Positions 1 through 36,604 of a stretch of 36,604 nt of DNA are shown piece by piece. How positions within the stretch are numbered: the stretch's first letter is position 1; each line of letters starts with the position of its first letter. Source of the stretch: a virus; IMG/VR virus record IMGVR_UViG_3300028883_000999, positions 1-36,604 of that record; one strand, written 5' to 3'. A program made the translations under genes and the position numbers. The notes beneath the pieces are model-generated. The model was not told the DNA's origin. It saw nothing but the letters and a program-made list of their open reading frames with translations, and made no database searches.

Positions 1-300
1 ATGAAATCAACGGATAAAATAACTCTTGATCAATTTAAGGACAAGCACTACGGCATCAAAGGAACAAAAGCTAGAGATGAACTAGATAGTGGTTACGAAA
101 ACTTTAAGTTAGGAACTTTACTGCATGAAGCGAGACTTGAAAGAGGTATGACCCAAGCGGAATTGGCGGAGAAAGTAGGGACCACAAAGTCGTACATATC
201 AAAAATTGAAAATAATATCAAAGAAGTCAGACTTTCAACTCTTCAAAAGATTGTTAAACTCGGATTGGGCGGACAAATAGACCTCTCAATTAAATTATAA
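1..300 (+). CDS. XRE/HigA-like helix-turn-helix antitoxin
   Basis: 99-aa protein with an XRE-family HTH from about residue 38 to 85: the segments MTQAELAEKVGTTKSYISK and IENN are classic helix 2 and recognition helix 3 features. The N-terminal ~35 residues, with the FKDKHYG segment, resemble the leaders of HigA/RelB-type antitoxins that follow a RelE/HigB toxin. The gene starts at base 1, so the toxin expected just upstream is outside the window. It lies on the host side of the tRNA-derived attachment remnant, so I read it as chromosomal. The family is clear; the antitoxin role is inferred. Confidence 0.75.
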   Translation: MKSTDKITLDQFKDKHYGIKGTKARDELDSGYENFKLGTLLHEARLERGMTQAELAEKVGTTKSYISKIENNIKEVRLSTLQKIVKLGLGGQIDLSIKL

Positions 301-476
301 GGAAATTGTGGTATGTGTCCTCCAGGGTTTATATTTGATGCCATATTCCGGCAAAGGATGGTCAATTATACCGTATTCTTCAGAATAGCTTGTCAAATAA
401 CTCTACAACCTAGCGCAAACCTAGCACAAAACAAAAAACAACTTACGGAATTTTCCATAAGTGGTTGATTTGGCTT

Positions 477-494
477 GTAGCGAGAGGCGGGATT
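477..494 (-). repeat. Second, short copy of the tRNA 3' end
   Basis: Eighteen bases, GTAGCGAGAGGCGGGATT, are repeated exactly at 679-696, where they form the acceptor strand and part of the T-arm of the tRNA remnant. Here the match stops after half the T-arm and runs into an inverted repeat (GTCCCGAC / GTCGGGAC, about 499-515). It may be the scar of an earlier integration at the same tRNA, or a dispersed repeat that ends in tRNA sequence. Confidence 0.5.
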
Positions 495-601
495 TTTCGT
501 CCCGACTTCACGTCGGGACTCAAGATCCCCGGGAGGGGAAGCTTTACTCCAAAAAAGCCTTTTGTTCGCTTTGCTCACAAATGGTTCTTTTTTAATTGTC
601 A

Positions 602-629
602 CCATACCATTAAGCAAGCTTATGGTATG
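602..629. repeat. Inverted repeat CCATACCAT / ATGGTATGG
   Basis: Nine-base arms separated by about 11 bases (TAAGCAAGCTT). It lies just upstream of the long terminator hairpin at 638-675 and has no T-run of its own. Role unknown; it may be part of the same mobile junction. Confidence 0.4.
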
Positions 630-637
630 GCTCCATT

Positions 638-675
638 AAAAAAGCCTTCCTGATTTACATCAGCAAGGCTTTTTT
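638..675 (-). terminator. Bidirectional terminator hairpin after the tRNA
   Basis: Arms AAAAAAGCCTT (638-648) and AAGGCTTTTTT (665-675) pair perfectly. An inner CTGAT/ATCAG stem and a TTAC loop follow, with one C/C mismatch between the two stems. A T-run follows in both directions. On the minus strand it begins about 5 bases past the tRNA 3' end, so it is probably the native terminator of the host tRNA gene. Confidence 0.8.
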
Positions 676-679
676 GGAG

Positions 680-726
680 TAGCGAGAGGCGGGATTGAAC
701 CGCCGACCTCATGATTATGAATTATG
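680..726 (-). other. attachment-site remnant: 3' part of tRNA-Met (CAT)
   Basis: On the minus strand the sequence reads as a tRNA 3' half: anticodon loop TTCATAA (721-715), anticodon 3' stem TCATG, variable AGGTC, T-arm GGCGG-TTCAATC-CCGCC (704-688), acceptor TCTCGCT (687-681) and discriminator A (680). The 5' anticodon stem reads CATAA where CATGA is needed, so pairing breaks at 723; no D-arm or 5' acceptor follows. This is what a phage leaves when it integrates in a tRNA 3' end: a displaced fragment at one edge and a restored tRNA at the other. CAT loop plus flanking sequence suggest elongator tRNA-Met; a tRNA-Ile with CAT is possible. Confidence 0.75.
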
Positions 727-925
727 CATATAAAAATTACCTATCGCTTTATTGATAAGCAATAGAAGAGGAGTTAAAAATTTTCCGGCGTGCAATGTGT
801 AATATATGATCTCAAAAAACGCTGATAATTGGGGTGGATACCACATTAACAATTATAACCAAATCCAATAAATTATGAAAGAGTCAGAGATTAAAATTGA
901 GGTTCAAACGTACAATAAAAAATTA

Positions 926-1414
926 CTATACAAGATCTCTAAAATGATTAAAATTTATTACTGGAAACGAATTGGTTATCAAATATCCAAATAAAGATAG
1001 ATCAGTTGTGATTGCCAAAACATTGTTCTGGCATAAGTAATTAATTGAGGAGTCGGTTAATCCGAAACTAGTGAATGAATCAAGATCTGAAAGATCTTGA
1101 GATACAGTATATATCTCATCATATTTTTCTATTATCACTTTGAGTCCAAGCAGCCCAATTTTATACCCATTAAACGAATAGGATTCCAGTAGATTACTTG
1201 CTTCAGTCAGTACATTAGGAGTTAGTATTACTTTGGACTGACTTATCAAACTCAACAGTAAATCATAATCCTCATCAAGAAATTGTCTTGTTTGTTTAAC
1301 TCTACTAATATGTTCTACTCCAATTCCTCCCACTATAAATAGAAGAAAGACATTAGTATCAAGTATGACATACCTCCCTCTGCAATATTGAATCGCTAGC
1401 TCAAGATTTGTCAT
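926..1414 (-). CDS. PIN-domain ribonuclease-like protein
   Basis: 162 aa. The four acidic positions of a PIN nuclease are visible: Asp19 in ILDTNVF, Glu71 in VLTEASN, Asp121 in GLTDSSI and Asp138 in ITTDLSL. PIN domains use such a cluster to hold metal and cleave RNA, typically as VapC-like toxins. The start codon overlaps the stop of the upstream 84-aa gene as ATGA, so the two are probably co-translated. It is the last gene before the attachment remnant, in DNA clearly more AT-rich than the structural genes, which suggests accessory cargo. Toxin or anti-phage role is inferred. Confidence 0.75.
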   Translation of the reverse strand: MTNLELAIQYCRGRYVILDTNVFLLFIVGGIGVEHISRVKQTRQFLDEDYDLLLSLISQSKVILTPNVLTEASNLLESYSFNGYKIGLLGLKVIIEKYDEIYTVSQDLSDLDSFTSFGLTDSSINYLCQNNVLAITTDLSLFGYLITNSFPVINFNHFRDLV

Positions 1415-1665
1415 TTAATCTGTCTTACCTTCATTGATCTTACATCTCCAGTTTGATCATCAATCTTAAATACTTTATAATTTCTATGTAAAAATCCAAT
1501 AGACATTAATCCTGCGCTTCCTTGTGGTAAATCATAACCTAATGTGATATACCAATATCTATCATCATCTGAGATTTCAACCTCTTCAACAGTTATTGAT
1601 TGTGCATTTGGGAAAAAAGCTTTCAAATAATCCAGGGCTTTTTCACCTGCTTTTTTTACATCCAT
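1411..1665 (-). CDS. Small PIN-partner protein, PepSY-like appearance
   Basis: 84 aa. The C-terminal half has the pattern YKVFKIDDQTGDVRSMKVRQ, which resembles the strand-turn-strand end of PepSY-like small domains, preceded by YWYITLGYDLP. No catalytic residues, signal peptide or membrane segment. It lies between a secreted protease gene (31-base gap upstream) and the PIN gene (4-base overlap downstream). By position it could be the antitoxin or regulator of the PIN protein, but it lacks a recognisable DNA-binding motif. Function not established. Confidence 0.6.
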   Translation of the reverse strand: MDVKKAGEKALDYLKAFFPNAQSITVEEVEISDDDRYWYITLGYDLPQGSAGLMSIGFLHRNYKVFKIDDQTGDVRSMKVRQIK

Positions 1666-1696
1666 AATAATTATCTATTAATTAGTGTTATTTCTT

Positions 1697-2569
1697 TTAC
1701 TCACATTTTTCTTTATATATTTCAATTAAATTAAGTATTTGATCTGAACTAATACACCTTGCTAAACCAGCATTGTATTTTATATAATCAGAATGCTTTA
1801 AGGTCGTATCATATTCAGACAAATGACCTTGAACTATACCAATTAAATAGCTTCGACCTGTCTCCCGATCAATTTTAGTTATGACCGGGCTTCCGCTATT
1901 CCCTCCGAATGAGAAACCATCAATAAGAAACTCATTTGATCTTTCTGATTTCCAAGATAATAATCCTTTTCTCACCAATGGATTGGAGGCGATATCTGAA
2001 AATAATCTCGTTGTATCATATGCATATCCTATTTCTGTACCTATATGGAAGGGAAAACCAATAAAATAAACATCTGTCCCAACTTCGACTTGATTAAGTT
2101 TCAAAATTCCCGATCTGGGGATTGAAAGTCTTTCGACCGAAATTGAATCATTATTATCACTTAAAACAATATGTGATGGGATTTCCATTTTAAATACAGC
2201 AAGATCATAATTTCTACTAAATACAACTGTGCTATCAGGAATCAAATCAACTTTTCCTCTGATATTATTGTTAGTTACTTCCCAATTATCATCTTGAAGA
2301 ATTATTTTTTTATTAGATATCATTCCTTTAAGCGGTAAACTTACATATAGGGATTTATGTTTACCAATGATATGCTTATTAGTGACTATATATCTTAATG
2401 CTGAATTATAATCGTATAAGATAAAACCAGTGCCATGGGGTTGTATCTTACTTCCAACCTTCTTCTCGATTAAGACAACAGTCTTGACTATTGTATCATT
2501 GAAATCAGATAATTGAGCAGGAAGCGCAATCGGTATAATAATCAAAAATATAGATATAATCTTTTTCAT
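1697..2569 (-). CDS. Secreted trypsin-like (S1 family) serine protease
   Basis: 290 aa with a Sec signal peptide of about 18 residues ending ALPA, so Gln19 would be the mature N-terminus. A complete serine protease triad is visible: His66 in VTNKHIIG, Asp122 in NYDLAVFKM and Ser225 in GGNSGSPV. The chymotrypsin-fold layout resembles HtrA-type peptidases but no PDZ domain follows. It is the promoter-proximal gene of the AT-rich cargo operon with the 84-aa protein and PIN gene. A periplasmic or extracellular protease next to a cytoplasmic PIN protein is unusual; whether they work together is unknown. Confidence 0.8.
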   Translation of the reverse strand: MKKIISIFLIIIPIALPAQLSDFNDTIVKTVVLIEKKVGSKIQPHGTGFILYDYNSALRYIVTNKHIIGKHKSLYVSLPLKGMISNKKIILQDDNWEVTNNNIRGKVDLIPDSTVVFSRNYDLAVFKMEIPSHIVLSDNNDSISVERLSIPRSGILKLNQVEVGTDVYFIGFPFHIGTEIGYAYDTTRLFSDIASNPLVRKGLLSWKSERSNEFLIDGFSFGGNSGSPVITKIDRETGRSYLIGIVQGHLSEYDTTLKHSDYIKYNAGLARCISSDQILNLIEIYKEKCE

Positions 2570-2587
2570 AATAAGGTTGTGCGTTTT

Positions 2588-2630
2588 CTTGAATTCATTC
2601 GATTCTTTCGTAACAAAGAATGCTTATAGA
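2588..2630 (-). promoter_or_regulatory. Possible Bacteroidetes-type promoter of the cargo operon
   Basis: On the minus strand upstream of the protease gene a TTTG element (about -33) is followed, after 19 bases, by a second TTTG preceded by ATTC, close to the host consensus TTTG ... TAnnTTTG. The match to the -7 box is imperfect. If real, the cargo would be expressed from the host sigma factor and not from the late motif. Confidence 0.3.
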
Positions 2631-2681
2631 CTAAACCAAATTTAAAGGATAATTCTCAATAACTCAATTTCAGAGACAAAT

Positions 2682-2703
2682 ACCCCGGAGGAGACTCCGG
2701 GGT
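2682..2703 (-). terminator. Hairpin downstream of the 76-aa membrane gene
   Basis: ACCCCGGAG (2682-2690) and CTCCGGGGT (2695-2703) form a 9-bp GC-rich stem with a 4-base loop, about 32 bases past the stop codon of the minus gene at 2736. The following ATTTGTC is a weak T-tract. It separates the late region from the cargo operon. Confidence 0.6.
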
Positions 2704-2735
2704 GCTGCTAAAAAAAGCTGACATTATCCATAAAC

Positions 2736-2966
2736 CTAGATCACCTGGTTAGGATCATCGTTACCTTTTCTGCAGTGGCTGATCCTAAAGGAATATTGTT
2801 TAATCAGGCATAGGATCTGCCTCACAGCAGCGCCTCCCCCAATTAGTGCAATAATCAGCATGATCAACAGATAAGCGATAACCAGAGTGTAGATAATCAT
2901 AAGCCAAAAACACGCCCAGAAATTGATGGGCTTAAATACAGGAGCATAACATGGTTTGTCACTCAT
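2736..2966 (-). CDS. Small membrane protein
   Basis: 76 aa. A long hydrophobic stretch, about residues 14-44, could be one long or two short membrane helices, followed by a basic, Cys-containing tail. No signal cleavage site. It stands alone between two hairpins, downstream of the last late gene. It might be an accessory lysis or superinfection-exclusion protein, but nothing in the sequence decides this. Confidence 0.55.
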   Translation of the reverse strand: MSDKPCYAPVFKPINFWACFWLMIIYTLVIAYLLIMLIIALIGGGAAVRQILCLIKQYSFRISHCRKGNDDPNQVI

Positions 2967-2984
2967 AGGTATAGATTTAGGGTT

Positions 2985-3022
2985 TGTGAGTAAGTAAAAT
3001 TATATCATTTGTAAAGTAAAGT
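2985..3022 (-). promoter_or_regulatory. Possible promoter of the 76-aa membrane gene
   Basis: The minus strand reads TTGACT, 15 bases, then TATAAT, ending about 20 bases before the start codon at 2966. It resembles a generic sigma-70 promoter more than a Bacteroidetes one and has a short spacer. It would give this gene a transcript separate from the late unit that ends at the hairpin 3031-3056. Confidence 0.3.
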
Positions 3023-3025
3023 CAA

Positions 3026-3056
3026 GTAAAAATCCCGGGGCACCACCCCCGGGATT
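3026..3056 (-). terminator. Strong intrinsic terminator of the last late unit
   Basis: Arms AATCCCGGGG (3031-3040) and CCCCGGGATT (3047-3056) make a 10-bp stem with a 6-base loop. On the minus strand it is followed by TTTAC, giving five consecutive T. It lies about 35 bases past the stop of the gene at 3092 and probably ends late transcription. Confidence 0.8.
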
Positions 3057-3091
3057 CACTAACCTAAAACTAAACCTATGAAGCAAATAGC

Positions 3092-3436
3092 CTACACGGC
3101 CTCTTTGATCACCAACCGGAGTTTGTTGGTGGATGCAGCCCATTCCAGACCGGCTTCAATCACTGCTTCGATCTTGTCATGCTGCAGATCCAGTTTATCG
3201 GCGATATGAGCAACCAGTTCCTCGGTCTCTTCCTGGCTCAAATCCTTGACCTCATTTTTGATCTGTTCAGCATCGCCGGCATATGCGATAGCCTTGGGAG
3301 CAGCGAACACACCCAGGGAGATTGCTTCAGCGAAAGAGAGTTTCTTGTCTTCGAGCGCTTCCTCGACCTTCATGCCGAACTTCGAAAGATCGACACCGAT
3401 TTCCTTTAATTTTTCAATTCCAAATTCTTCTTCCAT
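3092..3436 (-). CDS. Conserved-looking helical phage protein, function unknown
   Basis: 114 aa from the ATG at 3436. An upstream in-frame GTG at 3460 sits inside the late motif, so it is less likely to be the start. The protein is acidic and mostly helical, with no signal peptide or membrane segment; the segment IEAVIEAGLEWAASTNKLRLVIKEAV ends it. It forms a one-gene unit: its own exact copy of the 14-bp late motif precedes it and a strong terminator follows. That suggests a protein needed at high level late in infection, placed next to the holin genes. No family recognised. Confidence 0.65.
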   Translation of the reverse strand: MEEEFGIEKLKEIGVDLSKFGMKVEEALEDKKLSFAEAISLGVFAAPKAIAYAGDAEQIKNEVKDLSQEETEELVAHIADKLDLQHDKIEAVIEAGLEWAASTNKLRLVIKEAV

Positions 3437-3445
3437 TTCGAAATG

Positions 3446-3467
3446 TTTTAAAGTATACACTTTAAAA
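3446..3467. repeat. Palindromic extension of the late motif
   Basis: TTTTAAAGT (3446-3454) and ACTTTAAAA (3459-3467) are perfect inverted arms around a 4-base centre. One arm is the distal part of the 14-bp late motif. None of the other motif copies shows the second arm. It could be a dimeric operator over the transcription start, or a small mRNA hairpin. Confidence 0.5.
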
Positions 3468-3472
3468 TATAA
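3459..3472 (-). promoter_or_regulatory. Late motif copy 1 (exact): before the terminal single gene
   Basis: Minus-strand TTATATTTTAAAGT, identical to the copies at 7810, 20251 and 31007. The gap to the ATG at 3436 is 22 bases, the longest in the set. No TTG-like -33 element is seen 18-21 bases upstream. Confidence 0.7.
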
Positions 3473-3478
3473 GTGCGG

Positions 3479-3853
3479 TCAGGAATTCTTTTTTCGCTTC
3501 ACCAGCTTGACAACTTCCCGGGCCCCGAAGTACAGGGTTATCATTGATCCGGTCCAGCCGGCGTACAGTTTTAGGAGTTCTTCATCCACCTGGATCTTGA
3601 AGATCAGGATAATGGATAAGGTGATAAGTGCGATCAAAAGGCATAGCGGCCGAACATTTTTGCTCCACCAGGAATCCACATCCGGATCCGTCATATCAGC
3701 TATGATCTTGAGGCGTTCATTGTAAACCTTCTCCTTTTCGATCAGGGCTTGTTCCTTCTCCTCTTTGGTGGTGAAATTTTTATCGAAGGCCTCGCCGATA
3801 TCCTTTACGATGTTTCCGGCCAGAAGAGCCAGTATGGCTTTGAGCTTGCTCAT
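3479..3853 (-). CDS. Holin, 3-TM type candidate
   Basis: 124 aa. An N-terminal amphipathic segment with the charged region TTKEEKEQALIEKEK is followed by WWSKNVRPLCLLIALITLSI, a first clear membrane helix, and a second hydrophobic segment ending WTGSMITLYFGAREVVKLVKR. The Trp-Trp before an Arg-Pro and the C-terminal YFGAR followed by Lys/Arg are typical of the 3TM (GTA-type) phage holins. It would form membrane holes that let endolysin out. It lies two bases after the coiled-coil membrane protein gene at 3856, as expected for a lysis cassette, but the endolysin is at the far end of the late region. Confidence 0.75.
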   Translation of the reverse strand: MSKLKAILALLAGNIVKDIGEAFDKNFTTKEEKEQALIEKEKVYNERLKIIADMTDPDVDSWWSKNVRPLCLLIALITLSIILIFKIQVDEELLKLYAGWTGSMITLYFGAREVVKLVKRKKNS

Positions 3854-3855
3854 TC

Positions 3856-4194
3856 TTATTTTATATGGTCCAGTATCAGATAGACAACACCAACTATTGT
3901 GGCCCCAGTACTGACAACAGTTACTATTCTCTTAATTAGATCACTATGCTTTTGTTTGAGTTCAAGTTTTTTCTCTTTAAGCTTCATTTCCACTTTCTCC
4001 TTCACATCAATATCCTGCATTGATTTTGCCAAGATCCCATAGTTCCGGCTCAGCTCGCCGAGGTGTTCGTTCGTGTGTTTCATTTCCACCTCCATCCTTG
4101 CCATCTTACGCACCAAGCCTGTTTTCCCGTTGCCGCGCAGGTCCTCTTTATTCTCTTTTATCGTTCCTTCAAATGGACAAACACATTCAGCCAT
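3856..4194 (-). CDS. XhlA-like coiled-coil, tail-anchored lysis-associated protein
   Basis: 112 aa. Cys-containing N-terminus, then a long charged helical region (about residues 28-85, rich in Glu and Lys) and one C-terminal membrane helix, IVTVVSTGATIVGVVYLIL. This layout matches hemolysin XhlA-type holin partners. It sits directly before the 3-TM holin. Function by similarity of layout, not by conserved motif. Confidence 0.6.
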   Translation of the reverse strand: MAECVCPFEGTIKENKEDLRGNGKTGLVRKMARMEVEMKHTNEHLGELSRNYGILAKSMQDIDVKEKVEMKLKEKKLELKQKHSDLIKRIVTVVSTGATIVGVVYLILDHIK

Positions 4195-4195
4195 A

Positions 4196-4264
4196 TTACT
4201 TGAGATGATTAATTGGTTCTGCTATTCCGACCAATAGATACAAAATGATCCAGAGTGCTCTCAT
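4196..4264 (-). CDS. Possible 22-aa hydrophobic peptide
   Basis: An ATG overlaps the stop of the gene at 4261 (ATGA) and opens a 22-codon frame, MRALWIILYLLVGIAEPINH then Leu-Lys. The TAA lies one base before the ATG of the next gene, so the frame fills the gap exactly. Hydrophobic centre could span a membrane. In a genome where genes chain by overlaps this is plausible, and such peptides occur in lysis cassettes, but the frame is too short to be sure. Confidence 0.35.
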   Translation of the reverse strand: MRALWIILYLLVGIAEPINHLK

Positions 4265-4758
4265 AGCTCTTCAGCAGTTTCCGGTTGACCTTTCACAATC
4301 ACAAAGACCCGGTTTGGGGTGTGGATCCTGAAGCTCGTAGCCCTGGTCAGATGTGGTGTTCGGATCTCCAGGAACCGGCCCTCGGGAAACATCACCTCCC
4401 CCCTATAAAATATAGGTTGTGTGGCGGTGTCGTGGTTAAAAGCCAGGACATCTGGATTGACTATATCAGGGATGGCCTGGACATACATTGTATCCCCACG
4501 TCCTCTGCGTATTGTGAGGTTTCCAGCGGATTCGGGATCATACCATATTTCGCATTCCGGCGTGCCTTTCTCCGTCAGGATCCCGCATAGGATATTCAGC
4601 TTTTCAAGTTCATTCTCCCGGTCCACGATATAATGCATCGGGATATCATCCCGGTCTTCCAGAATATAGATATGATCACCGGTCTCGAAGCGGATCCGGT
4701 GCTGGCCGAAGAGTGCCAGGGGAAGAATACCCAACAAAATGATATATAAATATCTCAT
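4261..4758 (-). CDS. Secreted protein of unknown function
   Basis: 165 aa with a signal peptide of about 18 residues ending in ALFG, leaving Gln19 as mature N-terminus. The rest is mainly beta-type sequence with acidic loops (RFETGDHIYILEDRDDIP; RGEVMFPEGRFLEIRTP). No recognised domain. It starts inside the end of the sigma-like gene (4-base overlap) and precedes the lysis cassette. It could be a periplasmic lysis accessory (spanin-like position) but has no membrane anchor other than the signal peptide and no lipobox. Confidence 0.6.
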   Translation of the reverse strand: MRYLYIILLGILPLALFGQHRIRFETGDHIYILEDRDDIPMHYIVDRENELEKLNILCGILTEKGTPECEIWYDPESAGNLTIRRGRGDTMYVQAIPDIVNPDVLAFNHDTATQPIFYRGEVMFPEGRFLEIRTPHLTRATSFRIHTPNRVFVIVKGQPETAEEL

Positions 4759-5786
4759 GCCTCATAGAACTTTGGTAATTCATTCTCCCTGAAATTCTCC
4801 TTGATCAACCTGAGCACACCTTTTTGTAACACCTTGCCGGTTTTGCATGTAAGGCCATAGCAATATCTTTTGATGAATTGATCCTGCCTGATTACAACAG
4901 GCTTGCGAACAAATGATGCTGATCTGTTCTCATGATTTGGAGGGGATATCGCTCTTCCGTAATTGCTGATGCGGTATTCATACTTCCAGTCTCCGTTCAT
5001 GATTCTCCATCTTTCATCAGGGAAGGTGTGTTCGAGATCGAAGAAATGTCCTGACTCAAGCGCCCAGAGAAAAAGCCTTTGAGGCCATTCTCTTCTCAAA
5101 TTTTTCTTGGCCTGGCTGAAACTTGCATTCACGTTCTCCCTGGTGATCCCCATTGCCATGGCGATCTCTCCCTGGCTTTTACCATGGTAAAACCATTGCC
5201 TCACCATCTCGCGTCTCTGTTTCGGCAGGAGCTCGATCAGGCCTCTTAACAATTCCTCCCGGGCATCGGGATCCGTTTCGCGATATTCCTCCTCCCGGTC
5301 GGATATCTTCTTTTCGATCTGCCGGTCAACAATCTCATTCTCGCCCAGGCGGATCTTATTATATATAAGCAGACCCCGGATCCGGTCTTTAATGTGTGGC
5401 CAGACATTCATTTGAGCCAGAACTTCCTCTTCATCCAGTTCGTAATCCTTTTCCGTTTCCAGCCTTGCCTTTTCTTTCAGATAGCTCCTCAAATAAGAAA
5501 CATGATGGTATGGGATCCCGGTGGTTTTGTAGCGGAATTCGACCATGGCATTACGTATGTTGATTTTTACGAAACTTGAAAAGCCACCTCGTTCCAGGTC
5601 GGTTTTTCTTATTGCCTCCAAAACTGCGATACGGCCTTCCTGGACGAAATCATCATAAAAGGGATCCTGATGATTATGGAGATGCCTCCAGGCCTGGTAA
5701 GTAATCTCAGATTCAAAATGCTGAAGCACCTGGGTAACTGCGGATTTCTTTCCCTGCTTGGCGGCTATGATGACCTCATTACCCAT
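4755..5786 (-). CDS. Sigma-70-like factor with C-terminal NUMOD4-like domain
   Basis: 343 aa from the ATG at 5786, which overlaps the previous stop as TGATG; a GTG at 5804 is the alternative. Residues 45-85 match sigma region 2: DDFVQEGRIAVLEAIRKTD, then ERGGFSSFVKINIRNAM. Residues 178-232 match region 4: LIELLPKQRREMV, then the HTH KSQGEIAMAMGITRENVNAS. After this, residues about 257-343 contain ERWRIMNGDWKYEYRISNYG and Arg, the signature of NUMOD4 domains that usually accompany HNH homing endonucleases. No HNH nuclease is present. It probably directs RNA polymerase to phage promoters; the late motif is the obvious candidate target. The fusion is unusual. Confidence 0.75.
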   Translation of the reverse strand: MGNEVIIAAKQGKKSAVTQVLQHFESEITYQAWRHLHNHQDPFYDDFVQEGRIAVLEAIRKTDLERGGFSSFVKINIRNAMVEFRYKTTGIPYHHVSYLRSYLKEKARLETEKDYELDEEEVLAQMNVWPHIKDRIRGLLIYNKIRLGENEIVDRQIEKKISDREEEYRETDPDAREELLRGLIELLPKQRREMVRQWFYHGKSQGEIAMAMGITRENVNASFSQAKKNLRREWPQRLFLWALESGHFFDLEHTFPDERWRIMNGDWKYEYRISNYGRAISPPNHENRSASFVRKPVVIRQDQFIKRYCYGLTCKTGKVLQKGVLRLIKENFRENELPKFYEA

Positions 5787-7396
5787 CAGTTCACCTTTTT
5801 CCACTTCCCCCTTTCTATTCCGGCGCTGATGTAAACATCTTTAGCGCTTGTGTCGATGTAGATATCCCCGGCCTTCAGAGGGACTGGTAGGAGGGATGTA
5901 TCGCCGGCGGCACTATGTATGGATGGTGTGTGCAAATTCTCAAAATACCCGGTCTCCAGGGATCCGGAAAGTGTCATGCTGGTATTATCGATTACGATCT
6001 CATCAGATTCGGTGGCCAGGATCGTAGTGGTGGATTCGGAGTTGTTATGAGCTATGATCTCCAGGGCGGTATTCAGATCGAAAGATGATCGGTTTATCGG
6101 ACCGATCCTTACTCCCCCGACATTTCCCCTGAAAGCATTATGGCCCACGGGATATCCACTATGAACATGCATGATTGCGTATTCCGATGAATAGCCGAGA
6201 GCTATTGAGCCCGGGATCCTGGGAGATGGGTTTATCCCGCCATCTTTCCCTATTACGGCGATAACTTTATCACACCCGCAGCTGATTGAAGAGCCTAAAA
6301 AAAGATTCTCAAGACATCCGGTATTGCTATTCCAGCCTATCACCATAGAGTTCTGGCTGAAATTGGAATTACCATATCCGATTACAGAATTAAATTTTCC
6401 GGGTTCAAAATAATTGTCATACCCTATGTTGATGAGTGTGTCCTGTGCGTGTTTGAAGCTCTGAACAAAATCAAATTTTCGCGTAAACGGGTTTTTGATA
6501 ACCCTCTGTCCCCAGCTGCATGCAAAGACTGACAACAGTAATATGGCGAACACAAACAGCCTGCGTCTTTTCCTCACCGGCGCAACAAACAGAAGCAGTG
6601 GAATGAATCCATTCAATTTTACCCAGTCCCCCCGGGTGGATCCCACGGAGATATAGGTATCGCCGGCTGATGTATCGATGAACATATCACCGATCTTATC
6701 GGGAGTATTATAGTTCGATGTGTCGCCGGCCGCCTGGTGGATCGTTGGAACATGGGTGCAGACAACTGAATCCGCGATCAGGATCCCGGAGAGCTCGGCA
6801 TTCCCATCATAATCAAGTGTGAATACATCGCTTCCGTTCCAGTTCTTGCATTTCAGAAAATAGGAGTCCGGATCCGTGAGGTGTTTATTGATCTGAAGGG
6901 CAGTCAATGTGTCCAGATCCGGTCCTCCGATGCTTACCCCGCCGATATCCGTCGTGTAGGTCTCCCCGGGCTCATACCCGCTCTGAACGTACATGATGGG
7001 GACCGAAGAAAAATATCCCAGGCCGACAGATCCGTATCGGGAGTTTGTCATCCTCAATCCGGTGGTCAGCCCACGTCCGATCGTAATTGTGTGGGTGGTG
7101 TCTGCAGAAAGGAAGTATCCAAACAGCAGGTTATTCGATTTATTCACCGAGTTAAAGTAACCCAGGGCCATGGTCTCAGGGGCATTGACCAGGTTGCCGT
7201 GCCCGATCACACCATTCAGAGTATCTTCTGATAGGACATTATTTGTCCCGAAATTGATCACAGAATCATTTACCGGATTGTATTGAGAGTAATAATCATG
7301 AGACCGGATAAATGGATTCCAGAATTTTTTCTTTTCCTGCCCGTAAATAATGGATGGGATCAGAAGCAGGAAGAAAACAAGGTGCTTCAGCTTCAT
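5786..7396 (-). CDS. Exported fibre-like protein, two fused tandem copies
   Basis: 536 aa made of two homologous halves. Half one (1-262) begins with a signal peptide ending IIYG before Gln20; half two begins near residue 274 with a second signal-peptide-like segment, RKRRRLFVFAILLLSVFACS then WGQ. Both contain YadA-head-like repeats (NGVIGHGN / NSVIGYGN; ETMALGYFNSV / NSMVIGWNSN) and end alike (AGDTYISVGSTRGDWVKLN versus a form ending RGKWKKVN). The first copy has lost its stop, so a short linker GFIPLLLFVAP joins them. An internal GTG at 6577 could still start copy two alone. Repeats of this type form trimeric fibre heads. ATGA overlap with the gene at 7393. Confidence 0.7.
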   Translation of the reverse strand: MKLKHLVFFLLLIPSIIYGQEKKKFWNPFIRSHDYYSQYNPVNDSVINFGTNNVLSEDTLNGVIGHGNLVNAPETMALGYFNSVNKSNNLLFGYFLSADTTHTITIGRGLTTGLRMTNSRYGSVGLGYFSSVPIMYVQSGYEPGETYTTDIGGVSIGGPDLDTLTALQINKHLTDPDSYFLKCKNWNGSDVFTLDYDGNAELSGILIADSVVCTHVPTIHQAAGDTSNYNTPDKIGDMFIDTSAGDTYISVGSTRGDWVKLNGFIPLLLFVAPVRKRRRLFVFAILLLSVFACSWGQRVIKNPFTRKFDFVQSFKHAQDTLINIGYDNYFEPGKFNSVIGYGNSNFSQNSMVIGWNSNTGCLENLFLGSSISCGCDKVIAVIGKDGGINPSPRIPGSIALGYSSEYAIMHVHSGYPVGHNAFRGNVGGVRIGPINRSSFDLNTALEIIAHNNSESTTTILATESDEIVIDNTSMTLSGSLETGYFENLHTPSIHSAAGDTSLLPVPLKAGDIYIDTSAKDVYISAGIERGKWKKVN

Positions 7397-7800
7397 GGAT
7401 GGACTATTTTTCTGCTTGTTAAAGAATCATTGGTCCAACCTAAAACTTCATAATATTGAACCTCGCCATTATGAGCATATGTAATAGTATCCATATTCCC
7501 ACTCGTATAGTTGTAGGTTTCATAATAGTCATGGTGGATAATGGCGTTCAGGTACAGAAAGAACATGCTATCAGTATCGAATCCGAACTCCTCAGTACTC
7601 ATGGCGAAGCGCCCCACTGTGGTCAGCAATACGACCTTTGAATTAGCGATGTCCAGTGCGGCAACGTGATCCTTGGTGATGCTCTGGGAATCCCCGTTCT
7701 CGTGGTAGAACACTACGCTCTCCGGCCAGTCAACTATTGTCTGCGCCTCAGCAGCCACCAGGCACCCCAGCATAACAATAAGTAAAATGAGCTTTTTCAT
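7393..7800 (-). CDS. Secreted small protein, function unknown
   Basis: 135 aa. Signal peptide of 19 residues ending AEA, mature Gln20. The mature part is acidic and Tyr-rich (HHDYYETYNYTSG) with no recognised domain. A Cys in the signal hydrophobic core (GCLVAAEA) could be read as a weak lipobox, but the Gln cleavage fits better. It is the first gene after an exact late motif, so it should head the transcript carrying the fibre-like, sigma and lysis genes. Confidence 0.6.
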   Translation of the reverse strand: MKKLILLIVMLGCLVAAEAQTIVDWPESVVFYHENGDSQSITKDHVAALDIANSKVVLLTTVGRFAMSTEEFGFDTDSMFFLYLNAIIHHDYYETYNYTSGNMDTITYAHNGEVQYYEVLGWTNDSLTSRKIVHP

Positions 7801-7807
7801 GACAGGT

Positions 7808-8467
7808 TTACTTTAAAATATAACCTGCCAGTTCCCTTTGCCCGGGGTCGGGATCAAAATGCTCCATGTAGTATTCGACAATGTTTTTGCGGGCTTTCAG
7901 ATATGAGATATACTGTTCACCCTCATCAGTGAGAAACCACTTCCACCGCTCCAGCACCTTCATCTCTCTGCCCCTTCCCTGGTAGGTGAAGTCATCAAAA
8001 GAGCTTCCCCGTCCCCCGTTAGGCACAAAATCAATGGCCTCTTCGTTATATTCCCCGTCCAGAATGCAGCAGATCCCCTGCCGGTATGCATGGCTGCGGA
8101 CAAAGTGATCGTAATATAGGCGGTATTTCTCGCCGATGTAATGAGTATCATTGAATGCTTCCCTGGTAATGGCATACCAGGTATCAAACAGGCCGGCTGC
8201 CCTGTCCTGGGTGGCATTGTTGATGATGTGCCTGATCAGGGAGGCGGCATAGTTCAGAAAATCCCTCAGCTGGAGAACGGCAATAACCGGTTGATCCTTT
8301 TTGGGCGGAGCACCCCGCCATACCTCTGTTCGGATCCGGTTATGATAGATCTTCGGCGGGATCCCCTCGAACTTGTGTACCTTATCCCCCGGGAGCCAGG
8401 ATCGGAGCATCTTTGCCGTCCAGTTATGGCCGCTGCGGGAGGGGGCTACCAGGATGATGTGTTTCAT
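7808..8467 (-). CDS. Sulfotransferase-like P-loop protein
   Basis: 219 aa. Residues 9-17, PSRSGHNWT, match the 5'-PSB loop of PAPS sulfotransferases (typically PxSGTxW-like), and residues 66-78, LQLRDFLNYAASL, match the 3'-phosphate-binding segment (RDPRD-xxxS type). A later RYRLYYDHFV fits the YYEDL-like strand, and a C-terminal SFDDF then RWKWFL region follows. No signal peptide, so it should act in the cytoplasm. It would transfer sulfate from PAPS to a sugar, lipid or protein. It lies between fibre-like genes with 4-base overlap at its start. Substrate unknown; a kinase-like P-loop fold is the alternative. Confidence 0.6.
   Translation of the reverse strand: MKHIILVAPSRSGHNWTAKMLRSWLPGDKVHKFEGIPPKIYHNRIRTEVWRGAPPKKDQPVIAVLQLRDFLNYAASLIRHIINNATQDRAAGLFDTWYAITREAFNDTHYIGEKYRLYYDHFVRSHAYRQGICCILDGEYNEEAIDFVPNGGRGSSFDDFTYQGRGREMKVLERWKWFLTDEGEQYISYLKARKNIVEYYMEHFDPDPGQRELAGYILK
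7810..7823 (-). promoter_or_regulatory. Late motif copy 2 (exact): before the 7393 unit
   Basis: TTATATTTTAAAGT on the minus strand, with 9 bases to the ATG at 7800. It is embedded in the last codons of the sulfotransferase-like gene, where it encodes Tyr-Ile-Leu-Lys and overlaps the stop. No -33 TTG is visible upstream. Confidence 0.7.
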
Positions 8468-10725
8468 TCTCCTTTGTAAATTGGGTTCTCCACCGTGCTT
8501 GTCGTTCCTGAAGCGTAAAATAGTATTACGCTGTAATAAGGCGGGACAGTTACCGTGCCCGACACATCATCCCCGTCAATATCCTTGAACGTGCAATCGC
8601 CAAGATCGAACTCATGTGAACTGCCTGACCAATTTCTAAAACACCAGACAAATTCATCCTCATCAATTCCGCTTACGTCATCATATTCCCAGCTTGCCTG
8701 ATTATAAGTAGAATTATCTCCAAAAGGTGAATTGGACTGCCATTCAGCAAGTGTCCATGTGTCCTTATAAGGTGATGTGCTATACCATGAATATACTATG
8801 TCATCTGTTGCTGTGAACGGATTGAAATAATAGTTGTAATCAATATCGCTACCCGTGGATGATATGCTTTTATCATTCTTATATGCCATGACCCATCCGG
8901 TATCCGCATCACACACCACAATGGTATTATATTTGAATGTCGTGTATGTCCCCTCGCCATCGCTGAATCCGTTCTTCAGAAAGCCCGTTCTCTGCTGTGG
9001 ATCGGAATGATCCCTCGTAAAATTGGTTAATATGTTGTACCTGTATGTATTATGATCCGCTTCGTTCTGCTGGAAAATAGAGTAGGGGCTGTTGTAAACG
9101 GTATTGCTGTCCACAACAAAGTATTCAGAAGAATGGTCAAGGTAGATTCCCATTGTATTGCGGTCATCCGTGTCAATGAACTCAAAGCCCATGTCGGGAT
9201 CAGTTAAGATATTATTCTTGATCACCTTATTCCAGTTATTTTCACCATACACATATATCCCCCCGCCGTCACCGATATGGAAATTCCACCCCTCGATCAG
9301 GTTGCCGTAGATGGTCATGTTGTCGGGCTGGGTTGCTCCGACAAGATTCGCCCAAAAAATCCCGTTATAACCCGTATTTTCAATGTGGTTGTATCGAAAA
9401 TCCGTGTCCCCGATATTGTCCTTTGCGAATATCCCCATGTAATGCCGCCCTTCACGGTCACCGAAGTATTCATATTCACCCATCCCCTCTATGTAACAGT
9501 TGTAAATGTGAGTCATGTCGTTCTCGTCTGATCCCGTGACGTAGATGCCGTTTGAATTTCCATTGACAACAGTATTATACTCAATATCCACATTGCCGCT
9601 TCTCACAGCAGCTATCCCGGCAAATCCTGAATTATAAACTTTACAAGAATCCACCTCAATATCATCCGAATTTAAGATGTAAACCCCGTACAGGTTCCCT
9701 CCGTAAACATTCAGGTTGCACAGCCTCACGTACTCAGAATTGGCAATATAGATCACACTGTCGCCCCAAGGAGCGTATATATCCAATGTCGAAGGATTAA
9801 CAGTTGAGTACAAAGTGACCCTTTGTTGTGAGTAATCGTATTTCCATTCAAGGTTACTATCCGGTGTATCATTGACTATCTTGTACTTAATATCGCCGGA
9901 TGCATTCATATCGTATGTGGTAAAATCAGCAGCATCCAGATTCACCTGAGTGGCCGTATTGCTTGTAATCCTGGCTTTATCCGCAACCCAGTCCCTTACG
10001 CCAATATAGGCAAAAGCACCCTGATATTCATTTGTCGAAGCACCCAACTCGCTGTCCACGAAGTAACTCTTATAATCTCCTGCAACACTTTCAATATCAT
10101 AGTATCCGCTGTTGGGTGTCTGTGCGATCCCGTAAGTCTGATAGTCAATATACAGGCTGTTGAGTATTGTGATATATGTTGGTGTCTGATCGGTAGATTC
10201 CAGAACGGCCTCGGTTTCCGTAGTTGGCAAATCAGCGTCATCTTTGTGGTAAAGGTTCCCCCCGTCACTCGTCCAGCTTATCAGCTCCTTATAACCCTTA
10301 ATGCTCGGACGGCCATTACCAAATTTATCTGCACCGATTATCTCGTATTTATCCCCGGACGATCCGGTTTTGCCCGAAAAAACGATGTGTCCATAGTAAG
10401 CAGTGTCCGAGATGGCAACCCTGATTCCTTCGCCTGATGCAGCAATGATCTGATTGAGTTTGGTAAGTGTTTCTATCGGGGCTTCCCTGGATGTGCCTTC
10501 ATTGCCGTCACTCCCGTCCACGGCACAAAGCCAGATATCAGCCGTCATGGAATTCCAGTAATAATAACTTTGTGGAGGAGGAGTTTCTTCCGGGGCAACA
10601 TAGACAGCTGATTTCTGAAAATTTCCTTTATCTGTCGTTTGTAACGCACCCCTGCCGTTTGTGCGGAATTGCCCGTTAACAATTAACGGGATTAATAGTA
10701 ATATGTAAATAAGTATCTTTTTCAT
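8464..10725 (-). CDS. Exported right-handed beta-helix protein (tailspike/lyase-like)
   Basis: 753 aa. Signal peptide ending IVNG with mature Gln19. Residues about 65-100 carry the DUF1565-like opening WLCAVDGSDGNEGTSREAP, and residues about 320-560 show pectate-lyase-like turns rich in Asn and Gly (VRLCNLNVYGGNLYGVYIL; NTVVNGNSNGIYVTGS; KNNILTD). A beta-sandwich-like C-terminus follows. The fold is typical of polysaccharide-degrading tailspikes and secreted lyases. A phage tailspike should not need a signal peptide, so it may act at the cell surface instead. Overlaps both neighbours by 4 bases. Confidence 0.7.
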   Translation of the reverse strand: MKKILIYILLLIPLIVNGQFRTNGRGALQTTDKGNFQKSAVYVAPEETPPPQSYYYWNSMTADIWLCAVDGSDGNEGTSREAPIETLTKLNQIIAASGEGIRVAISDTAYYGHIVFSGKTGSSGDKYEIIGADKFGNGRPSIKGYKELISWTSDGGNLYHKDDADLPTTETEAVLESTDQTPTYITILNSLYIDYQTYGIAQTPNSGYYDIESVAGDYKSYFVDSELGASTNEYQGAFAYIGVRDWVADKARITSNTATQVNLDAADFTTYDMNASGDIKYKIVNDTPDSNLEWKYDYSQQRVTLYSTVNPSTLDIYAPWGDSVIYIANSEYVRLCNLNVYGGNLYGVYILNSDDIEVDSCKVYNSGFAGIAAVRSGNVDIEYNTVVNGNSNGIYVTGSDENDMTHIYNCYIEGMGEYEYFGDREGRHYMGIFAKDNIGDTDFRYNHIENTGYNGIFWANLVGATQPDNMTIYGNLIEGWNFHIGDGGGIYVYGENNWNKVIKNNILTDPDMGFEFIDTDDRNTMGIYLDHSSEYFVVDSNTVYNSPYSIFQQNEADHNTYRYNILTNFTRDHSDPQQRTGFLKNGFSDGEGTYTTFKYNTIVVCDADTGWVMAYKNDKSISSTGSDIDYNYYFNPFTATDDIVYSWYSTSPYKDTWTLAEWQSNSPFGDNSTYNQASWEYDDVSGIDEDEFVWCFRNWSGSSHEFDLGDCTFKDIDGDDVSGTVTVPPYYSVILFYASGTTSTVENPIYKGE

Positions 10726-11375
10726 AGACTTGATGCTTTCCAGTCATCAGCCATGGAAGTCCCTGTACTGTATGTTACTACACCAGCTTTATTCCCATCT
10801 ATTTTGTAAGGTTCACCAACGGTGTACTTTCCATCACCATCAATAGAGGTATCCAGTACGCCGTCTTTATAACATCTTAGTTCATACCCTACCACCTCCA
10901 GTCGATACACACTTCCGTTCTGCCATGCGCTTCCAGATGCAAATAGTGACAAAGCGGATCCGTTCTGAACGATACGTAACCGGGACCCGGAATTATCACT
11001 CATAAAAAGATAATATTTCCCGGTTGAACTATCGTACCGCACAATTATTCCCACGAAACCGGATCCGATATTATCAACCTTGATTTCAGCCCAATGATCA
11101 CTATTCAAAACAGCATCATACGCGCAATACGCATAGTAAGTGTATCCTCCTTTTATTACATTATCACCCGAATTGTTGTAGATCACAATATCCTCACTTG
11201 GCCGGTCATTCAACCAATTTTCCCTATCATCCAGGTTACCCACATCACCAGTAAAGTCATCAGCATATACCACACTCTCTTTCTCCAAATAGGGAACAGT
11301 CATCATAACGACCTGTGAAAAGGCCGTAAATGACAGACTAATAAACAGTACAATAAGCTTGAATAGTAGCACCAT
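10722..11375 (-). CDS. Exported LamG/concanavalin-like domain protein
   Basis: 217 aa from the ATG at 11375; this start gives a clean signal peptide (VLLFKLIVLFISLSFTAFS, mature Gln) and overlaps the previous gene by 38 bases. The mature part looks like a concanavalin A-like jelly roll: YADDFTGDVGNLDDRENWL, then WAEIKVDNIGSGFVGIIVRY, YYLFMSDNSG and YRLEVVGYELRCYKDGVL. Such domains bind carbohydrate. It sits among other exported fibre-like genes. No catalytic residues recognised. Confidence 0.65.
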   Translation of the reverse strand: MVLLFKLIVLFISLSFTAFSQVVMMTVPYLEKESVVYADDFTGDVGNLDDRENWLNDRPSEDIVIYNNSGDNVIKGGYTYYAYCAYDAVLNSDHWAEIKVDNIGSGFVGIIVRYDSSTGKYYLFMSDNSGSRLRIVQNGSALSLFASGSAWQNGSVYRLEVVGYELRCYKDGVLDTSIDGDGKYTVGEPYKIDGNKAGVVTYSTGTSMADDWKASSL

Positions 11376-12453
11376 ATCTCGGTAATAAAGTTCTGTCGTT
11401 AAATCGTATCCACATCTTTTCCTCCGGAGCCAGATAGAGCTTGTTGTCCGGCACAAAGGTCTGGCCCTTCACCGTAGATGCCGCCCCCACTGATTGCCAG
11501 GTGGTGAATATCCCCTCCGCTGTCGTGGATGTTGAATTAAGAGTATCGTTCGCATACGCCTGAAAAGAGAAATTCGGGGTGTCATCTGTTATACACAACA
11601 CCCGCAGGCTGTCAATGCCGCAAGAGTCCGGTGATCCTCCCCACTCAACAGGGATGAAGTCCCTGCCGGCCTCCATCTGAGCCGAGTCGGTAAAGGCCCA
11701 TGCGAATATTGTGGGGACAACTACGGTATCAGATATATCTGCCCCTCCGCCCGCCGCAATCTCTGCAAGCGTCTTTGTGCCAGCGACAGCATCAAAGAAT
11801 GTCAGATTGCCCGATGGATCTTTGTATATGCCCGTACTTGTATTGCCTATGTAATGATCGGTTACATATGCAGATCCCCACCAATAATAATCCGCTCCTA
11901 TGTCTTTTTCACCGCTTGCAACCGGAAGGATGGTTTTGTAGACAGTTATATTATCATCCGTCATCGCTAATGGAACAACACCGTCAACATAGATATCTAA
12001 TGTGCCGGCTGAATAGCGGAGGTAATTATTCGTTCCTCCATCCAGGTATAGTCTGTTGCCTGACTTCAAGGCCAGATTCCCGTCTTTATTGAGCACCTCT
12101 TCTACCAGCACACCATGATCGGGGTCCCTCTCGTTGATCGTATCGGTGGCAATATAGGAAGTGTCAACACCTCCTCCACCTCCTCCGGCAGGCGGATCGG
12201 CCCAGTACGGATCGGTGCCGTCCGAGTAAAGGATATCCCCAACGTGGCTCGTTTGATCGGGAAATGCAAGCTCCAACAGGGTCTGGAGTGTCATGCGGAC
12301 CGCGGTATCACCCTGGACGACCACTACCTGATCACCAAGGTTACTTTCTGTTGTCAGGGTCCAGTCTGCCCAAGGAACGGGATCCTTGTCCTGCGCCGTC
12401 ATTACTGCCGGCCAGAGGACCAGGGAGAATACGATTATGAGTATTTTTTTCAT
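11338..12453 (-). CDS. Exported collar/fibre-like protein
   Basis: 371 aa from the ATG at 12453, which overlaps the upstream 56-aa gene as TGATG (an in-frame GTG lies one codon earlier). Signal peptide ends VMTA, mature Gln. The segment GDILYSDGTDPYWADPPAG followed by a Gly run resembles linker regions of phage tail fibres, and the middle has fibre-like short strands (NRLYLDGGTNNYLRYSAGTL; VDGVVPLAMTDDNITVYK). The C-terminal third is a separate beta domain. Predicted exported, which is odd for a virion fibre. Confidence 0.6.
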   Translation of the reverse strand: MKKILIIVFSLVLWPAVMTAQDKDPVPWADWTLTTESNLGDQVVVVQGDTAVRMTLQTLLELAFPDQTSHVGDILYSDGTDPYWADPPAGGGGGGVDTSYIATDTINERDPDHGVLVEEVLNKDGNLALKSGNRLYLDGGTNNYLRYSAGTLDIYVDGVVPLAMTDDNITVYKTILPVASGEKDIGADYYWWGSAYVTDHYIGNTSTGIYKDPSGNLTFFDAVAGTKTLAEIAAGGGADISDTVVVPTIFAWAFTDSAQMEAGRDFIPVEWGGSPDSCGIDSLRVLCITDDTPNFSFQAYANDTLNSTSTTAEGIFTTWQSVGAASTVKGQTFVPDNKLYLAPEEKMWIRFNDRTLLPRYGATIQAYCTVY

Positions 12454-12623
12454 CACTTTGGTTTTTCTTCTTCTTTCGCCGGGGGATTTGCCAGCCGGGG
12501 CAGTCCTTCAAGTTCTCGGATCATTTTAAAAACCTCTATGTAAGGTTTTGTTACTAGGTAATCCAGGACCCGCTGGGCAAGCTCCTGGGGGATCACGTAC
12601 ATCCGGTTATTCTTTGCTTCCAT
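12453..12623 (-). CDS. Small phage protein (56 aa)
   Basis: 56 codons starting MEAKNNRMYVIPQELAQRVL and ending in a charged EEEKPK tail. The stop overlaps the next start as TGATG, and the start lies 12 bases after the tail-tip gene. The middle is a single amphipathic helix region. Such short proteins often follow the tail-tip gene in Bacteroidetes phages. Function unknown. Confidence 0.6.
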   Translation of the reverse strand: MEAKNNRMYVIPQELAQRVLDYLVTKPYIEVFKMIRELEGLPRLANPPAKEEEKPK

Positions 12624-12634
12624 AGTAACTGTTT

Positions 12635-14983
12635 TTAGGGCGGTGAACCGATTGCCAGGTTACCCTCCGCGTCACACCATAAAATATAGCTCTCGGTGGT
12701 TTTGGCCGGGAGCCCGTCAAAGGTGACATTGCCAAAAACAACCAGGTCATTGTCGATGTGCAGATCCCGGCCATCACCAATGATGACCTGCTCGGCACCG
12801 AACTTGATCGCGGGATCAGTCGTCGGGGTTTCATTCACCCCTATGCCGTCATAGGCCAGGCTCAGAAAGTCCCCCGCATAGCCATATACCCGGATCTCTC
12901 CTCCGTTCTTACCCACATTGGTTACTATCTCAACACCCTTATTACCCCCGTCATACATCGCATATGACTGGCCGGAGATCTGGACATAATCATTTGTCTG
13001 GCTGGTTCTCAGGGTTGCCCTTCCCAGCTCGGCCTCCCCCGAGTCCAGGTCCACCCAGAAAGTCCCATCCAGGGACTCAATGTGCCCGGTACGAATAAAT
13101 CCTCCATTGATTGTTGTCTGGCCATAGAGCCAGGAAAATGCCCTCACATTATCAACAGCGGTGGAGATAAAACCAACCAGGAAATAATAATATCCATCCC
13201 CCGGATCGGTTGTCCATTGACTCGTACTGGCAGCCCAGTAAGCAGCTGTCGTTGTCTTGCTGCATCTTGCATACAGGTAATAGGCAGATCCGGCCAAAAG
13301 TGTAGGGGTGTAAGCACTTGCAACTGTCCATGTCTTCGGTGATGATTCGATTGTAAAGTGCGTCAGGTGGCCGGTCGAGATTTTCATCAGGTTGGGATTC
13401 CCCTGGTAATTCGCCTCTGCAACCACGTCCCGGAGAACCAGCTGGGTGGATTTTGCGCCCACGGTGAGCATGGCCGTCTCAATACTCAGAGGCTTGATAT
13501 TCTCCGGATCGAAATACCCGTCGGGATCGAAAATTGCATCCTGAAGCTCCTCTGTCAGCTGATATCCCCTGCGATAGTCCCTGGTGGATTCTTTCCGGGT
13601 GTTGACAATATCCCTTTTGATCTTCGCCCGTTCATTGATCACTTTTTTCAGGTACCCCACCAGGATCGATTCACCAATCTTCACCGTGTACTTATATTCA
13701 TTCGCTATACTCTGAGAAAGCTCCAGGACGCGGAACTGGAGATTCCCGTCTGTCAGCTGTGGATCCGTTATAGTGATGATATCCCCCACATCCAGGGAGG
13801 TTGATGTGGCTCTCAGATGATGCCAGTCTGTATCGATCTCATACTGGACATTCGGGGCCGATAGCTGGTCGATAAGTGTCCCTGCCGCCTGTGCAAGAGC
13901 GCTCTCCGCAAGATTAATATATATCTGCGGCATGGTGATATCCACGAAAGTAAACTGATCACCTATGGCGGGTTTTATAGTGTTGCTGGGAAGCTCCAGG
14001 CCGGTTTCATCGGTATAAAGTTTGAAGTTTACTTCCTTTGTGGAGTTATTGTAAGCCGAGATCTCGAACTCATAACCGGCCAGGTCCCCGGTGAGAAAGA
14101 CAATCTTGGCAGCTGTACCTTCAATCAGGTAATCATTCAGATCAAAGTTGATGGATGTATCAATTACTTTATTCTTGGCAGCCGTGCTGGTCACCTCCCC
14201 CTCGAAATGCGGGTAGATATCATCCCACTTATGAACCGCCTCCCTGATCCCGTAAGTGTTGACATTCCGCTGGATATAACTGTTCGGATAGTTATTCGAT
14301 GGAAGGTGCAGGCGCCGGGATCCGTAGTTGTAATCGATATTCTTCTCTGATCCGAAGGCGTACAGCCGGGTGATAAGGTCCTTATCGTTTACCTTAGAGC
14401 GTTTGATGTTCCGCAATCCCGCATGATATTCAAAGGATAGCCCCGATGGGTTGCCGATCTCATCCACCAGGTTGATCGTGGTAGTTGCTGTAAAGGAATA
14501 CTCCAATTCGAACTCCTCACACAGCCTTTTCAGCACTGCAAGGCAGTCCTCACTATCAAAGTGCAGGTTCTTATAATCGGTACTCTCAACAGTGCCCTTT
14601 GAATATGTGGCGGCCCCGTACACCCTGTTCAGGTTCGACACGATCAGATCAACAAAGTCCTCGGCTGTGCCGGTCAGGTAGAACTCACCTTCATAATCCA
14701 GCAGGAACAGCGCTTTTGTCAGCGCATACTGCGGCCCTTCAAAGCGGAGGTTATACTGGAACTCGCGGTTGCTTACCTTCTTAAATTCCGGTGCCTGGTT
14801 GATGGTGTATTGTTGGCTTCTCCATTCCATGTAATCGCCTATCAGGATCTCAACAAACGAATCATGCTTAAAGGAAAGCTGAATAAAATCCTCCCCGTTC
14901 AGCTGCTTGGTGAGCTTGGAGGAATCATCAATCAGCGGACCGAGGATCGTTTCCGTGGATCGTTTTATGTCAATGGTTGCCAT
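12635..14983 (-). CDS. Tail tip / baseplate hub protein (Tal-like)
   Basis: 782 aa, no signal peptide. The N-terminal half (about 1-460) has the beta-rich, gp27-like character of siphophage tail-associated proteins, including segments such as RLYAFGSEKNIDYNY and a late conserved-looking VGDIITITDPQL then LSQSIANEYKYTVKIGE. The C-terminal third is fibre-like, with SPKTWTVASAYTPTLLAGS and VIIGDGRDLHIDNDLVVFG. Position directly after the distal tail gene and tape measure supports this. No peptidase motif was seen. Confidence 0.7.
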   Translation of the reverse strand: MATIDIKRSTETILGPLIDDSSKLTKQLNGEDFIQLSFKHDSFVEILIGDYMEWRSQQYTINQAPEFKKVSNREFQYNLRFEGPQYALTKALFLLDYEGEFYLTGTAEDFVDLIVSNLNRVYGAATYSKGTVESTDYKNLHFDSEDCLAVLKRLCEEFELEYSFTATTTINLVDEIGNPSGLSFEYHAGLRNIKRSKVNDKDLITRLYAFGSEKNIDYNYGSRRLHLPSNNYPNSYIQRNVNTYGIREAVHKWDDIYPHFEGEVTSTAAKNKVIDTSINFDLNDYLIEGTAAKIVFLTGDLAGYEFEISAYNNSTKEVNFKLYTDETGLELPSNTIKPAIGDQFTFVDITMPQIYINLAESALAQAAGTLIDQLSAPNVQYEIDTDWHHLRATSTSLDVGDIITITDPQLTDGNLQFRVLELSQSIANEYKYTVKIGESILVGYLKKVINERAKIKRDIVNTRKESTRDYRRGYQLTEELQDAIFDPDGYFDPENIKPLSIETAMLTVGAKSTQLVLRDVVAEANYQGNPNLMKISTGHLTHFTIESSPKTWTVASAYTPTLLAGSAYYLYARCSKTTTAAYWAASTSQWTTDPGDGYYYFLVGFISTAVDNVRAFSWLYGQTTINGGFIRTGHIESLDGTFWVDLDSGEAELGRATLRTSQTNDYVQISGQSYAMYDGGNKGVEIVTNVGKNGGEIRVYGYAGDFLSLAYDGIGVNETPTTDPAIKFGAEQVIIGDGRDLHIDNDLVVFGNVTFDGLPAKTTESYILWCDAEGNLAIGSPP

Positions 14984-14986
14984 TCC

Positions 14987-15862
14987 TTAATTCTTTTTCG
15001 GGAACAGGATCTCAGCATCTTTGCCCGGGAATATCATCGTGGTATCCTTACCCGGGAACTCAATCAGGTATCCACCCCCTTCCATTGTAGCCTCATCATC
15101 GCGCAATGTCAGCCGGACAGTAGCCACCAGGGCATTGTGTATCACTGTCACGGTGGCTTTATCGGCGAAGTAAACAGGAGCGGTGAGCCCCCCGTAGGTT
15201 AATGTTTTCATCCCAGGAGATCTCAGCACCGCATGCAGATCATTGATGTTATCAACCAGAGCAGAAAGCGTTGAATAGTGCCCGTTCAGGATAAGGCTGA
15301 ACCGTTGGTTGATGCGGCTGAAGCAATATTGCCGCGGAGTTACCCCATAGGTAAGCTCTTTGTCCCTGTAGTTCACATTGCTCATCCCCTCGATCTTCTC
15401 CGCATACAATCCGAAATCCTTCAGCAGATCGTAATCCCCCAGGGTGATCCCGGATCCCCCGACAGCAACCGGCACCTCCGGAACGGTCACCTCCGGCTCC
15501 CAGAACCTGATCGTGAGAATAATTTTCTTATTCGATACATGCACCTGGCTGAGCCTGATCTCGCTCATTTGGACCGTATGCGTCCCATACGATGTCACCA
15601 GGGTGATATCCTGCCCGGCATAAGCGGCCCTGAAGTTGGCAATATCCGAGTTAAAGTTGCTCCCGTTATACCATACCAGCAAGGTGATCTCACGTCCGTC
15701 CCAGTGCAGGTCATCGGCAAGAACATAGGCTTCCACCCCATGATCATCGTTCCAGTCATAGTCAGCCTCACCCAGGCGCCCGGGCATATCAAGAGCGCCC
15801 ATGCAGGATATCACATGCAGGTTATAATCCGAGAAGCTATCTCCGCCTATCGTATATGCCAT
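14987..15862 (-). CDS. Distal tail protein (Dit-like)
   Basis: 291 aa from the ATG at 15862 (a TTG two codons upstream is less likely). Beta-rich throughout, with an opening MAYTIGGDSFSDYNLHVISC and an ending EFPGKDTTMIFPGKDAEILF. Size and gene order (tape measure, a small gene, this gene, tail tip) fit the distal tail protein that joins the tube to the tip. No sequence motif is diagnostic. Confidence 0.6.
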   Translation of the reverse strand: MAYTIGGDSFSDYNLHVISCMGALDMPGRLGEADYDWNDDHGVEAYVLADDLHWDGREITLLVWYNGSNFNSDIANFRAAYAGQDITLVTSYGTHTVQMSEIRLSQVHVSNKKIILTIRFWEPEVTVPEVPVAVGGSGITLGDYDLLKDFGLYAEKIEGMSNVNYRDKELTYGVTPRQYCFSRINQRFSLILNGHYSTLSALVDNINDLHAVLRSPGMKTLTYGGLTAPVYFADKATVTVIHNALVATVRLTLRDDEATMEGGGYLIEFPGKDTTMIFPGKDAEILFPKKN

Positions 15863-15871
15863 CAGCAATAA

Positions 15872-16069
15872 TTAATATGCGCTATCCACCGCGATGCTCA
15901 TATCATCAATCAGGTCTTCCAATTCCCCAACCAGCTCTTTATATCCGGCAGGGTGCCTGTTCCAGAGCCATCCGCCCGGACGGGCAAATTCTGTGGTCTG
16001 AGTTGAAGGACCGGCTGTCATATCGGTCTTGAATTGGGCGATTACCGCCAGAACATCTGCTTTAGCCAT
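15872..16069 (-). CDS. Small tail-region protein (65 aa)
   Basis: 65 aa, starting MAKADVLAVIAQFKTDMTAG and ending in an acidic helix LVGELEDLIDDMSIAVDSAY. It lies 28 bases after the tape measure and 9 before the distal tail gene. No family recognised. Confidence 0.6.
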   Translation of the reverse strand: MAKADVLAVIAQFKTDMTAGPSTQTTEFARPGGWLWNRHPAGYKELVGELEDLIDDMSIAVDSAY

Positions 16070-16097
16070 GATTCTTTACATTTTAGTTAATAAATTG

Positions 16098-19000
16098 TTA
16101 TCCAAGCATTTGTGTTTTGAGTGCGTTCAGATCATACCTCATCGCTTCAAGGTGTGCCAGATACCGGTTGAAAGATGTGTTCTGCTCGATCTTCATCAGC
16201 GTATCTGCAGCCGCATGCTGTACCAGCTTCATATCCCTTACATCCATTATCAGCATGTTCATCTTTCCTGCCAGCAGGGATCCCGTTTCTTCGGTGAGGC
16301 TGCGCCGGATCGCGCCGGCCAGGCTATTGGGATCATCCTCCATTCCACCGAACACACCTCCCATGATTTCTTCAAGGGCCTCCCATCCTTCCTTCGCATT
16401 TTCGATGATGCCGTTCCACCATTGCCTCATGCGATTAAGTTCAAACTCGCTGAACCCGCCGAATGATTTCCCCTCCGCTTCGGTATCCTCATCCGTCATG
16501 AAGGCATACATATTTTTGTAAAATCTCTGTATTTGGGCATCGAGGAATTCCCTTTTGAAAGAGGCTATCATGGCCTGTTTCATCAGATCCTCGAAAGTGT
16601 TGGCAAAATCCTCAGCTGCGATCTTGCCTTCCTCGAAGGCTGACACAATGTTGTCGGTAATGGCGCTGGCATCGAAACCTAATGTTTCATACTCTATATC
16701 GGCCAGCAGATCATCTATCGCCCTGCCCGCTTCTTTTACTTCGTCGAGCCATTGCTGAAGCTGATCCCTGGGGCCGGGAAGAAGAACATCCCAGTATTCA
16801 TCAAGGAATTGCTGGATCTCTTCATTGGTCATTTTGGCGATATCCTTACCAACCTCCATCCAGTCGGTCCACCTGTCGAGATCCGGGTCGGGGACGGCGA
16901 ATGGATCCTTCGGAGCCCTCCATCTTAGCTGGGTATCCCGAATGTTTACATTCAGCTGATCAATGGAATCATTCAATATATCGATCGATTCACGAGCACC
17001 CATCAGCCACTGATTGCCCTGTAATTTGTTTAGCAGATACAGATGTTCATCCAACAGCTTGTTCAGCTTGTCGATCTCATGATTCAGTGCAGCAACGTGT
17101 GCCTCCTCCTTCAATCCGGCCAGTTCACGTTTCGCCTCCTGCCGGCTTTCCACATAACGGTTCAGGGCATTGATCAGCTGCATTGCCCCCCCAATCTCAT
17201 TGCCGGATAATATATTGACAATGCCATTGATGCCTTCGCCAAGGGCACTCATAGCCTCATTGCCCTGGGCGCCGAAGTTGCTCAGCGCTGCTCCCAGGTT
17301 GCCCAGCACATCGATATACTTCCGGGTTGTCTCTTCAAGATCCTGAAGCTCCTTATCAGTCAGGAATACAACTTTACCAAAGCGGATATAGGCCTTCGCC
17401 GCCTCATTGGCTGTTTTCTCATTTTTGAGGGATGTTTGAACGGCCTTATCCAGGCTGTCGATCCACTTATCATGGCTTTTCTTTACCTGGTCGATATTGT
17501 TTTTGAAGGAATTCTCAATCTTCTCACCCCATCCCTTGTAGAACTCCTCCATGGCCTTCTCCGTGGCCTCCAGGTAAGCAGCCTCCAGCTCCGCCAGCTG
17601 CTTCATAATCAGCATGCGCGCCTGTGCGTTACCCTTGAAGGCCTTGAGCATTGCATTCAGGTACTCCTCGTAGTCCTCCCCGTGCTCTAGGTATTGGTCG
17701 TATTCGGCCTTCAATTCATCGGCAAGAGATGTTTTTCTGTACCGGTTCCACTCGTCATATGCTTTCTTCGCTTCCTGGATCTGGTCCTGGAAGGCTGTCA
17801 TCTCCTCCTCTGAGAATTCCCATCCCCCCGGTTGTTCACCGCCTCCCTCGAAATTCACCTTCACATTTAACTCCGCCTCGCCGCTTGCCTGGTCGAGCAG
17901 CTCAAGGATCCTGTTTTTAGCCTCCTCAATATCTCCTTTCTGACTGGTGATATCATTCAGCTTATCAGAGTAGCTGTCTAGGAAATCAAGCGTACCTCTT
18001 AATCCCGCGACCCATCCTTTACCCATGCTTGCCCGGAGCCTGTCGAATCCCTCGCCATAGGCCACCTGCCTCATCTTCTCCAGCAGTTCATCATAGGCCA
18101 GGCCTGTGTAGTTCACCTGTTCGGCCATGGTATCAAGTGCCTCGACATGCTGCTTGCGCTTTTTCTCTAGCTTATCTTCCTGGCGGATTACCTTACCCAG
18201 CTCATCGGCGTACTCCTGCAGAACGATCTTGTTCGCGTACTCCTCGTTCATCAACTTCATGGAACCCAACAAGTCCTCGTTCTTTGCCTTTTCCGCATCC
18301 AGGTTGCCGAAGTATTCGGGATACGAGGCCTGGAGTCGCTCAATGGCGGCTTTGCGCTCTTCTGTACCCCGGGAAAGGGCGGTAATATCCAGAACAGTGA
18401 GCCTTGCCTGATCAGCCTCTTCCCGCAGACCCTTTACAATGGCCTTGCTATTCAGGGCACCCGCCACACGTCCGAACATCTTAATCAAGCTGTCCCCAAA
18501 GCCCAGCAATTTTTCATGCCACCGGTTACGGAGCACCCGAATATTGTTCTCGGCGGCCATGCTCATAACATCAAAGGCCCTCCCTGATGCACCCAGGGAG
18601 TTCTTCATGGCCTCCAGGTCTTCGGTTGCCATTTCGATGTTCTTTCCTGTCAGGCCCAGGACGGCGGTCACAGCTTCTACCTCGCCTATAAATTCCTTCA
18701 TGCCCTTACCTGACTCCTCTGCTCTTTTTCTTACCTCGACGAGGGCTTCCTGGAATGTCATTGTCTCACTCCATCCTTCGCCCAGCACCTTGTTCGCCGC
18801 AATGATGGCCTGGCGAATCTGTGTCATGGCCTCGGCTGTTGGAGCACCTTGTTTTGTAAGTGTTGCCGTAGCTGCGGAAATCTCCTCAAAGGAAATCTTG
18901 TACGCTGCAGCCAGGGGTGCCACCTTGGCAATAGAAGAGGCTATCTCGCCAAAGGTGGTTTTCCCCTTCTCAACGGTTGTGAAGAAAACATCAGCAACCT

Positions 19001-19499
19001 TGGTGGAGTCCTGGGCGGAGATCTTCCACGCGTTCATCACCGTGGTAAGGCCATCGGCGGCAGTCAAGGTATCTGTCACCCCACCCACGGCGGCCTTGCT
19101 GGCCACCTCCAGCAGCCTGAGCCCCTCGGCACCGTCATAGCCTGCGGATACGATTTGATATAATGCCTTGCTGAGATCTCGTGCTGAGTCGGGCACACCG
19201 GTGGAGAGATCCACCACCGCATCCTTCATGCCCTCAAAGTTATCCTGGGCAGCCTTGGAGATGGTCTGCACCTCACGCATGGCCAGGTCCAGATCCTTGG
19301 ACAGCTGGAAGGATGCTTTGGAAATCTTGATAAAAGCAGCTGTCCCGGCAGCGGCGAGCCCGGCGAACACATCCAGCTTGCTGATGCTGCCGGCCATCCC
19401 TTTAATGATCCCGACAGCCTCCTGCCGGCCACGGAGCAGTCCCGAGTTGTCAATCCCGGAGGCGAAATATAGACTACCGTCTGATGTTGGTATGGGCAT
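16098..19499 (-). CDS. Tape measure protein
   Basis: 1133 aa, the longest gene in the window. Residues about 60-330 show the phage minor-tail/TP901-type core: alternating hydrophobic helices such as LSKALYQIVSAGYDGAEGL, KVADVFFTTVEKGKTTFGE and APLAAAYKISFEEISAATAT. A long coiled-coil stretch rich in Lys, Glu and Gln follows. It sets tail length; at roughly 0.15 nm per residue it would suggest a tail near 170 nm (inference). It follows the chaperone pair, the standard order in siphoviruses. Confidence 0.9.
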   Translation of the reverse strand: MPIPTSDGSLYFASGIDNSGLLRGRQEAVGIIKGMAGSISKLDVFAGLAAAGTAAFIKISKASFQLSKDLDLAMREVQTISKAAQDNFEGMKDAVVDLSTGVPDSARDLSKALYQIVSAGYDGAEGLRLLEVASKAAVGGVTDTLTAADGLTTVMNAWKISAQDSTKVADVFFTTVEKGKTTFGEIASSIAKVAPLAAAYKISFEEISAATATLTKQGAPTAEAMTQIRQAIIAANKVLGEGWSETMTFQEALVEVRKRAEESGKGMKEFIGEVEAVTAVLGLTGKNIEMATEDLEAMKNSLGASGRAFDVMSMAAENNIRVLRNRWHEKLLGFGDSLIKMFGRVAGALNSKAIVKGLREEADQARLTVLDITALSRGTEERKAAIERLQASYPEYFGNLDAEKAKNEDLLGSMKLMNEEYANKIVLQEYADELGKVIRQEDKLEKKRKQHVEALDTMAEQVNYTGLAYDELLEKMRQVAYGEGFDRLRASMGKGWVAGLRGTLDFLDSYSDKLNDITSQKGDIEEAKNRILELLDQASGEAELNVKVNFEGGGEQPGGWEFSEEEMTAFQDQIQEAKKAYDEWNRYRKTSLADELKAEYDQYLEHGEDYEEYLNAMLKAFKGNAQARMLIMKQLAELEAAYLEATEKAMEEFYKGWGEKIENSFKNNIDQVKKSHDKWIDSLDKAVQTSLKNEKTANEAAKAYIRFGKVVFLTDKELQDLEETTRKYIDVLGNLGAALSNFGAQGNEAMSALGEGINGIVNILSGNEIGGAMQLINALNRYVESRQEAKRELAGLKEEAHVAALNHEIDKLNKLLDEHLYLLNKLQGNQWLMGARESIDILNDSIDQLNVNIRDTQLRWRAPKDPFAVPDPDLDRWTDWMEVGKDIAKMTNEEIQQFLDEYWDVLLPGPRDQLQQWLDEVKEAGRAIDDLLADIEYETLGFDASAITDNIVSAFEEGKIAAEDFANTFEDLMKQAMIASFKREFLDAQIQRFYKNMYAFMTDEDTEAEGKSFGGFSEFELNRMRQWWNGIIENAKEGWEALEEIMGGVFGGMEDDPNSLAGAIRRSLTEETGSLLAGKMNMLIMDVRDMKLVQHAAADTLMKIEQNTSFNRYLAHLEAMRYDLNALKTQMLG

Positions 19500-19501
19500 T
19501 G

Positions 19502-20247
19502 TTAGATTATTGAAGGATCCTTATATCGCTTAACCCGCTTTTTCTCACCATCGTAAGTCTCGTATTCATACCATTCGTACTCACCCTTGTCGTCTTTCAT
19601 CGGCTCCCTGGTACGGTAATAAGCCTCCATGATCATCGAGTTCAGCATCTGATAGCTCATCCCCCACAGGGTGTAATGCGGTGAGAAGCCAAAAGCCTTG
19701 TTGGCAAGCTCGATTATCCCGAATGGATTGACCGGCTTTTGTTCCAGCTCTCCAGATTCCTTTGCAGGGCTATTGTCTCCACTGCTCCCGGGCCCACCTT
19801 CATCAATGCGGTGGTAGAGTCGATAAAAGCCAGAGTCCCCATGCGGTACAGGATCGCGTTCAACAGCATGTGCAGATCCTTCCACCGGCAGTTCTCCTTC
19901 AGAAACCCGGGCAAGTAATCCGGAAAATTGCTTTTGCGGTTGTGGATGGCCATGCAGATAACCTCGATAATCAGATCCGCGTACTTATCGAACAGCTCAG
20001 GTGCGGATTCATCGAAGTCACGATCCCGATTCACGGAGATCTTCTCCAGGTCCTGTGTTTTGATCTTGCCGAGCAGGGGGGTGATCCTTAGCACTGTGCC
20101 CACCTTCAGGGGTGTGATCTGGATCTTGTCAATGGTCACTCCTTCGGGAAGCATCGAGTCGTCAGCCACTTCAAAGGGCACCTCAAAGGGCAGGTCGGTG
20201 ATCGATTCGGCCTGCAATTCAAGGATCTTCTGCAACTCGTCCGCCAT
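19502..20247 (-). CDS. Tail assembly chaperone, -1 frameshift product (GT-type)
   Basis: The frame opened at 20247 can pass into the -1 frame at the heptamer GGGCCCG (19795-19789), read as G-GGC-CCG. The fusion would have 153 residues of the upstream protein plus 95 from the second frame, about 248 aa, ending RVKRYKDPSII. The second frame contains a plausible folded helix set (FGIIELANKAFGF; LWGMSYQMLNSMIMEAYYR) but no good start of its own. Siphoviruses make such G and GT products between the tail tube and tape measure genes, exactly this position. Frameshift itself is inferred. Confidence 0.65.
19714..20247 (-). CDS. Tail assembly chaperone, unshifted product (G-type)
   Basis: 177 aa in the zero frame, ending SRSIHSG. 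The ATG at 20247 lies three bases after an exact late motif. Features: acidic N-terminal segment with a PFEVPFEVAD repeat, then a helical middle (ELFDKYADLIIEVICMAIHN). Lies between tail tube and tape measure, where chaperones that load the tape measure are encoded. Made alone when ribosomes do not slip. Confidence 0.65.
   Translation of the reverse strand: MADELQKILELQAESITDLPFEVPFEVADDSMLPEGVTIDKIQITPLKVGTVLRITPLLGKIKTQDLEKISVNRDRDFDESAPELFDKYADLIIEVICMAIHNRKSNFPDYLPGFLKENCRWKDLHMLLNAILYRMGTLAFIDSTTALMKVGPGAVETIALQRNLESWNKSRSIHSG
19789..19795 (-). other. Probable -1 ribosomal slippery site GGGCCCG
   Basis: Fits the X-XXY-YYZ rule in the zero frame (GTG GGC CCG). It is the only such heptamer I found in the region where the two frames overlap. 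CCC as the second triplet is less common than AAA in known phage sites, so efficiency is uncertain. Confidence 0.55.
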
Positions 20248-20250
20248 TTT

Positions 20251-20264
20251 ACTTTAAAATATAA
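20251..20264 (-). promoter_or_regulatory. Late motif copy 3 (exact): before the tail chaperone unit
   Basis: TTATATTTTAAAGT with only 3 bases to the ATG at 20247. It follows a terminator stem directly; the terminator's T-run overlaps the first bases of the motif. If transcription starts about 7 bases past the core, the mRNA would have almost no leader. Confidence 0.75.
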
Positions 20265-20293
20265 AAGGGCACAGTGATATGATCACCGTACCC
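20261..20293 (-). terminator. Intrinsic terminator after the tail tube gene
   Basis: On the minus strand GGGTACGGTGAT and ATCACTGTGCCC (plus coordinates 20293-20267) form a 12-bp stem with two G-U pairs and a 3-base CAT loop, followed by TTTTAT. It begins about 31 bases past the tail tube stop. Its T-run merges into the late motif that starts the next unit. Confidence 0.85.
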
Positions 20294-20324
20294 TTGAGAG
20301 TAGAACCGATGGTAAAAAGGGAAT

Positions 20325-20849
20325 TTATACTGGTTCATCCACCATCTCCCGGATGAACGGAGTGTTTTTCACCCCAAGGTCCGTGATGGCTGCCTGGATA
20401 TACACCCTTACCAGCAACAGGTCTGCTTCCTGCTTACCGGGTGCCTGGCTGAGCCGGGCCACGATCTTACCATTCACGATGGTATATTCGAACATCTTAC
20501 CAGCAACGGCTTTTGAGGTGATCTTGATTGACTTTATGATCTCAGGGATCGCCGCTGGGGCCTCCCACTTATCATTTGTCGTATCACCTCCGGCCAGAAG
20601 CTCCATTGTCGCTGCTGTAGGGGAGATAAGGGCGAACTCGACATAGTCGGTGTCCTCCTTAACATTCCCCACATACACAGGGTCATCCAGCTCCTCGGCC
20701 TCAATCCGGAACTCGGTGGGTTCGGAGAAGTTGAATACAACAGTGCCCCGGGAAATCGGATCGGTGAGCGCCGTAAAAGATGTCGCCGGGACCCCGTCAC
20801 CATAGGTACCGTATCCAATCTCGCTGACTCCTAATGCAATATCTGCCAT
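20325..20849 (-). CDS. Major tail (tube) protein
   Basis: 174 aa, beta-rich, with no signal peptide. The opening MADIALGVSEIGYGTYGDG and segments like FRIEAEELDDPVYVGNVKE and SIKITSKAVAGKMFEYTIVNG fit siphophage tube proteins. It is followed by a strong terminator, which matches the need to make it in large amounts. Six bases separate it from the tail terminator-like gene. Confidence 0.75.
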   Translation of the reverse strand: MADIALGVSEIGYGTYGDGVPATSFTALTDPISRGTVVFNFSEPTEFRIEAEELDDPVYVGNVKEDTDYVEFALISPTAATMELLAGGDTTNDKWEAPAAIPEIIKSIKITSKAVAGKMFEYTIVNGKIVARLSQAPGKQEADLLLVRVYIQAAITDLGVKNTPFIREMVDEPV

Positions 20850-20854
20850 AATTT

Positions 20855-21241
20855 CTATTTATTTAGCGTTAATTCGTATCTTATCGTAAAGCAGTCGAAC
20901 GCCTCTTTGACAGAAGACATCCGGGAGCTCTCTATCAGGGCTGAGAAAACCTTGTCGATCACACAGTAGTTTTCCGGAGAAGCCGCATCCACCGCGTCAT
21001 AAACAAGTGTCCGGAGCGCCTTTATCCGGGTGCGGTTGATCATCCCGTTGCTCGTACGGGGAACGAAAATATTCACGTTCACCTGGGGGATGTCCACCAC
21101 CTCATCGGGGGCGCATGCGTTCGAGGAGATAACCACGTGCTCACCTGACTGGTCCCTGGGGGACCGGTCAGGAATGACTGACACGCCGATGCTTTTTATC
21201 GCATCGTAGATAATGTCAACCGCATCGAAGTTATCTGCCAT
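20855..21241 (-). CDS. Tail terminator-like protein
   Basis: 128 aa. N-terminal helix (DAVDIIYDAIKSIGV), then strands with VPRTSNGMINRTRIKALRTL, as in tail completion/DUF3168-like proteins. It overlaps the upstream neck gene by 11 bases. Assigned mostly from size and order between neck protein and tail tube. Confidence 0.6.
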   Translation of the reverse strand: MADNFDAVDIIYDAIKSIGVSVIPDRSPRDQSGEHVVISSNACAPDEVVDIPQVNVNIFVPRTSNGMINRTRIKALRTLVYDAVDAASPENYCVIDKVFSALIESSRMSSVKEAFDCFTIRYELTLNK

Positions 21242-21686
21242 CGAACACTTGTTTTATCAGGTCCTTCAGCAGGGCTTTCGTCCGTGTCTCCGAGGAGGAT
21301 ATCACATCTTTGTTGTCCATGTTCTCCACGTACACCGCGTAATCCATCCCGGCAACACCTATCAGCACCAGCCCATCACTATGCGCCAGGGCCAGCTCAT
21401 GGGCCAGCCGTGCGCCTTCCTGTACGCCCGTTTCCTGATCGCTCCCCCTACCTCCGCGCTCGTAATTCTCAGATATCACCTGTCCATCGCGGGCTACCAG
21501 GTAGCCTATGGAGCTTCTCAGGTTACCGGTGATATCGTTGTAGTTGCCCGTCTCGCGGGCTGCCTTCACGAAATACTCTCCGGCGTACTGCAGGGCCACG
21601 ATCATTGCCCCTTCGGCACGATCGCCGAACTTATCCGTCCAACGCTTCAGCTGTGAGGCGGTGAACATGGGTTTCAGTCCAGCCAT
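21231..21686 (-). CDS. Neck protein, HK97 gp10-like
   Basis: 151 aa. The pattern GAMIVALQYAGEYFVKAARE, then YNDITGNLRSSIGYLVARDG and DYAVYVENMDNKDVISSSE, matches the gp10-type family (residues with -TGxLRxSIxxxV- and -YAxxVExG-like turns). It joins head and tail. Overlaps both neighbours (13 bases upstream, 11 downstream). Confidence 0.75.
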   Translation of the reverse strand: MAGLKPMFTASQLKRWTDKFGDRAEGAMIVALQYAGEYFVKAARETGNYNDITGNLRSSIGYLVARDGQVISENYERGGRGSDQETGVQEGARLAHELALAHSDGLVLIGVAGMDYAVYVENMDNKDVISSSETRTKALLKDLIKQVFDGR

Positions 21687-21967
21687 ATCTCCGCGTAGGT
21701 TTGGTACTTGTACCAGTAGATGATGCGATAGATAGTACCATTAACCGTGAGCTTTTCAGCGCCTGTGATCTTCTCAGCTTTGGTAAAGAACTTGCCCTTT
21801 AAGTCTGTGTACTCTCCTCCCGGGGTCGGCACCCTGGTGATCCCCTCTGAAGGCTCAAAACGCCCCTTGATATCCGTGGTGGTGGTGCTTTCTGAAGCGT
21901 ACTCCCCGTCGGTTATTGTGGTGACAACTGCAGTCACCGTCGCTGCATCGGGGTATCTTACCACCAT
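21674..21967 (-). CDS. Head-tail stopper / adaptor-like protein
   Basis: 97 aa, beta-barrel-like with VTTITDGEYASESTTTTDIK and KFFTKAEKITGAEKLTVNG, then a Tyr-rich end (YRIIYWYKYQTYAEIWLD). Size and position fit the head-closure (stopper) proteins. Overlaps the upstream gene by 10 bases. Confidence 0.55.
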   Translation of the reverse strand: MVVRYPDAATVTAVVTTITDGEYASESTTTTDIKGRFEPSEGITRVPTPGGEYTDLKGKFFTKAEKITGAEKLTVNGTIYRIIYWYKYQTYAEIWLD

Positions 21968-22284
21968 TTCTCCTTCGCATATCCGCGTCCAATGGACGCA
22001 CGGTTCGCTTTTGCCGCCTCACCGTTGTTCGCGTATAGCGATTGCGCCATGCTCATCATGTAGCCCCTGGACATCTTCTGGGAGTATTTCCCTTCAGAAA
22101 AGTCAGGTGAGGCAACAATGGCCATGTAACAATCGGCAGCGCACAGCTCGGCGGTAGCCTTCAGCGAGAGGGTGTAATCGACCGTCCCATCCGTGACAGA
22201 ACGGTCGGTCAACACCTTCGTGAGGTAATTCTCGGGCACATCTTCAAGTCCCGGGAAGGATCGTATTGCATCAATGAGCGTCAC
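21958..22284 (-). CDS. Head-tail connector protein, gp6-like
   Basis: 108 aa, mainly helical. Opens MTLIDAIRSFPGLEDVPENY and contains KATAELCAADCYMAIVASPD, as in adaptor proteins that bind the portal ring. Lies directly after the major capsid gene (14-base gap). Confidence 0.6.
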   Translation of the reverse strand: MTLIDAIRSFPGLEDVPENYLTKVLTDRSVTDGTVDYTLSLKATAELCAADCYMAIVASPDFSEGKYSQKMSRGYMMSMAQSLYANNGEAAKANRASIGRGYAKEKWW

Positions 22285-22298
22285 TGCTTATTCACATG

Positions 22299-23393
22299 TT
22301 ACGACCACTCGGTTGCCGTTGTGAGCAATAGGTAGATCGAGTCCACGTCATAGAAGGTCGGGAACGCGTTCGCCTGTCCCTTGGTGAACTCGCCGAATGG
22401 CTCCACCTGACCCCACTTGGTGATCAGCACGTGATCACGCTTGGTCATGATGGCGCTCTTTCTCACCGCCTCGGCGTTCTCCTCGGCAATGGGCCCATGC
22501 TTCACCTCACCCACTTTCTGGTCGGTGACAAAGGCCACATACCCGGTTTTCCAGGGTGCAACGGTTGAGAGTGAGTGATCTTCATCCTCGAATCGCACAG
22601 AGGAGTCCACCACCATGATTGGAGGCAGCATGTGACCGGTCAGGAACAGGTTCACATCCTGGAGCATCAGGAGCTGCTTGGTCTTATCCGAATAGCCGCG
22701 GAAAGCCGCAAAGGTCTCCTTCGCCTCATCGGTAGCCACCAGGTAGTTGAACGTTGTCACATCCATGATGATCCGCTGGATCTTGTGCCCGTTGTCCCTG
22801 GCAGCTGTCACCTTTGTTTTAATGTCAGCCAGTGGGGTGGCACTCGCTGCGGTGCTCCAGATGGTGCCCACGGCGGTCTTGTTGGCCGAAGGAACACCGA
22901 AGTCCACGCTTGTCTCGGTGATTTTCCCGTTGTTATTGGTCGAATCCAGGGCGAGACCGCCATAGGAAAGGGCCTGCAGGCAGAGAAACTCTGTCCGGGC
23001 CATCACGCCGTCATAACAGAATCCAACGTCACCGAAGATCAGGTCCAGGAGGGCGGTCTTGTTCGCATCACCCATGGCCCTGGCCTTCATGTTCAGGTAA
23101 TCGTTGAAGTCCTTCTCGTCCATCTTCCTCTTGAGGGCGATCTTGGGGATGTCCCCGCTGCGCTTTGTGAGCGTCCGGCGGGTTTTCAGGGGCGCGCTTG
23201 CATTGTACTCAATCACATCAGCCATCACGGGATTCCCCCCGCTTCCGGAAAGGGATTCCCAGGTCAGCTGAGTCGTGTACTTCAAGCCGAAGAACGACTG
23301 CCAGAATGATCTTTTGTACCACGTTTCGCGGGCGCGGTTGATAAAAGCAGTTAGGCTCTTCTTATCGAGTTCTTTCAAAAATGATCTTTCCAT
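22299..23393 (-). CDS. Major capsid protein, lambda gpE-like
   Basis: 364 aa with HK97-fold character of the gpE family. Key segments: RRTLTKRSGDIPKIALKRKM (residues about 73-92), KRKMDEKDFNDYLN, a middle IQRIIMDVTTFNYLVATDEA, and the late turn APWKTGYVAFVTDQKVGEVK with HGPIAEE, which matches the C-terminal P/A-domain region. Forms the icosahedral shell. Order scaffold, decoration protein, capsid agrees with lambda-type heads. Confidence 0.85.
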   Translation of the reverse strand: MERSFLKELDKKSLTAFINRARETWYKRSFWQSFFGLKYTTQLTWESLSGSGGNPVMADVIEYNASAPLKTRRTLTKRSGDIPKIALKRKMDEKDFNDYLNMKARAMGDANKTALLDLIFGDVGFCYDGVMARTEFLCLQALSYGGLALDSTNNNGKITETSVDFGVPSANKTAVGTIWSTAASATPLADIKTKVTAARDNGHKIQRIIMDVTTFNYLVATDEAKETFAAFRGYSDKTKQLLMLQDVNLFLTGHMLPPIMVVDSSVRFEDEDHSLSTVAPWKTGYVAFVTDQKVGEVKHGPIAEENAEAVRKSAIMTKRDHVLITKWGQVEPFGEFTKGQANAFPTFYDVDSIYLLLTTATEWS

Positions 23394-23410
23394 TTTTCAA
23401 CAATTTGAGG

Positions 23411-24010
23411 TTAAACGAATCGAATAAGAGCCATGGCAGTCATCGCTTTGATGTTGTCATCCACCGGGTACGGCATGAGAGACTCATTCACAGTTCCGCG
23501 AACCAGGACACCACAGCCGAGATTGTCATTGTCGTCTGTGAGATCAACCTGGTCCATGGCAATTCCCTTAAGGGTGTATTTAAGTGCTGCACTTCCCGCG
23601 GCAGCCTCTGCTGTTGCCTGAACGAGACATTCACCTTCACTCATCGCATGACCGAGTGTCGTCCCAACGGTGAGCACATCGTAATCGTTGTTGGATGTAT
23701 CGATCTCGGTGATAGCGTAGGCGGCACCATCCAGCCCGGAGTCGGTGATAAAATCACCCACTACAAACTCATGGTCTTTGAGAACCTTGTAATCGGTCTC
23801 GGCATCAGTCTCGTCCTCGTACAGCTCGGCGGTTTTGAAGATGTGCCCGAGGCCATTGGCATCGACCCCGATCAAAGCACCTTCAAGCATCTCCTCGGTG
23901 TCACTCTGAAAGTCGGCCTGGGCCACAGTCAGTCCACCAGGGATGTCCTCCAGTATCTTCTCAACACAGAGAGATCTTTCGGTATAAGACTCTGATTTTA
24001 CGTACGGCAT
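23411..24010 (-). CDS. Head decoration-like protein
   Basis: 199 aa, acidic and beta-rich, with no signal peptide. Opening MPYVKSESYTERSLCVEKIL; ending VNESLMPYPVDDNIKAMTAM. Lies between scaffold and major capsid genes, as lambda gpD does. The match to decoration proteins is by position and composition. Confidence 0.6.
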   Translation of the reverse strand: MPYVKSESYTERSLCVEKILEDIPGGLTVAQADFQSDTEEMLEGALIGVDANGLGHIFKTAELYEDETDAETDYKVLKDHEFVVGDFITDSGLDGAAYAITEIDTSNNDYDVLTVGTTLGHAMSEGECLVQATAEAAAGSAALKYTLKGIAMDQVDLTDDNDNLGCGVLVRGTVNESLMPYPVDDNIKAMTAMALIRFV

Positions 24011-24032
24011 TTTTGTGCTTTTTTAGTTAACG

Positions 24033-24728
24033 TTACTTTTTCTCTGCGCTCTGGGTAGTATCCGGGAACTTGTCATCCAGGTATTCCTTCAGCTCGGCAT
24101 CGGTGGCGGCACCACCCTGGCTCTCCTCGGCCTCTTTCACGGATTCATTCACATGCTCCTGTTTGAGTTCGAGGTACTCTGCTTCCAGAGCCTTCACCTG
24201 GTCTTCGAGTGATGCTTCTTGATCATCCACATCAATCCGCTTGATCCACTTGTCCTTCAGCTTGTCAGGGATCTTCGAAGCCTTAAGCAGATCCTTTGCC
24301 TGGTTGAGCTTTGTAGCTCGTTCCTTTTCCTTTTCCTGTTTCGTCAACCGTTTCTCGTAAGAATCCAGTTTTTCCGTGAGGGATTTTGCCCATGCAGGTA
24401 CATCCTCGCCCCCCTCACCCCCTTTTAACTTGGAGGTATCGAGATCCGATTTCTTCTGCCCGGGATCCTCAACAGGTTTCCCGTCTTTTAGCTTGTGCTT
24501 GGATTCATAGTCAGCTACGGCTTTTTTCGAGGCGCTTTTGGCCTCCTGTGATGCGCGATAGTCTGACTCCGACTCGATGATTGTGTCAATGGTCACCCCA
24601 TCAACGATGGATTGAATCTTACTTTCATCGGTGACAGTCCCGGCTTTTTTAGTTGCGATCCTGTCTAGCGTAGCTTCCTTAACCCCTTCAAATTTGGATT
24701 TAAGGGCAGCTAAAAGTTTTTCCTTCAT
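24033..24728 (-). CDS. Scaffolding protein
   Basis: 231 aa, very rich in Lys, Glu and Asp, with a long coiled-coil-like middle (LTEKLDSYEKRLTKQEKEKE) and flexible acidic linker (LKGGEGGEDVPAW). No enzyme motif. This composition and the position before decoration and capsid genes are typical of capsid scaffolds. A near copy of the late motif precedes the start by 11 bases. Confidence 0.75.
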   Translation of the reverse strand: MKEKLLAALKSKFEGVKEATLDRIATKKAGTVTDESKIQSIVDGVTIDTIIESESDYRASQEAKSASKKAVADYESKHKLKDGKPVEDPGQKKSDLDTSKLKGGEGGEDVPAWAKSLTEKLDSYEKRLTKQEKEKERATKLNQAKDLLKASKIPDKLKDKWIKRIDVDDQEASLEDQVKALEAEYLELKQEHVNESVKEAEESQGGAATDAELKEYLDDKFPDTTQSAEKK

Positions 24729-24739
24729 AAGCGCTTTCT

Positions 24740-24752
24740 ACTTAAAATATAA
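24740..24752 (-). promoter_or_regulatory. Late motif copy 4 (near): before scaffold
   Basis: TTATATTTTAAGT, one A shorter than the exact 14-mer; 11 bases from the ATG at 24728. It lies divergently from the plus-strand membrane gene at 24812. Confidence 0.6.
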
Positions 24753-24811
24753 GTGCCACTCTATTTTTATAGTTATTAACTTAGAATCCTCTATTAATTA
24801 ATCTTATTAAT

Positions 24812-25063
24812 ATGAAAAACAAAGATTTGGCATTTGCCTTCGTCGGATTTGTGTTAGGTTTAGTCATTACACTGGCATTAGTCGTTTCGGTTGGTCTATT
24901 CACACCAAAATACAGTGTGGTAGGTGCCGAAACTCTTGGAAGTGATTATCTCTACGTGGTTCTAAATACTAGGACAGGAGAGCTCAGCGCAATCACAATG
25001 GATCATTCAGGATTCAAACATCACAAATCCAATAGTCGTATAAAAGCCTTCAACGAAGAATGA
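24812..25063 (+). CDS. Plus-strand small membrane protein (moron-like)
   Basis: 83 aa. One membrane helix, residues about 7-31 (AFAFVGFVLGLVITLALVVS), with a short cytoplasmic N-terminus and a soluble tail of about 50 residues (ETLGSDYLYVVLNTRTGELS). It is the only convincing phage gene on the plus strand, set between minus-strand head genes. Such reversed single genes often belong to the lysogenic programme, for example superinfection exclusion or host-surface change. No family recognised. Upstream is AT-rich without a clear -33/-7 pair. Confidence 0.6.
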   Translation: MKNKDLAFAFVGFVLGLVITLALVVSVGLFTPKYSVVGAETLGSDYLYVVLNTRTGELSAITMDHSGFKHHKSNSRIKAFNEE

Positions 25064-25075
25064 GAATTATCTGGC

Positions 25076-25285
25076 TTAGATGAGAATAATATTACCCTCT
25101 TTGTCGGGTTTGCCGTAATCCGGGTGGGAGGTGAAGAGAAATTCACCGATGAGTGTCTCATCTATCGGTCCATGGCAGATAAAATCCTTATAATGGCCGA
25201 ATAGCTCCAGCCTCTCTTCCTCGGTAATAGTACCATGGAAGAACTTATCATGAAGCTTATTCATATGTTCGTCTATCTGAGCCAT
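25076..25285 (-). CDS. Small acidic phage protein (69 aa)
   Basis: 69 aa, starting MAQIDEHMNKLHDKFFHGTI. The segment GTITEEERLELFGHYKDFIC looks helical. Starts inside the end of the MuF-like gene (13-base overlap) and may be co-translated with it. If that C-terminal metallopeptidase-like domain is toxic, this could be its immunity protein by position; nothing in the sequence proves it. Confidence 0.5.
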   Translation of the reverse strand: MAQIDEHMNKLHDKFFHGTITEEERLELFGHYKDFICHGPIDETLIGEFLFTSHPDYGKPDKEGNIILI

Positions 25286-27018
25286 CCTAAGTTTTTGAAG
25301 ATCTTATCAATTTCCTCCAACAAAGGTACGAAATCATCTGTATCCCAAAGTGATGGGAGAACACTTTTTTCTCTCAACTTCTTAACCTGGCGAAGCAGCT
25401 TTGTATCTCCTGACTTGGTCGCAATGTACTGGGAATAAGCTCTTGCCCAGACTTCCTGATCTTGCAGCAAATACATCAGACGTTCAATGAGCGCCCAGTT
25501 CAGATTCAATCGCTTGCCATCGACTATCATATATCCCTGGGTAATCATTTTATTTATCTCCTGAATTGGCTTACTCTTGTGCGCCAAAGTGATGAAGTTC
25601 TTGAAGATGCTGCCGGACAGAGTCTCAAAATCATTCGGGGATCCAATCCCGCAATGATCCAGGAAATGTCCTGTTTCATGGACCACGGTGAGATCCTTCC
25701 ATGGACCACTGTAGCTGATTGCTATTCTTGATGCCTTTTTACCATGTACAGTCGGGACGGCCTCATAAAAACCAGCAGTTTTTTTGTTTCCGAATGACAT
25801 GATCGGGATCCTGGGTAGCTTCCCATCACCATGGACCATGTTGATCGCATGCATGGCATGACTGACCTGACTTTTAACCCTGCTGTCTATGTAATTGAAT
25901 GCTTCGGCTACATTGGGGACCTGCTGCCGCAATGAGACCATTGCTCCAGGCTGCAGCATCCCCAGGCCGGGCCGGGGAGTGAATTCTCCATTCTTCAGGA
26001 CGAAATTATCCTTCAACCAGTATGGTGTATTGGTCCAGTTTCTGAACTGGCCGCTATGGCTTTTAACGAACTGATTTGCACCGGCAGGAATCCCTTTTAT
26101 CTTGAGACTGCCCGGCACCTTACCGGTCTCCAGGTATTGGGCGAACTGGTCCTGCTTCATCATTATCGGGACCGTATAGCAGTAACAGTTCGGGTGCCAG
26201 CCACCAAAAACAAAGGATTTCGGATACTCGCCGGCCATGAAATCGCATATGTCCTCAACCGGATGGGAGGCGGAGAGCTTCACCTCATAGCCGGTCACAA
26301 AGTCAAGTTTCTGCCATCTGACCTGGTCACTCATCCGATAGGCCATGTTGGTCTCCGTGCGGGTCATCCGGAGGCTGTTCTGGTAAGCGGACCGGTACAC
26401 TCCCTGGCCGGGGTGATAGCTGGCCATGGGTCGGCTGGGCTTTAGCTTGCCGGTCTCGGGATCCCGGATCCTCCGGAACCGTGCATCGGGATTATTGAGC
26501 AACTGTCGCACGTCCCGGGACATCTGAGCCGCGCTCCGGCCGGTGCCCACACCGCTCTGCAGGTAGAATTCAATGTTTTCCTTGGTCTGATCACAGATCT
26601 TCCATACCCTCTCCGAAAGGTTCATTGTTCCGATGCGGCGGCTCTGAAATGCTTTTAGAGCCTCAAGATCCCGGGTGAACAATCCCTGCCTTACCAGGTC
26701 GCTGACCGCCATCTTGCTGATATAGTCCTGGACCAGGAGATCTGTTTTATCGGCTGCCAGGTGCCAGGCCTTTTCAATATTGACAGTGAGATACGAATAA
26801 AGCTTTTCTTGGAGCTGGGCCAGGTTCTTATCCAGAGCCGCCTCGATGGACCTGTTACGGTACCAGAGTGTTTTTTTTCTGGTCTGATGGTACTTGGTCA
26901 GGGCAGGGGAGGAGGAACCGATAAATTCATTAAAGATCCGTGTGATCCCGGACTCCTGCATCAGGATCATTCGCATGAGCTTCCGCTCCCAGATTCTTGG
27001 ATCCCATTGTTCCGGCAT
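25273..27018 (-). CDS. MuF-like minor head protein with C-terminal zincin domain
   Basis: 581 aa. Residues 215-285 show the SPP1 gp7 / Mu gpF signature: NSLRMTRTETNMAYRM, then DICDFMAGEYP and the Cys/His turn GGWHPNCYCYTVP. After a ~100-residue linker, residues 447-451 read HETGH, a zinc-binding HExxH site, in VVHETGHFLDHCG. A likely third ligand is Glu522 in QEVWARAYSQYI, like the EVFARAF segment of other phage and polymorphic-toxin zincins. Thus the protein carries a metallopeptidase-like domain into the capsid, where it could be injected or act in maturation. Fusions of effectors to MuF domains are known in Gram-positive prophages. Confidence 0.8.
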   Translation of the reverse strand: MPEQWDPRIWERKLMRMILMQESGITRIFNEFIGSSSPALTKYHQTRKKTLWYRNRSIEAALDKNLAQLQEKLYSYLTVNIEKAWHLAADKTDLLVQDYISKMAVSDLVRQGLFTRDLEALKAFQSRRIGTMNLSERVWKICDQTKENIEFYLQSGVGTGRSAAQMSRDVRQLLNNPDARFRRIRDPETGKLKPSRPMASYHPGQGVYRSAYQNSLRMTRTETNMAYRMSDQVRWQKLDFVTGYEVKLSASHPVEDICDFMAGEYPKSFVFGGWHPNCYCYTVPIMMKQDQFAQYLETGKVPGSLKIKGIPAGANQFVKSHSGQFRNWTNTPYWLKDNFVLKNGEFTPRPGLGMLQPGAMVSLRQQVPNVAEAFNYIDSRVKSQVSHAMHAINMVHGDGKLPRIPIMSFGNKKTAGFYEAVPTVHGKKASRIAISYSGPWKDLTVVHETGHFLDHCGIGSPNDFETLSGSIFKNFITLAHKSKPIQEINKMITQGYMIVDGKRLNLNWALIERLMYLLQDQEVWARAYSQYIATKSGDTKLLRQVKKLREKSVLPSLWDTDDFVPLLEEIDKIFKNLGWLR

Positions 27019-27023
27019 TTACA

Positions 27024-27440
27024 TCACTTGCTTTTCTTGATGCCGGAAGCCGGCTTTTTTACCGGCTTTTTCACTGGATCCTTCTTCTTTTCCATTGGCA
27101 TCTGCTGAGTGATATTCATCACCGATAGCGGGTTCACTCCCCAGGTGCCATATGTGCGGGGCTCATAAGGAGCGGCCTCGCATATCACATTGATAGCCGA
27201 TATCACCTTGTCGCCCCCCTCAAGGGTAAGCTCAGTTACAAATGTGCGCTTAACCGAGTTAAGGGTGGATGAGGAGATCCCCTTGAATGCCTTCAGGCGA
27301 ACGAAAGAGAAGAGTGCCTCGATGTTCTTCACGGTTTTTTTATCCTTCCATGTGATCTGGGCGTTATCGAACATCTTCTGGTAGTCCTCATCGCGCCAGC
27401 CTTCGAGAAAAGCGTTTAATACTTCTTCGTTTTTTTCCAT
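27024..27440 (-). CDS. Hypothetical protein between portal and minor head genes
   Basis: 138 aa from the ATG at 27440. The longer frame to 27518 overlaps the portal end and is less likely. N-terminal part MEKNEEVLNAFLEGWRDEDY is acidic and helical; the middle is alpha/beta (VKRTFVTELTLEGGDKVIS); the end is Lys-rich with tandem Lys-Pro repeats (VKKPVKKPASGIKKSK). Four-base gap after the portal stop. No function assigned. Confidence 0.6.
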   Translation of the reverse strand: MEKNEEVLNAFLEGWRDEDYQKMFDNAQITWKDKKTVKNIEALFSFVRLKAFKGISSSTLNSVKRTFVTELTLEGGDKVISAINVICEAAPYEPRTYGTWGVNPLSVMNITQQMPMEKKKDPVKKPVKKPASGIKKSK

Positions 27441-27444
27441 TGTA

Positions 27445-28869
27445 TTACATGTTGAATGATACGTTGGGTGATGCTCTAGCAGCCTCAGCTTTGAGGCGTT
27501 CAACCTCTTCTCCGGCATCCCGGGTAAATGGGGACAGAGAGGCCCCGGACTCCTGGGAGAGGATGGGCTTGTTGCCCGTGGCGACCATCAGGGTATCAAC
27601 AGTCTCAGCCAGGTCATCGGGCAGCTGGCCATCGAAGGTGACACTGATCTCGTCACTGTCCAGCTGGCCCTCCATCTTCACATTGGTATATCCGGTAATA
27701 CCAGCCACCACGACAGAGATACAGCGGTTAAGGGCATCGTAGAAAATCTCTCCCTTCTCCTCTTTTTTGATCAGCGCATCCATGAACATCAGGCGAAGGG
27801 CCACCCCGGAGGTGGTGCCAAGGCCTTTCACGTTGTTGAACGAGAGATCCGGAGTAGAGGTCATTGCGAATATCCCTTCCCAAGTTGTCTCCAGGTCCAA
27901 CTTGATAGCCTCCGGCATGGCATCCCAGGTGGCATACTCGGCATCCCCATGAGAAACCTTACCTTCGGTATCGATTTTCATTGGGAATTCAACCGTCTTG
28001 CCAACCTCTTCCTTGTTGGGTGCGCGCGTCACCTCACCGAAGATCTTTAGCAGGGGCTCGGCGAAGTAGTCGTTCGTATCTGCCAGGCGGGAGATGCGGT
28101 TTTCAAAGTTGTCGATCAGACTGGCCACTTCTTCCCACTCGGGGAGGTCCTGCTCAACATAAACTACCGGTATCTTGCCGAACAGGTTCTTTTCTGATTT
28201 CTCATGCTCCCAGGATCCGGATTCGCTTTTGAGTGATAGGATCTGATCAGCTGTGTATATCCTCGCCTTATGTACCGCCTTCCCTTCATTGTCTGTCACA
28301 TCATATGTTCGCAAAAAAGCATCCATATCACCATAATCATCGAAGTGCGGGTAGAACTCTCCGCTTTCGTTATCCAGGAGCATGCAGCGCAGCTTGAGCC
28401 GCTTGCCCGATCCATCGACAACAGGCTGGGGATAGAACAACAGGGCCGCCTTTGTTTCGATCATGCATGCACGGGCCAGTCTCTTGAGCATATTCTGCAT
28501 CTTCAGCCCCTTGGTCCACACATCGACAAACTCTTGGAAAGCATTGCTATCCTCCTCAGCCGACACATGCATCTCCCCGCCGAAAAGGAAATGTGCTCCC
28601 GTACGCACGAGCTTCTTCGGGAAGGGGAAGATGAGCTTGGAAACGTAAACGGTTTTCTCCTCTCTGGTGGGTGTGCCGTCTTCCTTCAGCACTTTGTAGG
28701 TTTTGTTCTGCCGTCTACCCACCGATTTGATCCGGCGGGTGCGCTCGCCTTCAAACTCCTCGCGGTACTCTTCCTGTTTGCGCTCATCACGAGTATCCAC
28801 GCTGAGAGAGGAAATCAGCTTTTGAGGATTGTCAGCATGTTGGTTAAGGATCTCTTTTATGGAAGGCAT
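27445..28869 (-). CDS. Portal protein, SPP1 gp6-like
   Basis: 474 aa. Characteristic portal features: LIFPFPKKLVRTGAHFLFGG early, a middle FGKIPVVYVEQDLPEW, the wing-type helix WEEVASLIDNFENRISRLAD, and the GLGTTSGVALRLMFMDA turn that matches the SPP1 gp6 family. It forms the 12-mer ring that terminase docks on. It starts a unit behind a near late motif, and lies between large terminase and the minor head genes as expected. Confidence 0.85.
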   Translation of the reverse strand: MPSIKEILNQHADNPQKLISSLSVDTRDERKQEEYREEFEGERTRRIKSVGRRQNKTYKVLKEDGTPTREEKTVYVSKLIFPFPKKLVRTGAHFLFGGEMHVSAEEDSNAFQEFVDVWTKGLKMQNMLKRLARACMIETKAALLFYPQPVVDGSGKRLKLRCMLLDNESGEFYPHFDDYGDMDAFLRTYDVTDNEGKAVHKARIYTADQILSLKSESGSWEHEKSEKNLFGKIPVVYVEQDLPEWEEVASLIDNFENRISRLADTNDYFAEPLLKIFGEVTRAPNKEEVGKTVEFPMKIDTEGKVSHGDAEYATWDAMPEAIKLDLETTWEGIFAMTSTPDLSFNNVKGLGTTSGVALRLMFMDALIKKEEKGEIFYDALNRCISVVVAGITGYTNVKMEGQLDSDEISVTFDGQLPDDLAETVDTLMVATGNKPILSQESGASLSPFTRDAGEEVERLKAEAARASPNVSFNM

Positions 28870-28878
28870 CTATGTTTT

Positions 28879-28892
28879 GTTTTAAAATATAA
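28879..28892 (-). promoter_or_regulatory. Late motif copy 5 (near): before portal
   Basis: TTATATTTTAAAAC, matching the exact motif in 12 of 14 positions; 9 bases to the ATG at 28869 and 4 past the large terminase stop. Confidence 0.6.
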
Positions 28893-28896
28893 TCAG

Positions 28897-30447
28897 TTAG
28901 AAGAAGCCCAGAGAGGCTTTGCCCTGGGATGATGTTGTAATGTTGAAGTATTCAAAACACTCACGCATCATCCAGGCGTCCATGAAGTCCGGGGAATGTC
29001 CTATTATCTCCTCTATCATCTGAGACTTGGGAATGATCCGCAGCTTACCATCATCCAGAGGCTTATCACGCTTAATAGCCCGGCGCTCCTCCATGACGTG
29101 CTGCTCAAAGGTTTTTGTTCCAATGCGCTTATTGCGCACCTCAGGCAGTACATAATATCCCATACGGCTGATGCGATCGCCCATCTTGTAATACATCTGG
29201 GCCTTCAGGTTTTCATAGTTCTCATGCATGAACGCCCGCCTGTTGTTCTTGAATGGGTACGCGCCTTTGATAAATCCTTCGATAAACCCTCCGACCCCGT
29301 CACTGTCATAGGCAATATTGGCATTCGGAATGCTATACCTGGAGGCCAGCGATTTGATGGCTTCAATGATTTCCGGCCCGTCACTCTTTGCCATTGTGTG
29401 CACATCAATGAGCCTGAACCCATCCCACACCATGATCACGAACAGATCCGACCCTTTCAGGGCAATATCACAGGTGAGGTATTTGTTCCCTCCGGGGACC
29501 GTTGAATTATTGAATGTCTCCTTGAACTTATGGATGTTGATAATATCCGTCCCGTCAACATGAACCTTCCAGTTGCCGTGAAGGAGCTGCGCCTGGCCGG
29601 CTTCGTCCTGGGCCAGCAGGTTGGCCAGGTAGCCGGGATCTGCTCTGAGGAGTTCCTTGTTACCATATATGGTTCCAGGGATGAAGGTTACTGATTTGAC
29701 AAGATTCTGGGGATTGATTTCTGGATCCGCCTCCATCAATGGCTTGATGATGTGCGCTGTTTTTTCAAGAACCTCCTGCTTTGTGTCTCCCCAAATATAT
29801 TCATTCGCATCCCTGATGAAATATCGTAGCTTGCCGGCACGCTCGGGGATAGGATAACCATATCTCGGATCGTTGTAATCCTGATTGATCCACCATGAGA
29901 TGAGGTTTGCCACCCAGCTGTCCGGGTCCGGGTTGCAAGTAGCCCTCATGTATGGTTTTGACTTTGCATACCTTACCGGCTTCCCGGGTTCACGTACCGG
30001 GTGATCATCGAGCATCGACCGATTCCTGGATAAGAGATATGTGACACTATACTCGGAGAAATGCGTCAGTTCATCAAAACCGATGAATGGCACCTGTGAT
30101 CCCTGCCAATCCAGAACGTTTTTCTCATGCTGTAGGTGTCTGAAGGTTATTTTTGATCCATAAGGGAATTTCCAGTAATATGAAGACTCAAAGGGTGTAC
30201 CACCCATGACAGGATAAGCCTTCATGGATGTGTCCCATAATCCACCTTCAGCATCAATCTGTGGAAATGTTTTTCTGAAGATCACCCCTCCATATTCCGG
30301 AACTTCAAAATACCGCAGCGCCTCCAGGAGCAGGGCGAAAGACTTGCCAGAACCAGCAGCCCCTCCCCCGATAACGATATCGGCCTTCGAACTTAGGAAT
30401 TGCATCTGGAAGCCCTTCTGGGGCCTGAGTTCTTTCTTTTCACTCAT
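28897..30447 (-). CDS. Terminase large subunit
   Basis: 516 aa. Walker A at residues 27-37 (GGGAAGSGKSF) and Walker B near 122-127 (FIGFDE) in the ATPase domain. The nuclease half has acidic residues in the expected strands: Asp328 in YLTCDIALKGSD, the IAYDSDGVGG segment near 380-387, and a late Asp in FMDAWMMRE. Cuts and pumps phage DNA. Overlaps the small terminase gene by 8 bases. Confidence 0.95.
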   Translation of the reverse strand: MSEKKELRPQKGFQMQFLSSKADIVIGGGAAGSGKSFALLLEALRYFEVPEYGGVIFRKTFPQIDAEGGLWDTSMKAYPVMGGTPFESSYYWKFPYGSKITFRHLQHEKNVLDWQGSQVPFIGFDELTHFSEYSVTYLLSRNRSMLDDHPVREPGKPVRYAKSKPYMRATCNPDPDSWVANLISWWINQDYNDPRYGYPIPERAGKLRYFIRDANEYIWGDTKQEVLEKTAHIIKPLMEADPEINPQNLVKSVTFIPGTIYGNKELLRADPGYLANLLAQDEAGQAQLLHGNWKVHVDGTDIINIHKFKETFNNSTVPGGNKYLTCDIALKGSDLFVIMVWDGFRLIDVHTMAKSDGPEIIEAIKSLASRYSIPNANIAYDSDGVGGFIEGFIKGAYPFKNNRRAFMHENYENLKAQMYYKMGDRISRMGYYVLPEVRNKRIGTKTFEQHVMEERRAIKRDKPLDDGKLRIIPKSQMIEEIIGHSPDFMDAWMMRECFEYFNITTSSQGKASLGFF

Positions 30448-31006
30448 CGCGCGCAGGTAGATACAAAATCCCGCCAGTGGCTTTCACGTCGACCTTTTTC
30501 GGCGCCTCATATCCGTGTAGGTCGGCAATGAGTTTTGTTGTCCAGGATTTGCCGTGGAGCTTTAACTCAATCTCTCCCTTTTCGTTCTGTCTTATGGATT
30601 CGATGGCCCTGACCTGCTGATCGGTGAGCTTGTCGAAGGCTTTGAATCGGACCGTTTTACCGTCAAATTCTACGTAATCGGTGATTTTGGCATTGTGGAT
30701 GGATTCCAGAACATAGAGCAGCTTTTCCTTCTTAATGTCAGATACTTCTTGGAGCTTTTCTTTCTCCAATTGGAGGAATGCCGAAATTTTGCCGTGATCC
30801 ATTAACTCTTTTGCCTTTCTTCCAATTGTCGTATCCTTCATCTTGGAACAATCATATACCCTTCGGTATGCCTCAGATGCATTTCCTGTCTCCATATAAG
30901 CATGACAGAACTTCTCCTGCTTCAGGGTAAGGCCATTCTTTCCCAGCTGACGACCGGTGAGCTTCTTCCTTTTTACCGGCTTTTTCAGTGTGGATTTTCC
31001 CTTCAT
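30440..31006 (-). CDS. Terminase small subunit
   Basis: 188 aa. Residues about 25-70 read LTLKQEKFCHAYMETGNASE and then AYRRVYDCSK, the N-terminal HTH signature of the Terminase_2 family, followed by a coiled oligomerisation region. Recognises the packaging site. The ATG at 31006 directly touches an exact late motif, leaving no room for a leader. Confidence 0.9.
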   Translation of the reverse strand: MKGKSTLKKPVKRKKLTGRQLGKNGLTLKQEKFCHAYMETGNASEAYRRVYDCSKMKDTTIGRKAKELMDHGKISAFLQLEKEKLQEVSDIKKEKLLYVLESIHNAKITDYVEFDGKTVRFKAFDKLTDQQVRAIESIRQNEKGEIELKLHGKSWTTKLIADLHGYEAPKKVDVKATGGILYLPARDE

Positions 31007-31020
31007 ACTTTAAAATATAA
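31007..31020 (-). promoter_or_regulatory. Late motif copy 6 (exact): abuts the small terminase ATG
   Basis: TTATATTTTAAAGT followed at once by ATG. A transcript starting at normal spacing from this core would be leaderless or begin within the first codon. The motif lies in a 29-base gap after the sigma-like gene at 31036. Confidence 0.75.
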
Positions 31021-31035
31021 TTTCACCATGGAATG

Positions 31036-31827
31036 TCATTTTATGGGTGATCGCTGTATTGGTGAGGCTTGCAGAGGCTGTTTTTTCCTGTTCCGTCTGT
31101 TGATGCGGCTCAATGTAGAGTGAGATTTCATCAATCTGAGCTTTTGAGCCATGCGTTCGACAGACTTATAATTCCTTCCCAGGTACCCGGCAATTTTGAT
31201 TGTTTCCATGTACGGATATTCCGCTTTCAGGTATTCGATCTCCGGTCCGGTCCACTTCCTTCTAGATGAATGTGGATTTTTTATCCGCCACATCATTTTT
31301 CGTTTCACCTTGTTGAATATCCAGCAGACTGTGGTATATCCTTCGGGTCCCGGCCATTTACTCAGGGGATTGTCGGCAAAGAATTTCCAGGAGAAGATCT
31401 CCTTTTCCCTGTCAGGCAAGTTAAGTGATGCAAGTATCTCTCGTGCCTGCCGTGTTCGTTGCAGGATCTTTATCTCCTGGTCGATATCATCTTCCTGCTG
31501 CAGATCCTCTGGATTCAGATCTCCTGGAGAGATGTTCTGGTTCAGGGGGACGTTTTTGGTTTTATGGCGGTATGGCGAGGTCTCGGAGTGAGTATTGAGC
31601 TTGATCATCTTCAAGACAAAGAAGTCAAGCTCTGTATAGCCTTGTTTCTTTCGTGATAAAAGGGAGGTGAGTTTCTTGTCATCCTTCTGCAAAAGGTTCA
31701 GAAGGACTTCATCGAGTATGTCGCCGGCCTCATCCGGGATCCTAGCCAGGGAGGCATGATACTCCGCATAATCGCTCCAGCGTTGATAATTCTTTTCTAT
31801 ATGTTCATTAACCGCTTGGGAAACCAC
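31036..31827 (-). CDS. Sigma-like regulator with Myb/SANT-like C-terminal domain
   Basis: 263 aa from a GTG at 31827; no ATG lies between it and an upstream stop. N-terminal half shows region-2-like helices (DILDEVLLNLLQKDD). Residues about 128-180 resemble region 4: REILASLNLPDREKEIFSWK then GPEGYTTVCWIFNKVKRK. Residues about 188-235 have a Myb/SANT pattern: KWTGPEIEYLKAEYP, IKIAGYLGRNYKSVERMAQK. It ends in a basic tail. It lies just before small terminase, where phages often place late activators, so it is a prime candidate to recognise the late motif. The sigma match is weaker than in the gene at 4755. Confidence 0.6.
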   Translation of the reverse strand: MVSQAVNEHIEKNYQRWSDYAEYHASLARIPDEAGDILDEVLLNLLQKDDKKLTSLLSRKKQGYTELDFFVLKMIKLNTHSETSPYRHKTKNVPLNQNISPGDLNPEDLQQEDDIDQEIKILQRTRQAREILASLNLPDREKEIFSWKFFADNPLSKWPGPEGYTTVCWIFNKVKRKMMWRIKNPHSSRRKWTGPEIEYLKAEYPYMETIKIAGYLGRNYKSVERMAQKLRLMKSHSTLSRINRRNRKKQPLQASPIQRSPIK

Positions 31828-31877
31828 CTGAAAGCCCTGTATCTTTGTCCGCTGCCAGGCTTAAAAGATTTTTCAGG

Positions 31878-31903
31878 GTCCGTCACGTGTGGCGGGCTTT
31901 TTT
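31878..31903 (+). terminator. Plus-strand terminator hairpin
   Basis: GTCCGTCA (31878-31885) and TGGCGGGC (31890-31897) pair with a CGTG loop, then six T. Two G-U pairs make it stable on the plus strand; on the minus strand they become A/C mismatches. No gene precedes it on the plus strand, so it may end an antisense transcript, or act imperfectly for the minus gene that stops at 31902. Confidence 0.5.
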
Positions 31904-32216
31904 ATATCAGATATTTTGTCAGATCTTCAATGGTTATATCTCCCAATGGTGACTTTATGAAACGAAATACATTCCGTCCTTTCGCATATGAATCAAAATA
32001 GTTGAAAACCCTGCCTGATATCTTCACTCCTCCAATGGTGTAGGTATCAGTCACGAAGTCGTAATGACAACGGGATTGCCTTTCATAAAGAGCCCGTAGA
32101 GGAAATAATACTGCATAAAGACCCCTGATGAATTTCGGGGGTATTTGATTCGGTGGAGTCTTGAAAATCCTCCTGTTCACCCAGCGCAATAGTCTTAATC
32201 TGATATTTGTTTTCAT
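31902..32216 (-). CDS. Hypothetical protein (104 aa)
   Basis: Basic N-terminal half (RLRLLRWVNRRIFKTPPNQ) followed by a mixed region with YDFVTDTYTIGGVKISGRVF. No signal peptide and no domain recognised. Overlaps the upstream gene by 4 bases. Part of the overlapped small-gene run before the packaging genes. Confidence 0.55.
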   Translation of the reverse strand: MKTNIRLRLLRWVNRRIFKTPPNQIPPKFIRGLYAVLFPLRALYERQSRCHYDFVTDTYTIGGVKISGRVFNYFDSYAKGRNVFRFIKSPLGDITIEDLTKYLI

Positions 32217-32500
32217 GGTTGTTGGTTTTGATATGTCTGGTCAAAAACACTTTCCTTATCCAGCCTATCCTGCTCCCGCAACTCCTCTATCAACTCCTTG
32301 GTCAGACGCTGCCCTTTGTACTCATCTCGTCTGGATAGGTAGATCAGTAAGGCCGCCCAGGAAAAGGCAAGGTGCAGAACGATATAGATCCATACCACAT
32401 TTACAGGCCAGTTAATATCATTGATTAACGGGTAGATCAATACCACCAATCCATTAATCAGGATTATTGATATCATCAGATATATCCGACTCATCTTCAT
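32213..32500 (-). CDS. Small membrane protein with two helices
   Basis: 95 aa from the ATG at 32500 (32494 and 32524 also possible). Two hydrophobic segments, about residues 4-26 (IYLMISIILINGLVVLIYPL) and 34-56 (VWIYIVLHLAFSWAALLIYL), then a charged tail with RLTKELIEELREQDRLDKES. It overlaps the 46-aa membrane gene upstream, so the two could form a pair. Confidence 0.55.
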   Translation of the reverse strand: MKMSRIYLMISIILINGLVVLIYPLINDINWPVNVVWIYIVLHLAFSWAALLIYLSRRDEYKGQRLTKELIEELREQDRLDKESVFDQTYQNQQP

Positions 32501-32594
32501 TAGCACTTGCAACGAGTAGAACAAGCAGGATGCATACGAAGAATCCTACGATGTCCCACCATCCGAAGTCCAATCCAGGATCACCTGAGAACAT
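32454..32594 (-). CDS. 46-aa single-helix membrane peptide
   Basis: Opens MFSGDPGLDFGWWDIVGFFV with a hydrophobic run through CILLVLLVASA and an acidic tail (EDESDISDDINN). One membrane helix. It overlaps the 44-aa gene upstream by 14 bases and the two-helix gene downstream by about 47. Chain overlap supports it; function unknown. Confidence 0.5.
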   Translation of the reverse strand: MFSGDPGLDFGWWDIVGFFVCILLVLLVASANEDESDISDDINNPD

Positions 32595-32715
32595 AATCTT
32601 GCTTTTTTAATGGTTCGGTCCTTGTCGATTTGCCCGGATTTATTTGTCTCCACCTGGGCCTTTCGGTCCTTTTATGGATCACTATCTCGAAGTTCTTGCC
32701 TATGCGGAGTCTCAT
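32581..32715 (-). CDS. 44-aa basic peptide
   Basis: Starts ATG at 32715, overlapping the stop of the HTH-like gene as ATGA, and ends inside the membrane-peptide gene. Composition is very basic (HKRTERPRWRQINPGKSTRT), as in small nucleic-acid-binding peptides. No family recognised. Confidence 0.45.
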   Translation of the reverse strand: MRLRIGKNFEIVIHKRTERPRWRQINPGKSTRTEPLKKQDYVLR

Positions 32716-33137
32716 GGCTGTGGTGTATAGATCCGTGAAATATTTACATCCAGCCGGTAGCCCATATCCTGGAACTGGTTAATCAGAGTGGATAGTTTTC
32801 GCAGCATCTCGGGATCATAATTACCTGTCGGCATGCTCCCCGATCTTACCGGCTTCTCAATTGCCCGGGCTTCACTCATCGGCTGCTTTTCGGCTGATTC
32901 GGCAGAATCTTTGGGCTTCCCATTCAGCAGGTGACCGTACTTTTCAATGAATTTTTCCAGCTTTTTCACAGATGGCTCGCGGATGCTTACAGCCACCGGG
33001 TCAAATTCCATGATCTCTTTGTGAAGTATACGGTTTATTCCGATTTCCTTGCTGATATTGGTGAAGGACTTCCCCTGGCTTTGGAGAATTTCGGTCAATT
33101 CTTTGGCCTGCCGGATCTTTTTATAGACTGCACTCAT
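32712..33137 (-). CDS. Small HTH-like protein A
   Basis: 141 aa. N-terminal region ELTEILQSQGKSFTNISKEI then a second helix pair resembles an XRE-like HTH; residues about 55-72 read SVKKLEKFIEKYGHLLNG, like the end helix of the same fold. The rest is a flexible, Ser/Glu-rich linker and a short C-terminal helix. It overlaps protein B by 17 bases and shows the same layout, so the pair may be related paralogs. Confidence 0.5.
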   Translation of the reverse strand: MSAVYKKIRQAKELTEILQSQGKSFTNISKEIGINRILHKEIMEFDPVAVSIREPSVKKLEKFIEKYGHLLNGKPKDSAESAEKQPMSEARAIEKPVRSGSMPTGNYDPEMLRKLSTLINQFQDMGYRLDVNISRIYTPQP

Positions 33138-33576
33138 TTTCTTTCAATTCAATGTTAAAATTCATCTTCACTTGCGGGTGATAGGACAGCGCCCTGAGCA
33201 GATCGAACATATCGCATTGATCCAGGGTTTTTAGGGCTGCCTCTTTCTCCTCGGGTATGGTGGGTGGCTTTTTTCTTCCCAGGTAGTCCTCCTCCTCCAG
33301 CTCCTGGGCGAACTCCTCGACCTCCCGGGGCGACATAGGCTTTTTCGGTTTGAAAGCCTCCGTCTCGTCCCGGTATCTCTCGTTGAAGTCCTGGATCTTT
33401 GCCAGAGTGAGCGGGGTTATCCTTATCGTATCGCCGTTCTTACTTCGGATAAGATTGTTAATTGTCGGTGGCAATAAGCCAGTTTCTTCACAAATACTTT
33501 TCTGCGTTCTCCCCACTTCCTCCACGAAGTATTTGTAGGTGCGCTTAAAATCGTGTATATCCCGGTATTCCATCAT
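33121..33576 (-). CDS. Small HTH-like protein B
   Basis: 151 aa. Residues about 10-70 show RTQKSICEETGLLPPTINNL followed by ITPLTLAKIQDFNERYRD, an XRE-like HTH with the final Leu-rich helix. A Glu-rich linker (EVEEFAQELEEEDYLG) and a C-terminal strand-rich end follow. Overlaps the exported HYR-like gene by 4 bases. It could be a regulator of the early or middle units. Confidence 0.5.
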   Translation of the reverse strand: MMEYRDIHDFKRTYKYFVEEVGRTQKSICEETGLLPPTINNLIRSKNGDTIRITPLTLAKIQDFNERYRDETEAFKPKKPMSPREVEEFAQELEEEDYLGRKKPPTIPEEKEAALKTLDQCDMFDLLRALSYHPQVKMNFNIELKENECSL

Positions 33577-34136
33577 TTAACACTTGCCCACCACCATGAA
33601 GGATCCATGATGGTATCCGGTATCATAATCGTATTCTCGAATACATAGACTTTCCCCAGGGTGTCGGTAAAAGCCGTGTCTCCCAGCTGCACAAACACTT
33701 CAGTATCGGCGTAGAGCCTGTTGAACTCTTCCAGGTTAAACTGCGTCCATCCATACCACGTCCGGTACATATCCATCACCTCCTGATCGGTATATCCTTT
33801 CCATTCGGGATTAAGAGCTATTGTCATTGCGGTATCCAGGATAGTGGGGGGGATGGTATCAAGAATAGACACAGGGAAGCTGGCATCGGCTGTGTTGCCT
33901 GCTGCATCGGTGGCGGTGAATGTGACAGTTACCTCCCCGCTGATCATTGTGCCCGGGGCAGGATCCTGCTCAAGGGTGTAGCTCCCGCAGTTGTCATATA
34001 CCACCACCAGGGAAGAGTAATCAGGTAGGGCGGCCTCACAGTTTTCGTCCACATAGACATACTGCCGGGGGATCTGTGCGATCATCATGCACCCGTAAAG
34101 GAGTGCCATGATAGAAAATAAGATCAGTCTTTTCAT
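33573..34136 (-). CDS. Exported HYR-like domain protein
   Basis: 187 aa from the ATG at 34136, which gives a signal peptide (RLILFSIMALLYGCMMIA) with mature Gln. Residues about 25-100 resemble one HYR/Ig-like repeat: NCEAALPDYSSLVVVYDNCG then GEVTVTFTATDAAGNTADAS and ILDTIPP. HYR domains usually mediate adhesion at the surface. The C-terminal half is unfamiliar. It lies far from the other exported proteins, among small regulatory genes. Confidence 0.65.
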   Translation of the reverse strand: MKRLILFSIMALLYGCMMIAQIPRQYVYVDENCEAALPDYSSLVVVYDNCGSYTLEQDPAPGTMISGEVTVTFTATDAAGNTADASFPVSILDTIPPTILDTAMTIALNPEWKGYTDQEVMDMYRTWYGWTQFNLEEFNRLYADTEVFVQLGDTAFTDTLGKVYVFENTIMIPDTIMDPSWWWASVK

Positions 34137-34161
34137 AATCGTAAGTATTTGGTTAATAACA

Positions 34162-34377
34162 TTATTCATTGATCAACTCTAATAATTTCGGATGCACACC
34201 GGAAATGGTTTTGATCGTTCTCTCCCTGGGAAGCGGATCCAAACGGACACTATGGAATTCAGTACCGGGCATATAGGATACAGTGTGGGTGATCTCACCT
34301 TCACGGCCGATCATCTTTCTCGACAATCCAGATCCAACTGGAAGGCCTAGTATTTTGACTCTGTCCCCTTTTTTCAT
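34162..34377 (-). CDS. Small KOW/SH3-like protein (71 aa)
   Basis: The opening MKKGDRVKILGLPVGSGLSR, then IGREGEITHTV and FHSVRLDP, has the strand order of a KOW or SH3-like barrel (GDxVxIxxG...GxxGxIxxV). Such small barrels bind RNA or protein. Overlaps the upstream membrane gene by 4 bases. Confidence 0.5.
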   Translation of the reverse strand: MKKGDRVKILGLPVGSGLSRKMIGREGEITHTVSYMPGTEFHSVRLDPLPRERTIKTISGVHPKLLELINE

Positions 34378-34649
34378 ACCTCCACCTCCTTTTCTTTTGT
34401 CATTTCGACCTCCTCCTCCACCATTTCCCGGTACATAATCTCTTCCTCCGGGCTCATAGGTATGCTGTCATCGATCTCCACTGCATGATCGATCTCCCGA
34501 ACGAAAAAGCAGGCGCTCAGAATCAGAATAAACAGGGTTATCTTGGCCAGGGGGTGCATATCGGCCACCACCACACAATAAGCGGTGAAGATCATCAGCA
34601 GGTAGAATACCACCTTTGCTGCAATACGGATCAATCGAAATGAATTCAT
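34374..34649 (-). CDS. Small membrane protein (91 aa)
   Basis: Start taken at 34649, where the ATG overlaps the stop of the upstream gene as ATGA; the longer frame to 34709 would overlap more. Two hydrophobic helices, about residues 8-30 (AAKVVFYLLMIFTAYCVVVA) and 34-50, then a very acidic tail (SPEEEIMYREMVEEEVEMTK). Function unknown. Confidence 0.55.
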   Translation of the reverse strand: MNSFRLIRIAAKVVFYLLMIFTAYCVVVADMHPLAKITLFILILSACFFVREIDHAVEIDDSIPMSPEEEIMYREMVEEEVEMTKEKEVEV

Positions 34650-34954
34650 GGTTTTTTTAATTGGGGTTTCTTTACAATCCAGCCGCGCCTGGGGTATCTG
34701 AATACACACATCCGGTTCAGATCACGGAGCCGGAGCCTTGAAAGGCCGTTCTTCATTCGCGCTGAATTGAATGCGTCCACGGTAGTGAGATTGAGTATCA
34801 CATAGCCGAACTTCTCGGCGAAAACCCAATGGATGTTCCCACTTTTAAAATATAATCCACGGATCAGCAGTTGATATCCCAGCCTGGTTCGTGCCACGGG
34901 GATATCCTTCTTCCGGAGGCTTTGACGTATGTATTTATAAGATAAATTCCCCAT
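34646..34954 (-). CDS. Hypothetical basic protein (102 aa)
   Basis: Opens MGNLSYKYIRQSLRKKDIPV with an HTH-like look and is Arg/Lys-rich throughout (ARMKNGLSRLRLRDLNR). A lengthened copy of the late motif lies inside it at 34841-34855. No family recognised. Confidence 0.5.
   Translation of the reverse strand: MGNLSYKYIRQSLRKKDIPVARTRLGYQLLIRGLYFKSGNIHWVFAEKFGYVILNLTTVDAFNSARMKNGLSRLRLRDLNRMCVFRYPRRGWIVKKPQLKKP
34841..34855 (-). promoter_or_regulatory. Late-motif-like site inside a gene
   Basis: TTATATTTTAAAAGT, one A longer than the consensus, inside the gene at 34646, about 190 bases before the next start. It may be chance or an internal promoter for the membrane and KOW-like genes. Confidence 0.3.
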
Positions 34955-34956
34955 GA

Positions 34957-35310
34957 TTATAGCTTGAAAATGAAAACCTTCCCTGTCGGTACCACAGGCC
35001 GTATAGTCACATTTTTACCCTCAAAATGCAGGTAGAAATCTCCAATGCTACAGATGGAATGCTCTTCCAGGAACATCCGTAGCCGAAGCCTGAACATAAA
35101 GTATTCGACATCCCGCTTTTTCAGGTATTCATAGAATTCGATTTCCGCATCTGCTCTTTCATCTGGATGTTTTTCCCACCATTCCTCCCACCAGGTCAGC
35201 TCCTCTTCGCATTCCGGAAAGATCTTTGGGCATCTGGCCATGAATTCATCCTTTGTGAATTTGCTGAGGGTAACCAACTTCCTGCTTAATTTTTCTATGT
35301 CGATTTCCAT
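34957..35310 (-). CDS. Hypothetical acidic protein (117 aa)
   Basis: Start taken at 35310, a TAATG overlap with the previous gene. A Trp/Glu-rich segment, EELTWWEEWWEKHPDERADA, is the main feature. Mostly helical. No function recognised. Confidence 0.5.
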   Translation of the reverse strand: MEIDIEKLSRKLVTLSKFTKDEFMARCPKIFPECEEELTWWEEWWEKHPDERADAEIEFYEYLKKRDVEYFMFRLRLRMFLEEHSICSIGDFYLHFEGKNVTIRPVVPTGKVFIFKL

Positions 35311-35579
35311 TACCTGTGAGATATAGCAATTCGAACTTCCTTTCCACTTTTCTCCCATCTGGAACGAAGGGAAATTATCTTATCCCTCTTATCCCAGTTA
35401 TGCAGGTTTACCCGGTTCTGAAAGCATTCGATCTTGTATTCAATCGCATTCAGCCGATTAATGATATGGATATAAGCCTCGTAGGTCCTGCATTTCTTTA
35501 GTTTCTCTATGAGTATATATCTCCTGGCGTCAAGATCGGCCCGGTATGCCACCTGGTACATTCTCTCTTCCTGTGTCAT
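35310..35579 (-). CDS. Hypothetical coiled protein (89 aa)
   Basis: Helical and basic, with RRYILIEKLKKCRTYEAYIH and EYKIECFQNRVNLH suggesting an antiparallel helix pair. The start touches the endolysin stop and the stop overlaps the next start as TAATG. Function unknown. Confidence 0.5.
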   Translation of the reverse strand: MTQEERMYQVAYRADLDARRYILIEKLKKCRTYEAYIHIINRLNAIEYKIECFQNRVNLHNWDKRDKIISLRSRWEKSGKEVRIAISHR

Positions 35580-36043
35580 TATCTGAAGCTTTGGTGTTCT
35601 CCCGAGTCGGGATTCTTTCTTTTGAGTCGCCGGTAACCCAGCACCCGCTCCTTTCGGTATGCGGAGATCCTCACTGAATTACCCTGGTTACCACCCAGCA
35701 CCCATACGAACCTGTCCGATTCGCGGATGTAAAGCCCCACGTGGCCCTTCCATGACTCCCTGGACTCACGCCAGAGAATAACCAGATCGCCCAGCTCAGG
35801 TGTTTTGATAATTTGGCCTTCCTTAAGCCATTCCCGTGCATTCAGCCCTTCGGTTGGCCTGAGGCCTGCCTTGAGGATCACCCAGTCCATAAAGACGTCA
35901 CACCAGTCAACAGTGTCATCATCCTTCACCCAGTCACGGCCCGTCTGATGGAAGTATTTGAGCACATCGGGGCTATGCTCGTCCCCCGGGATCTCGGTTA
36001 CCCCGTATTCAGCCAGGGCAATTTTGATAAGTTGATCGTTCAT
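35579..36043 (-). CDS. Endolysin-like cysteine peptidase (TIGR02594 / NlpC-P60-CHAP type)
   Basis: 154 aa. Catalytic Cys48 in VDWCDVFMDWV, His101 in WKGHVGLYI and Asn119 in VLGGNQGNSV fit the Cys-His-polar triad of TIGR02594 peptidoglycan hydrolases. Typical extras: GLNAREWLKEGQ and PELGDLVILWR, then ISAYRKERVLGYRR near the end. No signal peptide, so holin release is expected. It lies at the opposite end from the holin, about 32 kb away, with a weak late-motif match before its start. Confidence 0.85.
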   Translation of the reverse strand: MNDQLIKIALAEYGVTEIPGDEHSPDVLKYFHQTGRDWVKDDDTVDWCDVFMDWVILKAGLRPTEGLNAREWLKEGQIIKTPELGDLVILWRESRESWKGHVGLYIRESDRFVWVLGGNQGNSVRISAYRKERVLGYRRLKRKNPDSGEHQSFR

Positions 36044-36246
36044 TGTGTTTTTATCTTAAAATATTGGTCATTGATCGTTGTACCACTTTCAATCCTGTCA
36101 TCAGCCTCCAGATCCTCCAGGGCTTGATCTACATGCTGTTGGATTCTGTCCCGTAGGTCTCTCCTGGTAACATTTTCAGGCATCCGGTTTGCCGCTTTGC
36201 GTTCCTGTTGGATCTGCCAGATGGTTTGAAATACATGCTCCTTCAT
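36040..36246 (-). CDS. Small helical protein (68 aa)
   Basis: MKEHVFQTIWQIQQERKAAN, then RRDLRDRIQQHVDQALEDLE and a short strand end (DQYFKIKTQ). Looks like a small winged-helix-type fold. Overlaps the endolysin start by 4 bases and lies 4 bases after a partial gene. Its final codons hold the weak late-motif match at 36051. Confidence 0.5.
   Translation of the reverse strand: MKEHVFQTIWQIQQERKAANRMPENVTRRDLRDRIQQHVDQALEDLEADDRIESGTTINDQYFKIKTQ
36051..36064 (-). promoter_or_regulatory. Weak late-motif match before the endolysin
   Basis: CAATATTTTAAGAT on the minus strand: the ATATTTTAA core is kept but the flanks differ. About 7 bases to the ATG at 36043. Kept as low-confidence. Confidence 0.35.
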
Positions 36247-36250
36247 TTCT

Positions 36251-36604
36251 TCAATAGTTTGTTCCCTGTACAGGCCGGCGTTTGATCCAACTCAGCAGGG
36301 TCAGATATAGAGATTCAGCTCCATTCACATAGCTTGGTTTATTGATCATATCATTCAGTAAATCCGTGATATTTACTCCACGTCGTTTTGCCTCCCTGAC
36401 GAGTTGTTCGTACTGTTCGAATGTTAATTGTGATTCTATTTCGAGAATGTGGATGGCGGGTTTAAGAAGAGGATTTTTGTATTTCTCATTGAAGATCGTT
36501 CCGACAAATCGACAATAAGAATCGTGAGATTTCTCACCATGGCTTTTTTTGAACTCTTCGCGGTAAAATTTCCGTGCCTCCTGAATGATCTTTTTTCGCC
36601 CCCC
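36251..36604 (-). CDS. Partial gene, C-terminal 117 aa, function unknown
   Basis: Open from the window edge to a TGA at 36251. It contains ARKFYREEFKKSHGEKSHDS, LKPAIHILEIESQLTFEQYE and RRGVNITDLLNDMINKPSY. The helical, charged character is unlike a structural protein. The start is outside the window. Direction and 4-base spacing place it in the same run as the genes downstream. Confidence 0.6.
   Translation of the reverse strand, partial: GGRKKIIQEARKFYREEFKKSHGEKSHDSYCRFVGTIFNEKYKNPLLKPAIHILEIESQLTFEQYEQLVREAKRRGVNITDLLNDMINKPSYVNGAESLYLTLLSWIKRRPVQGTNY

Follow-up and report, generated by a model that had tools for sequence, protein, structure and literature searches.

Introduction

T4 gp55 is a phage late sigma factor that serves a -10-only late promoter, lacks region 4 and uses gp33 and gp45. 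To our knowledge, sigma factors that carry an additional module for sequence-specific DNA binding are few; the extra domain of the ECF41 sigmas is a SnoaL-like regulatory domain. ECF41-type sigmas are described as having a fused C-terminal domain (PMC3426412). NUMODs serve phage homing endonucleases as DNA-binding modules (PMC3943268).

In this study, we describe a 343-aa sigma-NUMOD4 protein (P0001) encoded in a 36.6-kb virus record, hereafter the window, which is the whole stretch of DNA that was analysed. P0001 has regions 2 and 4 in common with phage sigma-70 factors (PHROG 351; the Bacillus phage SigF/SigG-like factors; that of Streptomyces phage Attoomi), but the viral sigma homologues that we read end after region 4, whereas P0001 continues into a NUMOD4 tail. 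With the NUMOD4-HNH endonucleases (SPO1 I-HmuI; Bacteroidales NUMOD4-HNH-HTH proteins) it shares the module W..Y.[VI]SN.GR...rLv..F, which in P0001 stands C-terminal to a sigma factor and lacks the HNH part. Like the ECF41 proteins it combines a sigma with an additional domain at the C-terminus, although the sigma group differs and the ECF41 domain is not a homing-endonuclease module. Region 4, absent from gp55, is present in P0001, and the likeness to gp55 is confined to how the two would work. Our preferred reading, to which we assign a probability of roughly 0.55, is that P0001 is a late-expressed alternative sigma factor with a C-terminal DNA-binding module taken from a NUMOD4-type homing endonuclease.

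Results and Discussion

The gene and its surroundings

Nearly all genes of the window lie on the minus strand, in an order that is conventional for a phage: D5-like regulator, terminase, portal, scaffold, capsid, tail, fibre-region genes, the sigma-NUMOD4 gene, and then holin-like and accessory genes (roles of genes lacking a family match were read from sequence and gene order). Many of the exported proteins carry Bacteroidota-style signal peptides, and the host is a Bacteroidota-type bacterium. The sigma-NUMOD4 gene and its neighbours are:

4755-5786, minus strand: sigma-NUMOD4 gene, 343 aa from ATG (ORF reading; translational overlap with both neighbours)
5786-7396, minus strand: upstream gene, in the fibre region, for a secreted protein with tandem repeats; conserved in relatives L131 and L156
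4261-4758, minus strand: downstream gene with a signal peptide, its start overlapping the sigma stop; its L156 homologue comes directly after a sigma gene

The preliminary description had given the coordinates 4755-5786 correctly, leaving the strand (minus) unstated, and had placed the gene in the late region; it does lie in the late block, at its end, and follows a late motif located upstream at 7813-7823. Its ATG at 5786 is preceded by the SD-like sequence AAGGTGA and overlaps the stop of the upstream gene as TGATG, its own stop overlaps the ATG of the next gene, and an alternative GTG start is found at 5804. The frame is intact and the codon GC3 is within the normal range.

Elsewhere in the window, two genes at 926-2569 (one with a PIN-like fold suspected by eye, the other a Trypsin_2 protease) have a GC content of 31-32%, compared with about 49% in the rest, and are likely to be recent acquisitions. 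An 18-bp direct repeat, GTAGCGAGAGGCGGGATT, at 477-494 and 679-696 looks like a tRNA 3' end and has inverted repeats near it; it is a possible attachment site, though no tRNA gene was found.

The sigma part of the protein

Judged from its alignments, the part of P0001 comprising residues 1-233 is a sigma-70-family factor, with the following regions:

5535-5708, minus strand: sigma-70 region 2, residues 27-84 (Pfam PF04542, 26.9 bits against a cut-off of 24; AlphaFold2 (AF2) helices with high pLDDT)
5406-5510, minus strand: region-3-like helices, residues 93-127 (aligned to region 3 of RpoS and to RpoD-like sigmas; AF2 helices at 93-113 and 119-125)
5097-5252, minus strand: sigma-70 region 4 helix-turn-helix, residues 179-230 (PF08281, Sigma70_r4_2, 30 bits against 25.7; PF04545, Sigma70_r4, 25.1 against 24.1)

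The presence of regions 2 and 4, as first proposed, is thus borne out by Pfam scores above the cut-offs and by matches to sigmas of the PDB, among which phmmer placed RpoS first (1.7e-9, residues 46-253), followed by SigA and FliA. HTH_16 likewise exceeds its Pfam cut-off in P0001, and the PHROG 351 sigma family matches at 3.2e-15. Since region 3 aligns too, P0001 is a sigma2-sigma3-sigma4 protein and not an ECF sigma. AF2, run with nine sequences, gave confident helices for residues 1-140 (regions 2 and 3) and moderate confidence for region 4. In the RpoS alignment, the W-W pair that primary sigmas have in region 2 is replaced by I-N, and because of this replacement the -10 preference of P0001 is not predictable from region 2.

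The missing tryptophan pair and the weak region 2 score in Pfam would also fit a repressor or activator that binds DNA and has a sigma-like scaffold, but has lost the binding of core polymerase. However, no sigma region is missing, their order is kept, and they can be aligned to complete sigmas; we regard such a role as very improbable.

The NUMOD4-like tail

4785-5027, minus strand: NUMOD4-homologous C-terminal module with no HNH part, residues 254-334, about 80 aa (own profile, hhalign, single-sequence search, AF2 and Foldseek)

The Pfam NUMOD4 model (PF07463, cut-off 23.4 bits) gave no match at all in P0001, and the tail is for this reason named NUMOD4-homologous rather than a member of the Pfam family. 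A profile that we built from 20 proteins (19 Bacteroidales loci and SPO1 I-HmuI) aligned to the C-terminus across the whole module at 19.2 bits (p = 4e-8); the highest score among 20,000 shuffles was 10.8 bits, and the next ORF of the window reached 4.0 bits. Comparison of the tail with NUMOD4 by hhalign gave P = 2.8e-7 and a probability of 93%, and among 3,943 ORFs P0001 was the top match outside the genuine NUMOD4/HNH proteins. When the tail was searched as a single sequence against the same number of ORFs, the 14 best matches after itself were all NUMOD4 proteins, a result that our own profile cannot have biased since no profile was used. The tail retains E, W, Y, S, N, G and R of the NUMOD4 signature, together with the helix that follows them. 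On this evidence from sequence, the C-terminal 80 residues or so of P0001 are homologous to the NUMOD4 module. The earlier suggestion of a NUMOD4-like tail therefore stands, with profile, shuffles, hhalign and single-sequence search in agreement though PF07463 misses it. The accompanying claim that no nuclease is present also holds: P0001 has no HNH motif and stops immediately past the helix that in NUMOD4 endonucleases comes before the HNH part. The profile found no further NUMOD4/HNH segment in the window.

Structure prediction is supportive of the tail fold, but not independent of the homology. With NUMOD4 rows in the alignment, the AF2 model of the tail reached a core pLDDT of about 90; when these rows were left out, the tail was of low confidence. 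(The SPO1 row was omitted from the folding alignment, and a mixed sigma and NUMOD4 alignment, which misaligned region 4, was not used for folding.) In a Foldseek search of BFVD with the model made from NUMOD4 rows, the named matches were nearly all HNH/NUMOD4 proteins, with E values of at least 0.015, and the PDB returned only noise.

A donor for the tail is available, as NUMOD4-HNH endonucleases are present in related phages (e.g. L006, L030). Four Bacteroidota proteins (L160, L163, L164, L165) were seen to have two NUMOD4-like modules apiece and no obvious HNH motif.

Rarity of the fusion and the same slot in related phages

The pairing of a sigma factor with a NUMOD4 domain looks new. P0001 was used for pattern scans of IMG/VR and GTDB, which yielded no relative; the viral scans relied on short conserved words, and many of the contigs are fragments. 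By tblastn in phage records only the Attoomi sigma was found (E 0.2), and no credible match to the tail by itself turned up in these records. Against 46 related records and genomes, none of the 40 virus records matched and three bacterial genomes had sigma-type matches only; similarly, 395 Bacteroidota genomes contained only generic sigmas. The NUMOD4 profile had matches in 43 of these 395 genomes, and none of the ten loci with longer frames that were read included a sigma. There was no NUMOD4 tail on eight distant viral sigmas, and no close homologue of P0001 was found in the collections searched. A sigma-NUMOD4 fusion did not come up in the literature, and the one paper in which both terms occurred appears to deal with another subject.

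In L156 (IMGVR 3300001533_002447), an ECF-type sigma without NUMOD4 comes after the homologue of the upstream gene (5786-7396); this sigma has Sigma70_r2 and r4_2 above the Pfam cut-offs and runs in frame into the homologue of the downstream gene (4261-4758). P0001 is not detectably alignable to this sigma beyond region 4. L158 shares just a short stretch of the upstream gene and has no sigma at that place; G003, the closest long relative, ends just short of the slot. In the two phages compared, a small sample, a sigma gene recurs in the slot, the type of sigma changes, and the NUMOD4 tail is local to the window phage.

An assembly chimera was considered as the source of the fusion and is ruled out by the flanking genes, which stand in the same order on either side of a sigma gene in L156. 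In that phage, the frame at 10542-11471 continues from the ECF-type sigma into an exported domain, which could also be made as a separate protein from an internal ATG (MKVAKLLTALSL...); the last sigma helix would then double as the start of a signal peptide.

The absence of the module from the L156 slot sigma is also what one would see if the tail were a relic that does not bind DNA, left by a homing endonuclease that joined the end of a sigma gene and later shed its nuclease part, with the sigma working without it. Related phages have NUMOD4-HNH genes, which are mobile, and there is no homologue in which conservation of the tail could be seen. On the other hand, the signature residues and the following helix have been kept, the frame is open, and the profile detects no other NUMOD4/HNH segment in the window; we consider a relic rather unlikely.

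A late motif in the window and in its relatives

The 11-bp late motif TTATATTTTAA has seven exact copies in the window, all on the late strand:

7813-7823, minus strand: nearest copy upstream of the sigma gene
31010-31020, minus strand: before the small terminase gene
28882-28892, minus strand: before the portal gene, conserved at the same gene in relatives
24742-24752, minus strand: before the scaffold-like gene
20254-20264, minus strand: before the tail-assembly gene
3462-3472, minus strand: downstream of the holin-like gene
34845-34855, minus strand: seventh exact copy

With up to one mismatch there are nine copies, compared with 0.7 expected, and six copies sit 1-13 nt ahead of a start codon. 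The motif recurs at the same genes in relatives. Across 21 distinct sites, there is no -35 element or other conservation upstream of it, and its downstream side is A-rich. A promoter with only a -10 element, as had been described before, agrees with a motif that has no detectable -35, and this seems a fair reading of the sites, though the motif may instead be an unusual translation signal. The copy at 7813-7823 is the probable promoter of a transcript that includes the sigma gene. A transcription study on this phage group was not found in the literature. A hairpin with a T-run, noticed by eye, abuts the motif on its upstream side and runs into it at 20254 and in L007, L008, L021 and L156; it resembles a terminator-promoter pair.

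Which factor would read the late motif

The preliminary description took the NUMOD4 module to explain the recognition of a -10-only promoter. This link is not upheld: P0001 has kept regions 3 and 4, unlike -10-only sigmas that lack region 4, and the same motif is found in L156, whose slot sigma is of the ECF type and has no NUMOD4. The fuller form of the proposal, in which P0001 is the phage late sigma, reads TTATATTTTAA with region 2, replaces the -35 contact with its NUMOD4 tail and amplifies late transcription, would account for a motif with seven exact late-strand copies and no upstream information. The transcript with the sigma gene has a copy ahead of it, the gene has a late position in a shared operon, and the L156 sigma gene is also downstream of a copy. 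However, P0001 retains an intact region 4, L156 has the identical motif despite an unrelated slot sigma, the gene order places P0001 too late for switching on late transcription, and a D5-like regulator is present in most of the close relatives with the motif that cover the spot. We therefore hold this proposal to be unlikely. A version in which a domesticated homing-endonuclease module provides an upstream or flanking contact, so that a late sigma of a Bacteroidota phage can fire -10-only late promoters, appears quite improbable. Positive feedback by P0001 on late transcription, also suggested before, stays a conjecture, because the motif is conserved where the slot sigma is unrelated and the D5-like regulator accompanies it in several relatives.

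31036-31827, minus strand: D5-like regulator upstream of terminase, the rival candidate reader of the late motif (phrog_323, 1.3e-7; conserved in relatives)

It is possible, at somewhat less than even odds, that this regulator or a host sigma reads the late motif and that P0001 serves other phage or host promoters, which is compatible with our preferred reading. D5-like homologues stand beside the terminase in the window and in L002, L003, L008, L009, L010 and L020, all of which have the motif. Bacteroidota promoters have the -7 element TAnnTTTG, and the motif contains the similar TATATTTT. Against such a reader, the D5-like family profile matches no sigma in PDB or Pfam, the homologue was not detected in L014, L015 and L021 (partial contigs with the motif), and L016 has the homologue but the motif only in one-mismatch versions. 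The D5-like protein has a C-terminal module (RKWTGPEIEYLKAEYP...) that L016 and L020 lack and that forms the N-terminus of HNH endonuclease-like proteins in L064 and L083; the protein is possibly a second regulator in the window with a module common to homing endonucleases.

Proposed role of the sigma-NUMOD4 protein

In our preferred reading, that of an alternative sigma with an acquired module, the NUMOD4 part would come from a homing endonuclease that had lost, or never had, its HNH nuclease part, and late transcription of the gene would probably start at the TTATATTTTAA promoter at 7813-7823. P0001 would then associate with the core RNA polymerase of the host and take it to a restricted group of promoters, where the tail would add a DNA contact beside region 4. 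We count against this the lack of a close homologue in the collections searched, the blindness of PF07463 to the tail, the W-W pair that is not conserved and the dependence of the AF2 tail model on the homologous rows.

The fusion is accompanied by a clean late-promoter motif that can be tested. If the tail binds DNA, the sigma-NUMOD4 protein would be a natural case in which a module of a selfish element has been re-used to alter promoter choice.

What the first reader, a model, noticed from the sequence alone, without database searches (positions are those of the whole stretch)
25273..27018. MuF-like minor head protein with an HETGH zincin domain: possible packaged effector
The N-terminal ~285 residues are a MuF-type capsid protein. 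After a linker, VVHETGHFLDH gives an HExxH zinc site and QEVWARAYSQYI a candidate third ligand. Such an enzyme could be delivered with the DNA into the next host, or process capsid proteins. A small acidic gene overlaps its 3' end, in the place an immunity protein would take.
Basis: partly seen in the sequence, partly recalled or inferred. Interest (0 to 1): 0.7.

Follow-up and report, generated by a model that had tools for sequence, protein, structure and literature searches.

The report
Phage capsid protein carrying protease cargo
A bacterial virus builds a zinc-protease domain into one of its inner head proteins, with a tiny partner gene overlapping its end that probably keeps it silent; the pair recurs in phages and prophages across many bacterial phyla, and it most likely works as a weapon or tool injected with the viral DNA, although nothing has been tested at the bench.

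Summary
Window 25273-27018 (-) encodes 581 aa: a MuF-type head protein (residues 1 to about 345), a linker, and a C-terminal zincin (about 366-581). The zincin model is very confident (pLDDT 95.7, pTM 0.92). Its closest solved folds are the lethal-factor catalytic domain and PPEP-1. HETGH (447-451) and the third-ligand candidate E522 are kept in 66 of 68 homologous loci; the two exceptions are broken genes. The same zincin recurs in phages and prophages of about 11 bacterial phyla, on MuF N-termini that are mostly not alignable with each other. A small acidic ORF overlaps its 3' end in 49 of 59 unique genes, against 5 of 40 short MuF genes. Half of the close MuF relatives lack any C-terminal domain; others carry ARTs, a Zeta toxin or other zincins. 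Two phages 99.4% identical elsewhere differ by one cassette: zincin plus most of the neighbour gene. This is the signature of a MuF polymorphic effector with an inhibitor partner, and argues against a capsid-assembly protease. MuF metallopeptidase toxins are known (Jamet 2017); this zincin-partner family was not found described. Packaging, injection, toxicity and inhibition are inferred.

The parts
25273..27018 (-). 581-aa MuF-zincin fusion gene
   Evidence: lies in the packaging/head module after the portal gene and a 164-aa ORF
25984..27018 (-). MuF-type minor head protein domain, residues 1 to about 345
   Evidence: phrog_35295 E 2e-75, phrog_1657 E 2.5e-27; alignment A1 of 14 relatives with conserved Cys/His cluster
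25273..25923 (-). zincin domain, residues 366-581
   Evidence: AlphaFold2 pLDDT 95.7, pTM 0.92; lethal-factor catalytic domain Z 10.0, PPEP-1 Z 8.9
25666..25680 (-). HETGH zinc-binding motif, residues 447-451
   Evidence: invariant HExGH in 23 aligned homologues; kept in 66 of 68 loci
25453..25455 (-). E522, third-ligand candidate, start of the EVWARAY helix
   Evidence: invariant E-x-[FW]-A-R-x-Y
25076..25285 (-). 69-aa acidic partner gene, candidate inhibitor/immunity protein, overlapping the MuF-zincin gene by 13 nt
   Evidence: conserved in L097 at 58%; predicted three helices plus low-confidence tail, pLDDT 79.8; position conserved family-wide
27445..28869 (-). portal gene, upstream (context)
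   Evidence: PF05133 E 8e-49
24033..24728 (-). probable scaffold gene, downstream (context); where similarity to relatives resumes after the cassette
   Evidence: phrog_5824 E 6e-39 and weak scaffold hit phrog_172; DNA comparison

Best explanation
The gene is a MuF polymorphic effector. The MuF part places the protein in the phage head near the portal. The C-terminal zincin is an ATLF/PPEP-like protease carried as cargo and released with the DNA into the next cell, where it cleaves a host protein. In the producing cell the overlapping, probably translationally coupled 69-aa acidic protein binds and silences the protease until it is packaged, and so acts as its immunity protein. Shown here: domain architecture, high-confidence zincin fold, conserved catalytic residues, modular exchange of the domain, and a zincin-specific overlapping small gene. 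Inferred: packaging, injection, catalysis, the target, and inhibition by the partner.
For: Zincin fold at pLDDT 95.7, nearest solved folds lethal-factor catalytic domain Z 10.0 and PPEP-1 Z 8.9. Catalytic HExGH + E in 66/68 loci. Same zincin in 29 viral contigs and 39 genome loci from about 11 phyla, almost always fused to MuF-type head proteins; zincins are alignable in 99.3% of pairs but N-termini in only 16.7%. Close MuF relatives: 40 of 78 end after the MuF domain, 38 carry varied C-termini, among them a Zeta toxin, E 3e-22, and an ART. L005/L006: 99.4% DNA identity over 4.6 kb, breaking in the linker at codon ~366 and resuming inside the 3' third of the neighbour gene; first 366 aa identical at 364, neighbours 56% identical. 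Partner ORF in 49/59 zincin genes versus 5/40 short MuF genes, Fisher p 1e-12; a partner HMM seeded with 8 sequences finds further members among 6600 ORFs essentially only at zincin 3' ends. Precedent: MuF toxins with metallopeptidase domains and small downstream ORFs (PMC5576092), and Bxa, a MuF-ART with two proven immunity proteins (PMC11699363), whose family matches the window N-terminus (phrog_16625 E 1.5e-58).
Against: No experiment on this family was found. The 69-aa protein is in the late operon, so it would not obviously protect a lysogen, unlike the opposite-strand genes beside Bxa-type MuF-ARTs. The window fragment shows no integrase, whereas MuF toxins were reported from temperate phages. 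Homology of the window partner to the large partner family is only suggestive (hhalign probability 5%, P 0.008; shuffles p 0.18).
Confidence: 0.6

Rival explanations
1. Helper of infection rather than weapon: the injected protease removes a host defence or regulatory protein to favour the phage (Alt-like), and the partner only prevents premature activity in the producing cell. This shares delivery and enzyme with the best explanation and differs in purpose.
For: Same data as the best explanation; a related MuF-zincin with another small partner sits in Flavobacterium phage lotta8-2, described among lytic isolates (PMC7077304), where killing of competitors is a less obvious benefit.
Against: Cassette exchange between near-identical phages looks more like diversifying toxin-immunity specificity, though anti-defence genes also turn over fast.
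Confidence: 0.2
2. Self-processing domain: the zincin cleaves its own linker to MuF, before packaging or after injection, as proposed for metallopeptidase domains of polyvalent phage proteins such as P1 DdrB.
For: Such a role is proposed for zincins of phage polyvalent proteins (PMC5512222); there is a linker of variable length between MuF and zincin.
Against: Only two domains, so no other cargo to set free; stand-alone chromosomal zincin-partner pairs exist without MuF (L146, L147, L155), which self-release from MuF does not explain.
Confidence: 0.12
3. Capsid maturation protease: the zincin cleaves scaffold or head proteins during assembly.
For: The gene lies in the head module next to a scaffold-like gene; related MuF proteins are often annotated 'capsid maturation protease'.
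Against: 40 of 78 close MuF relatives have no C-terminal domain; L003, 63% identical in MuF, lacks both zincin and partner but keeps portal- and scaffold-side homology; other relatives carry unrelated domains instead.
Confidence: 0.06

Closest known systems
MuF polymorphic toxins (Jamet et al. 2017, PMC5576092)
   Same: MuF N-terminus encoded close after the portal, exchangeable C-terminal enzyme, small ORF downstream; 20% of their 191 putative toxins had a metallopeptidase domain
   Different: That set was associated with Firmicutes and temperate phages; this zincin has no accepted Pfam model and is widespread in other phyla; its overlapping partner family was not found described
Bxa of Bacteroides prophages (Alexei et al. 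2024, PMC11699363)
   Same: Homologous MuF N-terminus (phrog_16625) and adjacent small candidate immunity gene
   Different: Bxa carries an ADP-ribosyltransferase with BAH/Bsi immunity; the relatives listed there were ARTs, glutamine deaminases and alarmone synthetases, no zincin
ATLF / PPEP-1 zincins (lethal-factor catalytic domain, Clostridioides Zmp1)
   Same: Fold (Z 10.0 and 8.9), HExxH plus downstream Glu on the next conserved helix
   Different: About 13-15% identity, no Pfam ATLF hit for the window, different delivery (phage head), likely bacterial target
Metallopeptidase (MPTase) domains of phage polyvalent proteins and P1 DdrB (Iyer et al. 2017, PMC5512222)
   Same: Phage-carried zincin, HExxH with Asp three residues on, lethal-factor-like
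   Different: Large multi-domain proteins with proposed autoprocessing role; here one MuF plus one terminal zincin with a coupled small gene

Membership tests
MuF polymorphic toxin | N-terminal MuF/SPP1-gp7-type head domain | tested here: met
   phrog_1657 E 2.5e-27, phrog_35295 E 2e-75; Pfam PF04233 not detected, TIGR01641 below cut-off
MuF polymorphic toxin | gene shortly downstream of the portal gene | tested here: met
   portal 27445-28869, one 164-aa ORF between
MuF polymorphic toxin | exchangeable C-terminal enzymatic domain | tested here: met
   zincin model; varied C-termini and cassette swap
MuF polymorphic toxin | small ORF (<150 aa) immediately downstream | tested here: met
   69-aa ORF, family-wide 49/59
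MuF polymorphic toxin | temperate phage or prophage | tested here: inconclusive
   window is a linear fragment without a detected integrase; a relative with the same architecture lies in a Chitinophagaceae chromosome
MuF polymorphic toxin | toxic activity neutralised by cognate immunity protein | not testable with these tools
   needs expression experiments
zincin metallopeptidase (clan MA) | HExxH helix plus third ligand on a following helix in a zincin fold | tested here: met
   zinc geometry itself not measured
Pfam ATLF (PF07737) | score at or above the curated cut-off | tested here: not met
   window has no hit at E <= 1; 3 of 23 family members hit, best E 1.2e-4
Pfam ATLF (PF07737) | lethal-factor catalytic-domain fold | tested here: met
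   Z 10.0, rmsd 3.5 over 148 residues
Bxa-type MuF ADP-ribosyltransferase | C-terminal ART domain | tested here: not met
   zincin instead
Self-processing polyvalent MPTase | cleavage of its own polypeptide | not testable with these tools
   needs protein expression or virion proteomics

The most novel reading that the evidence does not exclude
An undescribed, phylum-crossing protease-inhibitor module: an ATLF/PPEP-fold zincin with a translationally coupled small acidic inhibitor, carried as head cargo by phages of many bacterial phyla, where the small protein acts as an inhibitor in trans that is left behind when the protease is packaged, so that the enzyme first becomes active in the next cell.
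Probability: 0.35. Interest if true: 0.7.

Novelty: new variant of a known kind. Interest (0 to 1): 0.5.

Why it matters
It gives the loosely annotated 'MuF with metallopeptidase' class a defined domain with a confident structure, a catalytic signature and a specific candidate inhibitor. Cultured carriers (Akkermansia phages Chantilly and Chambord with the same zincin) make it testable whether phages inject proteases into their hosts. The L005/L006 pair is a natural cassette exchange that separates head function from cargo function.

Tried and rejected
Pfam, NCBIfam and PADLOC gave no accepted family for the window zincin or the 69-aa ORF. Plasmids: no match. A viral-contig scan with the 69-aa protein found no relatives, and one with the single zincin sequence found none; the alignment query A2 did. 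The first composition-controlled partner test returned no scores for a technical reason and was repeated. The link of the window partner to the large partner family was tested by profile comparison and shuffles and stays unproven. Virion proteomics for the related Flavobacterium phage was sought in its paper and not found. Capsid-maturation role considered and rejected as main explanation. The HTH_45 and LPD1 hits on the window protein are below cut-off; LPD1 overlaps the E-x-W-A-R-A-Y helix and probably reflects it. A single-linkage clustering of N-termini was uninformative and was replaced by pair counts.

Full report
What is there. The 581-aa ORF at 25273-27018 (-) is real and lies in a siphophage head module: terminase genes, portal, a 164-aa ORF, this gene, a 69-aa ORF, a scaffold-like gene, a probable decoration-type gene and the major capsid protein. 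The record is a 36.6-kb linear virus fragment. Residues 1 to about 345 are a MuF-type minor head domain; relatives are in phages of Bacteroides, Porphyromonas and Riemerella, and the protein also matches the PHROG that holds Bxa. Residues 431-581 match the C-terminus of another minor head protein PHROG.

The C-terminal domain. An alignment of 23 homologues gave an AlphaFold2 model of window residues 366-581 with pLDDT 95.7 and pTM 0.92. The structural second look ranks the catalytic domain of anthrax lethal factor (Z 10.0, 3.5 A over 148 residues) and then PPEP-1/Zmp1 (Z 8.9) above all other zincins; Foldseek alone gave only marginal E-values against the PDB, and its best viral matches were phage head-morphogenesis proteins. 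HExGH and E-x-[FW]-A-R-x-Y are invariant in the alignment. Of 68 loci, 66 keep both; the other two are a frameshifted and a truncated gene. No Pfam model accepts the domain; ATLF hits 3 of 23 members weakly.

Distribution and modularity. The domain occurs in 29 viral contigs and 39 loci of bacterial genomes from Pseudomonadota, Acidobacteriota, Verrucomicrobiota, Bacteroidota, Deinococcota, Planctomycetota, Calditrichota, Chloroflexota, Armatimonadota, Actinomycetota and Spirochaetota by record title. Ten sampled proteins from different groups all have head-morphogenesis, portal or minor-head PHROG matches in their N-terminal parts. Zincins match each other in 99.3% of pairs, N-termini in 16.7%. 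A Chitinophagaceae chromosome holds the full MuF-zincin architecture (34% identity over residues 10-580) between portal and scaffold-like genes, as expected of a prophage. Three loci (L146, L147, L155) have stand-alone zincins beside what look like ordinary chromosomal genes.

Exchange of the cargo. Of 78 unique intact close MuF relatives 40 end after the MuF domain and 38 are extended; eight of these carry the same or other HExxH domains, others a Zeta toxin or an ART. L003, the nearest MuF relative by identity (63%), has neither zincin nor partner. L005 and L006 are 99.4% identical over 4.6 kb; identity stops in the linker after the MuF domain and resumes (91%) inside the last third of the following 55-aa gene. 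Between these points lie two different zincins and diverged versions (56%) of one Cys-containing small protein. The same small-protein family follows the zincins of L083 and Flavobacterium phage lotta8-2.

The partner. In the window's own zincin family 58 of 64 genes have a small ORF within -45 to +30 nt of the stop, 27 of them at exactly -12. With stricter limits it is 49 of 59 unique genes, against 5 of 40 short MuF genes and 5.6% of random positions. Partners are acidic, median net charge -8. An HMM seeded with eight partners recovered, among 6600 ORFs of all loci, members that lie essentially all at zincin 3' ends. The Akkermansia phages, which seemed to lack a partner, have an acidic ORF overlapping by about 75 nt (weak). 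The window's 69-aa protein and its L097 homologue form a divergent branch; their link to the main partner family is suggestive only. The model of the 69-aa protein shows three helices and a low-confidence tail.

Mechanism. The pattern - constant delivery domain, exchangeable enzymatic tip, coupled small acidic gene found with the enzyme and not with the bare delivery domain - is that of polymorphic toxins. MuF proteins with metallopeptidase domains and small downstream ORFs were described in 2017 (PMC5576092), and one MuF effector, Bxa, has proven toxicity and immunity proteins (PMC11699363). The best reading is a packaged, injected protease with an inhibitor that protects the producing cell. 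Because the 69-aa gene is in the late transcript by position, it probably guards the enzyme during assembly; whether it also protects lysogens is open. Whether the protease serves competition, the lysis-lysogeny choice or anti-defence cannot be decided from sequence. Self-processing (proposed for polyvalent-protein zincins, PMC5512222) remains possible; capsid maturation is unlikely.

Novelty. The kind of system is known. The zincin family with its overlapping partner was not found in the papers searched, a search limited to open-licence full texts. It is filed as a new variant of MuF polymorphic effectors.

Noticed in passing
L025:1369-3498 and L106:2063-4603: Intein-like insertions interrupt two MuF proteins at the conserved Cys/His cluster (before CYCY / CRC); the second is a MuF-zincin.
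   Followed up: no
L035:1362-3209 and the following 57-aa ORF: MuF protein with a C-terminal Zeta toxin (PF06414 E 3e-22) and a small overlapping ORF in the immunity position, weakly like DUF413.
   Followed up: partly
L013:4872-5654 and L015:5766-6539: ADP-ribosylglycohydrolase genes on the opposite strand beside extended MuF genes of Porphyromonas and Bacteroides phages, as in the Bxa/BAH pair.
   Followed up: partly
L005, L006, L083, L165 downstream of the MuF-zincin genes: A second partner family of 55-67 aa with a CxxC..C pattern and conserved H..P tail follows different zincins; no Pfam family.
   Followed up: partly
L136:4635-4808 and 4818-4994 (-): Two tandem paralogous small acidic ORFs on the opposite strand right after a MuF-zincin gene in a Chitinophagaceae chromosome; possible lysogeny-expressed immunity genes, homology to the partners only suggestive.
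   Followed up: partly
L146, L147, L155: Stand-alone zincin plus small partner pairs in Armatimonadota and Deinococcales chromosomes without a MuF domain.
   Followed up: partly
window 24812-25063 (+): 83-aa ORF with a probable N-terminal membrane helix, opposite strand, between partner and scaffold; the corresponding gap in L002 is about 50 bp, so it is absent there. Low GC (0.40).
   Followed up: partly
window 4755-5804 (-): Sigma-70-like factor (regions 2 and 4) encoded after the tail genes.
   Followed up: no
window 1697-2569 (-): Trypsin-like peptidase (PF13365 E 9e-10) of unknown role.
   Followed up: no
L009, L041, L047: MuF proteins with GNAT-acetyltransferase-like C-termini; L041 only weakly matches Acetyltransf_10 (E 0.0045).
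   Followed up: no
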